Below, piece by piece: positions 1-64,000 of a DNA stretch of 64,000 bases (position 1 is its first letter; each line of letters opens with the position of its first letter). The notes under the pieces were generated by a model. That model saw nothing but the letters and a program-made list of their open reading frames with translations, did no database searches and had not been told where the DNA came from. This stretch comes from Exiguobacterium acetylicum DSM 20416 (GTDB lineage Bacteria > Bacillota > Bacilli > Exiguobacteriales > Exiguobacteriaceae), in NCBI RefSeq assembly GCF_000702605.1, contig NZ_JNIR01000001.1, forward strand, positions 1,850,501 to 1,914,500, read 5' to 3'. The translations under genes were made by a program, and so were the position numbers.

Positions 1-118
1 CAGCAAATGCTTTTTTACGAAGTCCTGGGCTGATTGAAGCAGCGACTTCTTCTGCTGTCGTACCGACTGCAAATTCCTTTACGGCGCCATCTGGAAATGT
101 AAGTGCGATGTTTGACAT
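1..118 (-). CDS. thrS: Threonyl-tRNA synthetase, N-terminal fragment (cut by window edge)
   Basis: Only the first 39 codons are inside the window. The protein begins [16 protein letters not shown], the start of the TGS domain that opens threonyl-tRNA synthetases. It would charge tRNA-Thr in the cytoplasm. A good ribosome binding site (AAAGGGGGAAA) precedes the ATG. The assignment is strengthened by the T-box leader directly upstream, which is typical of Bacillota aminoacyl-tRNA synthetase genes, and by dnaI-dnaB further upstream as in Bacillus. The catalytic domain is outside the window, so identity rests on the TGS start and the context. Confidence 0.9.
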
Positions 119-142
119 GACTGTTTCCCCCTTTAACAAAAT

Positions 143-390
143 AAAAAAGACTCATCCCTAAAAAGGGACGAGTCTTAATCTCGTGGTACCACCCTCGTTC
201 CCGGACCAATGCAGGTTCGGCTCGAACACGCGTTAACGGGCGTGAGGCGCAAACGGATTAGCCCCGTTCGTGCTATGAGGGAGTAAAGACATGAATGATT
301 CCATGAGAAGCTTCCACCATTCTTCTCTCGCTAGTTTGGTTCATTTCATACTTCATATCCTCAATCGTTGCATCGTCTATTGACGTGTCA
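143..390 (-). promoter_or_regulatory. T-box leader RNA of thrS
   Basis: Read on the minus strand, the leader holds the conserved T-box sequence AGGGTGGTACCACGAG (about 181-197). It is followed by an intrinsic terminator hairpin (143-176, stem AGACTCGTCCC paired with GGGATGAGTCT, then a U run). Uncharged tRNA-Thr would pair with the T-box and favour antitermination. The specifier codon was not assigned with confidence. The leader fills the 311-base gap between thrS and dnaI. Confidence 0.93.
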
Positions 391-392
391 TT

Positions 393-422
393 AGTATAAC
401 GAATCGATCGCTTCCTTGACAA
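393..422 (-). promoter_or_regulatory. SigA-type promoter of the thrS leader
   Basis: On the minus strand TTGTCA (417-422) is followed after 18 bases by TATACT (393-398), a near-consensus vegetative promoter. It starts transcription just ahead of the T-box leader and lies only a few bases beyond the dnaI stop codon. Confidence 0.75.
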
Positions 423-428
423 GGAAAA

Positions 429-1346
429 TTAGTAGCGACGTCGATTTTCACCAAGGAACTCAATCGGTTGCGTCGTCGTCCGGATCCGCTCCATCAATCG
501 TGCGGCCTTTAACTTATCGCCTTGATCGTTCGTAATCCCGAAATGGAGCTCGAGTTCATCATAAGATAAGTTCGAGCTGAACAATGTCGGCAGACGATGC
601 ATCATGCGATATTGCAAAATGATCCCGAACAACTCATCCCGTACCCACGGACTGATCGATTCTGCACCGATATCATCAATTAATAAGACTGGAATCGTTT
701 GGAATCCTTCGAGGAACGTATCGAACGAGTCCGACCGGATCCGCCGTTTTGCTTCAGCGACGAACCCCGGGGCATGGACGAGAATCGTTGCAATCCGTTC
801 TTTCTTCAGTGCATTCCCGATCGCAGCCAAGAGATACGTTTTTCCGACACCAAAGCTACCGTGCAGGTACAGCCCCTTTACATGCTCTTTTGAGCGCAAG
901 TGATTGAGGAACTGCGAAGCCGCGCGCAAGGCGAGCTTGCGGTCCGTCGTCGACAAGTCGAAATCGCTGAAGTTCGCATCGCGCACTTCATCCGGCAGGA
1001 ACAGACTCTTGAACTTTTTCTCAAGTGCACGTTCATCTTCTCGGTCTTTGAGTGCTTGCGACTTCTCATACGAGACGACGATCTGTCCTTTTTCGACGTG
1101 CAGGATCGGCTGATAGCCTTCGATGACGGCTTTGCTTTCGATCAATCGATTCCCATCCATCTGTTCCGCGTATTCGTTCAGTTTGAGCATTCCCCGCTCG
1201 ATCATCCGTTGATCAATCTCCGGATGGGTCCGTAAGAACATGACGACCCCCGGATGAGACAACACCCGTTGTTGAATCGCTCGAACCGATTCTGCGACGT
1301 CCGGTCGACTTAATATTTTTTCGATAGATGATTGGATATGTTCCAT
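429..1346 (-). CDS. dnaI: Primosomal protein DnaI, helicase loader
   Basis: A 305-residue AAA+ ATPase that loads the replicative helicase DnaC at the origin and at restarting forks. The Walker A motif GSFGVGKT lies near residue 165 and a Walker B stretch VLLIDDIGAE near residue 225. The N-terminal 130 residues match the helicase-interaction and zinc-binding region of DnaI rather than the shorter DnaC family. It lies 12 bases downstream of dnaB, the classic dnaB-dnaI pair, and is probably translated from the same message. The length is typical for the family and nothing looks abnormal. Confidence 0.95.
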   Translation of the reverse strand: MEHIQSSIEKILSRPDVAESVRAIQQRVLSHPGVVMFLRTHPEIDQRMIERGMLKLNEYAEQMDGNRLIESKAVIEGYQPILHVEKGQIVVSYEKSQALKDREDERALEKKFKSLFLPDEVRDANFSDFDLSTTDRKLALRAASQFLNHLRSKEHVKGLYLHGSFGVGKTYLLAAIGNALKKERIATILVHAPGFVAEAKRRIRSDSFDTFLEGFQTIPVLLIDDIGAESISPWVRDELFGIILQYRMMHRLPTLFSSNLSYDELELHFGITNDQGDKLKAARLMERIRTTTQPIEFLGENRRRY

Positions 1347-1358
1347 GTCCCGACTCCT

Positions 1359-2720
1359 TTAGTTCCCCTTCAGTTCTCGTAAGATTCGTTCCATCTCTTC
1401 ATCGTCTGGAACATCTGCTTCGAAACTCGCTTTTTTAGAGGCTTCATACTGTTGCTGCTTCGCCTTCTCTTCTTGCAACCACTTCGGATTCGGACCGCCG
1501 TTCGTATTGCTCGTCCGTCCCCGACGTCCACCGACAGTCTGACGCGCACGTTCTTGTTTTTGCTCCTGCTTCTTCGCAATTAAGTCATCCTGCTCCTGTG
1601 TCTTCGCCAGCGCCTCGGATGCTGTCACGTATCCCTTCTGTTTCCAATCATCAACAATTGATAAGAGGAAGTTCTTACTGAAGCGATTGTCTTTTTTGAC
1701 GACAAGCGCATAGTAGTAGGCGGCATTGACAATCCCGGATGACATTTCATAATCGATGATCAATTGCTGGATCAATTCTTCATCCCGTTCAGACAATGCT
1801 TTGACTTTTCGCAACTTCGCGACATAATGCTTCGGATGGGTACTTTCCATCGTTTCCGTCGCTTCAACGTCTCCGACCTCAATCGTGTCGAGTGAGGCGA
1901 CCTTCGCTTTTTTCTCGCGGCTGAGTTTTTGTTTCGCTGATAACATCATTTGTTTGCAACGTTCCTGTTTCTCAGCATCGGTCATCGGCAAGTATGCTTC
2001 GTGACGGAAACGGGCATTCAACAATTCCGCCATCAGCGCTTCGTTCGACTGCGTGACATAGGCAAGTTTTATGAGCAGATGATCAATCGCCTTTGAATAA
2101 AATGTCCGTGGTAGAAAACGGTCGGTCTGACGTTTCATCTCTTCTAGATCAAATGAATAATCAAATTCATATACTGCTCGTTCCTGTTTGGCATAGGCTT
2201 TCGGCTGATGCGCGGAAGCAAGACCAGCTTTCACATCGAACACTTGGTCAAATCGAACCGTCCGATCAACGATGTTCTTCGGAAGCGGCTCCGTCCGGAA
2301 TCGATGTTGGAGGGAGCGGAAACGAATTTCACCGACGCGGTAGAATAGCAGACTCGATAACACCCCGTCATTCAAAAAAGTGTTTGGAGCGAGCGGCACC
2401 CGGATTTGGTAGATGTAACGATACGCGGCTTGGCGCGCTTCGAACGTCCGGATCAAACCGATGCCTTCTAGCTTGAACAACTCTTCCTTGAATTCATCGA
2501 CAGAAAAACCGAGTAGTGTTCCGAGTTCCGCATGGGAGATGTATTGGGATTTTGTTTTTCCCGGAATCATCTCGCTCCAAAACGTTTGATAAAGTCCAAG
2601 TGCTTTGACGCCGATGATCGGCTGGTACAAATAATATAAAGATTGATAGGCTTCACGGTCGACGACACCATTGCTCATCACTAAGCAAAGATCGGTACCG
2701 GAAAGTTCACGTTCTACCAT
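1359..2720 (-). CDS. dnaB: Replication initiation and membrane attachment protein DnaB
   Basis: A 453-residue protein of the Bacillota-specific DnaB/DnaD superfamily, which helps recruit DnaI and helicase to oriC and PriA substrates. The N-terminal half is a winged-helix region. A DnaB/DnaD C-terminal module follows around residues 320-385 (SSGIVNAAYYYALVVKKDN). After that comes a charged Gln/Lys/Arg-rich tail with two short repeats of glutamine and basic residues. It starts at ATG with a spaced AAGGAAAGGA site. It is followed closely by dnaI and preceded by nrdR, with a terminator-like hairpin between nrdR and dnaB. Do not confuse it with the Gram-negative helicase of the same name. Confidence 0.93.
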   Translation of the reverse strand: MVERELSGTDLCLVMSNGVVDREAYQSLYYLYQPIIGVKALGLYQTFWSEMIPGKTKSQYISHAELGTLLGFSVDEFKEELFKLEGIGLIRTFEARQAAYRYIYQIRVPLAPNTFLNDGVLSSLLFYRVGEIRFRSLQHRFRTEPLPKNIVDRTVRFDQVFDVKAGLASAHQPKAYAKQERAVYEFDYSFDLEEMKRQTDRFLPRTFYSKAIDHLLIKLAYVTQSNEALMAELLNARFRHEAYLPMTDAEKQERCKQMMLSAKQKLSREKKAKVASLDTIEVGDVEATETMESTHPKHYVAKLRKVKALSERDEELIQQLIIDYEMSSGIVNAAYYYALVVKKDNRFSKNFLLSIVDDWKQKGYVTASEALAKTQEQDDLIAKKQEQKQERARQTVGGRRGRTSNTNGGPNPKWLQEEKAKQQQYEASKKASFEADVPDDEEMERILRELKGN

Positions 2721-2744
2721 CTGACTCGTCCTTTCCTTAGGGAG

Positions 2745-2783
2745 AAAAAGAGAGGTACGCTGACCGGACAGACGACCTCTCTT
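2745..2783 (-). terminator. Terminator hairpin between nrdR and dnaB
   Basis: On the minus strand the 9-base stem AAGAGAGGT / ACCTCTCTT closes an 18-base loop and is followed by a run of T. It lies after nrdR and only 25 bases before the dnaB start. It would therefore partially uncouple dnaB-dnaI from nrdR, or end the nrdR message. Confidence 0.8.
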
Positions 2784-2792
2784 ATATCACGT

Positions 2793-3269
2793 TCAATTTT
2801 CACGGTCATTTTCTTGATGTCGCTCCATCAGCTCAGAAAGCTCTTGGAAGAAGACATTGATGTCCTTGAATTGTTTATAGACACTCGCAAAGCGAACGTA
2901 TGCCACTTCATCGACGGAAGCTAGTTCATTTAACACGAGACGCCCGACCTGCTCACTTGGAATCTCATGCTGAGCTGTCGCTCGTAATGCCTTTTCGACT
3001 CGACTGACGACTGTTTCTAACTGTTCAATTGAAATCGGTCGTTTTTCACAGGCACGCACTAGTCCCCGCAAAATTTTATCACGATTGAACTCGTCGCGCG
3101 TTCCGTCTTTCTTTACGATGATTAAAGGGGTCTGTTCGACCATTTCGAAAGTCGTAAAGCGATAGCCGCAAGACTCACATTCACGTCTCCTCCGAATCGA
3201 ACCGAAATCCTGGACCGGTCTTGAGTCCAGTACTTTTGTTCCGTTAAAATTACAGGCTGGACAGCGCAT
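2793..3269 (-). CDS. nrdR: Transcriptional repressor NrdR of ribonucleotide reductase genes
   Basis: A 158-residue zinc-ribbon plus ATP-cone regulator that represses ribonucleotide reductase operons when dATP is bound. The start [18 protein letters not shown] and the second pair CESCGYRF give the four zinc cysteines. The ATP-cone begins near residue 47 ([18 protein letters not shown]). The ATG at 3269 was preferred over an upstream in-frame one because the family starts with the MxCP motif and ACGGAGGT is well placed before it. It sits upstream of dnaB-dnaI, as ytcG does in Bacillus. Confidence 0.95.
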
Positions 3270-3282
3270 GCCGTACCTCCGT

Positions 3283-3651
3283 TCACGTGATTTCTTTTGT
3301 TCCAATCATTTTTAATCGGTATCCCGCATCAAGTGAGGCATAGATTCGCTCGATGTGTTTTTCGAGATCAGGTCCGAGAAGACTCTCACGATGTAAGAAT
3401 AGATCGACGGCCGTACGTCCGCCCGCCACCATGATGACGGTCGCGAGTCCGTCGACTTCTTTTAATGTAAAAGCGAGTTCTCCACGTTCCGCGTCAACAC
3501 GACGCACCGTCCCACCCTCTTGCTTTAAGATATTTTTTAAACCAGCAAACAACATCTCGACCGTTGCTGCGTAATAGTGTGTGCGTAGATTTTCGTTTTT
3601 ATGTGTATCGGATGTCTCTAGCTGTTTTTGTAAGCGTCCCTTCAGTCCCAT
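3283..3651 (-). CDS. Conserved hypothetical cytosolic protein
   Basis: A protein of about 122 residues that I cannot assign to a named family with confidence. It has no signal peptide or membrane segment. A basic N-terminus ([20 protein letters not shown]) is followed by a mixed alpha/beta stretch with [18 protein letters not shown] and a hydrophobic strand [11 protein letters not shown]. It lies 13 bases upstream of nrdR and is probably co-transcribed with it. Two ATGs are possible. The second (3651) was chosen because GAGG lies six bases before it, whereas the first (3657) abuts the ribosome site. Function unknown. Confidence 0.6.
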
Positions 3652-3709
3652 GGTCATCCTCTTTTCTTTGTTTCTTCTACTATTAAGAATAACAGACGTC
3701 AGACATATT

Positions 3710-3739
3710 AAAAAGCCCTCGTCTGAACGACGAGGGCTT
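3710..3739 (-). terminator. Intrinsic terminator of speD
   Basis: Minus-strand hairpin AGCCCTCGTC / GACGAGGGCT with a short loop followed by TTTTT. It closes the single-gene speD transcript. Confidence 0.88.
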
Positions 3740-3758
3740 GACGAATTCGTGTGTGTTG

Positions 3759-4145
3759 TCAGTTGACGTGCTGGACAGTAGCCGCTGGAACTTGAACTGG
3801 TCCCATACCACGTGGAATTTCGACATTTTCACGGATTTTCGCATCGAGCTTTTCAGCAATGTAGTTCGCTGCGATGGCTGGATCGATCCGATCCCCACAA
3901 GTAAAGACATCAACCGATGCATACCCGTGCTCTGGAAAACTGTGAATCGTCAAGTGCGATTCAGAGATAATGACGACGCCACTGACGCCGTGTGGTGCAA
4001 ACTTGTGGAATGCTACTTCTCGTACTTCTGCACCTGCTTGAAGTGCTGCGTCAACGAAAAGTCGTTCAACGAATTCCATGTCGTTCAATTTTTCAGGATT
4101 ACAATCCCAAAGTTCTGCAATAATGTGTCTTCCCATAGTATCCAT
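3759..4145 (-). CDS. speD: S-adenosylmethionine decarboxylase proenzyme
   Basis: A 128-residue prokaryotic AdoMet decarboxylase that makes decarboxylated SAM for spermidine synthesis. The self-cleavage region [14 protein letters not shown] contains the Ser that becomes the pyruvoyl cofactor. [12 protein letters not shown] and PRGMGPVQV are further family signatures. The start [13 protein letters not shown] matches the family N-terminus and follows a GGGGGGAT ribosome site, so the upstream in-frame ATG was rejected. As in B. subtilis it adjoins gapB, but its own promoter and a long structured leader show separate control. Confidence 0.96.
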
Positions 4146-4290
4146 TTGTGGATCCCCCCTACATTCAATGGTCTTCAAAGTAGTTGATCACTTACTTTGC
4201 GCCTGAGTCGTTCGCACCCACGGGGGAAAGTTAGTCCAGAGAGGTCCTAACCCTTTAAGCTGCGATTGCCAGACCGATTGAAGTTCACGA
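4146..4290 (-). promoter_or_regulatory. Long structured 5' leader of speD (candidate cis-regulatory RNA)
   Basis: About 140 untranslated bases lie between the promoter and the speD ATG. Hand folding on the minus strand shows AAAG-GG-TTAG pairing with CTAA-CTTT around GACCTCTCTGGA. It also shows a short TGCG/CGCA pair and an AAAGTA / TACTTT hairpin just upstream of the ribosome site. No intrinsic terminator was seen, so any control would act on translation. I do not recognise a known riboswitch consensus. Confidence 0.55.
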
Positions 4291-4295
4291 TTTGA

Positions 4296-4324
4296 ATTAT
4301 AGCGAGTATCAAAAAGATACACAA
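4296..4324 (-). promoter_or_regulatory. SigA-type promoter of speD
   Basis: Minus strand: TTGTGT (4319-4324), a 17-base spacer and a perfect TATAAT (4296-4301). It would start transcription near 4289, giving the long leader. Confidence 0.75.
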
Positions 4325-4355
4325 GGATAAATTTCAAAAATTAATACATTTCTAG

Positions 4356-4377
4356 AAAAAAACGGGACAGGTCCCGT
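4356..4377 (-). terminator. Intrinsic terminator of gapB
   Basis: Minus-strand hairpin ACGGGAC / GTCCCGT followed by seven T. It lies just past the gapB stop codon and upstream of the speD promoter. Confidence 0.88.
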
Positions 4378-4402
4378 CGTTACTGGGATCTGCCCGTTGT
4401 CA

Positions 4403-5446
4403 TTAATTCAATTCAAGTTCTTTTTCAACCGTTCCCATCGCCTCTAAGTGCGCCGAAACAAGGTGTACGAGGTCGACGACGCGGCAAGAGTAACCCCACT
4501 CATTATCGTACCAAGCGAGGACCTTCACTTGACGACCACCCATGACCATCGTCGAGAGTCCATCGACGACCGTCGAACGCTCTTCTCCGTTGAAGTCGAT
4601 CGAGACGAGCGGTTCCATCGTCATTCCGAGAATACCGTCAAGCGCACCGTCCGCTGCTTTCGTGAACGCTTCGTTCACTTCAGCAACCGTCGTATCGCGA
4701 CTAACTTCGACGACGAGATCGACGAGTGAGACGTTCGGTGTCGGAACACGAAGCGCGAGTCCATTCAATTTCCCTTCCAAGTGTGGCAAGACGAGTGCGA
4801 TTGCCTTTGCTGCACCTGTCGATGTTGGAATGATGGATGATCCACATGCGCGGGCGCGTCGTAAATCCTTATGCGGATTGTCAATATTATTTTGATCGTT
4901 CGTAAACGCATGAACCGTCGTCACGAGACCGGATTCGATTCCGAATGCCCGGTCGATGACTTGCACGACAGGTGCGAGACAGTTCGTCGTACACGATGCG
5001 TTCGAGACGATAGCATCTGTTTCATGATCATACATGTCGTCATTGACACCCATGACGATCGTTCGGACATCCCCTTTAGCAGGTGCCGTGATGACGACCT
5101 TTTTTGCGCCTGCCACTAAATGCTTCGCAGCACCCGTATCTGAGTTGAACTTTCCTGTCGCTTCGACGACGATATCGATGCCGAGTTCCCCCCACGGCAA
5201 TAGCTCAGGATTGCGTTCACTGACGATTTGAATTTGTCTTCCGTCAACCATCAACGCCCCATCGATGATGTCGACCGGATAATTGAATTTCCCATGTACC
5301 GTGTCGTATTTAATTAAATGTGCGAGTGTTTCAACTGGATAACTTGCATTGATTGCTACGACTTCGCTTTTCCCCTCAGCGATCAGACGTCGAAAGACCA
5401 TTCGACCAATTCGACCAAAACCATTGACTGCCACCTTGACTCCCAT
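4403..5446 (-). CDS. gapB: Glyceraldehyde-3-phosphate dehydrogenase, gluconeogenic type
   Basis: A 347-residue GAPDH interconverting glyceraldehyde-3-phosphate and 1,3-bisphosphoglycerate. The Rossmann start MGVKVAVNGFGRIGR and the catalytic Cys motif SNASCTTNCLAP are intact. The ATG at 5446 was chosen because it begins at the canonical MxVKVAxNGFGRIG and follows AAGGGGG; the open frame continues 26 codons upstream without family similarity. The place next to speD and coaE matches B. subtilis gapB, the anabolic NADP-preferring paralogue. A cre site upstream fits repression on sugars. Cofactor preference is inferred from context, not from residues. Confidence 0.9.
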   Translation of the reverse strand: MGVKVAVNGFGRIGRMVFRRLIAEGKSEVVAINASYPVETLAHLIKYDTVHGKFNYPVDIIDGALMVDGRQIQIVSERNPELLPWGELGIDIVVEATGKFNSDTGAAKHLVAGAKKVVITAPAKGDVRTIVMGVNDDMYDHETDAIVSNASCTTNCLAPVVQVIDRAFGIESGLVTTVHAFTNDQNNIDNPHKDLRRARACGSSIIPTSTGAAKAIALVLPHLEGKLNGLALRVPTPNVSLVDLVVEVSRDTTVAEVNEAFTKAADGALDGILGMTMEPLVSIDFNGEERSTVVDGLSTMVMGGRQVKVLAWYDNEWGYSCRVVDLVHLVSAHLEAMGTVEKELELN

Positions 5447-5509
5447 GTGCGGATCCCCCTTCAATGTGACGGATGTAGCTCCGTTTACAGATAGAACTAT
5501 ATCATGAAA

Positions 5510-5523
5510 TGTAAGCGATTTCA
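5510..5523. promoter_or_regulatory. cre site (CcpA operator) upstream of gapB
   Basis: Read on the minus strand TGAAATCGCTTACA matches the cre consensus TGWAANCGNTNWCA at every fixed position. It lies about 65 bases before the gapB start, over the likely promoter, so CcpA should repress gapB during glucose growth. The regulator ccpA is in the same window. Confidence 0.7.
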
Positions 5524-5534
5524 TTATGTTCTCT

Positions 5535-5570
5535 AAAAAAAGTGAGAGAAGATGGAAACTTCTCTCACTT
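5535..5570 (-). terminator. Intrinsic terminator of the polA-mutM-coaE operon
   Basis: Minus-strand stem AGTGAGAGAAG / CTTCTCTCACT followed by seven T, immediately after the coaE stop. Confidence 0.9.
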
Positions 5571-5578
5571 CACACTTT

Positions 5579-6184
5579 TTATGTGTCACTCTCATGATTG
5601 CCGGTGTCATATAACGCTAACCATTTATCGATTTGCTGATATAACGAATCAAGACTCCCATCATTGAAGAACACATCATCCGCGAGCTCTTTTTTCTGTT
5701 CAATGCTAAGTTGCGAATGAATACGTGCATATGCTTCTGCTTCCGATAGATCATTACGTTGCATCAATCGTCTTAACTGCATATCTTCTGGGCAATAAAC
5801 GACTACGACACGGTCGAACAGCGTCCGCCAATCGCCTTCAAGTAATAACGGAATATCAAATACGACGAGCGAATGTCCTGAACGTTCATAGGCATCTGCT
5901 TCATTAAGCATCTGTCGTCGAATACTCGGATGCATCAACTGATTCAGCTGTTGTCGTTTTTCGCTATCCTGAAAAATGATTTGTCCGAGTTTCGGACGGA
6001 CGAGACGTTCCTCCTCGAATGCTTCCGGGAAAGCCAACTTGACCGCCTCATATGCTCGCCCTCCTGGCTCAACGACTTCTCGCGCAACGAGATCCGCATC
6101 GATGACCGCTATTCCTTTTTGCTTCAGATAGCTAGAAACCGTACTTTTACCGGTAGCGATACTGCCCGTCAGACCAACCCTCAT
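5579..6184 (-). CDS. coaE: Dephospho-CoA kinase
   Basis: A 201-residue P-loop kinase catalysing the last step of coenzyme A synthesis. It begins MRVGLTGSIATGKSTV, containing the Walker A motif, and has the CoaE patterns DADLVAREVVEPGG and VVFDIPLLLE. The start at 6184 overlaps the mutM stop codon as ATGA, indicating translational coupling. The open frame extends six codons upstream into mutM but lacks a ribosome site there. It is the last gene of polA-mutM-coaE, the same order as in Bacillus. Confidence 0.95.
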   Translation of the reverse strand: MRVGLTGSIATGKSTVSSYLKQKGIAVIDADLVAREVVEPGGRAYEAVKLAFPEAFEEERLVRPKLGQIIFQDSEKRQQLNQLMHPSIRRQMLNEADAYERSGHSLVVFDIPLLLEGDWRTLFDRVVVVYCPEDMQLRRLMQRNDLSEAEAYARIHSQLSIEQKKELADDVFFNDGSLDSLYQQIDKWLALYDTGNHESDT

Positions 6185-7011
6185 AAGGCGACCTGTTGGC
6201 ATGTCGGACAGAAGTGCGTTCCTCGTCCGCCGACTTTAATTTTTTCAATGGCAGTACCGCAACGGGAACACGGTTCGCCCTTTTGACCGTATACCGCGAG
6301 TTGAAGCTGAAACTCACCTTTTCCGGAAGGTGAGACATAACTTCGGATCGTACTTCCCCCTGCTTCTACCGCTTGTCGTAAGACGTCGACACCGGCTTGA
6401 TGAATACGTGAGATATCATCAAGCGTCAAGGCACCAGCCTTCGTCAATGGATGGACGCGTGCCGCATGAAGGGTCTCATCGACATAGATGTTACCGAGAC
6501 CAAGGAAGATGGACTGATCCAGCAATGCCGTTTTGATTGGACTTCTTTTTTTACGAATTAAATTCTCTGCTAACACTTCTGCTGTGAACTCCGGATCAAA
6601 CGGTTCACGCTCCAGCTGTGCCAGTGGAGCAGTCTGCATCGCTGTTTCCTTATCACGCAATTCCATCGTTCCGAACTTCCGGACATCATTGTAATGCAGC
6701 TCCGAACCATCCGTGAATCGGAAGACGACATGGGTATGTTTATCCCGCTCGACCGGTTGTGGATACGGGAAGTACTTCCCTTCCATCCGCAAATGGCTGA
6801 CGAGATAAAAACGATCAAAATCAAAGAGTAGGAACTTACCGCGACGTTCGACGCGTTCGATCCGTTCTTGATGTAAGGCATCTGCAAATGGTGCCACTTC
6901 CATCCCCCGAATCATTTTCGGGTGGTAGACTTTGACGGAAGAGACTGTTTTTCCAGAGACCGAACGTTCTAAACTGCGGCGAACGGTCTCGACTTCAGGT
7001 AATTCAGGCAC
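6181..7011 (-). CDS. mutM: Formamidopyrimidine-DNA glycosylase (Fpg/MutM)
   Basis: A 276-residue bifunctional glycosylase/AP lyase that removes 8-oxoguanine. The catalytic N-terminus must be Pro after Met removal, and the sequence PELPEVETVRR follows a GTG codon at 7011 with GGAGGA upstream. That fixes the start, although the open frame runs 49 codons further. The C-terminal zinc finger has the four cysteines CSRCG and CPTCQ. It sits 16 bases after polA and overlaps coaE by four bases. Confidence 0.96.
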   Translation of the reverse strand: MPELPEVETVRRSLERSVSGKTVSSVKVYHPKMIRGMEVAPFADALHQERIERVERRGKFLLFDFDRFYLVSHLRMEGKYFPYPQPVERDKHTHVVFRFTDGSELHYNDVRKFGTMELRDKETAMQTAPLAQLEREPFDPEFTAEVLAENLIRKKRSPIKTALLDQSIFLGLGNIYVDETLHAARVHPLTKAGALTLDDISRIHQAGVDVLRQAVEAGGSTIRSYVSPSGKGEFQLQLAVYGQKGEPCSRCGTAIEKIKVGGRGTHFCPTCQQVAL

Positions 7012-7027
7012 GTCTATTCCTCCTTGC

Positions 7028-9622
7028 TTACTTCGTTTCGTACCACGTATGTCCTGCGCCCCCATCGACGCGTAACGGTACGGATAGTTCGACGGTCTGC
7101 TCCATCGCTTGTTTGACAAGCGCTTGTAAGGCTTCAAGTTCTTCGTCCGGTGCTTCAAAAATCAATTCATCGTGTACTTGTAGTAACAAACGTGCTTTTA
7201 GATCCGATGCTTGTAAGGCAGCATGCACATCAAGCATCGCTTTTTTAATGATATCCGCAGCCGAACCTTGAATCGGCGTATTGATCGCCGTACGTTCCGC
7301 AAAACCGCGTAAGTTGAAGTTTTTCGAATTGATATCCGGAATATTACGGCGGCGGTTCATCAACGTTTCTACGAATCCATTCGCTCGTGCCGTCTCGATC
7401 GCCGTATCCATGAACTGTTTGATTTGCGGGAACAGCTCGAAATAACGATCGATGAACGATTGTGCTTCCTTCCGCGTGATGTTCAAGTTTTGTGACAGTC
7501 CATAATCGCTGATTCCGTAAATGATGCCGAAGTTGACGGCTTTCGCCTGACGACGCATGTTTCCTGTGACATCCTCCGGTTCGACACCAAAGACACTACT
7601 TGCCGTTTGGGTATGGATGTCCTCATCATGTAAGAACGCATCGACAAGCGTCTGATCCTGCGACATATCGGCCATGACACGTAATTCGATTTGTGAATAA
7701 TCGGCAGCGTACAGTGACCAGCCTGCTTCACTTGGAACGAAGGCTTTTCGAATCTTCCGTCCTTCTTCAATCCGAATCGGGATATTCTGAAGGTTCGGAT
7801 TGACCGAACTTAAACGGCCTGTCTGGGCAATCGTCTGAGCAAAACGGGTATGAATCTTTCCGTCTTCCTTGATGACTTTTTGTAAGCCTTCGACATACGT
7901 CGACTGTAATTTTTGGAGCTCCCGATATAACATGATGTGATCAATGACCGGATGCAACGGACGCAGTTTTTCAAGAACGTCTGCGGCAGTCGAATAGCCG
8001 GTCTTTGTTTTTTTGAAGGCTGGTAGTTCGAGTTTTTCAAACAGAATCACACCGAGTTGTTTCGGTGAATTGATATTGAACGACTCACCTGCAGCTTCAA
8101 AGACCAACGTTTCAAGTTCTGTAAGACGCCCGGCAAGATCCGCTTGCATCGATTGGAGCGTCGCGACGTCGACACGAATCCCAGTCCACTCCATCTCAGC
8201 AAGGACACCTGATAGCGGACGTTCCAGTGTTTCATACAGCTCATATTGCTGATTCGCCTTCAACTCTTCCCGGACTTTCGGGAACAATAATTCGATCATC
8301 CGTGCCTTCTCTGCAAGATAAGGGTGTAATACGTCATCCGCTGGGGCTAGACGTTTTGCTCCCTTGCCGAGGACCGCTTCTTCGTTCGGTGCCATCAATG
8401 CATAATGACCAGCAATTGAAGCGAGCGTCGTGCCGCCACTTAAATTCAATAAGTAACCAGCTAATAACAAATCCTCATAACCGTTTAAGGTTAAGGCATG
8501 CTTACGCAATGCGAATGCGACTTGTTTGGCATCGAGACAAATCTTCCGATGTTCTGACTCGATCCATTGGCGGAATGCCGGATCCTCAACGAGCGTTGGA
8601 GCAGCAACATAGATCGTGTCAGGCGTCGCAATCGCAAACCCGATGATGTCTTCTTCCATGTAATCCTCTCGAAGCTGTTCAGCGAGCAATACCGCATCGG
8701 TGACGTCTTCAGGAAGTGACGTAATCGTCACGACGTTCAACTGCTCTTTATCCTCTTCTTTGACGACAGGGGCGAATCGATTCGTCAACGACTTGAAGCC
8801 GAGCGACTGGAACAACGAATAAGGAACTTGGGTATCAACGTCCCGAATTTGCAAATCCTCTAGCGTCGTCTCAAGCGGGACATCGACTTTAATTGTCGCG
8901 AGTTCTTTCGATAGTCGTGCTAGCTCTTCGTTCGCGATGACTTTTTCCTTTTGCTTCCCTTTTAAGTCCTCGACGTGCTCATACAGTCCTTCGACAGAAC
9001 CATATGCCGAAATCAGTTTAACCGCCGTCTTTTCACCAATTCCAGGAATCCCTGGAATATTATCCGACTTATCCCCCATTAACCCCTTCAGGTCAATCAT
9101 TTGAATCGGCTTTAGACCACCATACGTCTCAGCGAACAGTTCCTCAGTCATGCACTGGACGTCCGTAATCCCACGCTTCGTGATCAAGACTTCGATCTTA
9201 TCCGTGACAAGTTGAAGTAAATCTTTATCTCCAGTGACGATCCGCGTCCGATCCGTCGGCATCGTTCGTGCGAGCGTACCAATCAAATCATCTGCCTCAT
9301 AGCGATGGAGTTCCATCATTTGAATACCGAGCGCTTCACAGATATCCCGGACGATCGGGAATTGCTCACGTAGTTCGGACGGTGTCTTTTCCCGACTTCC
9401 CTTATACTCCTGATAGACATCATGACGGAACGTTTCACTCGAAGCATCAAAGGCAACGAGCATATGGGTCGGTTGTTCTTCCTCGAGCAACTTCAATAAC
9501 ATCATCGTAAAGCCATAAGCTGCGTTCGTATTTCGTCCTTGCGCATCCGTCATTGGTGGTAAGGCGAAAAACGCCCGATAGGTCAACGAGTTCCCATCAA
9601 TCAATAGCAATTTATTTTCCAT
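7028..9622 (-). CDS. polA: DNA polymerase I
   Basis: An 864-residue family A polymerase for Okazaki fragment processing and repair gap filling. It has a 5' nuclease domain (first about 290 residues, with IVTGDKDLLQLV), a proofreading-like domain that appears to lack the usual acidic exonuclease residues as in Bacillus Pol I, and a polymerase domain from about residue 480. The polymerase domain carries DYSQIELRVMA, RRQAKAVNFGIIYG and LLQVHDE. Two adjacent ATGs exist, and the second gives better spacing from AAAGGGG. It heads polA-mutM-coaE. Confidence 0.97.
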   Translation of the reverse strand: MENKLLLIDGNSLTYRAFFALPPMTDAQGRNTNAAYGFTMMLLKLLEEEQPTHMLVAFDASSETFRHDVYQEYKGSREKTPSELREQFPIVRDICEALGIQMMELHRYEADDLIGTLARTMPTDRTRIVTGDKDLLQLVTDKIEVLITKRGITDVQCMTEELFAETYGGLKPIQMIDLKGLMGDKSDNIPGIPGIGEKTAVKLISAYGSVEGLYEHVEDLKGKQKEKVIANEELARLSKELATIKVDVPLETTLEDLQIRDVDTQVPYSLFQSLGFKSLTNRFAPVVKEEDKEQLNVVTITSLPEDVTDAVLLAEQLREDYMEEDIIGFAIATPDTIYVAAPTLVEDPAFRQWIESEHRKICLDAKQVAFALRKHALTLNGYEDLLLAGYLLNLSGGTTLASIAGHYALMAPNEEAVLGKGAKRLAPADDVLHPYLAEKARMIELLFPKVREELKANQQYELYETLERPLSGVLAEMEWTGIRVDVATLQSMQADLAGRLTELETLVFEAAGESFNINSPKQLGVILFEKLELPAFKKTKTGYSTAADVLEKLRPLHPVIDHIMLYRELQKLQSTYVEGLQKVIKEDGKIHTRFAQTIAQTGRLSSVNPNLQNIPIRIEEGRKIRKAFVPSEAGWSLYAADYSQIELRVMADMSQDQTLVDAFLHDEDIHTQTASSVFGVEPEDVTGNMRRQAKAVNFGIIYGISDYGLSQNLNITRKEAQSFIDRYFELFPQIKQFMDTAIETARANGFVETLMNRRRNIPDINSKNFNLRGFAERTAINTPIQGSAADIIKKAMLDVHAALQASDLKARLLLQVHDELIFEAPDEELEALQALVKQAMEQTVELSVPLRVDGGAGHTWYETK

Positions 9623-9694
9623 CATCTACGCCCCTTTAATCGATTTTCTGTTCCTATTGTATCACTCTACACACATTTGTTCGCTAAAAATGAC

Positions 9695-9726
9695 CAAAAA
9701 AAGACGATTGACTCACGGAGAGTCAA
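9695..9726 (-). terminator. Probable terminator downstream of phoR
   Basis: Minus-strand stem TTGACTC / GAGTCAA, three bases, then TCTTTTTTT. It lies between phoR and polA. The rest of the 212-base gap holds a short GC-richer stretch with no gene that I can see. Confidence 0.65.
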
Positions 9727-9837
9727 CCGCCAAGGGCATGACGACATGGGAGCTGATCCAGTCGCCATACAGATGATGAAGAAGGTACTTTCATCATAAG
9801 ATACGTCTATTAAGGAAATGTGAATCCACTGTGAAAT

Positions 9838-11571
9838 TCAGCCATGTTTTGGTAAACGAATCGTAAACGTCGTTCCTTTCTGTTCTTCTGAAGCGACTTC
9901 GATTTCACCGTGGTGTAGGTCGACGATATGTTTGACGATGGCTAGTCCGAGACCCGTTCCCCCGGAATTACGGCTTCGTGCCTTATCGACGCGATAGAAA
10001 CGTTCGAAGATCCGTTGGGTTTCTTTCGGATGAATGCCAATTCCGTCATCTTTGATGATGAGCTGGACAGACTCTTCTCCATCCTCAAGCTGAATCCAGA
10101 CGTTGCCACCGTTCGGCGTATAATTCAGCGCATTCGCAACCAAGTTGACGACGACCTGTTTTAATCGATTCAGATCTGCCCGAATGAAGACTTCTTCTTC
10201 CGTTTCGATATGAATCGTCATCTCTTGTTCTGTTGCTCGTCGGTGCAGGAGTGCTGCAGTTTCCCGAACGAGACTCGTCACATCAACGATTGCGGTCTCG
10301 AGCTGATAGTTATCTTGTTCTAAACGAGAAAGCTCGAGCAAGTCTTCCACCAATGTTTGCATCCGTTCCGATTCATCGTGGATGATCCGTAAGAACTGCT
10401 CTCGGATTTCCGGAACATCTTGTGCACCATCGAGTAACGTTTCCGCAAATCCTTTAATGGACGTCAATGGTGTCTTTAATTCGTGGCTGACATTCGCAAC
10501 GAAATCTTTACGCATCTGTTCCAGCTTTTTGATTTCCGTGATGTCGTTAAAGACTACAGTCGTTCCCTGCACTCGACCGTTCTTATCAAAAATCGGAGCA
10601 GCACTGACCATGAACGTCCGACTGTTGATGCCAAATCGGACACTCGATTGTTTCCGGTTCGGTTTTTCCGTCAGATAGACATCTTCAATCACCTGGCTCA
10701 TCTTTTCGTTTGGAAGTACACGATAGTACAGCTTCCCGCTAGACGGTTCATGAATGTTGAACATTTCTCGGTACGTTCGGTTGACGAGTAGGACGTAGCC
10801 CTTCTCATCAATCAGCATGAGACCAGCTCCCATGTACTCGATCAAGGATTCGAGACGTGCCCGTTGCATCGCTTCACCAGACGATGCGTTCTCGAGATTG
10901 CGCGCTAATAGATTGATGGAGCGCCCTAAATCGCGTGATTCATCGGGTGCCGATAATTCATAGACACGGGACTTGTAATTTCCATGCGATAGTTCGTGCA
11001 GGACATCGGTTGCCTCCGCGATTGGTCGAAGGAATCGTTTCGTCGAACGGTAAATCGTCAAGAAGATAACCAATAACGACGCAACGAGAGAAAGGATGAT
11101 GACCGTCCAAATCCGTGAATAAATGACGTTCAAGTCTTTTGCATAACGAATGAAACTGACATACACCTCACCGCCGTCCGCTGTCGGAACAGGCTTCGTA
11201 AATTGAACGACACTATCATCTGTTTTCGATTCAAACGTCCCTTCATCAGGAATCGCTGAAAAATTGAGGGTCGCGACTTTCAGTTTCGTCACATCAACCG
11301 GTGTACCGGCAATGATCTCACCCCGACCATTGAATAAAATCATGTCGAAGTTCGATTCAGCGTACAATTGATTCACGTACTGGGCCATCTCAGAAAGATC
11401 ACGTCCTTGTAAGATCGTCTCAACAAGAGAAGTCTCATCCATCAATTTTTCTTTTTCATTTTGGACATAGAACTCCTTGAAGGATTGTCCAAGTAAGAAA
11501 CCGAGTGCAATCAGCACGAGACTGATGAACGAAAACATTTTAAAGATAAATCGCTTGCGATACTTACTCAT
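9838..11571 (-). CDS. phoR: Sensor histidine kinase PhoR (phosphate starvation)
   Basis: A 577-residue membrane kinase. TM1 is at about residues 11-29, an extracytoplasmic sensor region at about 30-152, TM2 at about 153-173, then HAMP, a PAS domain (about 235-345), HisKA with VSHELKTPLTSIKG (His363) and a C-terminal HATPase with NALNYTPNGG and GTGLGLAIVK. It would phosphorylate PhoP when phosphate is scarce. Its ATG overlaps the phoP stop (ATGA at 11568-11571), so the two are coupled. The position next to polA and mdh matches B. subtilis phoPR. The paralogue WalK/VicK is possible by domains alone, but context favours PhoR. Confidence 0.93.
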   Translation of the reverse strand: MSKYRKRFIFKMFSFISLVLIALGFLLGQSFKEFYVQNEKEKLMDETSLVETILQGRDLSEMAQYVNQLYAESNFDMILFNGRGEIIAGTPVDVTKLKVATLNFSAIPDEGTFESKTDDSVVQFTKPVPTADGGEVYVSFIRYAKDLNVIYSRIWTVIILSLVASLLVIFLTIYRSTKRFLRPIAEATDVLHELSHGNYKSRVYELSAPDESRDLGRSINLLARNLENASSGEAMQRARLESLIEYMGAGLMLIDEKGYVLLVNRTYREMFNIHEPSSGKLYYRVLPNEKMSQVIEDVYLTEKPNRKQSSVRFGINSRTFMVSAAPIFDKNGRVQGTTVVFNDITEIKKLEQMRKDFVANVSHELKTPLTSIKGFAETLLDGAQDVPEIREQFLRIIHDESERMQTLVEDLLELSRLEQDNYQLETAIVDVTSLVRETAALLHRRATEQEMTIHIETEEEVFIRADLNRLKQVVVNLVANALNYTPNGGNVWIQLEDGEESVQLIIKDDGIGIHPKETQRIFERFYRVDKARSRNSGGTGLGLAIVKHIVDLHHGEIEVASEEQKGTTFTIRLPKHG

Positions 11572-12278
11572 TCCGATTTCGGCTCCTCCATCTTATACCC
11601 GAGACCACGAATTGTTTTGATGTAAATCGGTTTTTTCGTATTCGGCTCGATTTTTTCACGGACATGACTAATATGCACATCCACGATTCGTGTATCGCCG
11701 ACGAAATCATAGTTCCAGATTGCGGATAACAGTTGATCTCGTGTCAGGACACGTCCCTTATTTTTAGCAAGGTATACGAGCAGTTCGAATTCTTTAGGTG
11801 TTAGTTCAAGACGCTCTTCTGCTTTGAAAGCTTCATAGTTATCTGGAACGATTTTGACATCACCAATCAGAATCGTCCCATCCGTCACTTCTTCCGAAGG
11901 GGTTGTCTGATGACTCATTCGTCGTAAAATTGCTTTCACACGGGCGACGACTTCACGTGGGCTAAATGGTTTTGTCAGATAATCGTCCGCACCGAGTTCA
12001 AGACCAAGGACTTTATCGAACTCATCATCCTTTGCTGTCAGCATCAGGATCGGCGTATTGATTTTCTGTTGGCGTAGCCGTTTACATACTTCCAGACCAT
12101 CGAGTTCCGGCAACATGAGATCTAGTACAATCAATGCGGCATCTTGCTTTTCCGCTAATTTTAAACCTGACATCCCATCATGTGCCGTTTCGACGACGAA
12201 ACCAGCCTGTTCTAGATTAAACTTCAATAGTGTTGCGATCGACAATTCATCATCTACCACGATAATTTTATCTTTCAA
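11568..12278 (-). CDS. phoP: Response regulator PhoP (OmpR family)
   Basis: About 236 residues: a receiver domain with the acidic pair VVDDE, phosphoacceptor Asp in IVLDLMLPELDG and conserved Lys in LTKPFSPRE, then an OmpR winged helix (ELTPKEFELLVYLAKNKG, VRGLGYKME-like end IRGLGYKME). The start is uncertain. A TTG at 12278 has GAGGGGG eight bases upstream and gives MKDKIIVVDDE, which fits the family. ATGs at 12287 and 12296 overlap or precede that ribosome site. It is the upstream partner of phoR. Confidence 0.9.
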   Translation of the reverse strand: MKDKIIVVDDELSIATLLKFNLEQAGFVVETAHDGMSGLKLAEKQDAALIVLDLMLPELDGLEVCKRLRQQKINTPILMLTAKDDEFDKVLGLELGADDYLTKPFSPREVVARVKAILRRMSHQTTPSEEVTDGTILIGDVKIVPDNYEAFKAEERLELTPKEFELLVYLAKNKGRVLTRDQLLSAIWNYDFVGDTRIVDVHISHVREKIEPNTKKPIYIKTIRGLGYKMEEPKSE

Positions 12279-12498
12279 ACCTTGCATCCCCCTCAAGTTT
12301 CGTTCTTTCGAATGAGGAATTCCGTGGAATCCGCTTCGTCTGTCTTCATCTTACCGACTTTCACAGGAAAATCACAAATCTTTCTGCTGTTTCTTTACAT
12401 AATCTTTAAAGGAGATGCCGAATCCAACTAGATCGTTCGTGTAAAAGCTAATAAAACGGGGAATCAATACATATCGTTAATTGTAGGAGGTAGAATGT

Positions 12499-12924
12499 AT
12501 GGAATGGAATCATCCCCTTTTTGCAGCCATTACGGCATGGTTTATCGCTCAAGCAGCGAAGCTTGTCACAAGTTTGGTACGGACACGAAAGTTCGACCTG
12601 GAAATCATGTTTGCTTCTGGTGGTATGCCTAGTTCACATAGTTCGACTGTCGTCGCTCTAGCCGTTGTCATCGGTTTTCAGGAGGGGTTCTCATCATCGA
12701 TTTTCGCACTGGCCGTCATCTTTGCGACGATCATCATGTATGATGCGACAGGTGTCCGGCAAGCTGTCGGTGTTCAGGCAAAACTACTCAATGATTATTT
12801 TAAAGGGATTCGCCATGAGACTCCTCTCCTGAATGAGCTCGTTGGTCATACCGAGTTTCAAGTGTTCGTTGGTCTCCTGCTCGGGCTAGCCGTCGGTCTT
12901 CTATGGCCCGTCTTGTTCTTTTAA
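12499..12924 (+). CDS. yuiD: DUF212/YuiD family membrane protein (acid phosphatase/vanadium-haloperoxidase-like)
   Basis: A 141-residue integral membrane protein of the YuiD family (divergent PAP2 superfamily). The motif ASGGMPSSHSSTVVALA carries the PSSHS phosphatase-like signature. Hydrophobic helices are near the N-terminus, at about 55-85 and at the C-terminus (VFVGLLLGLAVGLL). It starts at ATG after GTAGGAGG. It is a single plus-strand gene between minus-strand phoP and the dehydrogenase. Family function is not settled; a lipid or undecaprenyl phosphatase role is only a guess from the motif. Confidence 0.85.
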   Translation: MEWNHPLFAAITAWFIAQAAKLVTSLVRTRKFDLEIMFASGGMPSSHSSTVVALAVVIGFQEGFSSSIFALAVIFATIIMYDATGVRQAVGVQAKLLNDYFKGIRHETPLLNELVGHTEFQVFVGLLLGLAVGLLWPVLFF

Positions 12925-12934
12925 TTGATGTACA

Positions 12935-12965
12935 ACAGCCCATCCAAAAATCGGATGGGCTGTTT
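12935..12965. terminator. Bidirectional terminator between yuiD and the convergent dehydrogenase
   Basis: Stem ACAGCCCATCC / GGATGGGCTGT around AAAAATC. It sits between two convergent stop codons, so it probably serves both. Confidence 0.75.
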
Positions 12966-12979
12966 GCGTATCAGATAGC

Positions 12980-14119
12980 TTATGGTTTTAAGACGACCTT
13001 GATACATCCATCTGTCCGATCATTGAATGTCTGATAGGCAGACGCAGCATCATCAAGTGCGACTCGGTGTGTTACGATATCCGTCGGATCAAATTCCTTG
13101 TTGATGATTTTCTGGAACAGTTCCGGCATTAAATGGACGACTGGTGCTTGTCCCATTTTCAGCGTAATATTTCGGGTAAAGAAATCGCCAAGCGGGAACT
13201 GATTATATTTCTTAGCATAGACGCCCGTCAACTGTACAGTACCAAATTTCCGGACAGCATCCTTTGCAATATCAATGGCACTCAACGTTCCACCTTGCAG
13301 ACCAATCTTTTGTTCAATTTTTTCTACAGGTGACATCTTCCCATCAAAACCGACACAATCAATGACGACGTCTGCCCCACCCTGTGTCAGCTCTTTAATA
13401 TACGCACCACTTTCTGCGTGATCTGAGAAATTCACTGTCTCGACTTTATTCGTGACTTTGGCATAATTTAATCGATACACTTGATCATCCACCGCAATAA
13501 CTCGCTTTGCACCTTGCAACCATGCAAATTTTTGTGTCATTAGTCCAACTGGTCCTGATCCGAGTACGACGACCGTATCTCCTTTTTTCACACCCGCATG
13601 CAAGACGCTCCAATACGCCGTAGGTAAAACGTCAGATAAGAACAATAATGCCTCATCTTCCAGTTCACACGATTCAGGAATCACAAGTGGCATGAAATTT
13701 CCGAACGGAACTTTTAAATATTCCGCCTGACCACCGGGATGTCCACCAAACTCTTCTGTAAAACCGAAGTACCCACCTGTATCAACATGGGGATTTCCGT
13801 TCGAGTTATCACATTGGCTCTCCATATCATGTTCACAAAAGAAACAGTGACCACAAGCAACGTTAAACGGTAACACGACGCGGTCTCCTCGCTTGACTTT
13901 CGTCACGCCTGGTCCCACTTCTTCAACGATGCCCATCGGTTCATGACCAATGACATAGTCTTTGTGAGCCGGCATATTCCCCTGATAGATGTGTAGATCC
14001 GAACCACAAATGGCAGTCGATGTGATTTTTACGATGATGTCATCGTTTTTTTCAATCGATGGATCCTTTACTTGCTTGACTTGGACATCTTTTGTTCCTT
14101 GGTACGTTACGGCGCGCAT
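12980..14119 (-). CDS. Zinc-dependent alcohol dehydrogenase, formaldehyde-dehydrogenase-like
   Basis: A 379-residue MDR-family dehydrogenase resembling B. subtilis AdhB and glutathione-independent formaldehyde dehydrogenases. Catalytic zinc ligands lie in ICGSDLH and GHEPMG. The structural zinc lobe CGHCFFCEHDMESQC keeps all four cysteines. The nucleotide motif GSGPVGLM is near residue 180, and ITLKMGQAPVVH near the end is typical of this subgroup. It likely oxidises a small alcohol or aldehyde with NAD; the substrate is not deducible. It has its own AGGGGG ribosome site and looks monocistronic. Confidence 0.88.
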   Translation of the reverse strand: MRAVTYQGTKDVQVKQVKDPSIEKNDDIIVKITSTAICGSDLHIYQGNMPAHKDYVIGHEPMGIVEEVGPGVTKVKRGDRVVLPFNVACGHCFFCEHDMESQCDNSNGNPHVDTGGYFGFTEEFGGHPGGQAEYLKVPFGNFMPLVIPESCELEDEALLFLSDVLPTAYWSVLHAGVKKGDTVVVLGSGPVGLMTQKFAWLQGAKRVIAVDDQVYRLNYAKVTNKVETVNFSDHAESGAYIKELTQGGADVVIDCVGFDGKMSPVEKIEQKIGLQGGTLSAIDIAKDAVRKFGTVQLTGVYAKKYNQFPLGDFFTRNITLKMGQAPVVHLMPELFQKIINKEFDPTDIVTHRVALDDAASAYQTFNDRTDGCIKVVLKP

Positions 14120-14285
14120 GTAAAATCCCCCTTAGTGGAATAGAATGACGTACCTTTGTCCTTACCCTAATATCAGCATTTTCTCTACATGTTTATTGAA
14201 ATTGGAACTTTTCTCCTATGTGTATCGTATGCTATGAAATAAGACATTCTACGCAATTAGCACAGGAATGAAAGGAGGCACTCGC

Positions 14286-14522
14286 GTGACACGCTGTACT
14301 GTTTGTCGTCAAAATTGGTCTGCTTGAACAATCTATCGATTAATCTGGTCTGCTCATGGATTAACTTGTCCACACTGTCAGAATCCGCAGCACCTACATA
14401 TGGAGCATCAAGGTCACTTCCTCCGGATTGGTTATTTGGTTCCTTGGCTGACGTTCCTTCTTATACTAGTCTGTCCTTGGTATGCTAAGTTATCGCACTA
14501 TGCTTCTCCTCATCGGTTATGA
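14286..14522 (+). pseudogene. CxxC-20-CxxC small zinc-ribbon membrane protein, interrupted by an in-frame TGA
   Basis: A GTG start follows a perfect AAAGGAGG. The frame reads MTRCTVCRQNWSA, then TGA (14325-14327), then continues open for 64 more codons to TGA at 14520-14522. Counting the stop as one residue, the spacing CTVC - 20 - CPHC is exactly that of the CXXC_20_CXXC (TIGR04104-type) family. A C-terminal hydrophobic segment YLVPWLTFLLILVCPWY would be a membrane helix. Family members are often Trp-rich at the interrupted position, so TGG to TGA is a simple explanation. It could be a decaying gene, a read-through gene or a sequencing error. It occupies the otherwise empty 454-base gap before mdh. 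Confidence 0.7.
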
Positions 14523-14528
14523 CGAGAC

Positions 14529-14570
14529 AAAAAAGACGAACTTGTCGAAAGTGACAAGTTCGTCTTTTTT
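14529..14570. terminator. Bidirectional terminator downstream of mdh
   Basis: Long stem AAAAAAGACGAACTTGTC / GACAAGTTCGTCTTTTTT with A and T runs on both flanks. It ends the citZ-icd-mdh operon and, on the other strand, the small CxxC gene. Confidence 0.93.
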
Positions 14571-14574
14571 AAAT

Positions 14575-15513
14575 TCAGGATTTTAATAAGTCGAGTACAG
14601 AGCGGACAGTAGATGCAGAGCGATTCAAAGCCTCTTGCTCTTCAGTCGTCAGTTCGAGTTCATAGATATGCTCGACACCGTTTCCGCCGAGAATGACAGG
14701 TACACCGAAATACATATCGTCATATCCGTATTCACCTTCGAGGTAAGCGATTGCCGGAAGAATACGTCGCTGGTCCTTCAAGATCGCTTCGACCATCTCA
14801 GCGATTGCTGCTGCTGGCGCATAATAAGCAGAGCCGTTTCCGAGTAACTGAACGATTTCACCGCCCCCTTTACGGGTTCGATTTACAATCGCATCCAGTC
14901 GTTCTTTCGATACGAGCTTCTCGATTGGGATTCCTCCCGCCTGAGAATAGCGCAGTAGCGGCACCATGTCATCCCCGTGTCCTCCGAGTACGAATCCCGA
15001 TACATCCTTTACAGAAACGTTCAGTTCCTCTGCTAAGAAAGTCCGGAAGCGTGCCGTGTCGAGGACACCGGATTGACCGATGACACGCTCTTTTGGAAAA
15101 CCAGATGCTCGATAGACCGTATACGTCATCGCATCGACAGGGTTCGTCAGAACGATGATGATCGATTCCGGCGCATGCGCGACGACTTCCTTCGTCACAG
15201 CTGTCATGACGGCAGCATTCGTACTTACGAGATCTTCGCGGCTCATGCCTGGCTTCCGAGCGATACCGGCAGTGATGACGACGATATCTGCACCTTTAAT
15301 GTCTGCATAATCCGATGTCCCTTTTACCGAAGCATCAAACCCGAGGATCGGCGCTGCTTCTTGCATATCGAGCGCCTTTCCTTTCGTCGGATTCTCTTGC
15401 TCTGGTCGGTCGACGAGGACGACATCACCTAGCTCTTGCTGGGCAAGATAGAGTGCCGTCGTCGCTCCTGTAAAACCACTTCCTATGACTGCGATCTTCT
15501 TCCGTCTGTTCAT
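14575..15513 (-). CDS. mdh: Malate dehydrogenase, LDH-like type
   Basis: A 312-residue NAD-dependent enzyme turning malate into oxaloacetate. The Rossmann motif [12 protein letters not shown] is followed by an acidic residue at the end of the second strand (VVLVDRPE), which favours NAD. The substrate-binding loop [14 protein letters not shown] has the arginine typical of malate rather than lactate enzymes, and [10 protein letters not shown] holds the catalytic His. AGGAGG precedes the start. It is the last gene of citZ-icd-mdh, 22 bases after icd. Confidence 0.96.
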
Positions 15514-15535
15514 CGACTCATTCCTCCTGATCGGA

Positions 15536-16810
15536 TTACATGTTTTTGATGAGTTCGTCCGCGAATTCAGAACACTTCACTTCAGTCGCACCGTCCATGA
15601 GACGCGCGAAGTCGTATGTGACGACTTTCGTTTCAATCGATGTTTCCATCGATTTGATGATGAGATCTGCCGCTTCGTTCCAGCCGAGGTGACGGAACAT
15701 CATTTCGCCTGACAAGATGACAGATGATGGGTTTACTTTATCAAGTCCAGCGTATTTCGGTGCTGTACCGTGAGTTGCTTCAAAGATTGCGTGACCTGTC
15801 ATGTAGTTGATGTTTGCTCCAGGTGCGATTCCGATACCACCGACTTGTGCAGCAAGTGCATCCGAAATGTAGTCACCGTTCAAGTTCATTGTTGCAACGA
15901 CATCAAACTCTTTTGGACGAGTCAAGATTTGTTGTAAGAAGATATCAGCGATTGAATCTTTTACGATCAACTTACCAGCAGCTTCTGCGTCTGCTTGTGC
16001 TTTGTTGGCAGCATCTGTTCCTTCTTCTTCCTTGATGCGATCGTACTGGTTCCAAGTGAAGACGTGCTCTGCGTATTCACGCTCAGCAAGTTCATAGCCC
16101 CAGTTTTTGAAAGCACCCTCAGTGAACTTCATGATGTTTCCTTTATGAACGAGCGTCAATGAAGCACGTTTGTTTTCGAGTGCGTATTCGATTGCTGCAC
16201 GAACAAGGCGTTCTGTTCCCTCTTTTGAAATCGGTTTGATTCCAAGACCAGATGTCTCAGGGAAGCGGATTTTATTGACACCCATTTCGTTTTGAAGGAA
16301 CTCAAGTAGTTTTGCAGCGCCTTCGCTGCCTTCTGCGTATTCGATTCCTGCGTAGATGTCTTCAGTATTTTCACGGAAGATGACCATGTCTGTATCTTCT
16401 GGGCGTTTAACCGGTGAAGGAACACCTGTGAAGTAACGAACTGGACGAAGACATGTGTACAAATCAAGCTCTTGACGTAGAGCAACGTTCAACGAACGGA
16501 TTCCGCCGCCGACTGGTGTCGTAAGTGGTCCTTTGATTGCGATGATGTGCTCACGGATGAGATCGAGTGTCTCTTCTGGTAACCAGTTGCCTGTTTTATT
16601 GAATGCTTTTTCACCAGCGTAGACTTCTTTCCATTCGATTTTCTTCTCACCGTTGTATGCTTTTTCAACTGCTGCATCAAACACACGTACAGCTGCGTTC
16701 CAGATGTCCGGTCCTGTTCCGTCACCAATGATGAACGGAATGATTGGAGCGTTTGGAACTTGAAGTGTACCGTTAGTTACTGTGATGTTTTCGCCTTGAA
16801 GTGTAGCCAT
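15536..16810 (-). CDS. icd: Isocitrate dehydrogenase (NADP)
   Basis: A 424-residue decarboxylating isocitrate dehydrogenase of the TCA cycle. Signatures include [16 protein letters not shown] (phosphorylation-site and substrate region), the metal-binding pair [12 protein letters not shown], and [12 protein letters not shown]. The start [11 protein letters not shown] at 16810 has AAGGGGG upstream; 42 further codons of open frame upstream overlap citZ and are not conserved. It lies between citZ and mdh. Confidence 0.96.
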
Positions 16811-16880
16811 GTCTAAAATCCCCCTTAAGTAATTGTAATCTACATCAAAAATCAGGAGAGGATTGCTCCTCCCCGTCCTT

Positions 16881-17993
16881 TTAACGTTCTTCGATGGACA
16901 CGTATGTCCGGTGCGTTTCACCCGTGTAGTCTGCACGCGGGCGAATCAGACGGTTATCGCTATACTGCTCTAAAATGTGCGCCAACCAACCTGACATCCG
17001 ACTTACTGCAAAGATTGGAGTGAATAGTTCTGTATCAAGTCCAAGTGCATGGTACGTAGAAGCGGAATAGAAATCAACATTTGGTTTCAATCCTTTTTCC
17101 GATTGGACGATTTCGTCGATCTTAACTGACATCTCATACCATTTCGGCTCCCCGATTTGAGCAGTCAGCTGACGGCTCATTTCTTGAAGATGCTTCGCAC
17201 GTGGGTCGCCGTCCTTGTAGACACGGTGACCGAAGCCCATGATTTTTTGCTTGTTCTCAAGTTTATTATGAACATACTCGTCAACCTTTTCAACCGAATC
17301 AATTTCTAACAACATCTTCATGACAGCTTCGTTCGCGCCACCGTGAAGTGGTCCTTTTAACGCGCCCATCGCTGCCGTCACACCTGAGTAGACGTCAGAG
17401 AGTGTCGCGACACAAACGCGTGCCGTGAACGTCGAAGCGTTCAACTCGTGATCAGCGTGAAGAACGAGCGCTTGGTTGAAGGCTTTTTCTGCAACTTCCG
17501 TTGGCTCCTCACCCGTCAACATGAACAAGAAGTTTCCTGCGTATGATAGACCTGCTTTAGGTGCAATCGGCTCTTTTCCTTTTTTGATACGGGCGTAAGC
17601 TGTGACGAGTGTTGCGATTTGTGCCTGTAATTTGATGGCTTTAGCGTAATTCGCCTCAGTCGACATATCTTCTGATGTCTCATCGTAAAGCGCGAGTTGA
17701 GAAAGCGCTGTTCGAATCGTCGCCATCGCATTCGCCGACTTCGGTGCTGCCTTCATCGTTTCAAGAACGGCAGTCGCAACCGTTGCTTCGGAAATGAGTG
17801 CTTCCGATAGTTGCTTCAATTCCTCTTCTTTTGGTAGACGGTCGTTCCACAATAAGAAGACGACTTCCTCAAATGAGGCGTGCTCCGCCAAATCATCAAT
17901 CGTATAACCGCCATACGTCAATTGACCATCGATGATCGAACTGATTTTCGATGAAGTCGCGACGATTCCTTCTAAACCTTTAGTTTGCGTCAT
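16881..17993 (-). CDS. citZ: Citrate synthase
   Basis: A 370-residue type II citrate synthase condensing acetyl-CoA and oxaloacetate. The catalytic residues lie in [23 protein letters not shown] and the downstream NVDFYSA. The start [12 protein letters not shown] has AAAGGGGG upstream. It is the first gene of citZ-icd-mdh, with a leader of roughly 130 bases carrying a cre-like site. The length is normal for Bacillota. Confidence 0.96.
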
Positions 17994-18024
17994 GACAATA
18001 ATCCCCCTTTTTTTCCCCAGAAAT

Positions 18025-18038
18025 TTAAAACGCTTTCA
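18025..18038. promoter_or_regulatory. cre-like site in the citZ leader
   Basis: TTAAAACGCTTTCA (TGAAAGCGTTTTAA on the minus strand) matches the cre consensus with one deviation. It lies inside the transcribed leader, between promoter and citZ ATG, so CcpA could act as a roadblock, as described for B. subtilis citZ. Confidence 0.65.
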
Positions 18039-18047
18039 TTTCCGTAT

Positions 18048-18160
18048 TGAAAAAAAGACGTCCACTCAAGAGTCGTTCCCCATGCTTGTAGCGCTGTACT
18101 CTTGAATAGACCATCTTGTTTCTGCTCTTAGTATAAACAAAATTACCCAAAAAGTGAATG
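18048..18160 (-). promoter_or_regulatory. citZ promoter and hairpin-containing leader
   Basis: Minus strand: TTCACT (18155-18160), 17 bases, TATACT (18132-18137). The leader then forms TCAAGAGT / ACTCTTGA (18066-18105) and, nine bases later, a run of seven T. The spacing is too long for a canonical terminator, so an attenuator is possible but unproven. Confidence 0.5.
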
Positions 18161-18211
18161 AACTTGCATACTATTATCAAAAAATTAATTCAGTTACTTT
18201 GCTGATTCGGC

Positions 18212-18682
18212 TCATCCTGTGAACGCTTTTGCGATGACATCCCACATTCCGATGACGAGCGCCGCGATTCCAGCACCAATCAGTGGACCAACAGGTACTC
18301 CCCGGAAGAGCCCGACGGCGAGAATCGTTCCAGCTAGCAAGGCTGTCGTCACGAGTGGATCTTCTTTCATCAGTCCAACACCGTGTGCTGCGACGATTGC
18401 AACAAAGATTCCTGATAGAAATGAGATGATGCCGATATGTCCCCGAATGCTTTGGAGCAACTCCTTAAAGCCTATATCCCCTGCTGCAATCGGTACAAGA
18501 ATTGCTGCTGTGATCAATGTGACGCCCCACGTGATTCCTTTTGCCTGTAAGGAAGGAAACAGTCTACCATCCAGCCCGATTGCCTTAATGATCAATAGGA
18601 AGGCTGCAGCGATGATCAATGATTTATTTTGTGCGATGACCCCGATGAAGACGAGGGCAATCAAAAAAAGATAAGCTTCCAT
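18212..18682 (-). CDS. ytwI: DUF441 (YtwI) family membrane protein
   Basis: A 156-residue, almost wholly hydrophobic protein with about five predicted membrane helices (starting MEAYLFLIALVFIGVIAQ) and Gly/Ala-rich turns such as RGVPVGPLIGAGIAALVIG. It belongs by sequence character and position to the UPF0756/DUF441 family, whose function is unknown. A GAGGAGG site precedes it. It lies downstream of pyk but beyond a strong terminator, so expression may depend on read-through. It also has an open antisense frame, which I regard as a shadow. Confidence 0.88.
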   Translation of the reverse strand: MEAYLFLIALVFIGVIAQNKSLIIAAAFLLIIKAIGLDGRLFPSLQAKGITWGVTLITAAILVPIAAGDIGFKELLQSIRGHIGIISFLSGIFVAIVAAHGVGLMKEDPLVTTALLAGTILAVGLFRGVPVGPLIGAGIAALVIGMWDVIAKAFTG

Positions 18683-18697
18683 ACGTCCTCCTCATAC

Positions 18698-18733
18698 AAA
18701 AAAAAGACGGACATGACCTAAGTCACGTCCGTC
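18698..18733 (-). terminator. Intrinsic terminator after pyk
   Basis: Minus-strand stem GACGGACGTGAC / GTCATGTCCGTC followed by eight T. It lies between pyk and ytwI. Confidence 0.92.
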
Positions 18734-18742
18734 ATGAATGGA

Positions 18743-20491
18743 TTATGCGTTATATAGTTTACCTGTCAATGGATCGATTGAGATCATTTGACCGTCTTTG
18801 AAGACTGTCAATGCATCTTCGACACCAACGATGACTGGTTTACCGAGTGATGGTCCAACGATTCCAGCGTGGCTTGTCAATCCGCCATCAACTGTGATCA
18901 TCGCTGCAGCCATCTCGATTGCAGGCATCATGTCACGATCAGTTGAGTTCGTAACGAGAATCATGCCTGGCTTTGCTTTCGCGTTCGCTTCTTCAGCGTT
19001 GTTTGCGATGACGACTTCGCCAACGACTCCACGCTCACCGATCCCACGACCGTTTGCGATCTCTTTACCGACGATGTGGATTTTCAACATGTTCGTTGTA
19101 CCAGCAGTCAAAGCAGGGATACCAGCTGAGATGACGACAAGATCACCATCTGTGACGAAACCAGCGTCTTTTGCTGTGTCTGCAGCAAGTGTCAACATAT
19201 CATCCGTGTTGTCTGAAAGATGATCAACGACGATTGGGTACACGCCCCATACGATGTTCAACTGACGTGCGACACGCGCGCTTGGTGTAACCGCAACGAT
19301 GTTCGGCTCCGGACGGTATTTCGAGATACGTGCAGCCGTGTAACCCGATTGTGTCGGAGTCAAGATTGCTTTTGCATCTAAGTTGATCGCAGTGTGCGTA
19401 ACCACTTGAGCGATTGCATCCGTTACTGTGTACTCACTACGCGTCTGACGATCTTTCAACAAGAGCTTGTAGTCGAGCATTTTTTCTGTACGTTTTGCGA
19501 TCGAGTGCATCATTTGGACAGATTCGATTGGGTAGTCCCCTGCTGCTGTCTCACCTGAAAGCATGATTGCATCTGTACCATCAAGAATTGCGTTCGCGAC
19601 GTCTGATGCTTCAGCACGTGTTGGACGTGGGAAACGTTGCATCGAGTCAAGCATTTGTGTTGCTGTAATGACTGGTTTACCGAAGTCGTTACAAAGCTTG
19701 ATCAAGTCTTTTTGAGTTGGCGTGACTTCTTCCGTTGGGATCTCGATACCGAGGTCACCACGCGCTACCATCAAACCGTCCGAAATCGCAAGGATTTCTT
19801 CGATGTTATCGACACCTTCTTGGTTCTCGATTTTTGGGAAGATCTTGATGTGGCTCGCGTTGTTTTTCTCAAGCAATTGACGAATCGCAACGACGTCTGA
19901 CGCACGGCGTACGAAAGATGCCGCGATCAAATCGATATCGCTCTTGATACCGAACTCGATATCAGCGATATCTTTTTCTGTCAAAGCAGGAAGGTTAACC
20001 TTCACGTTTGGCAAGTTAACGCCTTTTTTCGTCTTGATGACGCCTTCGTTTTCGATTGAACAACGAAGCTCACGGTTCGGAAGTTTTTCAGTGACACGAA
20101 GACCGATGAGACCGTCATCAAGCATGATCATCGAACCGACTTCAACATCATCGTAAAGTCCTTCGTATGTGACAGAAAATTTATCTTTCGTTCCGACGAT
20201 TTCATTTGCATCACCACTGACGATGATGACTTCTTGTCCACGTTCGAGAAGCGCTTTTCCTTCTTCAAACGAATGTGTACGGATTTCCGGACCTTTCGTA
20301 TCGAGAAGAATCGTAACGATTTTGTTTGCTTCTTCTGCTGCACGACGGATATCCGTGATACGTGCACCATGTTCTTCATAATCGCCGTGTGAGAAGTTCA
20401 AACGAGCGACGTTCATACCTGCTTCAATCATTTCTGGAAGACGTTTTTCTGACGCCGGTCCAATCGTACATACAATTTTAGTTCTACGCAT
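18743..20491 (-). CDS. pyk: Pyruvate kinase with C-terminal PEP-utiliser domain
   Basis: A 582-residue glycolytic enzyme making pyruvate and ATP from PEP. It starts [15 protein letters not shown]. The catalytic core contains [14 protein letters not shown] and [12 protein letters not shown], with [10 protein letters not shown] after the B domain. Beyond residue 475 there is the extra domain found in Bacillus/Geobacillus enzymes, with the phosphohistidine-like motif [11 protein letters not shown]. The upstream 15 in-frame codons are rejected because the AGGAGG lies just before 20491. It follows pfkA in the same operon. Confidence 0.96.
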
Positions 20492-20556
20492 ATTCCATAA
20501 ACCTCCTACGGTGTTTGGCCAAGTTCTCTTGTCCATTCCAATCCTATCGACGTTCG

Positions 20557-21552
<996 letters not shown>

Positions 21553-21672
21553 CTAAAATAGCACGTTGTTTTCTTGTTTTACAACAGGGCAGATTGCATA
21601 AACTTTCACTTGGTTTTTCATCACCGATTCCGGAAATGAGGAATATCAATCATGATAGCGATTACATGGTGC

Positions 21673-22608
21673 TTATGTGCCAATTTGGTGATATTTTTCG
21701 GTCCGCTGATCGATGAGCTCTTCCTTGGTCAAATGAACCAATGATTCGAGTTTCTGTACCAATACAGTTTTTAATTTATCCGCCTGTAATGACACATCGA
21801 GATGTGCGCCTCCGACGACTTCTGGAATGATGGCATCTGCGATCCCGAGTCGTAATAAATCAGGTGCTGTGATCTTCATCGATTCTGCCGCTTTCTCCGC
21901 AAGACTTGCATCTTTCCATAACAATGCTGCAGCACCTTCAGGAGAGATAACGGAATACGTTGAATTCTCGAGCATCAAGAGTTGATCACACACTCCGATT
22001 CCTAAAGCACCACCTGATCCACCTTCACCGATGACGATTGAGATGATTGGAACTGTCATGCCAGCCATCTCAAACAGATTTTTCGCGATGGCCTCACTCT
22101 GACCACGTTCTTCTGCCGCACGTCCTGGATAAGCCCCTTTCGTGTCGATGAACGTGATGATTGGTCGGTTGAATTTCTCCGCTTGTTGCATGAGACGTAG
22201 TGCTTTTCGGTACCCTTCCGGATGTGGCATCCCAAAATTACGACGAATGTTTTCTTTTGTATCTTTTCCGCGTTGATGACCGATGATCGTCACCGGACGA
22301 CCATTCAATGTTCCAATTCCACCAACGATTGCCGCATCATCATACCCATGACGATCGCCATGCAGCTCGATGAAATCTTCACAAATGGATTCAATGTAAT
22401 CGAGTGTCGTTGGACGTTCTGGATGACGTGCCAATTGAACACGATTCCACGCTTTCATATTCCCGTAAATATCGAGTTCTAATCGATGAAGGCGTTCTTC
22501 AAGAAGTTGGAGTTCTTCCTTGAAGTCTAATCCTTGTGTTTCCGCCATATCATGGAGCTCAAGAATTTTTTCGCGTAACGCGATGACTGGTTGGTCAAAT
22601 GGTTGCAT
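21673..22608 (-). CDS. accA: Acetyl-CoA carboxylase carboxyltransferase subunit alpha
   Basis: A 311-residue subunit that, with AccD, transfers carboxyl from carboxybiotin to acetyl-CoA for fatty acid synthesis. The crotonase-fold core contains [36 protein letters not shown] and [13 protein letters not shown]. The start [11 protein letters not shown] at 22608 has GGAGGG upstream and overlaps the accD coding end by 14 bases, so translation is coupled. The two are needed in equal amounts. Confidence 0.96.
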
Positions 22609-23455
22609 GGTTCGTTCCCTCCGCATGTAGCTTTAAGATTCGCGTATAGTACGTTTTCAGATCATGTCGTGATACGACATCGTCCAGTTGACCTGCTTGT
22701 AATAAGAATTCTGCTGTTTGGAAATCTTCCGGTAGTTTTTCACGTATCGTCTGTTCGATGATCCGTCGACCTGCAAACCCGATCAACGCCCCCGGTTCAG
22801 CGATGTTGAAATCACCGAGCATCGCAAAACTTGCTGATACACCGCCGGTCGTCGGATGAGTCATACAAGAAATATAAAGTAATCCAGCATCTGAATGCTG
22901 TTTTAAGAAGAGACTCGATTTCGCCATCTGCATGAGACTAACCATTCCCTCTTGCATCCGTGCTCCACCTGAAGCGGAGAAAATCGTGACAGGTAGACGA
23001 TGTTTCGTTGCGTAACGAACCGCTTCGGAAATCGCAGCACCAACCGCTGCCCCCATCGAGCCCATCCGGAATCGTGCATCCATGACACAAGCGACGAGTG
23101 GGTGACCATTCACATTCCCGACGCCACAGACGATCGCTTCCTCAAGACCCGTTCTGACTTGGTCGCCCTTTAATTTTTCCGGGTAATCTTGAAATCCGAG
23201 AGGATCCGCTTGAACTGCCGGTAAGTCAAAATACGTCACCGAACCTTCATCGAATAATTGTGTAAAACGTTCTTGCGCGGTCAACGGGTGATGATACCCA
23301 CATGAACAGACACGTAAGTTCGCCTCCAGTTGTTTCGTATATTGGATTAATTTACATTTCGGACATTTCGTCATTAGGCCAACCGGCACATCGACACGCT
23401 GCTCCTTCGAAGTCAGCGTGACGAACTTTTTAGGTTTTCGAAAAAATGCTTGCAC
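22595..23455 (-). CDS. accD: Acetyl-CoA carboxylase carboxyltransferase subunit beta
   Basis: A 286-residue partner of AccA. The N-terminal zinc ribbon is complete (CPKCKL and CSCGYH). The carboxyltransferase core has [28 protein letters not shown] and the acyl-CoA pocket [15 protein letters not shown]. It lies 21 bases after the GntR gene and overlaps accA, so the three form one transcription unit. Confidence 0.96.
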
Positions 23456-23476
23456 GTTCAGTTCCCCCTTGTCATC

Positions 23477-23995
23477 CTATGGGCGGTTCAAGAGTTGTTC
23501 CCGTTCCGCCTGCGTATAGAGTTCCCCTTGACCGAAGCTTTTATGGAAGGCATTGACTTGTCGCCAGATTCGTTCAAACAAATCGTTATCGACTGTCTGA
23601 ATCAACGTTTCACGAAACGCAACATCGGATGAAACGACTGGTGCAAGCACCGAAAGGTCATCCAGCTGCGCGAGCGCTGCTTGCTCAAGCAAGCGAAGCG
23701 TTCCTGCCAAGTCTTCGAACTTCGAATCGCCAGTCACTAAGAATTGAGCGATGATTTGAATATAGGTATGATCGTCACGATTCAATAGAAAGCTTCCGCC
23801 TCCATGTCGTGTCTCGACGATCCCTAAATAAGCGAGCGTCCGTAATGCTTCTCGTACGGACGGTCGACTGATGGATAGTCGTTCTGCCAGTTCCCGTTCT
23901 GATGGAATACGGTCTCCTGGAACTAATCCATCTTGTTCGATCATCAATTTAATCGCCGCGATATTGGCTTCAAACGCATTTCGTTTCTTCTCCAT
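23477..23995 (-). CDS. GntR-family (FadR/FCD-like) regulator heading the accDA operon, short form
   Basis: A 172-residue regulator. The winged helix is clear (LVPGDRIPSERELAERLSISRPSVREALRTL, quoted in parts: PGDRIPSERELAERL and SRPSVREALRTL), followed by a wing ending RHGGGSFLL. The C-terminal half begins like an FCD ligand domain (LRLLEQAALAQL), but the protein is 40-60 residues shorter than usual. The expected D..FH metal motif reads DVAFRETL, so the metal site seems lost. A 15-base perfect palindrome lies directly upstream. The place before accD suggests control of malonyl-CoA supply. The ligand is unknown. Confidence 0.82.
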   Translation of the reverse strand: MEKKRNAFEANIAAIKLMIEQDGLVPGDRIPSERELAERLSISRPSVREALRTLAYLGIVETRHGGGSFLLNRDDHTYIQIIAQFLVTGDSKFEDLAGTLRLLEQAALAQLDDLSVLAPVVSSDVAFRETLIQTVDNDLFERIWRQVNAFHKSFGQGELYTQAEREQLLNRP

Positions 23996-24048
23996 ATCGA
24001 TACGGCACCACCTTTCTGACCCTTCAGTCGGTTGCTTTAATCGGTGGC

Positions 24049-24063
24049 ATTGGTCAGACCAAT
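24049..24063. promoter_or_regulatory. Palindromic GntR operator upstream of the gntR-accDA operon
   Basis: ATTGGTCAGACCAAT is a perfect 15-base palindrome of the TGGT-N3-ACCA type bound by FadR/PdhR-like GntR proteins. On the minus strand it lies just after a TTATAATAA -10-like element and before the regulator start, consistent with autoregulation. Confidence 0.75.
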
Positions 24064-24097
24064 TACCCCTTATTATAACAAATCTTATTACCTAGTA

Positions 24098-27000
24098 CTA
24101 GTTTGAGCGGGGGACATTTTTCAGGACGACATGATCCTCGCCAAACCGAATACGTAGCCGAGCTAGTAATTCCTCATCATGCTGCACTGCATAAAGCGGC
24201 GGTAACGATTTCGTCTCGCGTGAATCCGCGTAGCGAACGACGACTGGAATATCGCCTGGTGCTGCTTCTAGCAACTGTTCGAGTGCGGCCAACTCATTTT
24301 TTGATGTTAACTTGACGAACAGCACATCTTGTCCAAGTGGACGGAGCCGTTCCAAAATGAACTGACGCTCCCCTTCGCGATCTTGCACCTTTAGTTCAAT
24401 CAGTAAGACGTTCCCTAAATAAAGCGATCGACGGAATCGTTCATATTGATTCGGGAAGACGACGACCTCTTCATTAGAATACCCGTCGACTGCCTGAATA
24501 ACTGCCATCGTTTGACCACGTTTCGTCTTGAACTCTCGAATCTGATCAATATAACAGACTAAATAATGTGTTTCCGAGCCGACGCCAAGATCATGGAAAT
24601 AAGCAGATTCAACCGGTGCTTTCATTGCTGTCGTTAATGGCGAATACGTCAACCAGAATCCAAGCGCTTCCCGTTCTAATCGTGCCCAGTCGGAATCACT
24701 TCGTTTCGATGACTTCTGTGTCCGGCGTTTCCCGAGAATTGCTAATTCGTCTGGAAGTAATGTATTCGACGACTCGGTGAAATACTCAAGTACCTCTTGT
24801 TCGGCGAGCCCGCGATCGCCGTGCGTCGCTCGATCTAGCGCACCACTGTAGAGTAACAATTCAATTTTTGCGCGCTCCTTCTTGCCCCATCCGACGTGGG
24901 TTAACAGATCAGCAATCGTCGCCGTATGCTTCGACGCGTCCTTTACACGCTCGAATTCTCGCTCAGAAATACCTTTAATCACATGGATACCGAGACGAAT
25001 TCCTTTGCCCTCTAACGAAGAACGGTAATCTGAAATCCAGACATCCGGCGAGTGGACAGGAAGACGTCGTTCACGCATCAATCGGACGAGACGCTCCGGT
25101 TGTTCGACCGAGACAAGCAAGAAAATGTGCGGAAAATGCGCTTTGATATATCCAAGGGCATAACTAATTTTTGAATAGGCGACCGCATGGCTTCGGTTGA
25201 ATCCATACCCAGCAAATCGCTCGATTTGTTCATAGAGTGATTGTGCGATTGCATCATCGAATCCATTCGACTTTGCTCCTTCGAGAAAACGAATCCGTTC
25301 CCGTTCGAGCGAATCCGTACTTTTCTTAGAAATTGCACGCCGTAATAAATCTGCTTGTGCCAGTGTAAATCCAGCCACTCGACGGGTGATTTCCATGACT
25401 TGCTCTTGATAGACGATGATGCCATACGTTGGTGAAAGGACGTCTTCTAAAACGGGATGCAACATTTGATAAGGTTGACCGGCTTTTCGTTTCGCGTACA
25501 GATCAATGAATTTCATTGGTCCTGGACGATAGAGTGACATCGTTGCTACCAAATCCTCGAACCGATTTGGTTTGACTTCGCGTAACGTCTGTTTCATACC
25601 TGTCGACTCGAATTGGAAAATATCATCCGTCTCAGCGCGGGCAAAGACTTGGAATGTTGCACGATCTTCCTCTGGAATTTGCGTGAGCGTAAAGGATGGC
25701 TGTTCTCGACGAATCAATTCTTCCATCCGACGCAAACGACTGAGATTTCGTAATCCTAACAAGTCAATTTTTAACAATCCTTGACGCTCCAACGCCTGCA
25801 TCAGGAACTGCGTCACATACCGTTCATTTGGTCCCGTTTCAACAGGTGTCGTCTCGACGAGCAGTTCAGATCCAATGACGACACCAGCCGCGTGAACCGA
25901 ACGTTGTCGCGGGAGACTCTCGACCGCTTGTGCCAATTGCAACAGTTGCCGGCGCTTTTCGCTTCCAGAGAACCAACGATATGTCTGTTTATTTTGTTCG
26001 ATCCCTTGTAATGTCGTTGATTTTCCAAGCTGTTTGACTGCAGCATCTAACTCATCTTTCGAAAACTCTAGCGTCCGTCCGACGTCTCGAAGAGCGGCTT
26101 TGGCACCGAGCGTCGACAATGTACCGATTTGAGCAACGTGATCTTTTCCGTAACGCATCACGAGATCCTCTAATACTTCTTCGCGTCGTTCGTCTTCGAT
26201 ATCGATATCGATATCAGGCATCGAAATCCGCTCGGGGTTCAAGAATCGTTCGAATAGTAATCCATATTTCAATGGATCCACCGTCGTAATTCCAAGCGCA
26301 TAACTGACAAGTGATCCAGCTGCTGAGCCTCGACCAGGTCCAACGAAGATACCTTTCGCTTTTGCGCTACGTACGAGTTCTTCAACGATTAAGAAGTAAT
26401 CGGCAAATCCCGTCTTATCGATGACTGATAGTTCATAAGCGAGACGTTCCCGTGCCGCTTCACTTTCATGACCATGTGCCAGTAAACCTTCCTCAGCACG
26501 TTTCCGTAACAACGCATTCGAGTCTTCCGCAATACGTGGAAGTGGACGTTGTTGATAAGGTAATTCTAAGCGTTCAGATGTCGTCGCAAACTGCTCCGCC
26601 ATCGTAATTTCTCGCTCGGTAAAGTCTTCGAGTAACTCTTCCCGGGTCTTTAAATGCATCAGACGATCTGTCTTTTGGTCTTGGAACGTCGTCGCTTCAC
26701 CAATCGCACGTATTGCTTGATACGCTGGCGCTTCATCTCGACGAAGATAACGAACAGGATCGACTGGTACAGTCTCAACACCAAGTGCTGCTGCTACTTC
26801 GCGGTAACGCGTGCGACTCTCTCGTTCGACCGTTGAACGACTAGAGGTTACTCCCATATATGTACGCGCTCCTTGAACGTGTCCCATCCATTGAACGAAG
26901 GAACGACGTAGACGCGTCGCATCTTCAGATGCTTGACGCAGTGGAACGAGGACCGCGATCAGTGATGAAACTTCAGTCTCCCCCTGTCGACTGGCTAGTC

Positions 27001-27259
27001 GATACAGTTGACGCAGTCCATCAGAAGAAAAAGCAAACCATAAGATACAAAATTCTTCTTCTTCGATTCGTTGCTCCCATCCGACGATCGGCTGCATATT
27101 TCGACGTTGACATGCATCGATGAATGCGGGAACTCCTGTTAATGTCGTTTCACAGATGACCGCTCGTCCGATGTGTCGACGGACTAGTTCATCAAGATAA
27201 GGCTCGATTCGAACTAAACTCTGCAATGGACTAAACTGCGTCCGAACATTTATATGCAT
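24098..27259 (-). CDS. dnaE: DNA polymerase III alpha subunit, DnaE type
   Basis: A 1053-residue family C polymerase; in Bacillota DnaE works beside PolC, mostly extending RNA primers. The catalytic acidic motif MPDIDIDIEDERREEV lies near residue 345, GPGRGSAAGSLVSYALGI before it and YGFNRSHAVAYS after it. The C-terminus has an OB-fold region (MAVIQAVDGYSNEEVVVFP). The N-terminal PHP domain is degenerate: the usual HxH metal motif is replaced by HINVRTQF, so it should not bind metals. The protein is somewhat shorter than in Bacillus. Confidence 0.95.
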   Translation of the reverse strand: MHINVRTQFSPLQSLVRIEPYLDELVRRHIGRAVICETTLTGVPAFIDACQRRNMQPIVGWEQRIEEEEFCILWFAFSSDGLRQLYRLASRQGETEVSSLIAVLVPLRQASEDATRLRRSFVQWMGHVQGARTYMGVTSSRSTVERESRTRYREVAAALGVETVPVDPVRYLRRDEAPAYQAIRAIGEATTFQDQKTDRLMHLKTREELLEDFTEREITMAEQFATTSERLELPYQQRPLPRIAEDSNALLRKRAEEGLLAHGHESEAARERLAYELSVIDKTGFADYFLIVEELVRSAKAKGIFVGPGRGSAAGSLVSYALGITTVDPLKYGLLFERFLNPERISMPDIDIDIEDERREEVLEDLVMRYGKDHVAQIGTLSTLGAKAALRDVGRTLEFSKDELDAAVKQLGKSTTLQGIEQNKQTYRWFSGSEKRRQLLQLAQAVESLPRQRSVHAAGVVIGSELLVETTPVETGPNERYVTQFLMQALERQGLLKIDLLGLRNLSRLRRMEELIRREQPSFTLTQIPEEDRATFQVFARAETDDIFQFESTGMKQTLREVKPNRFEDLVATMSLYRPGPMKFIDLYAKRKAGQPYQMLHPVLEDVLSPTYGIIVYQEQVMEITRRVAGFTLAQADLLRRAISKKSTDSLERERIRFLEGAKSNGFDDAIAQSLYEQIERFAGYGFNRSHAVAYSKISYALGYIKAHFPHIFLLVSVEQPERLVRLMRERRLPVHSPDVWISDYRSSLEGKGIRLGIHVIKGISEREFERVKDASKHTATIADLLTHVGWGKKERAKIELLLYSGALDRATHGDRGLAEQEVLEYFTESSNTLLPDELAILGKRRTQKSSKRSDSDWARLEREALGFWLTYSPLTTAMKAPVESAYFHDLGVGSETHYLVCYIDQIREFKTKRGQTMAVIQAVDGYSNEEVVVFPNQYERFRRSLYLGNVLLIELKVQDREGERQFILERLRPLGQDVLFVKLTSKNELAALEQLLEAAPGDIPVVVRYADSRETKSLPPLYAVQHDEELLARLRIRFGEDHVVLKNVPRSN

Positions 27260-27405
27260 CTTCCATTCTCCTTTCTCTTCTGATGGAGGTTTTTAAAAGT
27301 TTTCAGAACATTCATATCTAACTGACTCAAGTACTCGCCATCTGATTTATTATTCGCTACAATAAGTATAGAAATATCATGACGGGTACGGAAGGAGCGT
27401 TTCTC

Positions 27406-27600
27406 ATGATTTTGAATCGCAGTCAAATCGCACGTGAAAAAGTCGAACAACTAAAGCTCGGTGTTACCGCTTTTACTGAAACGGAAGAAATCGCTGAGAA
27501 GATTCGCAAATCTGTCGCTGAACTTCAACTGAATGTCATTGAAGACCACACAGATCGTGGCGTTTGGTTCATTCCGCAAGACGAAACAAAGACGCAATAA
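27406..27600 (+). CDS. Small hypothetical protein
   Basis: A 64-residue soluble, charged protein (MILNRSQIAREKVEQLKLG...) predicted to be mainly helical with a final strand GVWFIPQD. A strong ribosome site GGAAGGAG lies eight bases before the ATG and a terminator follows immediately, so it looks like a real single gene between divergent dnaE and convergent nrnA. I do not recognise the family. Its promoter must lie in the 140-base gap to dnaE. Confidence 0.7.
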   Translation: MILNRSQIAREKVEQLKLGVTAFTETEEIAEKIRKSVAELQLNVIEDHTDRGVWFIPQDETKTQ

Positions 27601-27605
27601 GCGTA

Positions 27606-27662
27606 AAAAGGCTGTTCGCTTCGCTTCCTCTATGAGAGGAGTGAGACCGAGCAGCCTTTTTC
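27606..27662. terminator. Bidirectional terminator between the small gene and nrnA
   Basis: AAAAAGGCTGTTCG ... CGAGCAGCCTTTTT forms a long imperfect stem with A and T runs at both ends, enclosing an inner CCTCT/AGAGG pair. It separates convergent genes. Confidence 0.82.
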
Positions 27663-27665
27663 CGT

Positions 27666-28601
27666 TTAAAACTGGAAGTTAGCAGCGACCTCGTCCAGAC
27701 GACGGATGACACGTTCGACTTCACTCAACTGTCCAATCGTCGCTCCGGACGCCATCGGATGTCCACCACCATTGAATTCTTTTGCTACTTCATTGATGAC
27801 AGGACCCTTCGAACGAATCCGGACACGGACTTCCTTGTCCGTTTCAAGGAATAACGCCCAACACTTCATTCCTTTTAAACCAGCAAAACTATTGACGAGT
27901 AACGATGCTTGCTCAACCGTCGCCCCAAACTGCTTCAATGTATCTTGTGTCAAAACGACATAACCGACACCTTGATCCGTCAATTGAATATGTTGTAGGA
28001 CGTATCCTTGTAAGTGAAGCGCCGCAAGTTCTGTTTCGTACATATTGCGATACAACCAGTCCGTATCGATTCCTGCATCAATCAATTGCGCTGCGACTTC
28101 AAATGTTCGTTTCGTCGTACCACGGAATTGGAAACGTCCCGTGTCACCGACGATCCCAGCGTAGAATTGAATGGCAGCTGATGCTGGAATCTCATATCCC
28201 CATTCATTCAATAAATGAACGAGCAGTTCCGATGTCGAACTCATCGTCGTATCGACGAGCTGCACGGGCGCGTATGGATCTTCATCCGGATGATGGTCGA
28301 TTTTAATGACATCTTTTCCTGTCATCGCAACTTTTCCATCGATCCGCGCTTGGTTCGCCGTATCCAGAATCACGACTAACGCCTTTTTATACAACACGTC
28401 ATCGATTTGATCGAGCTCCCCCATGAATGACAGTGATGCCGCCATCTCACCTGCTGACAAAACTGTTTTTTCAGGAAACTGATGTTGTAATGTTAATTGT
28501 AAACCGAATTGACTACCGAGTGCATCGGGATCTGGCCGTTCATGACGATGAATAATGATCGTATCTGCCGCTTCAATCATTTGTTTGATTTGCTCTTTCA
28601 C
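27666..28601 (-). CDS. nrnA: Bifunctional oligoribonuclease / pAp phosphatase NrnA
   Basis: A 311-residue DHH/DHHA1 enzyme that degrades nanoRNAs and hydrolyses 3'-phosphoadenosine 5'-phosphate. Motifs: HRHERPDPDALGSQ (DHH motif I), VVILDTANQARIDG, KIDHHPDEDPY (the DHH motif) and the C-terminal GGGHPMASGATI. The GTG at 28601 with GAGGAG upstream is chosen over an ATG 23 codons earlier. Position and neighbours (dnaE, ytpI, ytoI) match B. subtilis ytqI. Confidence 0.94.
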   Translation of the reverse strand: MKEQIKQMIEAADTIIIHRHERPDPDALGSQFGLQLTLQHQFPEKTVLSAGEMAASLSFMGELDQIDDVLYKKALVVILDTANQARIDGKVAMTGKDVIKIDHHPDEDPYAPVQLVDTTMSSTSELLVHLLNEWGYEIPASAAIQFYAGIVGDTGRFQFRGTTKRTFEVAAQLIDAGIDTDWLYRNMYETELAALHLQGYVLQHIQLTDQGVGYVVLTQDTLKQFGATVEQASLLVNSFAGLKGMKCWALFLETDKEVRVRIRSKGPVINEVAKEFNGGGHPMASGATIGQLSEVERVIRRLDEVAANFQF

Positions 28602-28664
28602 TGTGCACAGCTCCTCTAATCTTGATATGATACTAGATGAAGACAAAAAGGAGGTCCTTTTAAC

Positions 28665-28973
28665 ATGCAATTCATCCTCATCGCCCTCATCGTTTTCTCG
28701 CTTGGTGGGTATTTGTTAGCAAAACGCCGCGCGTTCCATACGAAAAGCACGAACCGAAAATACTTGTTCAATACGCAAGCGAGCATTTGGTTGAGCTTGT
28801 TCGTCATCCTATTTGCCGTCAACCAGTTCGTTTCCGGGAACGGATTAACGACACTCGTTGGGAAAATCGTTTGTTCCATTTTAATCATCGTCGGTGTTGC
28901 TTCATTCATCGCCGGATTCATCCGTTACAAAAAGATTTATCCGTATGTCGTCCGCGAGATGGAGCAATCCTGA
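28665..28973 (+). CDS. ytpI: YtpI family membrane protein
   Basis: A 102-residue protein with three hydrophobic segments (residues 2-18, about 38-57 and 65-88) separated by a basic loop RRAFHTKSTNRKY. It matches the YtpI-like family in length and place, divergent from nrnA. Function unknown. AAAGGAGG precedes the ATG. Confidence 0.88.
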   Translation: MQFILIALIVFSLGGYLLAKRRAFHTKSTNRKYLFNTQASIWLSLFVILFAVNQFVSGNGLTTLVGKIVCSILIIVGVASFIAGFIRYKKIYPYVVREMEQS

Positions 28974-28986
28974 GCTAGATTCAGAG

Positions 28987-29017
28987 GAACCGAAGTCAGT
29001 TGACTTCGGTTCTTTTT
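28987..29017. terminator. Terminator between convergent ytpI and ytoI
   Basis: GAACCGAAGTCA / TGACTTCGGTTC followed by TTTTT on the plus strand. It is placed between two convergent stop codons. Confidence 0.88.
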
Positions 29018-29024
29018 GATTCAT

Positions 29025-30335
29025 TTAACGATCGATGAGTTGGGATGTCACGAGTGCCTTCGCAACAATTTGTGTCCCTTGATACATTTCGACATCGACT
29101 TTCCCGAATTTTCGACCGACGTCAAAGACATTCGCCCGGATCGTTACCGTGCTCTCGATTTGAACAGGTTTAATGAAGTAGATGCTGACATTTTCAATGA
29201 CAAGGTCACCTTTTTTCATATGGCGTAACATTCGCGTCGCTCCTTCGACTAGAAGCGTCGTCAACACCCCACTCGAAGCAGTCCCCATGAAGTTCGTCAT
29301 TTGCGGCGAGACCTCAAGCGATAAGTACGGTCCCCGTTCGTCCTCCGCCGCCTTGATTTGCCCCGTGATTAGATCGTCGAACGTCTCTCCGACTTGTGGT
29401 TGACGATTCGCGAGTTGCAGTGCCTTGAGGACGTCTTGCCGACTAATGATCCCGAGCAATCGACCGTATTGGTCGATGACCGGTAGCATCTCGATTCCTT
29501 CCCAGACCATCTGATGCGCGGAATTCGTGACACTCGTTCGAATACCGACCGTGATCGGGTGACGGGTCATGACTTTTTCAACAGCCCAGTCATGTGGACG
29601 GTCAATGATGTCCTTCGCTGTCACGACACCGACGACCTTCATTTGTTCATCGATGACAGGATAACGATTGTGTTTCGTCTGCTCATTTAACTCATGCCAG
29701 CGTGAAATGGGATCCGTCGTCTGTAAATAGAACGTGTCATGCAACGGAATTAAAATATCCGAGACGAGTAAAATCTCCTTTTTGATCAATCGATCATAAA
29801 TCGCACGGTTGATCATCGTCGCAACCGTGAACGTATCATATGACGTCGAAATGATCGGTAACTCCATCTCATCCGCCAATCGCTTCGCATCTTCTGTCGT
29901 ATCGAAGCCACCGGTAATCAATACAGCAGCCCCTGCTTCAAGCACGAGCTCATGTGCTTTTTCGCGGTTTCCGATGATGACGAGACTATCGACATCGATG
30001 TAGCGCATCATGGCTTCGAGCTTCATTGCGCCAATGACGAATTTCGTCAACGTCTTGTGTAATCCATTTCGACCACCGAGCACTTGACCATCGACGATGT
30101 TCACGACTTCCGCGAATGTCAGCTTCTCGATATTTTCTTTTTGTTTCTTTTTAATCCGAATCGTTCCGACTCGCTCGATCGTCGAGACGAACCCTAAATT
30201 TTCTGCTTCCTTGATGGCGCGATAAGCCGTCCCCTCGGATACGGTCAAATCCTTCGCGATTTGTCGGACGGAAATCTTTGTTCCGACATCAAGATCTTCG
30301 ATGTGTCGAATGATCTGTTCGTGTTTCGTAGGCAT
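29025..30335 (-). CDS. ytoI: YtoI family protein: HTH, DRTGG, two CBS domains and a hotdog domain
   Basis: A 436-residue multi-domain cytosolic protein. An N-terminal HTH (SVRQIAKDLTVSEGTAYRAIKEAENLG) is followed by a DRTGG domain (about 70-185), paired CBS domains (about 190-310, including GVVTAKDIIDRP and LLGIISRQDVLKAL) and a C-terminal thioesterase-like hotdog fold (about 320-436). The CBS pair suggests adenine-nucleotide sensing. The true function is unknown. The same gene follows nrnA-ytpI in Bacillus. Confidence 0.9.
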   Translation of the reverse strand: MPTKHEQIIRHIEDLDVGTKISVRQIAKDLTVSEGTAYRAIKEAENLGFVSTIERVGTIRIKKKQKENIEKLTFAEVVNIVDGQVLGGRNGLHKTLTKFVIGAMKLEAMMRYIDVDSLVIIGNREKAHELVLEAGAAVLITGGFDTTEDAKRLADEMELPIISTSYDTFTVATMINRAIYDRLIKKEILLVSDILIPLHDTFYLQTTDPISRWHELNEQTKHNRYPVIDEQMKVVGVVTAKDIIDRPHDWAVEKVMTRHPITVGIRTSVTNSAHQMVWEGIEMLPVIDQYGRLLGIISRQDVLKALQLANRQPQVGETFDDLITGQIKAAEDERGPYLSLEVSPQMTNFMGTASSGVLTTLLVEGATRMLRHMKKGDLVIENVSIYFIKPVQIESTVTIRANVFDVGRKFGKVDVEMYQGTQIVAKALVTSQLIDR

Positions 30336-30490
30336 ACTGTATCCCTTCTTTTCCTTTTTTCTACTCTCCTGTCATTATACTGTACTACTCTAAAGATGAA
30401 AACGTGTACTAGTCTGATTTACGATAAATGTTTTTCGAACCGGACGATGATATACTTATGTAGAAAATGAGTAGAGAGGTGGAATCATAT

Positions 30491-31594
30491 ATGCGCGAAC
30501 GTACGAACCAAATCAGTGAATTCTTGAAAGAACAAGGAATCGACTTAGCCGTCGTCACTTCGAAGGCAAACGTCTTTTATTTCTCAGGAGTCTACGCTGA
30601 ACCACACGAACGTGTCATGGCGGTCCTCGTCGATGTAACCGGTAAACATGTATTATTCTGTCCGGCACTCGAAGCAAGTATCGTTGCAGCGAGCCCTTGG
30701 GAAGGAGACGTCGTGACGTATGAGGATCACGAAAACCCGTTTGATCGATTAGCAGAATTATTCGCGACATTCGAACACTCGAATAACCGGATTGGTATCG
30801 AAGGGGAACATATGACGTTCAGCCGCTATCAGGAGTTAAGTTCACGTCTTGAGAACGCAGCGATTCTCGATATCGGTGCGTCGCTACAAGGACTGCGCTT
30901 GAAAAAAACACCGGACGAAATCGCTATTCTTCAAGAAGCAGCACAACTTGCGGACGAAGCAATCAAAATCGGTAAACAAGCGATTCGCCCGGGGATCACG
31001 GAAATCGAAGTCATTGCGGAAATCGAATATGAAATGAAGAAAAAAGGCGTCCGCGAGATGTCATTTGATACGCTTGTTTTATTTGGTGCAAACAGTGCTG
31101 ATCCGCACGGTGTACCCGGCGACCGTGTCATCCAAGAAGGCGACTTCGTCTTATTTGACCTCGGCGTCGTTTGGAAAGGCTACTGTTCCGATATTACACG
31201 GACCTTCGTTTACGGCGAAGCGAACGAAGAACAGAAAAAAATCTATGAAACGGTTCGCCAAGCACTTGAAGCCGCGACAGAAGCAAGCCAGATCGGCACG
31301 ACACTCGGTTCGTTAGATAAGGCAGCTCGTGACGTCATCACAGAAGCTGGTTACGGGCAGTACTTCACGCACCGTGTCGGTCACGGACTCGGAATCGAGG
31401 TTCATGAATTCCCGTCTCTCGCGTCAAACAACCTACTGACGGCTGAAGCTGGTTTCGTCTACACACTCGAACCAGGCATTTATGTTCCAGGTGTCGGTGG
31501 CGTCCGCATCGAGGATGATATTCATCTCACTGCGGAAGGTCCAGTTGCGTTAACTCGCACACCAAAACACCTTCAATCCATTCCTTCATCTTAA
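30491..31594 (+). CDS. M24 family aminopeptidase P / Xaa-Pro dipeptidase
   Basis: A 367-residue two-domain metallopeptidase: a creatinase N-domain (to about 130), then a pita-bread catalytic domain. All five metal ligands are visible, in LFDLGVVWKGYCSDITRTF (two Asp), HRVGHGLG (His), TLEPGIYV (Glu) and VRIEDDIHL (Glu). It would cleave peptide bonds before proline in the cytoplasm. ATG at 30491 has AGAGGTGG eight bases upstream; the longer frame begins inside that region. A SigA-like element TATACT lies about 35 bases before it. Confidence 0.93.
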   Translation: MRERTNQISEFLKEQGIDLAVVTSKANVFYFSGVYAEPHERVMAVLVDVTGKHVLFCPALEASIVAASPWEGDVVTYEDHENPFDRLAELFATFEHSNNRIGIEGEHMTFSRYQELSSRLENAAILDIGASLQGLRLKKTPDEIAILQEAAQLADEAIKIGKQAIRPGITEIEVIAEIEYEMKKKGVREMSFDTLVLFGANSADPHGVPGDRVIQEGDFVLFDLGVVWKGYCSDITRTFVYGEANEEQKKIYETVRQALEAATEASQIGTTLGSLDKAARDVITEAGYGQYFTHRVGHGLGIEVHEFPSLASNNLLTAEAGFVYTLEPGIYVPGVGGVRIEDDIHLTAEGPVALTRTPKHLQSIPSS

Positions 31595-31599
31595 CTCAA

Positions 31600-31637
31600 G
31601 AAAAACACCTAATCCATCGCTTGGATTAGGTGTTTTT
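31600..31637. terminator. Bidirectional terminator between the M24 peptidase and ytkK
   Basis: AAAAACACCTAATCCA / TGGATTAGGTGTTTTT stem with A and T flanks, between convergent genes. Confidence 0.93.
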
Positions 31638-31639
31638 GC

Positions 31640-32365
31640 TTACTTACGGGATTGATGGACGACATTGACGCCACCTGTTACATCGAGAATTGCTCCCGTG
31701 ATCATACTCGATTCTTCTGCCAGCAAGAAGGAGATCGCGCGAGCGATGTCTTCTCCGACACCCGTTCTTCCGACAGGCGTCGCCTCATCATGCTCCGCTT
31801 CTGAAATCTGTTTCGTCTTATTGTCTCCGACGATGTTTCCTGGGTTGACCATGTTGACCGTGATGCCATGTTCCGCTTCTTCAAGCGCTACACTCTTCGT
31901 CAAACTCACCATCCCGCTTTTAGCAGCAGCGAACGCCGCCCGGCATACCCATCCCGGCGCTGTTGCACTCTCTGGAAAGCCATACGTAATGATTCGACCA
32001 TAAGATTGCTTACGCATGACGGGTAACACTTGACGTAACAGCCAAAAACTAGCCGTCAGATTCCCGGTGATCACTTCATTCCATTCCTGATCGGTGTAAT
32101 CTACTAACGCTTTTCGTTCAAATATATAAGGTCCTGCATTAAGTATCAACGCATCAATCCGACCTTGCTCGTTGATTGCTTGTTGGGTTGCGCGTTCCAA
32201 TTCTTCTTGATTCGTCACATCCGCTTGAATCGTCATGAGGTTCGGATGTGTAAATTCGGGTTCGGAACGATGGAACGCTGTCACTTTCCAACCTTCTTCC
32301 AGTAACTGGCGCGTTACTCGTTCTCCCAGTCCTTTTGTACCTGCTGTAATTAACGCGTGCCTCAT
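31640..32365 (-). CDS. ytkK: Short-chain dehydrogenase/reductase-like protein, YtkK type
   Basis: A 241-residue SDR-fold protein. The nucleotide motif TAGTKGLGERV, the NAG motif LILNAGPY and the C-terminal VTGGVN are present. The catalytic tetrad is not standard: the YxxxK motif reads FAAAK (Phe for Tyr), and the segment that normally holds the catalytic Ser reads RIITYGFPESA. B. subtilis YtkK, from memory, shares this, so it is probably a family trait and the protein may bind a nucleotide without acting as a classical reductase. MRHALITAG at 32365 is the sensible start; the frame is open far upstream. Confidence 0.85.
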   Translation of the reverse strand: MRHALITAGTKGLGERVTRQLLEEGWKVTAFHRSEPEFTHPNLMTIQADVTNQEELERATQQAINEQGRIDALILNAGPYIFERKALVDYTDQEWNEVITGNLTASFWLLRQVLPVMRKQSYGRIITYGFPESATAPGWVCRAAFAAAKSGMVSLTKSVALEEAEHGITVNMVNPGNIVGDNKTKQISEAEHDEATPVGRTGVGEDIARAISFLLAEESSMITGAILDVTGGVNVVHQSRK

Positions 32366-32519
32366 CTTGGCATCGCCCCCTTTCACTGACTCCATCTTAC
32401 GACGGAACGGAAAGGAAGGACAATTTTTAGAACTCACTGAATGTTTCATCCGCTCCCAGTAAGAGAATGGTATAATTAGGGTGTACTCATCATATCGATT
32501 ACGAAGGGATGGATTCATC

Positions 32520-32957
32520 ATGGCAATCGTCTATCATAATGTACTTGTAGCAGTAGATGGCTCAAAAGAGGCAGAACGTGCCTTCGAGACGGCAATCGAT
32601 GTTTCATTGCGAAATGATGCAAAATTGATCATCGCACACGTCATTGATACACGGACATTCGCAACGGTAGAAGCATATGACCGCACCATCACGGAGCGTG
32701 CCGAATCTTACGCGAAGGAATTGCTAGACGAATACGTCAAGACCGCTCAAGATCGCGGTGTACAGGAAGTCGAAGTAGCGATTGAATACGGCTCACCGAA
32801 AGTAACGATCGCCAAAAAGCTTGCCCCTAATCACGATGCCGATTTAATCATCTGTGGCGCAACTGGTTTAAACGCTGTTGAGCGTTTCTTCATCGGTAGT
32901 GTCTCTGAAAGCATTACGCGTTACGCAAAATGTGACGTTTTGATCGTCCGTTTATGA
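32520..32957 (+). CDS. Universal stress protein UspA family
   Basis: A 145-residue single-domain Usp. The start MAIVYHNVLVAVDGS and the C-terminal ATP-binding pattern GATGLNAVERFFIGSVSES (G-2x-G-9x-G-S/T type) indicate an ATP-binding Usp. ATG at 32520 has AAGGGATGG upstream. It is divergent from ytkK and followed by a strong terminator, so monocistronic. The exact role is unknown. Confidence 0.92.
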   Translation: MAIVYHNVLVAVDGSKEAERAFETAIDVSLRNDAKLIIAHVIDTRTFATVEAYDRTITERAESYAKELLDEYVKTAQDRGVQEVEVAIEYGSPKVTIAKKLAPNHDADLIICGATGLNAVERFFIGSVSESITRYAKCDVLIVRL

Positions 32958-32970
32958 ACCACTCTTCACC

Positions 32971-33014
32971 AAAAAGCCTCGCTTCCTTCATTTCAAAGGA
33001 AGCGAGGCTTTTTT
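32971..33014 (+). terminator. Intrinsic terminator of the usp gene
   Basis: AAAAAGCCTCGCTTCCTT / AAGGAAGCGAGGCTTTTTT, a long perfect stem with a T run. Confidence 0.94.
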
Positions 33015-33030
33015 GACGACCTACTTAATC

Positions 33031-33063
33031 AAAAAAACCATCGAACCAATGTCCGATGGTTTA
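33031..33063 (-). terminator. Intrinsic terminator of the 3D-domain gene
   Basis: Minus-strand stem ACCATCGGAC/ (G)TTCGATGGT followed by TTTTTTT, just after the stop codon. Confidence 0.85.
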
Positions 33064-33066
33064 AAA

Positions 33067-33672
33067 TCATTTGTATTTTACTGTGACCGTACGACGACCC
33101 CAGTTGAATGCTTCTGAACGAGAGTAGTAAAGGATATCCAGCTTCTTGCCTTTGATGGCACCGCCAGTATCAGCGGCTGTATACGTTCCTTTTAATTTCC
33201 CTTTGTAATACACTTTCACTGTCGAACGAAGTGGAATGACACGTGGATCAACCGCTACGACTTTCTTTTTCGAGCTTTTGATGTTCCAACCGATTGCTGT
33301 CAGATTACCACTACCTGGATCATACGGCGTGTAAGCTGTTGCGCTTACGTTCGTGATTGTTTTCCAACCACCTGTCGATTGTTTTTTCGAACTGCTTGAC
33401 GTCACGACTTTCGAGTAGCTTGCGCTAAGGTAAGCTGTTTTACCTTTGTAACTTACTTTATACCAGTTACCTGTTTTTGCTTTGTACGATAACGTTTGGT
33501 TCTTATATAGAAGACCGAGCTTTTTCGAAGAAGTAGTAGCTTTCTGACGAATGACTAGGCTATCGACTGTTGACTTGACGCTTTTCTTAGTTGCAGCCTC
33601 TGCTTGAAGACCTGCGAACGAACTGAGTGCTAACACGACCGTTAAAACACTTGCGAGCATCCGTTTCATCAT
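33067..33672 (-). CDS. Secreted SH3b and 3D-domain protein (putative cell-wall hydrolase)
   Basis: A 201-residue exported protein. The signal peptide covers about residues 1-27 (basic MMKRM, hydrophobic core, cleavage near LQAEAA). A bacterial SH3 domain follows (about 32-90: SLVIRQKATTSSKKLGLLY, KTAYLSASYSK). The C-terminal 3D domain (about 110-200) carries VAVDPRVIPL and the three-Asp motif AADTGGAIKGKKLDIL. Similar to B. subtilis YocH/YuiC-type peptidoglycan hydrolases. Very Lys/Ser-rich. A GGAGGAG site precedes tandem ATGs. Confidence 0.88.
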   Translation of the reverse strand: MMKRMLASVLTVVLALSSFAGLQAEAATKKSVKSTVDSLVIRQKATTSSKKLGLLYKNQTLSYKAKTGNWYKVSYKGKTAYLSASYSKVVTSSSSKKQSTGGWKTITNVSATAYTPYDPGSGNLTAIGWNIKSSKKKVVAVDPRVIPLRSTVKVYYKGKLKGTYTAADTGGAIKGKKLDILYYSRSEAFNWGRRTVTVKYK

Positions 33673-33926
33673 GTATTTTCTCCTCCATCATTGTTTCGTG
33701 TTTGTTAACTGAGATTAATATACATGACAAAACGAAGTAGTGCCGTTACATATAGACCACAAAAATATGTCTGTACTATTACTTTTATGTTACAAAAGAC
33801 TCATTTTTTTAAGAAATCGATCATTTTTGGGTTTATTTTTACAAAGATGACGATTCATTTTTCGTTATATGACAAACACCGTAACAATAGATCGTATGTT
33901 CGTATATTCTATTTCTTAGATTTTAT
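33673..33926. other. AT-rich intergenic region upstream of the 3D-domain gene
   Basis: Together with the ackA terminator this makes a gap of 305 bases without a gene. It should contain the promoter of the secreted 3D protein. No convincing open frame, structured RNA or repeat was seen, only AT-rich sequence with short T runs. Confidence 0.5.
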
Positions 33927-33967
33927 AAAAAAAGACTGAATCGTTGGAATAACGACTCAGTCTTTTT
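33927..33967 (-). terminator. Intrinsic terminator of ackA
   Basis: Minus-strand stem AAGACTGAGTCGTT / AACGATTCAGTCTT followed by a T run, immediately after ackA. Confidence 0.9.
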
Positions 33968-33978
33968 GATTGAAACGA

Positions 33979-35190
33979 TTATGCGTTTTGAGCAACTAAT
34001 CCACCAACACGAACCGTGTCGCGTGCAATCATCAATTCCTCATTCGTTGGAATGATGATGACTTTAACTGGTGAGTGTGGGTAGTTAATGAAGAGTTCTT
34101 CTCCACGAGCTCCAGTGTTGAGTGATGGATCCCAGTAAACGCCCATGAATTCAAGACCACGTAAGACACGCTCACGGATTGAATCTGAGTTTTCTCCGAC
34201 GCCCGCTGTGAAGATGATCGCATCGACACCATTCATCTCAGCAGCGTATTGCCCGATGTAACCGTGGATACGGTTAGCAAAGATACGGAGTGCCATCTCT
34301 GAACGATGATTTCCTTCTTTAGCAGCTGTCTGGACATCACGCAAGTCACTTGAGAGACCTGAAAGACCGTAGATTCCAGACTCTTTGTTCATGACGTTCA
34401 AGACGTCCTCTGCTGTTTTCCCTGTTTTCTCCATCAAGAATGGAATCAACGCTGGGTCAAGTGAACCAGAACGTGTTCCCATTGTGATCCCTTCAAACGG
34501 TGTGAAGCCCATTGTCGTATCGATTGATTCGCCACCCGAAACTGCTGCGATCGATGCTCCGCTACCTAAGTGACATGAAATCAAACGGAGGTCTTTTAAC
34601 GGACGACCGAGTAATTCAGATGCACGTTCCGTAACGTATTTGTGGCTCGTACCGTGGAAACCATATTTACGGATGCCGTATTCTGTATAGTAATCATACG
34701 GCAAGCTGTAAAGGAAGTTTTCTTCTGGCATCGTTTGGTGGAACGCCGTATCGAAGACTGCCACTTGTGGTACTTCCGGAAGCAATGCTTGGAATGCCCG
34801 GATTCCGATCAAGTTTGGTGGAATGTGAAGTGGTCCGAGTTCTGTGTACGACTCGATATCGTGCATGACTTCATCTGTAATCAATACAGAGTCTGCATAT
34901 TTTTCTTTACCATGAAGCACACGGTGTCCAACACCTTTAATCTCATCGTAAGACGAGATGATTCCGAACTCCATCAATTTTTCGAGTGACAACTCGACTG
35001 CTTCTTTATGTGTTGCAAGTGGGAGGACATCTGTATACTTTTGTCCTTCACCATATTTAATCGTAAAGATTGCATCGTCTTTACCAACGCGTTCAACGAG
35101 TCCGACTGCAATCATCGTTTCGTTCGGCATTTCGAGCAATTGGAACTTCAAAGACGAACTACCTGCGTTTACCGCCATAATTTTTGCCAT
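33979..35190 (-). CDS. ackA: Acetate kinase
   Basis: A 403-residue ASKHA-fold kinase that makes ATP and acetate from acetyl phosphate during overflow metabolism. [17 protein letters not shown] is the canonical start and phosphate motif; [23 protein letters not shown] and FTAGVGENS are the other signatures. ATG at 35190 has AAAGGGGAAA upstream; the open frame 12 codons longer is not conserved. ytxK lies 120 bases upstream in the same direction. No clear cre site was found ahead of it. Confidence 0.96.
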
Positions 35191-35310
35191 GATTTTTCCC
35201 CTTTTCCATTTGAATCCAATGAACATTCACATCTGTTTAGGTTTTCTTCTATTTCTGTTCTACAACTAGAATAGTCAAATTAACGACAGATTTCAATCAC
35301 TTTGCGTAAT

Positions 35311-36219
35311 TCATTTTAATTCTGTGTTAATCCATTCATCAATCTGTTTCACCATACCACCAAAGGCGCGGGCATCTGTGAACGATGGCAACTCAGCAAG
35401 CAATGCTTGTTTCGGCATCTTCATACCGGCTAAATGATTACGGACGATCAAATAACTTTTTGCTGCCTGTTCTTGTTTGAACATCGTGAGCGGCAACTGC
35501 AAAATACCGATGACATGCGCTTTTGATTCGAAGTACTGTTTCAACTTCCCTTCCGTATCATGTTGGAACAGACCGTTCGGAATGACAAAGACACCAAATC
35601 CACCTGGTTTGACGTATTGCATCGCCTGTTCAATCAACAAGAAATGACTATAGCTCATCCCTTCGTCTCGTTTCAAGATGTAAGAAGCGGCAGCCTCTTC
35701 ATCCGGATAATAACCGACAGGAAGATCAGCCATCGCAAGATCAACTGGATCTAACAATAATGGTCGTAAGGCATCTTGATGGGTATACGTGACTGGATAG
35801 TCGAGTAATTCCGTTACCGCTGCTGATAAACGAATCAATGTCTCATCTACCTCGACCGCCTCAGCGGCTGTACCTGTCGAAAGCTGACTTAAGACAGCAT
35901 GTAACATGCCACCCGCCCCACTCCCCAACTCAAGTAATCGGATGTCCTCCTTACCTACCAATTTCCCGATTAGATAACCAGCAAACAAAGCGACACTGTC
36001 TGGCGTCGGCAAATGGTTCGGTTGCGCTTGTTTCATCCCTTCTAAAATAGCAAGCGACACTGCCTTCCGAATGACTTCTTTATCTACATTTTCAGTATGA
36101 CGATCGTTCAATCGATCAATCACCGTCGTCAACGCTTCTAAATAGGGCATATCAAGATCACGTTCGATTTGTTTTGTTTGACGTGTTAATTCCTTATATA
36201 ACTTTTCTAACGGCTCCAT
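35311..36219 (-). CDS. ytxK: Class I SAM-dependent methyltransferase, YtxK family
   Basis: A 302-residue N6-DNA-methyltransferase-like protein. The SAM-binding motif LELGSGAGGMLHAVL is near residue 107. The position of the catalytic NPPY motif reads ADLPVGYYP, as in the YtxK family, so DNA methylation is doubtful. The helical N-terminus ends before residue 70. It precedes ackA as in B. subtilis. Start MEPLEKLYKEL at 36219 chosen from family-like beginning and spacing. The substrate is unknown. Confidence 0.88.
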   Translation of the reverse strand: MEPLEKLYKELTRQTKQIERDLDMPYLEALTTVIDRLNDRHTENVDKEVIRKAVSLAILEGMKQAQPNHLPTPDSVALFAGYLIGKLVGKEDIRLLELGSGAGGMLHAVLSQLSTGTAAEAVEVDETLIRLSAAVTELLDYPVTYTHQDALRPLLLDPVDLAMADLPVGYYPDEEAAASYILKRDEGMSYSHFLLIEQAMQYVKPGGFGVFVIPNGLFQHDTEGKLKQYFESKAHVIGILQLPLTMFKQEQAAKSYLIVRNHLAGMKMPKQALLAELPSFTDARAFGGMVKQIDEWINTELK

Positions 36220-36235
36220 GTACGTCATCCTCTCC

Positions 36236-36276
36236 AAAACGAAACGGCCCCCCCGTAGAGCGGGAGCCGTTTCTAT
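36236..36276 (-). terminator. Intrinsic terminator of tpx
   Basis: Minus-strand stem GAAACGGC ... GCCGTTTC with a G-rich loop, followed by GTTTT. It lies between tpx and ytxK. Confidence 0.75.
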
Positions 36277-36320
36277 CATTAGTTCCATTGTAACGCTTCA
36301 GCGGCGTTTGTAAACCATTC

Positions 36321-36812
36321 TTACTTCGCTTCACGCGCTGCAGCGAGTGCTGCTTCAAAATTAACTTCGTCTGTTGATTCTTCAAGATATTCAACGTACG
36401 TGATCTCGTTGTTTGAATCAAGAACGAAAACAGAACGTGCAAGCAGGCGTAATTCTTCGATGGCTACGCCATACTGTGTACCGAATGAAAGATCGCGGTG
36501 ATCAGACAACGTCACGACTTGATCGAGACCGCTTGATGCGCACCAGCGACGTTGTGCGAACGGAAGGTCGTTTGAGATCGTCATGACCGTCACACCTTCG
36601 ATTGTTGCTGCTTCTTCATTGAATTTGCGTGTCTGCGCATCACAAACGCCTGTATCGATTGATGGGACAACGCTGATGATTCGAACACCTTGATATGTAT
36701 CACGTGTTACCGGTGATAAGTCGTTAGCTAACACTTGAAAGTCAGGTGCTGTTTGTCCGACTTGAACTGCTGTACCTTGAAGTGTGATTGGATTTCCTTT
36801 AAAAGTTGCCAT
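36321..36812 (-). CDS. tpx: Thiol peroxidase (atypical 2-Cys peroxiredoxin)
   Basis: A 163-residue peroxidase reducing hydroperoxides through thioredoxin. The peroxidatic Cys lies in [16 protein letters not shown] and the resolving Cys in [17 protein letters not shown]. Length and start [13 protein letters not shown] are typical. Monocistronic, with its own terminator. Expressed divergently from nadK2. Confidence 0.96.
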
Positions 36813-36983
36813 ATGAATTCCCCATTTCCCCTGATTGGATATACTGTATTTTCTATTTAACTATAGGAATGATCTGCGAAGATGGCAAGCATTCTGCCAT
36901 AATTGATGGACTTCAGTACCCGTCTTTCCAAAAAACAGGTATAATGAAAGAGTTCATGAAACGCTTTCAAGGGGGAATTGACC

Positions 36984-37799
36984 ATGGCTCGAAATAATGT
37001 CTACCTGTACTACCGAAATACACAAAGACACGAGACGCAGGTGCGAAAGTTGATTGATGTCGGTACACGATATGGACTGAACGTCGTCCAAGATCACCGA
37101 CAAGCAAACATCATCGTCTCGATTGGTGGAGATGGGGCTTTCTTGCAAGCGGCACGCTTCACAGGTTTCCGTGATGATGCCATCTATGTTGGATTCGCTG
37201 AAGGACCAAACTCGTTCTACTGTGATTTTGATATCAATGATCTTTCGGCGGTCGAAGCGATCTTTAAAGAGACAGGCAACCGTGTCTCGGATGGTGAAAT
37301 CGAAGTACGTCGTTATCCACTGCTCGAAGCATCCATCAACGGTGGACCACCGATGCTCTGTCTGAACGAATGTTCCGTGAAGTCGAGCATCATCAAATCA
37401 CTCGCGATCGAAGTCTATATCGATGACTTCCTGTTTGAGACATTCCGCGGGGATGGAATGGTCATCTCAACACCGACGGGCTCTACGGCTTATAATAAGT
37501 CACTCTCTGGTGCGATCGTCGATCCATTGATCCACTGTCTTCAAGTCAGCGAAATTGCTTCGGTCAACAACAACCGGTACCGGACACTCGGTTCTGCTTT
37601 CCTACTGAACCGTGGACGGAAACTCTCGTTACGCATCATCGAAGACGGAAACGACTATCCGATCATCGGGATGGATAACGAAGCACTCAGTCTCACACGA
37701 ACAGATTCAGTCGATATCCAACTTTCTGAAAAAGAACTGAAAACCGTCAAACTGACGAATAATACATTTTGGCATAAGATTCAACGCTCGTTCTTATGA
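36984..37799 (+). CDS. nadK2: NAD kinase, NadK2/YtdI type
   Basis: A 271-residue NAD kinase making NADP. The signature SIGGDGAFLQAARF, the NE pair in CLNECSV and TPTGSTAYNKS are in place. Bacillota carry two NAD kinases; the position near ytcJ, tpx and ackA and the protein start MARNNVYLYYRNTQR match the B. subtilis YtdI group. ATG at 36984 has AAGGGGG upstream. It ends just before a terminator. Confidence 0.93.
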   Translation: MARNNVYLYYRNTQRHETQVRKLIDVGTRYGLNVVQDHRQANIIVSIGGDGAFLQAARFTGFRDDAIYVGFAEGPNSFYCDFDINDLSAVEAIFKETGNRVSDGEIEVRRYPLLEASINGGPPMLCLNECSVKSSIIKSLAIEVYIDDFLFETFRGDGMVISTPTGSTAYNKSLSGAIVDPLIHCLQVSEIASVNNNRYRTLGSAFLLNRGRKLSLRIIEDGNDYPIIGMDNEALSLTRTDSVDIQLSEKELKTVKLTNNTFWHKIQRSFL

Positions 37800-37803
37800 C
37801 AAT

Positions 37804-37836
37804 AAAAAAATCTGCCTCCTCGGGGCAGATTTTTTA
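37804..37836 (+). terminator. Intrinsic terminator of nadK2
   Basis: AAAAAATCTGCC / GGCAGATTTTTT stem with TCCTCG loop. Its T run touches the -35 box of the next promoter. Confidence 0.93.
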
Positions 37837-37867
37837 TTGCGTCTTCCGTTACGTCACCCCTTATACT
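37837..37867 (+). promoter_or_regulatory. MerR-type promoter with 19-base spacer
   Basis: TTGCGT (37837-37842), 19 bases, TATACT (37862-37867). The long spacer, with a partial dyad around CGTTACGTCACC, is the hallmark of promoters untwisted by MerR-family activators. It drives the MerR/TipAS gene directly downstream, implying autoactivation. Confidence 0.75.
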
Positions 37868-37891
37868 CCAATCAAAGGAGGTACACAACTG

Positions 37892-38656
37892 ATGTATTCC
37901 ACTCAGGAAATTGCCAAACTGACCGGCGTCACAAAACGAACACTCTATCATTATGAGACGATCGGTCTCCTCGTGCCAAAGCGTACCGATGCCGGTCACC
38001 GAAGTTACAGCAGAGAGGATCTTTTACGTTTACAACAAATCCTGCTCTATCGTTCACTTGATTTTCCACTGTCAGAAATCCGAAGATTACTCACGCAACC
38101 TGATTCCAATCATCATACGACACTGAAAAAGCAGATTGCGCTTCTTCAAGAAAAAGCTTCGCATTATCAAATGCTCGCTCAACTCGCTGAACAGACATTA
38201 CTCACGTTAAAAGGAGGACTCCCCATGAAAGACGAACAATTATTCCGTGGTTTACGGCATGATGAGATCGTTACGCATGAAAAGCAACATGCAGATGAAG
38301 TCCAAAAACACTACGGCGACACCGACGCCTATCGAATCAGTGCAAAAAGACTACAACAACGTACTCCGAATGAGAAAGAACAACTGAGCACCATGCACAA
38401 ACAGCTCGATCAGCGCTTGACGGTCCTTTACCGTGACGGGCGCATGACTACGGATCCAGACGTTCAACAAGTCGTCAAAGATCAACATGACTTCATCGAT
38501 ACGTACTATTACCCATGCGCATTATCTCTCTTTGCCTCACTCGGTCAGATGTATGTGTCTGACGAACGATTCCGTGCCTATTACGATGCGTATGCCCCTG
38601 GACTATCCACGTTCTATTCGGAAGCTATTTCACACTATGCGCAAACATCACACTAA
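37892..38656 (+). CDS. MerR-family activator with TipAS ligand domain
   Basis: A 254-residue regulator similar to Mta/TipA/SkgA. The N-terminal MerR winged helix is typical (YSTQEIAKLTGVTKRTLYHY, then a wing with DAGHRSYSREDLLRLQQ), followed by a coiled coil (about 75-110). The C-terminal TipAS drug-binding domain starts around residue 130; an internal AGGAG-preceded ATG at 38224 (MKDEQLFRGL) could yield the separate TipAS-like short form known in Streptomyces. The ATG at 37892 has AAAGGAGG. It likely senses hydrophobic antibiotics. No efflux pump gene adjoins it. Confidence 0.85.
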   Translation: MYSTQEIAKLTGVTKRTLYHYETIGLLVPKRTDAGHRSYSREDLLRLQQILLYRSLDFPLSEIRRLLTQPDSNHHTTLKKQIALLQEKASHYQMLAQLAEQTLLTLKGGLPMKDEQLFRGLRHDEIVTHEKQHADEVQKHYGDTDAYRISAKRLQQRTPNEKEQLSTMHKQLDQRLTVLYRDGRMTTDPDVQQVVKDQHDFIDTYYYPCALSLFASLGQMYVSDERFRAYYDAYAPGLSTFYSEAISHYAQTSH

Positions 38657-40207
38657 CGCGGCTTCCGCCTGATAAACGGTTTTTCCAGCTTGGACCGTCT
38701 CGACCAAACGGTTATTTAAGATCGCTTCCCCACGCAGGCGATAGAAGTCTTCTTCAAAGATGACGAAGTCGGCATCATAGCCAGGTAAGAGCAATCCTTT
38801 TCGACCATGTGTTTCCGTCGCGAGATGTGGATTTTTCGTAAAGAGCAATAAGGCTTCAAACATCGATAACGTCTCGTTCGTTTTATTGACACGCCCTGCC
38901 GTTCCTTCGGTTGCTGCATAAAGCGACCGTCGGACATCGGGGTCAGAGATCGGCGCATCTGCTCCGCCGCACAATAATGCGCCGGTCTCAGCTAACGAAC
39001 GTAAGCGATAACTCCAGTCTAAGCGGTTCAACCCGAGTCGATCGACGATGAAATCGGCGTCATCCAGTAAAAAGACCGGTTGGACGTCAATCAAGACCGG
39101 TAACTTCCGAATTCGCGCAAGCGTTTCTGGTCGGACGACCGTCGCATGAATGATGCGATCTCGTTTCCCTTTTGGCGCAGGATACTTCTCGAGCACCTGT
39201 ACGAACCGCTCGATCGCTAAATCCCCGATGACGTGTGCCGCGACTGTGAACCCGTAACTACGTGCACGTTTGACGAGTTGCTCGAGTTGTTCTGGCGTAT
39301 GCACTTCAATACCACGTGTCGTCGGATCATCGGAATAACCACGACCGAGAAGAGCTGTTCGTCCTCCGAGAGCGCCGTCGACGAACAGTTTCATCGCACC
39401 AATTGACATCGTTGACGGTAAAGTAGGTTGTTGTTGCACGAACTCATCAATGACAAGATGATGCACGAGCAAATGCGTATGGAAGCCTGTCTCTTGCGTC
39501 ACTTCCTTATAGGCTTGCAAGATGTCCGCGACATCACCGTGATACGACAAGTCTTCTGTGTGTGCCGCAATGATGCCGTATTGGTATAAATTCTTAATCG
39601 CTGACCGGAGGGACGATTTATTCCGCTCCAAGTTTCCAGCTTGTAACGCATATAAAGGTTCAAGCGCCGCATCGTACAAGAATCCGTCAGCTTCACCATT
39701 ATCCGATATACCGACCTTTCCACCTTCGATGACAGTCGACGCTTTATATCCGAGCTGTTGGAACAAGACATCGTTGACAAGTGCTGTATGCCGGTCTGTT
39801 CGTTTCAACAAGGCAGGTGCATCAGGGAACAACTGATTGAGCCATGCTTTCGTCGGTGCACGATCAAGCTTCGTTTCGTCATAGCCTTCTGCCACATGGA
39901 TCCCATTGACTGGTTCCGCCTTGAGAAAAGCTTGCCCTAACGCTTCAAGCGTCGTATAGCGCGAGGCATCGACACGATTGATCGCTTCCCCGTAACCGAT
40001 CAGATGAATATGCGCATCCGTAAAGGCTGGATATACAGCTTTTCCGTTCAAGTCGTGAATTTGATCAATACGTCTACCGAAACGGCGGCGTAGCTTTCCT
40101 TCCTCTCCCATCGCGATGATCCGCGTCTTCTCGACGAACATCGCTGAATGGACATCCTCTTCGTGTGCCATCGTTCGAATCAATCCGTTTACGTATAGTG
40201 TTCCCAT
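38648..40207 (-). CDS. YtcJ-like amidohydrolase, metal-dependent
   Basis: A 519-residue amidohydrolase-superfamily enzyme of the YtcJ/exoenzyme-regulatory group. It has the HxH motif FTDAHIHLIGYGEA, a lysine/His metal region (VDGALGGRTALL, AAHVIGDLA, IIHATVV) and the final Asp in CGGADAPISDPDVR. The beta-sandwich segments at both ends (VYPAFT; GYDADFVIFEEDF) are normal. Substrate unknown. The stop codon overlaps the convergent MerR gene by nine bases. ATG at 40207 chosen as the first family-like residue after a GGAGTGAG site. Confidence 0.88.
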   Translation of the reverse strand: MGTLYVNGLIRTMAHEEDVHSAMFVEKTRIIAMGEEGKLRRRFGRRIDQIHDLNGKAVYPAFTDAHIHLIGYGEAINRVDASRYTTLEALGQAFLKAEPVNGIHVAEGYDETKLDRAPTKAWLNQLFPDAPALLKRTDRHTALVNDVLFQQLGYKASTVIEGGKVGISDNGEADGFLYDAALEPLYALQAGNLERNKSSLRSAIKNLYQYGIIAAHTEDLSYHGDVADILQAYKEVTQETGFHTHLLVHHLVIDEFVQQQPTLPSTMSIGAMKLFVDGALGGRTALLGRGYSDDPTTRGIEVHTPEQLEQLVKRARSYGFTVAAHVIGDLAIERFVQVLEKYPAPKGKRDRIIHATVVRPETLARIRKLPVLIDVQPVFLLDDADFIVDRLGLNRLDWSYRLRSLAETGALLCGGADAPISDPDVRRSLYAATEGTAGRVNKTNETLSMFEALLLFTKNPHLATETHGRKGLLLPGYDADFVIFEEDFYRLRGEAILNNRLVETVQAGKTVYQAEAALV

Positions 40208-40225
40208 TCCACTCACTCCTCTTTT

Positions 40226-40257
40226 TACAAAAATAGGGTGACCATGACGGTCACCCT
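40226..40257 (-). terminator. Intrinsic terminator of ezrA
   Basis: Minus-strand stem AGGGTGACC / GGTCACCCT followed by ATTTTTG, just beyond the ezrA stop. Confidence 0.85.
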
Positions 40258-40274
40258 GAATTGTCGATCCTGAT

Positions 40275-41982
40275 TTAAACGTGCAATGTTTCTTCTGGTG
40301 CACACGACCGTTTAATACGTTCGATCGCGGCCGGATCGTATTCATTTAGGACACGTTCCGCTAAGACAATCGTTCGTTCATAGTCTCCCGCTAAGAACTT
40401 CGTTTCCGCGATCGTCAGCGACATATGTATCTCGTTGTCGTGGCGACGGTACCGGTTCGCATACTGGACGAGCCGTTCGGCATACGTGACTTCGAACACT
40501 AATGTATCTAACCGTTCTTGCACATGTTTAAACGTTTCTTGGACGTCTTGACTTTGTGCGACGATCGATCGAACGTTAAACGGTAACTCTTCGAGCCGTG
40601 TTTCAAGCGTCTGCAGTGAACGATTCGCATTTCGGAGCGCTTCTTCCACCTCAGCCGGTAAGTTCGGTAATCCGAGTCGTTTCAGACGGAGACGTGTCTG
40701 CGACAGCTGATGACGCCATTCGACGATTCGTTCGCGAACTTCCGTCTCTTCTTTTCGAAGTGCCTGGAGTTCGACCGTAAAGCGTTCGTACTGAATCATC
40801 AACTGTTCTTCGAGGCGAATCGCATCGCGCATCTGATCTTCGAGCATACTGAACGGAATGATTTTTCCGGCAATCGACTCATCGAGATCTTTTGCAGCTT
40901 CAAACAGTAGCTCTTCGTCACGCTGGATCGTCTCATAATGAATCCCTAAATCTGCTGAGATTTCATATTTTTCACGTAAGATGCTGAATTCTTGTGCCAA
41001 TTGATGAATCCGTTCACGCATCCGTAGCGCTTTTTGTTTCAAGAATTGATTTTCTTTTTTTCACTTGATGACGCGCATCGACCTCACGACGGAATGTATC
41101 ATACATTTGATCAACATCGGCCGATAACTGTTGAATCGCCTCTTCCAACCCGTCGACTTCTAGCATTTCGATTTTCTCAGAGAGGCTCAGACGTTGTTCC
41201 TCGAACCGTTTGATCTCGGATTGGAGACCGAGTGGTTCAAGTGGGTACCCATCTAACGACATCTCCTTATAGCCCGCTCCAAGCTGATCAATCCGTTGAC
41301 GCAATTCATGAGCGAGAATCTTCCATTGTTTCGGTACGAGTTCGACGAGTTGACGCGTCGTTGCTACTTCTTGCTCGAGTAACAAGCTTGTTTCATACAC
41401 CTTCGTCACTTCACCTGAAGCTTCGTACTGACACATCTCATTCCAGTGCGCGTCGATCTGTTCACTTCGTTCTTCCAGACGCGCAAGCGCCGGACCGAAT
41501 GAATTCGCTTGAATCAATAATGATTTCCGAACTTGCCCTGAATCGGCTTCCCCTTGCGCTTTCAGTTCGGCTAGAACCGATTGATTCGTTTTGAACGTCG
41601 ACATCTCGACGAGCATTTCATCGATCAATCCTTCGAGTTCCGCAATCAATTGTTCCGTTACTTCGAGGTCATTCTTGACGGCGATGAACCGATATTTATC
41701 GAGCGCTTCCTCCGCCCGGTAAAGGGTCTCATCGATTTGGGCGACGTGGACCGTTAATAACTCTTCCCACGCTTGATGCCAGGAGCTGAACTTCGTCTCC
41801 GTCTCACCCGCCATCGGTAGTTGCTTTAAGTCCTGCAACTCCTTTGGAATCGATGCACTGACGATGCCTTGTTTGCGCATATCAAGTTCATCGATTTTCG
41901 CGTAGTATTTTTTTCGACTGATCATGCTAAATAGCATGACGAGTAATACGATGACGATGACTCCGATCACCCATGCCCACAT
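40275..41982 (-). pseudogene. ezrA: Septation ring formation regulator EzrA, frameshifted in an A7 run
   Basis: The first frame (41982 to 41014) encodes 322 residues with an N-terminal membrane anchor (MWAWVIGVIVIVLLVMLFSM) and long spectrin-like coiled coils, ending TKSATDA. A second frame (to 40275) continues the coiled coil for about 250 residues. Removing one A from the seven-A run at 41055-41061 (minus strand) joins them as HQVKKENQFLKQKALRMRE and yields 568 residues, the normal EzrA length. EzrA bridges membrane, FtsZ ring and PBP1 in Bacillota division. Either a sequencing error, a real mutation, or slippage. No ribosome site precedes the second part. Confidence 0.9.
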
Positions 41983-42205
41983 TTGTCACGACCTCCACTC
42001 TGTCCTACGACTTTAGATTTTCTCTAAATCGCAATAATCTTATCCTTATAATAGTATAGCGCAACCGTTTTGCATAGATTTACAAGGGCTTTTCCTGATT
42101 TCTTCCGCTGTTTTGAATCCTTTTTCCAAAAATCAATTGTTTGTCAGCTACGCAAAAACTCGTTAAACTAAAAAAAATACGCTTTTCATGGGAGGAATTT
42201 TTATT

Positions 42206-42691
42206 ATGTTCGAAACAAAGACATATGAAGGTGACCGGACGAAACAATATGACATGCTCTCAAAACAACTTGATGCGTTATTAATGGGAGAAGACAATCA
42301 AGTTGCGAACTTATCGAATGCGAGCGCGTTGCTCAACCAGTTCCTCGACCGTATCAACTGGGTCGGCTTCTATTTGACGGATACGGAGCAAAACCAACTT
42401 GTCCTCGGACCGTTCCAAGGACTTCCAGCATGTGTCCGTATTCCATTCGGTCGTGGTGTCTGCGGAACATCTGCAGCAGAGCAAACGACACAACGAATCG
42501 AAGATGTGCATCAGTTCCCAGGTCACATCGCATGTGACGCGGCTTCGAATTCAGAAATCGTCATTCCACTCGTCAAAGACGGACAAACGATCGGTGTCCT
42601 CGATATCGACAGCCCAGAATTCAATCGTTTTGACGAAGTCGATCAAGCTGGTCTAGAAGCATTCTGTACGACTCTGCTTCGCCATCTGTAA
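42206..42691 (+). CDS. ytsP: Free methionine-(R)-sulfoxide reductase, GAF domain
   Basis: A 161-residue single GAF-domain enzyme reducing free Met-(R)-SO. Three cysteines in the expected positions are seen (LPACVRIPFGRGVCGTSA and GHIACDAASNSE). The GAF core includes RINWVGFYL and IGVLDIDSPEF. ATG at 42206 with GGGAGGA upstream. Position between ezrA and rpsD matches B. subtilis ytsP. Confidence 0.93.
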   Translation: MFETKTYEGDRTKQYDMLSKQLDALLMGEDNQVANLSNASALLNQFLDRINWVGFYLTDTEQNQLVLGPFQGLPACVRIPFGRGVCGTSAAEQTTQRIEDVHQFPGHIACDAASNSEIVIPLVKDGQTIGVLDIDSPEFNRFDEVDQAGLEAFCTTLLRHL

Positions 42692-42697
42692 TTCTGA

Positions 42698-42726
42698 TTG
42701 ACAGTCGATTGTCCACACCGTATACT
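42698..42726 (+). promoter_or_regulatory. Consensus SigA promoter of rpsD
   Basis: TTGACA (42698-42703), 17 bases, TATACT (42721-42726): near-perfect, as expected for a ribosomal protein gene. Confidence 0.88.
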
Positions 42727-42732
42727 TGTAAA

Positions 42733-42924
42733 AGTGCAGAAATGATAACGATAGCGGTCAAATCGCTTACGTATCACATTTCATGACTCGGTGAATAACC
42801 GGAGGGGCATCGTGTAACTTTGCTATCAAGCGAGGGTGCCACATCATGAAATGGGCGTAATGTGGGTTTGATGGCGTTATTATTTTTATGCAAATAATAA
42901 CGAACAATAAGGAGGAGTCTTATT
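42733..42924 (+). promoter_or_regulatory. S4 (rpsD) autoregulatory mRNA leader
   Basis: A leader of about 190 bases between promoter and rpsD with conserved-looking G-rich and pseudoknot-prone sequence (ACCGGAGGGGCATCGTG, GCGAGGGTGCCAC) and a final hairpin GTTATTATT / AATAATAAC before AAGGAGGAG. B. subtilis S4 represses its own message through such a leader; the position and size agree. Confidence 0.75.
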
Positions 42925-43524
42925 ATGGCTCGCTATACAGGTCCAGCTTGGAAACTCTCACGTCGTCTCGGTATCTCACTTACTGAAACAGGAAAAGAAA
43001 TCGCAAAACGCCCTTACGCACCAGGTCAACACGGTAACAGCCGTCGTAAAGTATCTGAGTACGGTCTTCAACTTCAAGCGAAGCAAACACTTCGTCACAT
43101 GTACGGAGTAAACGAACGCCAATTCAACCGTATCTTCAACGATGCTGGCAAAATGCCTGGTATCCACGGTGAGAACTTCATGTTCTTACTCGAAGCACGT
43201 CTTGATAACGTCGTTTACCGTATGGGTATGGCTCGTACACGTCGTGCTGCTCGTCAGCTCGTCAACCACGGTCACATCCAAGTTGATGGACAACGCGTTG
43301 ATATCCCGTCATTCCGCGTGAAACCAGGTCAAACGATCTCAGTTCGCGAAAAATCGAAGAACTTTGTCGTTATCAAAGAAGCACTCGAAGTTGCTCCAGC
43401 AACTAAAGACTTCGTTACTTTCGATGCTGAGAAGCTCGAAGGAACATTCGTCCGTCTTCCAGAGCGTTCTGAATTGAACGATCAAATCCAAGAACAACTC
43501 GTCGTCGAGTACTACTCACGTTAA
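42925..43524 (+). CDS. rpsD: 30S ribosomal protein S4
   Basis: A 199-residue small-subunit protein binding 16S r[19 protein letters not shown] and the S4 RNA-binding domain ([36 protein letters not shown]) are standard. The N-terminal zinc cysteines are absent, so this is the zinc-independent (C-minus) form. It is alone, as in B. subtilis, followed by a strong terminator. Confidence 0.98.
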
Positions 43525-43535
43525 TCGATTGTTCC

Positions 43536-43563
43536 AGCACTCACTTCGGTGGGTGCTTTTTTT
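43536..43563 (+). terminator. Intrinsic terminator of rpsD
   Basis: AGCACTCACTTCGGTGGGTGCT: stable UUCG-type tetraloop hairpin followed by seven T. Confidence 0.95.
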
Positions 43564-43620
43564 ATACCTATGACTAAAATGTATACCTGGTCTTAAAAAA
43601 AGAGTGACGTCATTTACCTG

Positions 43621-43657
43621 TTTGTGTTAACCTTTAAATATACATAGTTAACACAAA
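43621..43657. promoter_or_regulatory. BirA operator upstream of bioY
   Basis: Perfect 11-base inverted repeat TTTGTGTTAAC / GTTAACACAAA with a 15-base spacer that contains TATACA. This is the BirA-type biotin operator layout, placed 20 bases before bioY. Biotin excess should repress bioY through biotinylated BirA. Confidence 0.85.
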
Positions 43658-43677
43658 CAGAAAAGAGGACTTCATTC

Positions 43678-44205
43678 ATGAAAACAAGAGATTTAACATT
43701 CATTGCCCTTGGTGCTGCCATCATCGCAGCCGTCAGTTCTTTGCCACAGATTCAACTTGTCGGTGCCGTTCCGATCACGCTTCAGACGCTCGCGATCATG
43801 ACGGTCAGCGCAATCCTTGGTGGCAAACGTGGCGGACTCGCTGTCTTGATTTTCTTATTACTCGCAGCAGCTGGTCTACCGGTGCTTGGCGGAAAAGGTG
43901 GACTTGCTCCATTCGTCGGACCAACCGTTGGGTACTTGATTGCCTTTCCGATTGCCGGTTTCTTCATCGGTCTTGTTGCAGAAAAAACGCGCCGCTTCGT
44001 TCCTCTCTTCATCGGGATGATCGTCTTCGGACTTGGTTTAGTTTACCTGCTTGGCACATTCGGTCTAATGGCTGTACTCGATCTATCGTTCAAAGATGCT
44101 TTTGCGATTAACTATCCGTTTGTCCTATGGGATACAATCAAAGCTGTCATCGCCACGACGATTGCCGTTCGCTTGTTACCACTCCGTTTATTCCGAACAG
44201 CTTAA
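43678..44205 (+). CDS. bioY: Biotin ECF transporter S component BioY
   Basis: A 175-residue integral membrane substrate-binding protein for biotin uptake. About six hydrophobic helices; the core motif GLPVLGGKGGLAPFVGPTVGYLIAFPIAGF is characteristic (seen in parts GLPVLGGKGG and FVGPTVGYLIAFP). No ATPase components are adjacent, so it likely shares the general ECF module encoded elsewhere or works alone. AGAGGA upstream. The operator before it supports biotin control. Confidence 0.94.
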   Translation: MKTRDLTFIALGAAIIAAVSSLPQIQLVGAVPITLQTLAIMTVSAILGGKRGGLAVLIFLLLAAAGLPVLGGKGGLAPFVGPTVGYLIAFPIAGFFIGLVAEKTRRFVPLFIGMIVFGLGLVYLLGTFGLMAVLDLSFKDAFAINYPFVLWDTIKAVIATTIAVRLLPLRLFRTA

Positions 44206-44236
44206 AAATACGAGGCTGACTCATAAGTCAATTTAT

Positions 44237-44399
44237 AAAAAGAAGAATGACTCGTTGCACGCAACTCCTACAGGAATAAGCGCATTTTTGCGCTGTCAGA
44301 GACAAACAAGACCCGCTTTCCTGCTGAAGTGAAGCAGGAAAACTGGCTTGTGTCTCGCCTGAGGAAAGGGCGTGAAAAGACAAGTCATTCTTTTTTGAG
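44237..44399. repeat. Intergenic repeat element of the Bacillaceae CTCCTxCxGGAA type
   Basis: The 215-base gap between bioY and tyrS holds an element with terminal inverted repeats (AAGAATGACTCGT / ACAAGTCATTCTT). Inner hairpins are GCGC-ATTTTT-GCGC and CCTGCT / AGCAGG, and it contains the blocks ACTCCTACAGGAATAAGCGC and AGACCCGCTTTCCTGC. I recall closely similar GC-richer elements scattered between genes in Bacillaceae. It has no coding capacity. The outer stem plus TTTTTT may also act as a terminator for bioY. Confidence 0.65.
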
Positions 44400-44420
44400 T
44401 TAACCCTATTTAATTGATCA

Positions 44421-45668
44421 TCAAGCATGCTCGACGACGAAGTATTTTTTCTTTCCGCGACGTACGATCGTAAAGCGACCGATTGCATCAGCTTCCGTGA
44501 TTTCTTTCGTTAAATCTTGCTCGCGTTCTCCGTTCAGGTAGATCGCACCGTTTGTTACGTCTTCACGTGCTTGACGTTTTGACGGACTGATCTTCGCCTC
44601 AACGAGAACGTCGACGAGGTTTGTCGCTTCACCGAGTGTAAAGCGTGGCATTCCTTTGAACGCATCTTCGATATCTTCGACTTGCAACGATTTAATATCT
44701 CCACTAAAGAGTGCCGTCGTAATACGTTGTGCTTGTGTCAGACCTTCTTCACCATGGACGAGAACGGTCATCTCTTCTGCGAGACGACGTTGTGCGACGC
44801 GCTTCTCTGGTGCTGCTTTAACTTCTTCTGCGAGCGCATCAAGTTCTTCGTGCGTTAAGAACGTGAAGTATTTCAAGAACTTGATGACGTCAAGATCGTC
44901 AACGTTGAACCAGAACTGGTAGAACTCGTACGGTGATGTTTTGTCAGCATCTAACCAAACCGCACCACCTGCTGTCTTACCGAACTTTTGACCGTCTGCT
45001 TTTGTAACGAGCGGTACCGTCAAACCGAATGCTTTTTCTTCATGACCGGCACGACGAATCAATTCCATCCCTGCTGTGATGTTCCCCCACTGGTCACTTC
45101 CTCCGACTTGAAGGCGGCATCCTTTGTCTTCGTAAAGTTTCAAGAAGTCAAACGATTGAAGTAACATGTATGAGAACTCAGTGAACGAGATTCCGTTTTG
45201 AAGTCGTGAGTCAACAGAGTCTTTCGCAAGCATGTAGCTGACCGGGAAGTGTTTTCCGATATCACGCAAGAAATCGATGATCGTCAAGTCTTTCGTCCAG
45301 TCCAAGTTATTGGCGATCGTGACCGGGTTCTCTCCTTCAAGCGGTAAGAAACGCGACAGTTGATCTTTAATCCGGTTTGCAAATTCTTCAACGATATCCG
45401 ATGTGTTCAATGAACGTTCCGTTGCGCGACCACTCGGGTCTCCAATCATTCCCGTCGCCCCACCGACGAGACCTACGACATGGTGACCTGCTTGTTGGAA
45501 TCGTTTTAAGACTAAAATCGGCAACAAGTGCCCGATGTGCAATGAATCAGCTGTTGGATCGAAACCCGTGTATAGCGTCGTTGGTGTCTCGAGTAATGTC
45601 TTAAGTCCTTCTTCATCCGTCATTTGGTTAATTAAACCGCGAAATTCTAAATCCTCTAATAACGTCAT
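44421..45668 (-). CDS. tyrS: Tyrosyl-tRNA synthetase
   Basis: A 415-residue class I synthetase. GFDPTADSLHIGHLLP contains the HIGH motif and KFGKT the KMSKS-equivalent. The C-terminal S4-like tRNA-binding domain (SPSKRQAREDVTNGAIYLNGE) is complete. It is preceded by a T-box leader. The start MTLLEDLEFRG has AGGAGG upstream. Monocistronic, convergent to bioY. Confidence 0.97.
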   Translation of the reverse strand: MTLLEDLEFRGLINQMTDEEGLKTLLETPTTLYTGFDPTADSLHIGHLLPILVLKRFQQAGHHVVGLVGGATGMIGDPSGRATERSLNTSDIVEEFANRIKDQLSRFLPLEGENPVTIANNLDWTKDLTIIDFLRDIGKHFPVSYMLAKDSVDSRLQNGISFTEFSYMLLQSFDFLKLYEDKGCRLQVGGSDQWGNITAGMELIRRAGHEEKAFGLTVPLVTKADGQKFGKTAGGAVWLDADKTSPYEFYQFWFNVDDLDVIKFLKYFTFLTHEELDALAEEVKAAPEKRVAQRRLAEEMTVLVHGEEGLTQAQRITTALFSGDIKSLQVEDIEDAFKGMPRFTLGEATNLVDVLVEAKISPSKRQAREDVTNGAIYLNGEREQDLTKEITEADAIGRFTIVRRGKKKYFVVEHA

Positions 45669-45700
45669 TGTGTCTCCTCCTAAAGTTCACTTTTAACAAT

Positions 45701-45956
45701 AAAAAACCGTCCCTTCGTCTAAGACGAAGGGACGGAAAATTCCGTGGTACCACCCTGATTGCCCTTTACATAAAAGGACCACTTGGTTCGTCGATAACGG
45801 GACGGACCGCTTGATTTCTCAAGAAACTCCCGGAAGCGTAATTCGTAAGTTCACTGTGTCCTAGTTCGCAGCACCACTAGGTCTCTGTCACAGGGAGTGA
45901 CTTACTACTGTATTCCGATCACTGTTTAACGTAATATATGAAAATAAGATGGTTTC
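45701..45956 (-). promoter_or_regulatory. T-box leader RNA of tyrS
   Basis: Minus strand: the T-box AGGGTGGTACCACGGAA (about 45740-45756) precedes the terminator stem CCGTCCCTTCGTCTTAGACGAAGGGACGG (45701-45735; quoted in halves CCGTCCCTTCGTC / GACGAAGGGACGG) with a T run. Upstream, AGTAAG-like and GAACTTACGAA segments suit Stem I, and a UAC triplet there is the expected tyrosine specifier. Uncharged tRNA-Tyr would switch on tyrS. Confidence 0.93.
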
Positions 45957-45986
45957 ATGATACGTCGAAGGCGAATCCGCTGTCAA
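45957..45986 (-). promoter_or_regulatory. SigA promoter of the tyrS leader
   Basis: Minus strand TTGACA (45981-45986), 18 bases, TATCAT (45957-45962). Confidence 0.75.
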
Positions 45987-46079
45987 GTCCGATTTTACTG
46001 GTGGATTTATGGTATAATACGTCTATCTGTGATTTAATATTAATTTACACCTAAGTTTAAGATGCAAAGGAGATCATTT

Positions 46080-48401
46080 ATGCGCGAGAACTGGTTCAAG
46101 TTTTGGAATCACCCCCGGACGAAAGCCGTTCGGCACTGGTCGAATATCACATACGATGTTTCGTGGAACATCATTTTATTCCTCATCATAGCAGTCCTTC
46201 TCATCGGCAGCTTCTCTGTCGGAGCGGCTGGAGGATATTTCGCTTCCCTCGTCAAAGATACGAAAGCACCACCTTTGACTGAGATGAAACAAGAAGTGAA
46301 CAGTTATGCGGTGACAAGTCAAATTTATTGGGGAAGTGGCGAAAAGCTGACGAACATCTCAACGGATGAAGAACGTCAGCCGGTTGATATCAAGAATATC
46401 TCCCCTTATTTAATTGATGCGCTTCTATCAACGGAAGACGTAGATTTTTATCAACATGATGGAGTCGTTCCAAAAGCGACTTTACGAGCAGTCTTACAAG
46501 AATTGACGAATTCAGCGTCACGCACCGGCGGAAGTACGCTGACACAACAATTAATTAAAAACCAAATCCTGACGAACGAAGTTTCATTCGAACGGAAAGC
46601 AAAAGAGATCATCTTAGCGCTCCGCCTTGAAAATGCGATGTCAAAAGATGAAATTTTACAGGCATATTTGAATGTCGTCTCATTCGGACGAAATTCACTC
46701 GGGCGTAACATCGCTGGTATCGAAGCTGCCTCCCAAGGGGTCTTCAACAAATCAGCGAAAAAACTGACGTTACCACAAGCAGCTTTCCTCGCTGGTATTC
46801 CGAAAAACCCTTACTACTACACACCTTATCTACAGGGCGGTGTCGTCAAAAAGGACTTGACGCCAAGTGTCAATCGGATGAAGACCGTGTTAAAGCGAAT
46901 GTATGTCGCAAAAAACATTACGAAAGAACAATATGAAAAAGCAATCAAACACGACATCACGAAAGACTTCGCGAAACAGTCGAAACGTTCGCGTGACACG
47001 TATCCGTATGTCTATGATTTAGCAGAACGTGAAGCGACGAAGATCATGACGAAGTACTTGATGAAACAAGATGGTGTGAAAGAAGACGAAGTCAAACCGT
47101 CTGAACTGGCAGAAGTCCGGGCAAACTATCAAGATCAAGCACTGGTTGCACTCCGTCAAGGTGGATACAAAGTTCATATGACGCTAGATAAAAAAATTCA
47201 TGAATCGATGCAACAACCTGCGAAGAACAACGGGAACTTCCCTGGCGGCATGCAGTACAAACAAGTCGTGGATCCAAAAACGAAAAAAACCGTTTCGAAA
47301 CAAGATCCAGAAGAGACAGCTGCGGTCATGGTTCAGAATGAGACGGGTCGTATTCTCGGATTCGTTGGTGGACGTTACCTTGATGGAAAAGCCGATGATT
47401 TCAACCGAGCATTCCAAGCGAAACGTCAAATCGGGTCAACGGCAAAACCAATTCTCGTCTATTCGAACGGGATTGAAAATCGTTTAATCACTCCGGCATC
47501 TACCGTCAATGATGAAGAGTACTACTATCAGACCGTACCACGTCAACCAGGCGATCGTCCGATCAAGAACGAAGGTGGACGTTATCGTGGAAACGTGACG
47601 GTTCGTACAGCACTTGAACTCTCATTGAACGTACCTGCCGTTAAGATTTACGAGAAGATGAACATGTCGAACTCGATTCAAAAACTCGTCGATATGGGTG
47701 TTGAAGTACCGGATGCGATTCGTTATGCCCCTTCAGCAGCACTCGGAACGATGGAGATCACACCTGTCGAACTTGCCGGTGCTTACGCGACACTCGCCAA
47801 CTATGGTGAATTCGTGCAACCATACGTCATTTCGAAAATCACGAAAGACGGAAAAGATATCTATAAAGCAAAACCGAAGAAAAAACGAATTTATGAACCA
47901 CGAACAGCTTACCTGACGCTTGATATGATGCGTGGCGTCTTCTCAAAAGGTACAGCAACGTTTGCAAAAAGTCGATTAAACGTTCCTGGAGATTGGGCTG
48001 GTAAGACAGGTACGACGAACGATGTTAAAGACTCTTACCTTGTCGGTTCCACTCCTGGTGTAACGCTTGCCGTTTGGACAGGACACGATCAGAACAACTC
48101 GCTCATCGGTCCAACGACGTATTACCAACGAACACAAACGCTGTGGTCACAAATGGCGAATGCGACGTATGCCGCGAACAGTAGCTACTTCAAATCCGGT
48201 GCCCGCTTCACGCAACCATCTTCTGTAACAGCAAACGACTTTAAAAACAGTGGTCGCTTCAAAGAAGAAGATAAGAAGAAAAAAGCGGAAGAAGCAAAGA
48301 AAAAAAGCCGAAGCGAAGAAAAAGAAAGAAGCAGAAGAAAAGAAAAAAGAAGCGGACGCACAGAAGAAAGAAGAGCAACAAAAAGAACAAGATCAGGCTA
48401 A
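46080..48401 (+). CDS. Class A penicillin-binding protein (PBP1A family), C-terminal tail frameshifted
   Basis: As read, 773 residues. A short cytoplasmic part, one membrane helix (about 28-55), a GT51 glycosyltransferase (ALLSTEDVDFYQHDG, SRTGGSTLTQQLIKNQ) and a transpeptidase (active Ser in RQIGSTAKPILVYS, SLN in LSLNVPAVK, KTGTT). It polymerises and crosslinks peptidoglycan. After the transpeptidase the natural tail would be Lys/Ala/Glu-rich, but one extra A in the run 48300-48306 diverts it to SRSEEKERSRRKEKRSG and an early stop. Catalytic domains are untouched. ATG at 46080 has AAAGGAG. A TATAAT box lies at 46013-46018. The gene lies between tyrS and acsA, as in other Bacillaceae. Confidence 0.93.
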   Translation: MRENWFKFWNHPRTKAVRHWSNITYDVSWNIILFLIIAVLLIGSFSVGAAGGYFASLVKDTKAPPLTEMKQEVNSYAVTSQIYWGSGEKLTNISTDEERQPVDIKNISPYLIDALLSTEDVDFYQHDGVVPKATLRAVLQELTNSASRTGGSTLTQQLIKNQILTNEVSFERKAKEIILALRLENAMSKDEILQAYLNVVSFGRNSLGRNIAGIEAASQGVFNKSAKKLTLPQAAFLAGIPKNPYYYTPYLQGGVVKKDLTPSVNRMKTVLKRMYVAKNITKEQYEKAIKHDITKDFAKQSKRSRDTYPYVYDLAEREATKIMTKYLMKQDGVKEDEVKPSELAEVRANYQDQALVALRQGGYKVHMTLDKKIHESMQQPAKNNGNFPGGMQYKQVVDPKTKKTVSKQDPEETAAVMVQNETGRILGFVGGRYLDGKADDFNRAFQAKRQIGSTAKPILVYSNGIENRLITPASTVNDEEYYYQTVPRQPGDRPIKNEGGRYRGNVTVRTALELSLNVPAVKIYEKMNMSNSIQKLVDMGVEVPDAIRYAPSAALGTMEITPVELAGAYATLANYGEFVQPYVISKITKDGKDIYKAKPKKKRIYEPRTAYLTLDMMRGVFSKGTATFAKSRLNVPGDWAGKTGTTNDVKDSYLVGSTPGVTLAVWTGHDQNNSLIGPTTYYQRTQTLWSQMANATYAANSSYFKSGARFTQPSSVTANDFKNSGRFKEEDKKKKAEEAKKKSRSEEKERSRRKEKRSGRTEERRATKRTRSG

Positions 48402-48621
48402 AGAAAAAGCTGAAGCTGATGCCAAGAAAAAAGCAGCCGACGACGCAAAACGTGCTGCCGACGCAAAAGCAAAAGCCGAAGCAGAGGCAAAAAAGAAAGC
48501 GGAAGCGGACGCTAAGCAAAAAGAAGCTGATGCTAAGAAGAAAGAAGCAGAGGCAAAGAAACAACAAGAACAACAGAAGAAACAAGATGAAAAGAAAAAC
48601 GATGCTGCTTCTGAAAACTAA
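48307..48621 (+). other. Out-of-frame Lys/Ala/Glu-rich tail of the class A PBP
   Basis: Directly after the A7 run, the +1 frame reads AEAKKKKEAEEKKKEADA... to a stop at 48621, about 104 residues of KKKEAEAK-type coiled, highly charged repeats ending DEKKNDAASEN. With six A instead of seven it joins the PBP in frame (846 residues). Such tails occur on Bacillota class A PBPs. The antisense Leu/Phe-rich frame here is a shadow of this repeat. Confidence 0.85.
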
Positions 48622-48622
48622 C

Positions 48623-48663
48623 AAAAAGGATGAATCACCTGTCACGGTGATTCATCCTTTTTT
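48623..48663. terminator. Bidirectional terminator between the PBP gene and acsA
   Basis: AAAAAGGATGAATCACC / GGTGATTCATCCTTTTTT stem between convergent genes. It follows the 48621 stop, i.e. the un-shifted PBP end, which supports the longer tail as the ancestral form. Confidence 0.93.
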
Positions 48664-48666
48664 CGT

Positions 48667-50370
48667 TCAATCTTCCATCGTCGACAGATCGCCTGTTTCA
48701 AGATTCAACTCCCACGCTTTCAGAACACGGCGCATGATTTTACCACTTCGTGTCTTCGGCAACTTATCTCGGAAATCGATTTCTCTCGGTGCTGCGTGAG
48801 CAGCAAGCCCCTCTTTAACGAATGCTTGGATTTCTTGTTTTAGCTCATCCGTTGGCTCGTAACCATCACGCAAGGCAATGAATGCCTTGATGATTTCACC
48901 GCGGACTGGATCTGGTTTCCCGATGACACCAGCTTCCGCGACAGCTGGATGCTCGACGAGACGACTTTCGACTTCAAACGGACCAACCCGTTCTCCAGCC
49001 GTCATGATGACGTCATCGACACGTCCTTGGAACCAGAAGTAACCTTCGTCATCCATATAGGCAGAATCCCCTGAGACATACCATCCTTTAAAGAAATACG
49101 ATTCATATTTCTGCGGATTGTTCCAAATTTGACGCATCATCGATGGCCATGGTGTTTTTAAAGCAAGGTTCCCCATTCGGAATGGCGGTAACTCATTTCC
49201 TTGATCATCAATGATCGCAGCCTGAGTTCCTGGAATCGGTTTCCCCATCGATCCCGGTTTGATGTCCATCGACTTGTAGTTACAAATCATCATCGCGCCT
49301 GTCTCCGTCATCCACCATGTATCATGAATCCGTTGATCAAAGGCTTCTTTCCCCCAACGAATGACTTCTGGGTTCAACGGTTCGCCGACAGACAATACAT
49401 GACGAAGACTTGAGAGATCATGATGATTTGCAACATCCGCTCCTGCTCCCATCAACATCCGGAAAGCCGTTGGTGCGCTATACCAGACCGTTACCTTGTA
49501 CTTCTCGATGACACTGTACCAGAAATCCGGATTGAAGCGTCCACCGACGACGATGTTCGTCGCGCCATTCAAGAATGGTGCGAAGATACCGTAACTTGTT
49601 CCTGTGACCCACCCCGGGTCAGCCGTACACCAGTAGACATCATCTTCTTGGAGATCAAGTACCCAGCGACCTGTCATTAAGTGCTGAATCATCGCATTTT
49701 GAACGTGGAGCACACCTTTCGGCTTCCCTGTCGATCCTGAAGTGTAGTGCAGGATCAATCCGTCTTCACGATCTAACCAGACCGGTTCGAATACATCGGA
49801 TGCTTGCTCGAACGCTTTGCGGAAATCGAGTAATGTGTCCGATTCTTCGGCATCTTCGTCGACAAGTACTACCTTTTCAAGTGATTCCAGTTCCCCAACT
49901 GGAACACGTGGGAGCAGTGCCTTCGTCGTCACGAGTAACTTCGCTTCAGAATCAAGCAGGCGATCACGGACCGCTTGTTCCATGAATGCTTCAAATAACG
50001 GACCGACGATTGCGCCTACTTTCAGTGCGCCAAGCAAGGCAAAATACAATTCCGGTGAACGTGGCATGAAGATGAAAATACGGTCACCCGTTTTGACCCC
50101 TGCATCGACTAATACGTTTGCCGCTTTATTCGTCAATCGTTTCATATCTGCATATGTGAATCGTTGTTCCGTCGTTCCATCGAAATAGATCAGCGCATCC
50201 TTGTTCGCTCGCTCGCCTTCTGCGTGGCGGTCAATTGCTTCATGAGCCATGTTGACTTTCCCCGTTGTCGCCCATGAAAAGTACTGCTCAGCATCTTTCC
50301 AGTCGTACGTGTTTGCTTCATCATACTCTGCTAACCAATGCTTCCCCGGAAGCGCTTTCAAAACTTTCAT
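48667..50370 (-). CDS. acsA: Acetyl-CoA synthetase
   Basis: A 567-residue ANL-family AMP-forming enzyme activating acetate. LHYTSGSTGKPKGVLH is the P-loop-like motif; DTWWMTETG, YVSGDSAYMDDEGYFWFQGR and the C-terminal KTRSGKIMRRVLKAW with the catalytic, acetylatable Lys are present. AcuA acetylates and AcuC deacetylates this Lys in Bacillus, and both are encoded divergently next door. Start MKVLKALPGKHW matches the family. Confidence 0.97.
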   Translation of the reverse strand: MKVLKALPGKHWLAEYDEANTYDWKDAEQYFSWATTGKVNMAHEAIDRHAEGERANKDALIYFDGTTEQRFTYADMKRLTNKAANVLVDAGVKTGDRIFIFMPRSPELYFALLGALKVGAIVGPLFEAFMEQAVRDRLLDSEAKLLVTTKALLPRVPVGELESLEKVVLVDEDAEESDTLLDFRKAFEQASDVFEPVWLDREDGLILHYTSGSTGKPKGVLHVQNAMIQHLMTGRWVLDLQEDDVYWCTADPGWVTGTSYGIFAPFLNGATNIVVGGRFNPDFWYSVIEKYKVTVWYSAPTAFRMLMGAGADVANHHDLSSLRHVLSVGEPLNPEVIRWGKEAFDQRIHDTWWMTETGAMMICNYKSMDIKPGSMGKPIPGTQAAIIDDQGNELPPFRMGNLALKTPWPSMMRQIWNNPQKYESYFFKGWYVSGDSAYMDDEGYFWFQGRVDDVIMTAGERVGPFEVESRLVEHPAVAEAGVIGKPDPVRGEIIKAFIALRDGYEPTDELKQEIQAFVKEGLAAHAAPREIDFRDKLPKTRSGKIMRRVLKAWELNLETGDLSTMED

Positions 50371-50470
50371 GTCTCGTTCCTCCCCTTCTATGTTTTCCTC
50401 TTTATTATAAGCTAGTTATCCGTCAGTTCAATCCATTTGCCGTCAATTTGTTAAAAAATCCCTCTCTTTG

Positions 50471-50492
50471 CTCAAGCGCTTTCGTCTATAAT
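50471..50492. promoter_or_regulatory. cre-like element and -10 box in the acsA-acuA divergent region
   Basis: CAAGCGCTTTCG (core of a cre, imperfect at the outer bases) lies just before TATAAT (50487-50492), about 25 bases before acuA. In B. subtilis the acsA-acuABC intergenic region carries CcpA sites, so the element is plausible here. Confidence 0.5.
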
Positions 50493-50516
50493 GAATAAGA
50501 AGGTGGTGACGCTTAC

Positions 50517-51149
50517 ATGTTTGAAAAACAATTCAATCATCGGACGCACGAAACATCACTCGGTCCTGTCGACATCGAAGGTCCCGTACCGAGTCAAACA
50601 CTAGCAACGTATACACTCGATTCAGGGTTGACGGCTTTTCGTCCACCCGCTGAACAACATCAAGCGCTCGTTGAGATTGCGGATCTTGAAGAAGGACGGA
50701 TCATCGTCGCTCGTCAAGGAACGGAAATCATCGGTTATGTGACTTACTTATACCCTGATCCCTATGAAACGTGGAGTGAAGGAAACAATCCGTACATCTT
50801 GGAACTCGGAGCGATTGAAGTCTCCTCTCGGTTCCGCGGACAACAGATCGGTAAAAAATTACTTGAAATCTCCATGCTGGACCCCGCCATGGAACACTAT
50901 TTGATTTTAACGACTGAATATTATTGGCATTGGGACCTAAAAGGGAGCGGACTATCGGTCTGGGATTACCGGAAGATCATGGAGAAGATGATGAACCATG
51001 GTGGTCTCGTCTTCTTCCCGACCGACGATCCGGAAATCGCCTCCCATCCTGCCAACTGCCTGATGGCGCGTATCGGAAAACACGTCTCACCTGAAGTCGT
51101 CGCTCATTTTGATGCGCTACGCTTGAGAAGACGTTTCATGTATGACTGA
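50517..51149 (+). CDS. acuA: Acetoin utilization protein AcuA, GNAT protein acetyltransferase
   Basis: A 210-residue GNAT-fold acetyltransferase that inactivates AcsA by acetylating its catalytic Lys. The acetyl-CoA motif SRFRGQQIGKKLLEISM is near residue 103. The N-terminal beta strands (HETSLGPVDIEGPV) and the C-terminal segment RIGKHVSPEVVAHFDALRL are family-like. AAGGTGGTG precedes the ATG. First gene of acuABC. Confidence 0.94.
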   Translation: MFEKQFNHRTHETSLGPVDIEGPVPSQTLATYTLDSGLTAFRPPAEQHQALVEIADLEEGRIIVARQGTEIIGYVTYLYPDPYETWSEGNNPYILELGAIEVSSRFRGQQIGKKLLEISMLDPAMEHYLILTTEYYWHWDLKGSGLSVWDYRKIMEKMMNHGGLVFFPTDDPEIASHPANCLMARIGKHVSPEVVAHFDALRLRRRFMYD

Positions 51150-51167
51150 GCTCGAGGAGGAATCGTC

Positions 51168-51800
51168 ATGTTAATCGAACAAATCATGAATACGACGTGC
51201 ATCACGATGCAACCGACGAATTCCATCGCGCATGCGGTTGAACTCATGCAACGTCATCAGATTCGTCATATTCTCGTCGTCAATGCCCGTCATGAACTCG
51301 TCGGTCTTGTCGGACTAAAGGAAATTCAAAGCGCAAGTAGCATCTTTCATCCGGATACGGCAAAACAAGACCTACAGTATCCGGTCTCAAGCATCATGAA
51401 TGAAAGTCCTGTCACGGCCCACCCGCTCGATTTTCTCGAAGATGCGGCTGTGCTGTTTTATGAATATCGATTGACGTGTCTGCCAATCGTCCGCGGTCGA
51501 CGCCTTGTCGGTGTCGTCACGGAAACGGATTTGTTACGGACATTCGTTCAATTGACGGGTGCACTCGAACCAAGTTCTCAAATCGAAATCCGTGTTGAAA
51601 ACACTGCTGGAACATTAGCAAAAATTGCCGCACTGCTTGCCAAAACGAATATCAATATCTTAAATGTACTCGTGTATCCAACAGACGATCCGTATGTCCG
51701 GATCGTTGCGTTTCGTGTCCAGACGATGAATCCGATTCGGATCATCGACAAGTTGCGCAAAGAAGGATTCGATGTACTTGGACCGGATGTGAGCAGATGA
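51168..51800 (+). CDS. acuB: AcuB, CBS-pair and ACT domain protein
   Basis: A 210-residue protein with two CBS motifs (about 7-60 and 75-130: LIEQIMNTTCITMQP, RRLVGVVTETDLLRTFV) and a C-terminal ACT-like domain (IEIRVENTAGTLAKIAALLAK). In the acu operon it probably senses a small ligand such as an adenine nucleotide; its exact role is not known. The stop overlaps the acuC start (ATGA at 51797-51800). Confidence 0.93.
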   Translation: MLIEQIMNTTCITMQPTNSIAHAVELMQRHQIRHILVVNARHELVGLVGLKEIQSASSIFHPDTAKQDLQYPVSSIMNESPVTAHPLDFLEDAAVLFYEYRLTCLPIVRGRRLVGVVTETDLLRTFVQLTGALEPSSQIEIRVENTAGTLAKIAALLAKTNINILNVLVYPTDDPYVRIVAFRVQTMNPIRIIDKLRKEGFDVLGPDVSR

Positions 51801-52990
51801 AGGATTTTGCCTATCTGTACAGTCCTGAAGAAGCGACTTATCGGTTTTCGGAGACACATCCATTCAATCCGATTCGTCTCGAATTAACCGTTTCCTTACT
51901 TGAAGCGATGCATCAATTAGATGATATTCTTTGTATCGCGCCGCGTCATGCGACCGATGAAGAACTGGCACTCATTCATGATCAGGATTATATTGCTGCA
52001 GTCAAAGCAGCCGGGACCGGTGCATTAACGCCACTTAAAGCCCAAATGTATGGGTTAGGAACAGAAGATACACCTTTGTTCCAGGGGATGCATTCGGGCG
52101 CTTCTCTCCTTGTCGGCGGCACGATCGAAGCATGTGACCTCGTCTTATCTGGTCAATATAAACGAACCTTTCATATCGGTGGTGGATTGCATCACGGATT
52201 CCGAGGACGTGCCTCTGGTTTTTGTGTCTATAACGATACCGCTGTCGCCATGGCAGCCATGATTGAAAAATATCACTGTAAAATTCTTTATGTCGATACG
52301 GACGCCCATCATGGCGATGGGGTGCAATGGGCCTTTTATAATCGAAAGGACGTCATGACGTTATCGCTCCACGAAACAGGTCGTTATTTGTTTCCAGGAA
52401 CGGGAATGGTGACGGAACGGGGATCTGAAGAAGGGTATGGATTTAGTTGGAACGTGCCACTGGACGCCTTTACGGAAGATGATTCGTTTTTACTCGCGTA
52501 TGAGACGGCACTCTTTGAAGCCTGTGAATTGTTCCAACCGGATCTCATCATTACGCAAAATGGTGCCGATGCACACGCGCTTGATCCATTGACTCATCTA
52601 TCCTTAACGATGAAAAGTTATGAACAGATACCTCAAATCGCCGTCGCTGCAGCAAATAAATATACGAATGGAAAAATCGTTGCTTTAGGAGGCGGTGGCT
52701 ATGACTGGTATCGTGTCGTTCCCCGCGCGTGGAGTCAAGTTTTTGCTGCCATGACCGGACAAGCTCCATTCCATGGAGAGATTCCTATTTCATGGCAAGA
52801 ACGTTGGAGTGGAGAAGAAACACCCCCGCCAACACACTGGCATGATCCAACGCCACTCTACCCGGCCATTCCGCGACGACCTGAAATCGAAGAAAAAAAT
52901 TGGGAAACCGTCAAACGATTGATTTGGCCGTTCGTTAGCGATGAGCGTAAGAGACAATTGACTACGACTTCCCCCTACTCCGTTGATTAA
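51797..52990 (+). CDS. acuC: AcuC, histone-deacetylase-family protein deacetylase
   Basis: A 397-residue zinc deacetylase that reactivates acetylated AcsA. HIGGGLHHGFRGRASGF has the tandem His, YVDTDAHHGDGVQWAF the zinc ligands, NGADAHALDPLT the second Asp region, and GGGGYDWYRV the catalytic Tyr. Translationally coupled to acuB. The length and motif order are normal. Confidence 0.96.
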   Translation: MKDFAYLYSPEEATYRFSETHPFNPIRLELTVSLLEAMHQLDDILCIAPRHATDEELALIHDQDYIAAVKAAGTGALTPLKAQMYGLGTEDTPLFQGMHSGASLLVGGTIEACDLVLSGQYKRTFHIGGGLHHGFRGRASGFCVYNDTAVAMAAMIEKYHCKILYVDTDAHHGDGVQWAFYNRKDVMTLSLHETGRYLFPGTGMVTERGSEEGYGFSWNVPLDAFTEDDSFLLAYETALFEACELFQPDLIITQNGADAHALDPLTHLSLTMKSYEQIPQIAVAAANKYTNGKIVALGGGGYDWYRVVPRAWSQVFAAMTGQAPFHGEIPISWQERWSGEETPPPTHWHDPTPLYPAIPRRPEIEEKNWETVKRLIWPFVSDERKRQLTTTSPYSVD

Positions 52991-53095
52991 TTGACTTTGT
53001 ATCTTCACATTTATTTCGTTCGGAGTTCACAACTTGTTGCTATACTAAATATGGAATTTTTACTTAGTAAATGAATAATAGTTGGGGGAATCATC

Positions 53096-53851
53096 ATGAA
53101 AAAGGCATGGCTTTATTCCGGTCTTATTCTGTCGACGGGGATCGTACTCGCAGGGTGTGGCAATGAAAAACAGGCAATGGATCACGATAACATGCAAGGG
53201 TCAGGAAAACCGACGGTCGAAGTCAACGTCAATGTTCCAGCCAAGACAATGGAAGAAGATAAAGTTGTTTTTAAAGCGTCAGCTGTCGAACAAAAGAAAC
53301 CAGTTAACCTTGAAGACGTGACATTTGAAGTGTGGGAAGCTGGAAAACAAGATGGTGCCCATCAAAAGTTCAAGGCAACCTTGAAAAAGACAGGTTCTTA
53401 TCAAGCGGAAGCAAAACTTGCTGAAGGGGAATATGAAGGACTGTATCATATCAATGATAAAAAAGGACTCCATCATATGGATAAGATCTCATTCGTCGTC
53501 ATGGATCATTCACATGAAAAAGAGGAAGCATCGCACGAGCATGGACATGATCACGAAACCGTCGACGGTCTGTCTGTCCATTACATGGGCGCAACAAAAG
53601 CGAAAGCTGGTGCTGAACTCCCCGTCTCCTTTCATGTTTTCCTTGATGGGAAACCGCTAAAGGCGAACGTACAAGTGGAAGTCATTGAAACGGGCATAGA
53701 AAAGCATACCTATGTTCCTTTAGAAAAAAAGGGTGATGCGTACAGCGGGAAAGTGACATTGACTGCACCTGGTCAGACTACGGTTCGACTCCATGTCGAA
53801 AATGATCAACTTCACCATCATCAAGATGAACTTATTACCGTCGCGAAATAA
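53096..53851 (+). CDS. Lipoprotein with two YtkA-like domains and a His-rich linker
   Basis: A 251-residue exported lipoprotein. The signal peptide ends in the lipobox VLAGC (Cys21). Two copies of a beta-sandwich YtkA-like domain follow (about 38-138 and 160-250), each with a KKxG[SD]xYxAxxxL-like stretch (LKKTGSYQAEAKL; LEKKGDAYSGKVTL). The linker HSHEKEEASHEHGHDHE and the terminal QLHHHQDE are His-rich, which suggests metal binding, perhaps copper. Not part of acuABC (105-base gap with its own GGGGGAA site). The specific role is unknown. Confidence 0.85.
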   Translation: MKKAWLYSGLILSTGIVLAGCGNEKQAMDHDNMQGSGKPTVEVNVNVPAKTMEEDKVVFKASAVEQKKPVNLEDVTFEVWEAGKQDGAHQKFKATLKKTGSYQAEAKLAEGEYEGLYHINDKKGLHHMDKISFVVMDHSHEKEEASHEHGHDHETVDGLSVHYMGATKAKAGAELPVSFHVFLDGKPLKANVQVEVIETGIEKHTYVPLEKKGDAYSGKVTLTAPGQTTVRLHVENDQLHHHQDELITVAK

Positions 53852-53901
53852 AAAAACGTCTCTTTTTTCAAGCAGCTTGCTTGAGAGAAGAGACGTTTTT
53901 T
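53851..53901. terminator. Bidirectional terminator between the lipoprotein gene and ccpA
   Basis: AAAAAACGTCTCTT ... AAGAGACGTTTTTT stem plus inner CAAGC/GCTTG pair, between convergent genes. Confidence 0.93.
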
Positions 53902-53904
53902 CGA

Positions 53905-54915
53905 TTAAGGGCGTGTCGAATCCCGTTGTTCGATTCGGTGTGGTAATGTAACATCGTTCGTTTCAATTTCTTCTTTGTTCAAGATTTTCGTCAATAGACG
54001 CATCGAGACTGCTCCGATATCATACATCGGTTGAACGACAGTCGTCAGTTTCGGACGAATCATCGTCGCAAGACGTGTGTTATCGTGTCCGATGACTTCG
54101 AAGTCTTCCGGTACACGGTGTCCAGCATCCTGTAAGGCATGGATAACACCAAGAGCCATCTCATCCGTTCCAGCAAAAATCGCGCGTGGGCAATCTTCTC
54201 CAAGTTCAAGCAATTGATTCATCGCCTTCATTCCCGAATCATACGTATAGTTTCCAAGGACGACATTTTGCTCGTTAAACGGAAGATTTGCTTCTTCAAG
54301 TGCTCGGCGATAACCCGCAAATTTCTTTTCACCATTGATTTGCTGTTCGAGTGGTCCAGTGATGAACCCGATCCGTTCATGTCCACGGTCGATCAAAGAC
54401 TTCACAGCATCGTGCGCAGCACTCTCATAGTCGATGTTGACGGCAGGAAGATCATAATCTTGATTCAACGTTGCAGCAAGAACGATCGGTACCGGTGATG
54501 TTTTAAACTCACGAACGAGATCCTCATGCAGACGTCCGCCCATGAAGATGATTCCATCCACCTGTTTCCCAAGTAATGTATTGAGCAAATGAATCTCTTT
54601 TTCCTGGTTTTGGTCGGAGTTACACAAAATGATGTTGTATTTATACATTGTCGCGACATCTTCAATTCCGCGTGCTAAATCCGCAAAGAAGATGTTCGAG
54701 ATATCGGGCACGATGACACCGACCGTCGTTGTTTTTTTACTTGCCAGTCCACGGGCAACAGCATTCGGACGATAACCAAGCTGTTCGATTGCGTCTTGGA
54801 CCTTTTTTCGTGTGGATGGTTTAACATTCGGGTTTCCGTTGACGACACGCGATACGGTCGCCATCGAAACAGCAGCCTCTCGCGCGACATCGTAAATCGT
54901 AATATTACTATTCAA
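53905..54915 (-). CDS. ccpA: Catabolite control protein A
   Basis: A 336-residue LacI-family master regulator of carbon catabolite control, acting with HPr-Ser46-P at cre sites. The DNA-binding start [30 protein letters not shown] (seen as [19 protein letters not shown]) and hinge [19 protein letters not shown] are almost identical to B. subtilis. The start is most likely TTG at 54915, with AAGGAGG eight bases upstream; an ATG 11 codons earlier is before the ribosome site. Cre-like sequence upstream may mean autoregulation. Confidence 0.96.
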
Positions 54916-55030
54916 AACAAATTCCTCCTTTAGTATGATCCATCTCAAGTGTTTTCATTTCGTTTTCATTTTTAGGCAACACGAAAGGAAGACAGGAAAA
55001 GATAGTTTTCTTTTCCCATTCTTCCTTCAT

Positions 55031-55045
55031 TGTAAAACGTTTTCA
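55031..55045. promoter_or_regulatory. cre-like palindrome upstream of ccpA
   Basis: TGTAAAACGTTTTCA: symmetric AAAACGTTTT core flanked by TGT/TCA, similar to but not exactly the cre consensus (two outer bases off). It lies between ccpA and aroA, ahead of ccpA. Confidence 0.4.
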
Positions 55046-55073
55046 TTCGCTTTAGGTTACCCTTTTTCGGAAA

Positions 55074-56159
55074 TCATTGAACGTTTAGTGCCGGAAAGGT
55101 AGTCGTCAAGTTTTCGATGAACGTATCGAATTCTTGGAAATCGAGTTGTTGGTTCGCATCAGACAACGCAAGTGCTGGGAACGGATGGACTTCGACCATG
55201 ACAGCGTCTGCTCCAATCGCGTATGCCGCTTTTGCTGTTGGCAAGAGTAAATCCTTACGTCCTGTCGAGTGCGTGACATCGACCATGACAGGGAGATGCG
55301 TTTCTTGCTTCAGAATCGGAACTGCTGAGATATCAAGCGTGTTCCGTGTTGCACGCTCGTACGTCCGGATACCACGCTCACACAAGATGACTTGATCGTT
55401 ACCACTTGCCATGATGTACTCAGCCGCGTACATGAATTCCTCGAGCGTTGCAGAAAGACCTCGTTTTAAAAGAACCGGTTTATTCGTACGACCGACTTCT
55501 TTGAGTAAATCGAAGTTTTGCATGTTGCGTGCGCCGACCTGGATGATGTCGACATATGGTAAAGCAGATTCAACGGCGCTCGGTGTCATGATTTCAGTGA
55601 TGACATGCAAACCGTGCGCGTCGGCTGCTTTTTTCAACATTTTTAGACCCTCGAGTCCTAGACCTTGGAAGTCGTAAGGCGATGTACGTGGTTTGTACGC
55701 TCCGCCTCGCATGAACTTCACGCCATGTTTCGCGAGCTGTTCCGCGACCTCAAATACTTGTTCTTCGCTCTCGACCGCACACGGTCCAGCGATCAATTGT
55801 TGCGAACCGTCTCCGATGACGGCATCTCCGATCCGGATGATCGTATTCGTCGGTTTTTGTTTCCGTGATACGAGTAATTTCCGAGTCCGATCTTCTCCTT
55901 GTAATTCGAGAGAAGCTTTGAAAATTTCTTTAAATACATGCTGAAGGCGTCCTGTTTCAAAAGGTCCATGGTTATTAGCGGCAATTGATTCGAGCATTTG
56001 ACGTTCTCGAACAGGGTCGTATCGATCTAGCCCTTGTGCTCGTTTGACTTTTCCGATTTCGACGGCAATTTGACCACGTCGGTTCATCAATTCCAATAAT
56101 TCTGCATTCACTAAATCGAGTTCATCACGTAATCTTTTTAATTCTGCATGTTGATCCAT
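55074..56159 (-). CDS. aroA: Bifunctional chorismate mutase / DAHP synthase
   Basis: A 361-residue enzyme that opens the shikimate pathway. The N-terminal AroQ chorismate mutase domain (about 1-90: [20 protein letters not shown]) serves as the feedback sensor in Bacillus. The C-terminal type I DAHP synthase contains [42 protein letters not shown] and [13 protein letters not shown]. It lies upstream of ccpA in the same order as in B. subtilis. Monocistronic. Confidence 0.96.
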
Positions 56160-56320
56160 GTCCTACCACTCCCTAATCAGCATATAGCTCGTAATAGCAA
56201 CTAATTATAGCGAACTCTTTCCCTATTGTACATAAAGAAGCTGCATGATTTCTTAAAATATGAAAATAAATTACGTTTTTTCATATAATTTTTTTATGTT
56301 TTCTCTATAAGGAAACATAG

Positions 56321-56345
56321 AAAAAGAGCCCTCATGATGAGAGCT
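56321..56345 (-). terminator. Intrinsic terminator of ytxG-ytxH
   Basis: Minus-strand GAGCTCTCATCATGAGGGCTC hairpin (parts GAGCTCTCAT / ATGAGGGCTC) followed by TTTTTC. Confidence 0.85.
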
Positions 56346-56358
56346 CCTCATTTATTGA

Positions 56359-56895
56359 TTATTTCTTATGATTCACATCAGACTGCGGATCATTGTCTTC
56401 ATCTTGTTCGTCTGCTAACTGTTCACGTAACTCCGAAAGTTCAACGACCGTCTCCGTGTCGATTTCTTCTGCCACTGACGCCCCATCGACTTCGTCGCCA
56501 ATTTCACGTTCGATGTCACGTACGAGTTGTTCTGCTTCTGCGAGAGCAGCATCAATGCTTGCCTGATCCTTCTCAAAGCCCGCATATTGTGCCGCTTCTT
56601 GAACCGTTGGATTATTCTTTGCTTTTTCAATGACAGGTGCTGCTTTATCTTTTGCTAGTTGAATCCACTCACCTACGAGTGGTTCTGCTTTTTCGCGAAC
56701 GACTTGTGTCTGTTCCGTCAAACGTTGACGCGCAGGCGCTGTACGCTCATCGATCATGTCGCGCATCTCGCGGCCTGATTTCGGGCTAGAAAGGAGAGCT
56801 GCCGCAGCACCGATCAATCCACCAACGATGATTCCGGCAAGGAAGCCTCCTCCTTTAGAAGAATCTTGTGCTTGATATGGGTGTTGTTTCGTCAT
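56359..56895 (-). CDS. ytxH: YtxH family general stress protein
   Basis: A 178-residue protein. A single N-terminal hydrophobic glycine-rich helix (GGFLAGIIVGGLIGAAAALL) followed by SSPKSGREMRD defines the YtxH domain; the rest is a charged, acidic helical region. In B. subtilis ytxGHJ belong to the SigB/SigH stress regulon; I did not identify such a promoter here. ATG overlaps the ytxG stop (ATGA 56892-56895). Confidence 0.9.
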   Translation of the reverse strand: MTKQHPYQAQDSSKGGGFLAGIIVGGLIGAAAALLSSPKSGREMRDMIDERTAPARQRLTEQTQVVREKAEPLVGEWIQLAKDKAAPVIEKAKNNPTVQEAAQYAGFEKDQASIDAALAEAEQLVRDIEREIGDEVDGASVAEEIDTETVVELSELREQLADEQDEDNDPQSDVNHKK

Positions 56896-57461
56896 GATTT
56901 ACGATCTCCCTTCAACTCATCTGGAATGCTTTCGACGTCTGGTACAGATACGACTTCCGGTGTGACCGGCGCCTCTGCCTTTTTCCGGAATCGACGACGT
57001 GGCTTTTTCTCAACCGTCGTCGTTGCCGTCGAATGATTTTGAACCGTAGTTTCTGCCGGTTTATTTTTCTTAAATAACTCTACAGCGACTGAGCCCCAAC
57101 GGACTGCTTGCGCAATCTGTTCTTTATTCGTATCCGCCGCACCAGCAACCGTATCGGATACTGTTCGGACAGAATCTGTCACTTTGTTTAAAGACGTACC
57201 GAGTTCTTCGATCGAGTTTGCGACAGGTGCAAGCAATTCTGTTTTTTCTTCAATCGTATCTACCAGACGATTCGTCTTATGTAACAACGCTGTCGTCTCC
57301 ATCATGATACCGTCTAATTGACGTTCAAGTCCTGCTGTCGTGTTGGCTACATTGTTGAGCGTCTTACTCGCAGCACCTAATACACGGGCAAGGAAAATGA
57401 CGAGCACTACGAATGCGATCGCAGCGACTAATCCGGCGATTCCGCCTAATGTGATTTCCAT
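56892..57461 (-). CDS. ytxG: YtxG, DUF948 family protein
   Basis: A 189-residue protein with one N-terminal membrane helix (ITLGGIAGLVAAIAFVVLVIF), then a coiled-coil DUF948 domain rich in Thr/Asn/Val (TLNNVANTTAGLERQLDGI, LGTSLNKVTDSVRTVSDTV) and a basic C-terminal tail (KKPRRRFRKKAEAP). The domain resembles methyl-accepting coiled coils. ATG at 57461 is preferred because the membrane segment starts there and GGAGG lies just before it. Coupled to ytxH. Function unknown beyond stress association. Confidence 0.9.
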   Translation of the reverse strand: MEITLGGIAGLVAAIAFVVLVIFLARVLGAASKTLNNVANTTAGLERQLDGIMMETTALLHKTNRLVDTIEEKTELLAPVANSIEELGTSLNKVTDSVRTVSDTVAGAADTNKEQIAQAVRWGSVAVELFKKNKPAETTVQNHSTATTTVEKKPRRRFRKKAEAPVTPEVVSVPDVESIPDELKGDRKS

Positions 57462-57600
57462 GGTTCTTGCCTCCAATTTTTTTGCATAGTCTTTTATTGT
57501 TAGTTCGACGTGCAGCAAGTCGTTCCTGCTACTCCAAATGGTTTATTTCCGTTACAATGATAATTGAAACCTATATCATCCATTTCGAGGGGGAAATTTC

Positions 57601-58713
57601 ATGCGTGACCCACGTCTTACTCAACTGGCAACGAATCTCATTAACTATTCGGTTGCCCTTGAACCTGGTGAAAAAGTATTGATTGAAAACTTCGGCATCG
57701 AACGCGAACTGGTCGAGGCACTCGTTGAAGCTGCCTACGCGGCTGGCGGTCATCCGTTCGTCTTACTTAAGGATAATCGTATCCTACGAAAATTATACCG
57801 AAATGCTTCAGAAGAGCAACTCCAATTGATGGCAGACATTGAACGCAAGCAGATGCAAGCGATGGACGCATACATCGGACTACGTGCTGGTGATAACATC
57901 AATGAATTATCAGATGTGCCGGCTGAACAAATGAAACTGTACGGTCAAACGATCGGTAAGATGCACACACAAGATCGTGTCAAAGGAACGAAATGGGTCG
58001 TCCTTCGTTTCCCAACTGCATCGATGGCACAACTTGCCAACCAATCGACAGAAGCATTCGAAGACTTCTACTTTGATGTCTGTACGCTTGATTATGAAAA
58101 AATGGGCCAAGCGATGGAACCACTCGTCGACTTGATGAACCGGACGGATCGCGTTCGCCTCGTCGGACCAGGAACGGATCTAACGTTTTCGATCAAAGAC
58201 ATCCCAGCCATCAAATGCGCTGGAAACGCCAACATTCCAGACGGCGAAGTCTTTACGGCACCGGTCAAGGATTCGGTCAACGGTGTCATCTCATATAACA
58301 CACCATCTCCGTATCAAGGGTTCACCTTTGAAAACGTCAAACTGACGTTCAAAGACGGTAAAATCGTAGAAGCGACGGCAAACGATACAGATCGAATCAA
58401 CCAAGTCTTCGATACAGATGCTGGTTCTCGTTTCGTCGGCGAATTCGCGATCGGTGTCAATCCATTCATCCAGCATCCGATGAAAGATATCTTGTTTGAT
58501 GAAAAGATCGATGGCAGCTTCCACTTCACACCAGGTCAAGCTTACGAAGAAGCCTACAACGGTAATGACTCATCCGTTCACTGGGATCTCGTTAACATCC
58601 AACGTCCTGATTACGGTGGTGGAGAAATCTGGTTCGACGACGTATTGATCCGCAAAGACGGTCGTTTCGTCCTTCCAGAACTCGAAGTCCTCAATCCTGA
58701 AAACTTGAAATAA
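57601..58713 (+). CDS. ampS: M29 family thermophilic aminopeptidase (AmpS/PepS)
   Basis: A 370-residue metallo-aminopeptidase. The N-terminal domain contains EPGEKVLIENFGIERELVEAL; the catalytic C-domain has NIPDGEVFTAPVKDSVNG (metal Glu), VGEFAIGVNPF and the His/Asp ligands of SVHWDLVNIQRP. It releases N-terminal residues of peptides in the cytoplasm. GAGGGGG precedes the ATG. It sits alone on the plus strand between minus-strand ytxG and dps; a TTGAAA-like -35 region is in the 140-base gap. Confidence 0.94.
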   Translation: MRDPRLTQLATNLINYSVALEPGEKVLIENFGIERELVEALVEAAYAAGGHPFVLLKDNRILRKLYRNASEEQLQLMADIERKQMQAMDAYIGLRAGDNINELSDVPAEQMKLYGQTIGKMHTQDRVKGTKWVVLRFPTASMAQLANQSTEAFEDFYFDVCTLDYEKMGQAMEPLVDLMNRTDRVRLVGPGTDLTFSIKDIPAIKCAGNANIPDGEVFTAPVKDSVNGVISYNTPSPYQGFTFENVKLTFKDGKIVEATANDTDRINQVFDTDAGSRFVGEFAIGVNPFIQHPMKDILFDEKIDGSFHFTPGQAYEEAYNGNDSSVHWDLVNIQRPDYGGGEIWFDDVLIRKDGRFVLPELEVLNPENLK

Positions 58714-58714
58714 G

Positions 58715-58762
58715 AAAAAGCGGATGGCTGATCCTTTACAGGACCGGGTCATCCGTTTTCTT
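58715..58762. terminator. Bidirectional terminator between ampS and dps
   Basis: AAAAAGCGGATGG ... CATCCGTTTTCTTT imperfect stem with GATCC/GGACC inner pairing, between convergent genes. Confidence 0.75.
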
Positions 58763-58766
58763 TAAC

Positions 58767-59207
58767 TTATTTTTTCAATGTCGCACGAAGCATCCAAATT
58801 TGTTTTTCGATTTCCTTCGCTTGACCAAGCAGATCATCTTCAACCGTCACGTCTTGTGCCTCAAGATGTTCAATCGCATCGAGCATCTCTTTTCGGACTT
58901 GTTGGAAGTCTTTGATGACAGAATCAATCATTTCATCTGCCGATAACCCCGATTTCGCTTCTTCAAGCGTCGTTTGCTCTAAATACTCTTTCAGTGTCGC
59001 AGAAGGTGTTCCGTTATTCATTAGGAGACGTTCCGCAACGACATCATATTGTTCAGACACCCATGTATACAGTTCTTCGAGCTTCTCGTGAAGTGTTAAG
59101 AAATCTGGTCCTTTAATGTACCAATGATAATTGTGGAGTTTAACGAACAGTACTCCATAGTTTGCTACCTGTTGATTTAAAGCTGATTTTGCATGATTAC
59201 TAATCAT
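58767..59207 (-). CDS. dps: Dps family DNA-protecting/ferritin-like protein
   Basis: A 146-residue mini-ferritin. Ferroxidase residues lie in KLHNYHWYIKGPDFLTLHEKLEELY (seen in parts HNYHWYIKG and LTLHEKLEELY) with the DVVAERLL helix after it. It stores iron using peroxide and may shield DNA. AAGGGGA upstream. Monocistronic; a PerR box was looked for and not clearly found in the short upstream gap. Confidence 0.94.
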   Translation of the reverse strand: MISNHAKSALNQQVANYGVLFVKLHNYHWYIKGPDFLTLHEKLEELYTWVSEQYDVVAERLLMNNGTPSATLKEYLEQTTLEEAKSGLSADEMIDSVIKDFQQVRKEMLDAIEHLEAQDVTVEDDLLGQAKEIEKQIWMLRATLKK

Positions 59208-59299
59208 CTGACATTCCCCTTTCCTGATTTCAAATGACGTCCTACTTCATCTTTATCCTTAAATAACAAAGGATAAACATCATTTTCAGGAAGAGTCAT

Positions 59300-59815
59300 T
59301 CAACGAGGGCGTTTTAGACCTTTCAACATGTAGCCACCTTTAAAGTCAACGGAATCAAAGGCAACGAGGAAGGCCTTTGGCTCGTATTCCTCAACGAGAT
59401 TACGTAACACTTTCATACGTGTTCGGGCTGCAAGAACATCTAACCGGTAACGGACACCGTCGCGTCCTTGTCCTTGATAATGTGTCACACCAAATCCATT
59501 ATCACGAATGACTTGAATCAGTTCCGCTGGAAATTCTTGCGTATGCACTTGAATCATATTGTAACCGATGGCGAGTTTTCGTTCGACATATCCACCGACG
59601 AGTATTCCTAGACCAAATCCGAGCGCATAAACGACCATACCGAGTGTCGTTAAGTCTTGGAACACGATTCCTAGTGCAAAAATGTAAATTAATGTTTCAA
59701 CCGTTCCAAATAATCCGGCGATGACCGTCCGCCCTTTGACGAGCATGATCGTCCGTAATGTCAATACAGGAACGTAAATCAACTGGAGCAATAAGATGAG
59801 TAAAATCTGTCCCAT
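59300..59815 (-). CDS. UPF0316/DUF2179 family membrane protein (YebE-like)
   Basis: A 171-residue protein with two or three N-terminal membrane helices (ILLILLLQLIYVPVLTL, TVIAGLFGTVETLIYIFALGI, LGMVVYALGFGLGILVGGYV) and a C-terminal DUF2179 domain (about 95-165: VIRDNGFGVTHYQGQGRDG). DUF2179 often binds cyclic nucleotides or acts with transporters. Start MGQILLILLL at 59815 follows GAAAGGA. Function unknown. Confidence 0.85.
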   Translation of the reverse strand: MGQILLILLLQLIYVPVLTLRTIMLVKGRTVIAGLFGTVETLIYIFALGIVFQDLTTLGMVVYALGFGLGILVGGYVERKLAIGYNMIQVHTQEFPAELIQVIRDNGFGVTHYQGQGRDGVRYRLDVLAARTRMKVLRNLVEEYEPKAFLVAFDSVDFKGGYMLKGLKRPR

Positions 59816-59944
59816 GGTGTCTTTCCTTTCTGTTAATAACTTCAACACATACACACTATTTCAAACTTTATTTCAAGATGCAATCCTATTTTAGATTTTC
59901 CTCATCGGTTTTTTGAAATTATTATCATAATTCAAAATTACGAC

Positions 59945-59979
59945 AAAAAAAGTGCCACTCCAGTCGAGTGACACTTTTT
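59945..59979 (-). terminator. Intrinsic terminator of murC
   Basis: Minus-strand AAAAGTGTCACTCGACTGGAGTGGCAC stem (parts AGTGTCACTC / GAGTGGCACT) followed by seven T. Confidence 0.9.
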
Positions 59980-59989
59980 GATCGGTTAT

Positions 59990-61285
59990 TTATTTTACAC
60001 TTTGGTATTGGTGCTGGTACGTTTGGATATCGCCTGCTCCCATGAACAGAAGCACAGCATTTTCATGCTGACGTAGGACAGAAACGTTGTCGCGTGTCAG
60101 AATAGAAGCTTGCGGAATCTTCTCTTGTAAATCTTCGACGCGAACTTGCCCTTCCTGCTCACGTGCCGATCCAAAGATTTCGCATAGATATGTCGCATCT
60201 GCTTCACGTAAAGAAGTCGCGAAATCATCCATGAATGATTTTAAGCGTGTGTACGTATGCGGTTGGAAAATCGCAATGACTTCACGGTCCGGATATTTCT
60301 TTCGTGCCGACTCAATCGTTGCGCTGATTTCCTTCGGATGGTGCGCGTAATCATCTACTAGGATTTGTGTGCCGAATTCCGACTCACTAAAGCGGCGTTT
60401 CACACCACCAAATGTAGCTAAACGTTCAGCAACGTCGTCTTTGCTCAATCCTTCGTACTGACAGATCGCAATGACAGAAAGTGCATTCAAGACATGATGA
60501 CGACCGAATCCTGGAATGAGGAACGTGCCGTAGAAATCATCACGTAAATAGACATCAAATGATGTACCGTCTGGCGTTGACGTCGCGTTTTCTGCGCGGA
60601 AATCATTGTTTTCTCCAAATCCATAATAGAGAACAGGTACATTCGCTTGAATGTTTTGAAGATGCTCATCATCTCCACAAGCAACGATCGCTTGCTTAAC
60701 CTGCATCGCCATCTCTTGGAATGCCGAAACGACGTCATCGATTCCTGTGAAATAATCCGAATGATCGAAGTCGATATTCGTCATGATAGCGTAGTCCGGC
60801 TTGTAATATAAGAAGTGACGTTTGTATTCACATGCCTCGAAGACAAATGCCTTCGCATCCTCTACACCTGCTCCTGTACCGTCTCCGATCAAGAAAGCCG
60901 TTGGTGTGATTCCACTTAAGACGTGTGAAAGCAAACCTGTCGTCGACGTTTTTCCGTGTGAGCCTGTAATGGCGACTGAACGATATTCATTTGCTAAGTG
61001 TCCTAAGAAATCGTAATAATGATGGATGGTTAAACCAAGTTCATTTGTCCGTGCGATTTCTGGATGATCATCCCCAAAGGCATTCCCTTGGATGATGACG
61101 TAGTCTTCTTTGATGTTATCCGCATTGAACGGGAAAAATGGAATTCCCTTAGCTCGTAACGCGTCTTCAGTAAAAATGTGCTTTTCGATGTCTGAACCTT
61201 GTACCTCATGATTCATCTCATGTAGTACTTGGGCGAGCGCACTCATCCCCGTTCCTTTGATTCCAACAAAATGATACTTTGTCAT
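59990..61285 (-). CDS. murC: UDP-N-acetylmuramate-L-alanine ligase
   Basis: A 431-residue Mur ligase adding L-Ala to UDP-MurNAc, the first stem-peptide step. [17 protein letters not shown] opens the UDP-binding domain; [16 protein letters not shown] is the ATP loop; [15 protein letters not shown] marks domain 3. Start MTKYHFVG at 61285 with GGAGGGC upstream. It is the last gene of ytpP-ytpQ-ytpR-(sftA-like)-murC. Confidence 0.97.
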
Positions 61286-61363
61286 ATAAAAGCCCTCCAA
61301 TTCACGTTCCGGTCCGTACCATCGGGCTCGGGTACAAAACCTGTACCATTATAGCAAACCGAT

Positions 61364-62296
61364 TTATTTTTTACCATGTAAATTATTTTGCTCGCGACGT
61401 GCTCGATACATCGCCATCAAGTCTTTCGTTGTCATGACGACGTTGACAGGCGGTCCGACCGGTTTTTTCACTTCCGACTGAACAGGTTTATCCACCTCGG
61501 TAACAGATGAATCTTGATCTACTTCAATAGCAGATGTATCAAGAATCGGTTCGAAGCTCTCCAATTGTTGCTCAGCTTCTTTTTCATCAGCAGACGCTTC
61601 ATTTGATGCCTCTGTCGTAATAGCTGATTGTTCCATCGTCTCACTGTTGGAAGATGTTTCAGTTACGTCCGTTTCTTCTACTTCCGTTACGGTCGGTACT
61701 TCTTCTCTCACGAGTTCTTCACTTTTGTGAGGTTCCGGTACGAGTAATTCGACGTCCGTCACCGGTACAAGACCAGCATCTGCTTCCGCTTCGTCTAATA
61801 CGACTTCTTTCGGAACAGTTGAGTGTTCCACGGTCTCACTGTTGGAAGAGGTTTCAATTACGTCCGTTTCTTCTACTTCCGTTACGGTCGGTACTTCTTC
61901 TCTCACGAGTTCTTCACTTGTGTGAGGTTCCGGTACGAGCAATTCGACGTCCGTCACCGGTACAAGACCAGCATCTGCTTCCGCTTCGTCTACTACGACT
62001 TCTGGCGCGATCAGTTCTTGATCCGTCAAAGCAACCTCATCGGTATTTCCCTCTTCCACTGTTTCCGAAACCTGCTCACTCGTTTCCGTTTCTTCCGTAG
62101 CTTTTACGGTTTCCGATGCAGATTGCTTCGGACGTTGGAATCCATAAATCGGTGAAGGAACATCCGTTAAAACGAAGCGATCTTCACGCTCCTCTTTTTT
62201 CGGACGTTCTACCGGCTTTGTCTCACGTTCCCCTGCAAGCTCTCGACGAATCCGGGCAGCCTGCTCTTTTAGTGACTGTTCATAACGATTACTCAT
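61364..62296 (-). CDS. Acidic repeat-containing protein in the sftA position, lacking an FtsK motor
   Basis: A 310-residue, very acidic protein (Glu/Val/Thr-rich), soluble and probably disordered. The N-terminus has a basic helix (YEQSLKEQAARIRRELAGE) and TDVPSPIYGFQRP. The centre holds two near-identical 65-residue units (DEAEADAGLVPVTDVELL..., with EEVPTVTEVEETDV). The C-terminus is PPVNVVMTTKDLMAMYRARREQ. In Bacillus this slot holds the DNA translocase SftA. From memory the SftA N-terminus carries similar PSPIYGF and NVxM..D motifs just before its motor, which is absent here: only 78 bases separate the stop from murC. It could be a reduced SftA or an unrelated protein. Confidence 0.6.
   Translation of the reverse strand: MSNRYEQSLKEQAARIRRELAGERETKPVERPKKEEREDRFVLTDVPSPIYGFQRPKQSASETVKATEETETSEQVSETVEEGNTDEVALTDQELIAPEVVVDEAEADAGLVPVTDVELLVPEPHTSEELVREEVPTVTEVEETDVIETSSNSETVEHSTVPKEVVLDEAEADAGLVPVTDVELLVPEPHKSEELVREEVPTVTEVEETDVTETSSNSETMEQSAITTEASNEASADEKEAEQQLESFEPILDTSAIEVDQDSSVTEVDKPVQSEVKKPVGPPVNVVMTTKDLMAMYRARREQNNLHGKK
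61638..62004. repeat. Tandem direct repeat, 195-base period, two copies
   Basis: About 172 bases starting GTCTCACTGTTGGAAG at 61638 recur at 61833 with roughly five differences. The period (195) is a multiple of three, so the duplication keeps the frame and doubles a 65-residue unit of the acidic protein. Confidence 0.9.
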
Positions 62297-62333
62297 ACGT
62301 TCACCCCTCCATCTTGTTAAAAAATCGGTCGAA

Positions 62334-62942
62334 TCATCGACCGATTGAGAATGCTTCCCCTACTGCTTTTGTATCATCGAGTACAAGAATCCCTTTTTCT
62401 TGTGGTGCATCGACAAGCCCGAGCTCACGCGCTGAGCAGAGCATACCGCTTGATGGTACGCCGCGTAACGCCGAAGGACGGATGATTAACCCAGACGGCA
62501 TGACCGCTCCTGGTTTAGCAACGACTACTTTTTGACCCGCCGCTACATTCGGTGCTCCACAAACGATTTGTAAAGTTCCGTTATCTACTTCTACCTGACA
62601 GACCGATAATTTATCAGCATCCGGATGCTTCTCGCAAGAAGCAACGAACCCAACAACGAATTTCGGAGAATAATCCACTTGTTCGAGTGACAATTTGATA
62701 TCTCGACTCGCCAGTTCCTTTTGGATGCGTGTTGCCAATTCTTCCGTCAATTCAACCGGTCCTTGTGTCTCGATCGTAAATGTAGTCGAAGCATCAAACA
62801 GGTTGTAACCGACGACACGATCACCATGCTTGATAATTGCTACGTCTCCTTCACGAGTCGCTGTCACTTCCGCACGTGGTGCGTCTTCCAAAATAATCAT
62901 TAAGACGTCGCCGACGCCCTCTTTATTATAAAACACATTCAT
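62334..62942 (-). CDS. ytpR: YtpR, tRNA-binding-domain protein
   Basis: A 202-residue protein with a DUF4479 N-terminal part ([20 protein letters not shown]) and a C-terminal EMAP/Tyr-tRNA-synthetase-like OB fold ([40 protein letters not shown]), like the N-terminus of PheT. It is a free-standing tRNA-binding module of unknown role. The gene order ytpQ-ytpR matches Bacillus. Confidence 0.94.
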
Positions 62943-62995
62943 TCAATCCATGACTCCCTTCCGTCTTTCTCACAATGCCTATTGTATCAGATTCT

Positions 62996-63793
62996 TCACT
63001 CTTTCGGCTGCTTGTTTTTCGCAAGGACGAAGACCGGTTCTAGATTGCCATCTTCATATAAGAATGGTAATGCCGTGACCGGGACACGACCGTTCGAGAA
63101 GAAGTCAAACATCAGTTGCTGTAAGACATCATATCCGGCATCATTCCGAATATCAGCGAAAATCAGGACATCCTGATGCGGAATCCCGACAGCGAATTCT
63201 CCTTCGATTTGCGCCGCATAATCGGCTAATAACGTCTTGTTCAAAACACGACTCGCCTCGTATCCGTCACCGAGACTCAAGAAATAAAAGATATTCCCTG
63301 CGACTTCGTCTTGTTTGAATGGCGCATCAAGCGATTTCACATTAAAACGCGCTGCTTCTGATAACTGTTCAGCTGTCCACTCTGCAGATGCCAGTAACTC
63401 CTCATCAATCAAACGATACGTCGCTCCTAAATCGAGTGCGTACATGATTTTCGTCTCGCCCGTATGTGGTGTACTGACGAGCGTCTTTCCTTCTTTTGTC
63501 GTATCGGCAAACGATTTAGCGCGAATGACGGGAAAGATTTTTTGTTCTTGTCCAACGAGTGAGATTTGATCCGTTTGTCCGAGTACAGCACGGATATATT
63601 CGATCGTCTCTTCGACCGCGATGACACCTCTTCGTTTTGCTTTTGCGACAAGCGGATTCAATCCGACATCAACGCCTGATTTATCGTGCTTTCGCTCAAT
63701 TCGTAATACAGACTTTTCACGATCGAAATACGTCGTGTACCCTTCTTCTTCAAATGTTTGTGTCATCATTCTTCGGATTTGTTGTAGTTCCAT
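62996..63793 (-). CDS. ytpQ: YtpQ, DUF1444/UPF0354 family protein
   Basis: A 265-residue cytosolic protein with the DUF1444 pattern: LRIERKHDKSGVDVGLNPLVAKA, FPVIRAKSF, and C-terminal LIFADIRNDAGYDVLQQL, FDFFSNGRVPVTALPFLY. Function unknown; always near ytpP and ytpR. AAAGGATG precedes the ATG. A terminator separates it from ytpP, so read-through or a local promoter is needed. Confidence 0.93.
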   Translation of the reverse strand: MELQQIRRMMTQTFEEEGYTTYFDREKSVLRIERKHDKSGVDVGLNPLVAKAKRRGVIAVEETIEYIRAVLGQTDQISLVGQEQKIFPVIRAKSFADTTKEGKTLVSTPHTGETKIMYALDLGATYRLIDEELLASAEWTAEQLSEAARFNVKSLDAPFKQDEVAGNIFYFLSLGDGYEASRVLNKTLLADYAAQIEGEFAVGIPHQDVLIFADIRNDAGYDVLQQLMFDFFSNGRVPVTALPFLYEDGNLEPVFVLAKNKQPKE

Positions 63794-63817
63794 TCGAATT
63801 CATCCTTTCTATCATGA

Positions 63818-63847
63818 AAAAAAAGCGAGTCAGCGCTCGCTTTTTTC
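63818..63847 (-). terminator. Intrinsic terminator of ytpP
   Basis: AAGCGAGCGCTGACTCGCTT hairpin on the minus strand with a run of eight T, between ytpP and ytpQ. Confidence 0.88.
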
Positions 63848-64000
63848 TTAAACCGTCTCTAAAAATGCTGTCACCTGTTCTGGTGTTTTCCGCTCTTTCC
63901 CAACATAACGCCCTGTCTCTTCACCATCGCGGAACGCAACAAAACTTGGAATTCCGAAGATGTCCATTTCCTGGGCAATTTCAATATGATCGTCACGATC
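63848..64000 (-). CDS. ytpP: YtpP, thioredoxin-like protein, C-terminal fragment (cut by window edge)
   Basis: Fifty C-terminal residues, DRDDHIEIAQEMDIFGIP onward, including the cis-proline segment FGIPSFVAFRDGEETGRYVG of the thioredoxin fold and a final helix TPEQVTAFLETV. The redox CxxC site would lie outside the window. Too short for automated start-to-stop calls but clearly coding, and expected upstream of ytpQ. Confidence 0.88.
   Translation of the reverse strand, partial: DRDDHIEIAQEMDIFGIPSFVAFRDGEETGRYVGKERKTPEQVTAFLETV

Follow-up and report, generated by a model that had tools for sequence, protein, structure and literature searches.

A surplus base that splits ezrA in one Exiguobacterium genome, and its somewhat probable origin in assembly error

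The split ezrA gene and its intact counterparts

The ezrA gene of Exiguobacterium genome G000 lies on the minus strand of the 64-kb window (the whole stretch of DNA analysed here) and is read in two overlapping frames (Table 1). The first piece comprises an N-terminal hydrophobic anchor, recognised by eye, and the N-terminal half of the coiled-coil body, its final codons being out of frame. In profile searches the two pieces matched consecutive parts of PF06160 (profile length 557), the first at positions 2-313 (E 5.1e-61) and the second at positions 317-556 (E 2.2e-36), and NF003413 was likewise matched by both. Together they give a whole-length match to the EzrA family. A single chain with the anchor and the C-terminal domain is not encoded in G000 as sequenced and is found in 18 of 18 relatives.

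Table 1. Pieces of ezrA and runs of private length in the 64-kb window of G000 (window positions)
Feature	Position	Strand	Basis or remark
ezrA, first piece	41014..41982	-	322 codons; ORF, PF06160 and NF003413 matches
ezrA, second piece	40275..41042	-	open frame of 255 aa, C-terminal half; ORF and PF06160 match
A7 run in ezrA with surplus base	41055..41061	-	private to G000; alignments to relatives
A7 run in lysine-rich C-terminal tail of class A penicillin-binding protein gene (46062..48401)	48300..48306	+	private interior frameshift
C7 run (C6 in 6/6 relatives)	36248..36254	+	private; judged by eye, probably non-coding and ahead of the start codon of gene 35311..36288
A4 run (A5 in 6/6 relatives)	16815..16818	+	private; judged by eye, it follows a Shine-Dalgarno-like stretch and precedes the likely start codon of gene 15536..16936
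T6 run (T7 in 6/6 relatives)	37830..37835	+	private; by eye a terminator T-tract

The change of frame falls exactly on the A7 run, which reads T7 on the plus strand. An earlier note on this DNA had attributed the break to one surplus A in this run and had the frame from 41982 closing early at 41014; both statements agree with the ORF found on the minus strand and with the relatives, which are one base shorter. Removal of one A restores the 568 residues that the note had foreseen, and both the length and the peptide HQVKKENQFLKQKAL are letter-identical in relative G001. A -1 slip does lead to a quick stop, a TGA being reached after a few codons when read from the sequence.

All 19 genomes of the genus compared, G000 included, carry the ezrA locus. 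Each of the 18 others is one base shorter over the aligned region and reads through both pieces in a single frame of 567 or 569 codons. The gene is open in all relatives at 92-98% identity, the closest being G006 (98% identical over the query). The comparison with related strains that the earlier note had suggested bears out its view that a natural split would be surprising, and chance is excluded as the origin of the apparent split. Ten further loci from a second collection gave the same result, and, being mostly the same assemblies, were not counted again. At the run itself, each of the six aligned relatives is one base shorter. The run counts six bases in four of them; in G016 and G002 a substitution of the neighbouring base brings it to seven, yet the gene stays in frame. 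A run of seven alone does not break the gene; the surplus base does.

Codon changes in the first piece were 22 synonymous and 3 nonsynonymous against G001, 17 and 3 against G006, and 28 and 3 against G017; in the second piece the corresponding counts were 16 and 0, 11 and 1, and 20 and 0. Both halves bear the marks of recent purifying selection, and decay was not seen. Since the piece 3′ of an old frameshift would lack such constraint, the break is either very young or absent from the living genome. The indel is private to one assembly, lies in a homopolymer and falls in a constrained gene, as would be expected of an assembly error.

The genome search gave one match for ezrA in G000, so a second intact copy was rejected. 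A protein search with the first piece, in a length window of up to about 563 aa that left out full-length relatives, returned three proteins (81%, 78% and 23% identity; 429-512 aa), none of them a twin of the 322-residue piece, and no annotated record in the plasmid collection matched the locus. Among the literature matches listed, no title relevant to EzrA and frameshifting was found.

Slippage of RNA polymerase or of the ribosome on the A7 run could in principle yield full-length EzrA, as a programmed or tolerated regulatory device. A runs can promote slippage, and an A11 run in tssM1 of C. rodentium is described in the excerpted source as giving about 20% frameshifting (PMC4256274). Such recoding is nevertheless very improbable in ezrA: the split is conserved in 0 of 18 relatives, the RNA fold 3′ of the run is unremarkable (z -0.75, with 46 of 200 shuffles folding at least as well), the run is shorter than A11, and similar runs break unrelated genes in G000.

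Run-length changes and broken genes elsewhere in G000

The window of G000 differs from that of G001 by 35 indels of all kinds, and at five positions (16815, 36248, 37830, 41055 and 48300) G000 is the odd one out against six relatives. Among 54 window genes common to the seven genomes, two private net frameshifts (41055 and 48300) were counted in G000 and none in the other six, indels within 100 bases of the ORF start and 60 of the end having been dropped. The frameshift at 48300 affects the tail of a penicillin-binding protein, whose family was assigned from the intact G001 copy and whose two catalytic domains both lie upstream of the break; some relatives also vary there by whole repeats. By eye, the runs at 36248 and 16815 both lie a little ahead of start codons, the former in a hairpin-like stretch and the latter in the Shine-Dalgarno spacing, and both changes could alter expression if real.

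A three-way comparison over about 360 kb gave 22 private homopolymer length changes in G000 (13 one base longer, 9 one base shorter) against 4 in its sister G001. The substitution branches were 7404 and 6837, only 8% apart, and because they are nearly equal the indel excess of G000 is specific to runs. An excess of indels relative to substitutions within one assembly, here 22 changed runs against 4, is also what an assembly error would leave. Runs without matching anchors and ORFs under 95-97% alignment cover were excluded from these comparisons. Among 1431 comparable coding runs of at least 4 bases, 5 were odd in G000 (2 of them near predicted gene starts) and none in G001 or the outgroup G011. 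Among 985 other runs, intergenic or at gene edges, 17 were odd in G000, 4 in G001 and 19 in G011. The last figure speaks against assembly error, as G011 too has odd runs outside the coding masks, though on a longer branch.

The rate of change in G000 climbs with ancestral run length, from 1 of 1237 A/T runs of four and 3 of 534 of five to 9 of 213 of six, 3 of 69 of seven and 5 of 10 of eight or more, each of these last five being one base short. In a 400-kb block around the window, G000 has 18 A/T runs of eight against 23 and 23 in the two other genomes, and 156 runs of seven against 132 and 134. On these counts strong undercalling of long runs was rejected; it is only slight, and the want of marked shortening counts against assembly error.

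The same 400-kb block contains 7 of 323 genes broken only in G000 (6 with one-base indels), compared with 5 of 320 only in G001 and 4 of 317 only in G011 (1 with an indel in each). Counted between two genomes, with a first shifting indel disregarded if it lay within 150 bases of the start of the ORF or within 60 of its end, interior frameshifts of G000 against G001 numbered 7 in 344 ORFs, one being the probably non-coding C7 at 36248, and 3 in 349 in the reverse direction, one being the penicillin-binding protein site encountered again from the opposite side. Around the replication origin, a second block of 400 kb gave 4 in 342 for G000 and 3 in 347 in reverse; one of the former and all three of the latter (these judged by eye) lie in small spurious ORFs. 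The density in G000 is thus about 11 per some 650 kb of compared ORFs, which extrapolated to the whole chromosome would make roughly 50. The picture is less clear-cut when indels at ORF starts are included: with G011 as the reference, net shifts occur only in G000 in 11 of 278 ORFs and only in G001 in 3 of 278, and with G001 as the reference they occur in 10 of 280 for both G000 and G011, those of G011 mostly within about 90 bases of the ORF start.

The broken genes include mutL, which in G000 is split into two overlapping frames (L109/L134, G000:C1:654634-656233) and in 18 of 18 other genomes of the genus forms one frame of 600-629 codons. The break lies at a short A run, and the 8 relatives aligned there all have this run one base shorter. 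The mutS gene is intact (846 codons). As sequenced, G000 has therefore lost a core mismatch-repair gene, a loss that could itself be an error; no mutL defect in Exiguobacterium was found by title among the literature matches listed.

About a dozen genes, mutL included, look broken by small indels in the stretches of G000 that were examined. Named from the intact copies of a relative, they comprise a DASH-type photolyase/cryptochrome, a NifS-like cysteine desulfurase, a YjbM-type GTP diphosphokinase, a CYTH protein, a PepSY protein, the class A penicillin-binding protein tail, a NupC transporter, a CNNM protein and an MTS methyltransferase, with a DUF896 protein as a possible addition; a quinolinate-synthase-like gene was named by eye from the relative's protein. 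Most breaks are at homopolymers, that of the MTS methyltransferase is the loss of a dinucleotide repeat, and in the quinolinate-synthase-like gene one base is missing from between two G runs. The latter gene and the NifS-like desulfurase gene, both frame-shifted, lie close together (L054, G000:C1 about 1752833 and 1756392), and their breaks, if real, would together suggest an NAD auxotroph.

Two reference-free scans for frame switches gave many hits that are ordinary gene junctions; one scan missed mutL and the other found it. Five candidate pairs were followed up by family. DUF896 may be a further break, and the other four were discarded: one pair is IS3 orfA/orfB, one consists of two different neighbouring genes, and two share no common family. 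In the IS3-family element (L192:14980-16352, G000:C1 about 770000) the frames of orfA and orfB overlap close to an A7 run, an arrangement that in IS3 elements is a genuine programmed frameshift.

Similar indels recur in G000 and affect mutL, so the cause of the ezrA break is not peculiar to that gene. Slight hypermutability is a property of short A runs in any cell, and ezrA might have suffered an isolated loss-of-function mutation, or contain a phase-variable site, unrelated to the other indels. EzrA is reported to be non-essential (PMC3215724, PMC4113482, both in excerpt). This explanation is improbable, as 21 further private run changes and the broken mutL would then have no cause, and the repeated switching expected of a phase-variable site was not seen among relatives that all have the gene open.

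Origin of the surplus base

We consider it somewhat probable that the surplus A in ezrA is a residual homopolymer-length error of the G000 assembly. The base is private, both gene halves are constrained and run indels are in excess in the compared parts of this assembly, and it is on these grounds that error is favoured. The indels of G000 would then have arisen in sequencing and not in the cell, and the living cell most likely lacks the surplus A and makes an ordinary EzrA of 568 residues. Homopolymer indels are known to fragment genes in long-read assemblies (PMC12007338), and in V. fischeri 75 of 82 suspect loci contained an error (PMC2330054), according to excerpts of both sources.

A real and recent indel is a less probable alternative that we take seriously. 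A +1 slip in a short A run of mutL would have deprived the lineage of MutL, after which slippage would have frameshifted dispensable genes, ezrA among them. G000 might thus, again with less than even confidence, represent a wild Exiguobacterium at the outset of a mutator phase, in which ezrA, photolyase, alarmone synthesis, NAD synthesis and other functions are being lost to small frameshifts while the constraint on ezrA is still visible. The genes broken elsewhere presumably are dispensable (DASH-type photolyase, NifS-like desulfurase, YjbM, CYTH, PepSY, NupC, CNNM, MTS methyltransferase and DUF896). Judged by B. subtilis, none of the named broken genes of G000 is known to be essential, and this seeming absence of essential genes weighs against error. 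So does mutL itself, since random errors at the observed density would, by our estimate, hit this gene with a chance of only a few per cent. The split of mutL in G000 only, with mutS intact, favours a mutator. So do the changes themselves, nearly all of which lie in mono- or dinucleotide repeats and become much more frequent as runs lengthen, the pattern described for mismatch-repair mutants (PMC5854121, PMC4316635, in excerpt). The indel between two G runs of the quinolinate-synthase-like gene is no plain run change and argues against a mutator, unless a substitution came first. The excerpted sources also describe EzrA as not essential in S. aureus (PMC3215724) and mention an ezrA null mutant of B. 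subtilis (PMC4113482).

Mismatch-repair loss leads to single-base indels in homopolymers (PMC5854121, PMC4316635) and, among substitutions, almost only to transitions (PMC11890065). Substitutions and indels numbered 4313 and 382 in one Vibrio mutS mutant and 1022 and 273 in another (PMC5854121), and indels made up 6.77% of mutations in P. fluorescens, 97.73% of them in simple repeats and with an insertion bias (PMC4316635). From published substitution-to-indel ratios of 3.7 to 14, and taking 70% of transitions as nonsynonymous, we estimate that the 18 excess run changes of G000 should be accompanied by roughly 40 to 145 additional nonsynonymous transitions over the 297 kb tested for the spectrum (ORFs defined from G011). 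Nonsynonymous transitions numbered 300 in G000 and 250 in G001, and synonymous ones 4603 and 4268, which after scaling by synonymous transitions leaves an excess of about +30 (SD about 24). Only the low end of the expectation fits: if nonsynonymous transitions rose in step with the indels at all, they did so weakly. Private transitions of G000 in the window (26 nonsynonymous to 257 synonymous, or 0.10) fall inside the 0.07 to 0.10 of the other six genomes.

The raw excess of transitions was rejected as a mutator sign. Within the 400-kb block that includes the window, G000 had 3516 private G:C to A:T changes and G001 had 3015, whereas A:T to G:C changes and transversions were nearly equal; 348 of the 501 extra changes are at third codon positions and 91 outside predicted genes, so that most of the excess reflects long-term bias. 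Counts of stop codons made with G001-defined ORFs were biased and were replaced by counts with G011-defined ORFs, which gave 5 in each of G000 and G001.

Nonsynonymous transversions were 239 in G000 and 194 in G001, and synonymous ones 798 and 767. In the window, the private transversions of G000 are scattered and have the highest ratio of the seven genomes (20 nonsynonymous to 28 synonymous). A B. subtilis delta-mutL strain had 2 transversions among 149 substitutions, the other 147 being transitions, and in a marker assay the mutation rate of B. subtilis rose about 85-fold on loss of MutL (PMC11890065, in excerpt). The slight surplus of nonsynonymous transversions in G000 favours error, since random miscalls would produce it and mismatch-repair loss would not. 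The substitution data as a whole lean towards errors, though they leave room for a mutator with many indels per substitution.

If the surplus bases are errors, G000 is unfit for claiming the loss of ezrA, mutL, DASH-type photolyase or other split genes in the species, and private run changes set against substitutions could serve as a quick quality test for such assemblies. If they are real, the strain has only recently lost MutL and is a natural mutator, in which slippage in a short run opened a mutator phase. EzrA would then be cut to its N-terminal half: the anchor and the N-terminal coiled coils would remain, and the C-terminal coiled coils and the QNR region would be lost; in B. subtilis these C-terminal parts are described, in the excerpted source, as acting together in the interaction with FtsZ (PMC4113482).

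Comparison with known systems

The locus resembles the EzrA septation ring formation regulator (PF06160, NF003413) in its consecutive profile parts, its anchor as judged by eye and its total extent, which is that of the relatives, and it differs in being read in two frames, in G000 only. With the transcriptional slippage gene tssM1 of C. rodentium, as excerpted (PMC4256274), it shares a poly-A run at the frame change; the ezrA run is the shorter and is unconserved among relatives. Natural mismatch-repair mutators have in common with G000 a broken repair gene, indels nearly confined to repeats and more insertions than deletions, and differ in the accompanying burst of transitions, which in G000 is weak or absent. 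A further likeness, in keeping with the reading that we prefer, is to homopolymer errors that fragment genes in assemblies (PMC12007338, PMC2330054, in excerpt): single-base homopolymer indels, in one assembly only, in constrained genes. False deletions dominate the nanopore example among these (PMC12007338), whereas G000 has fewer indels and 13 of its 22 changes are insertions, a slight preponderance that counts against error.
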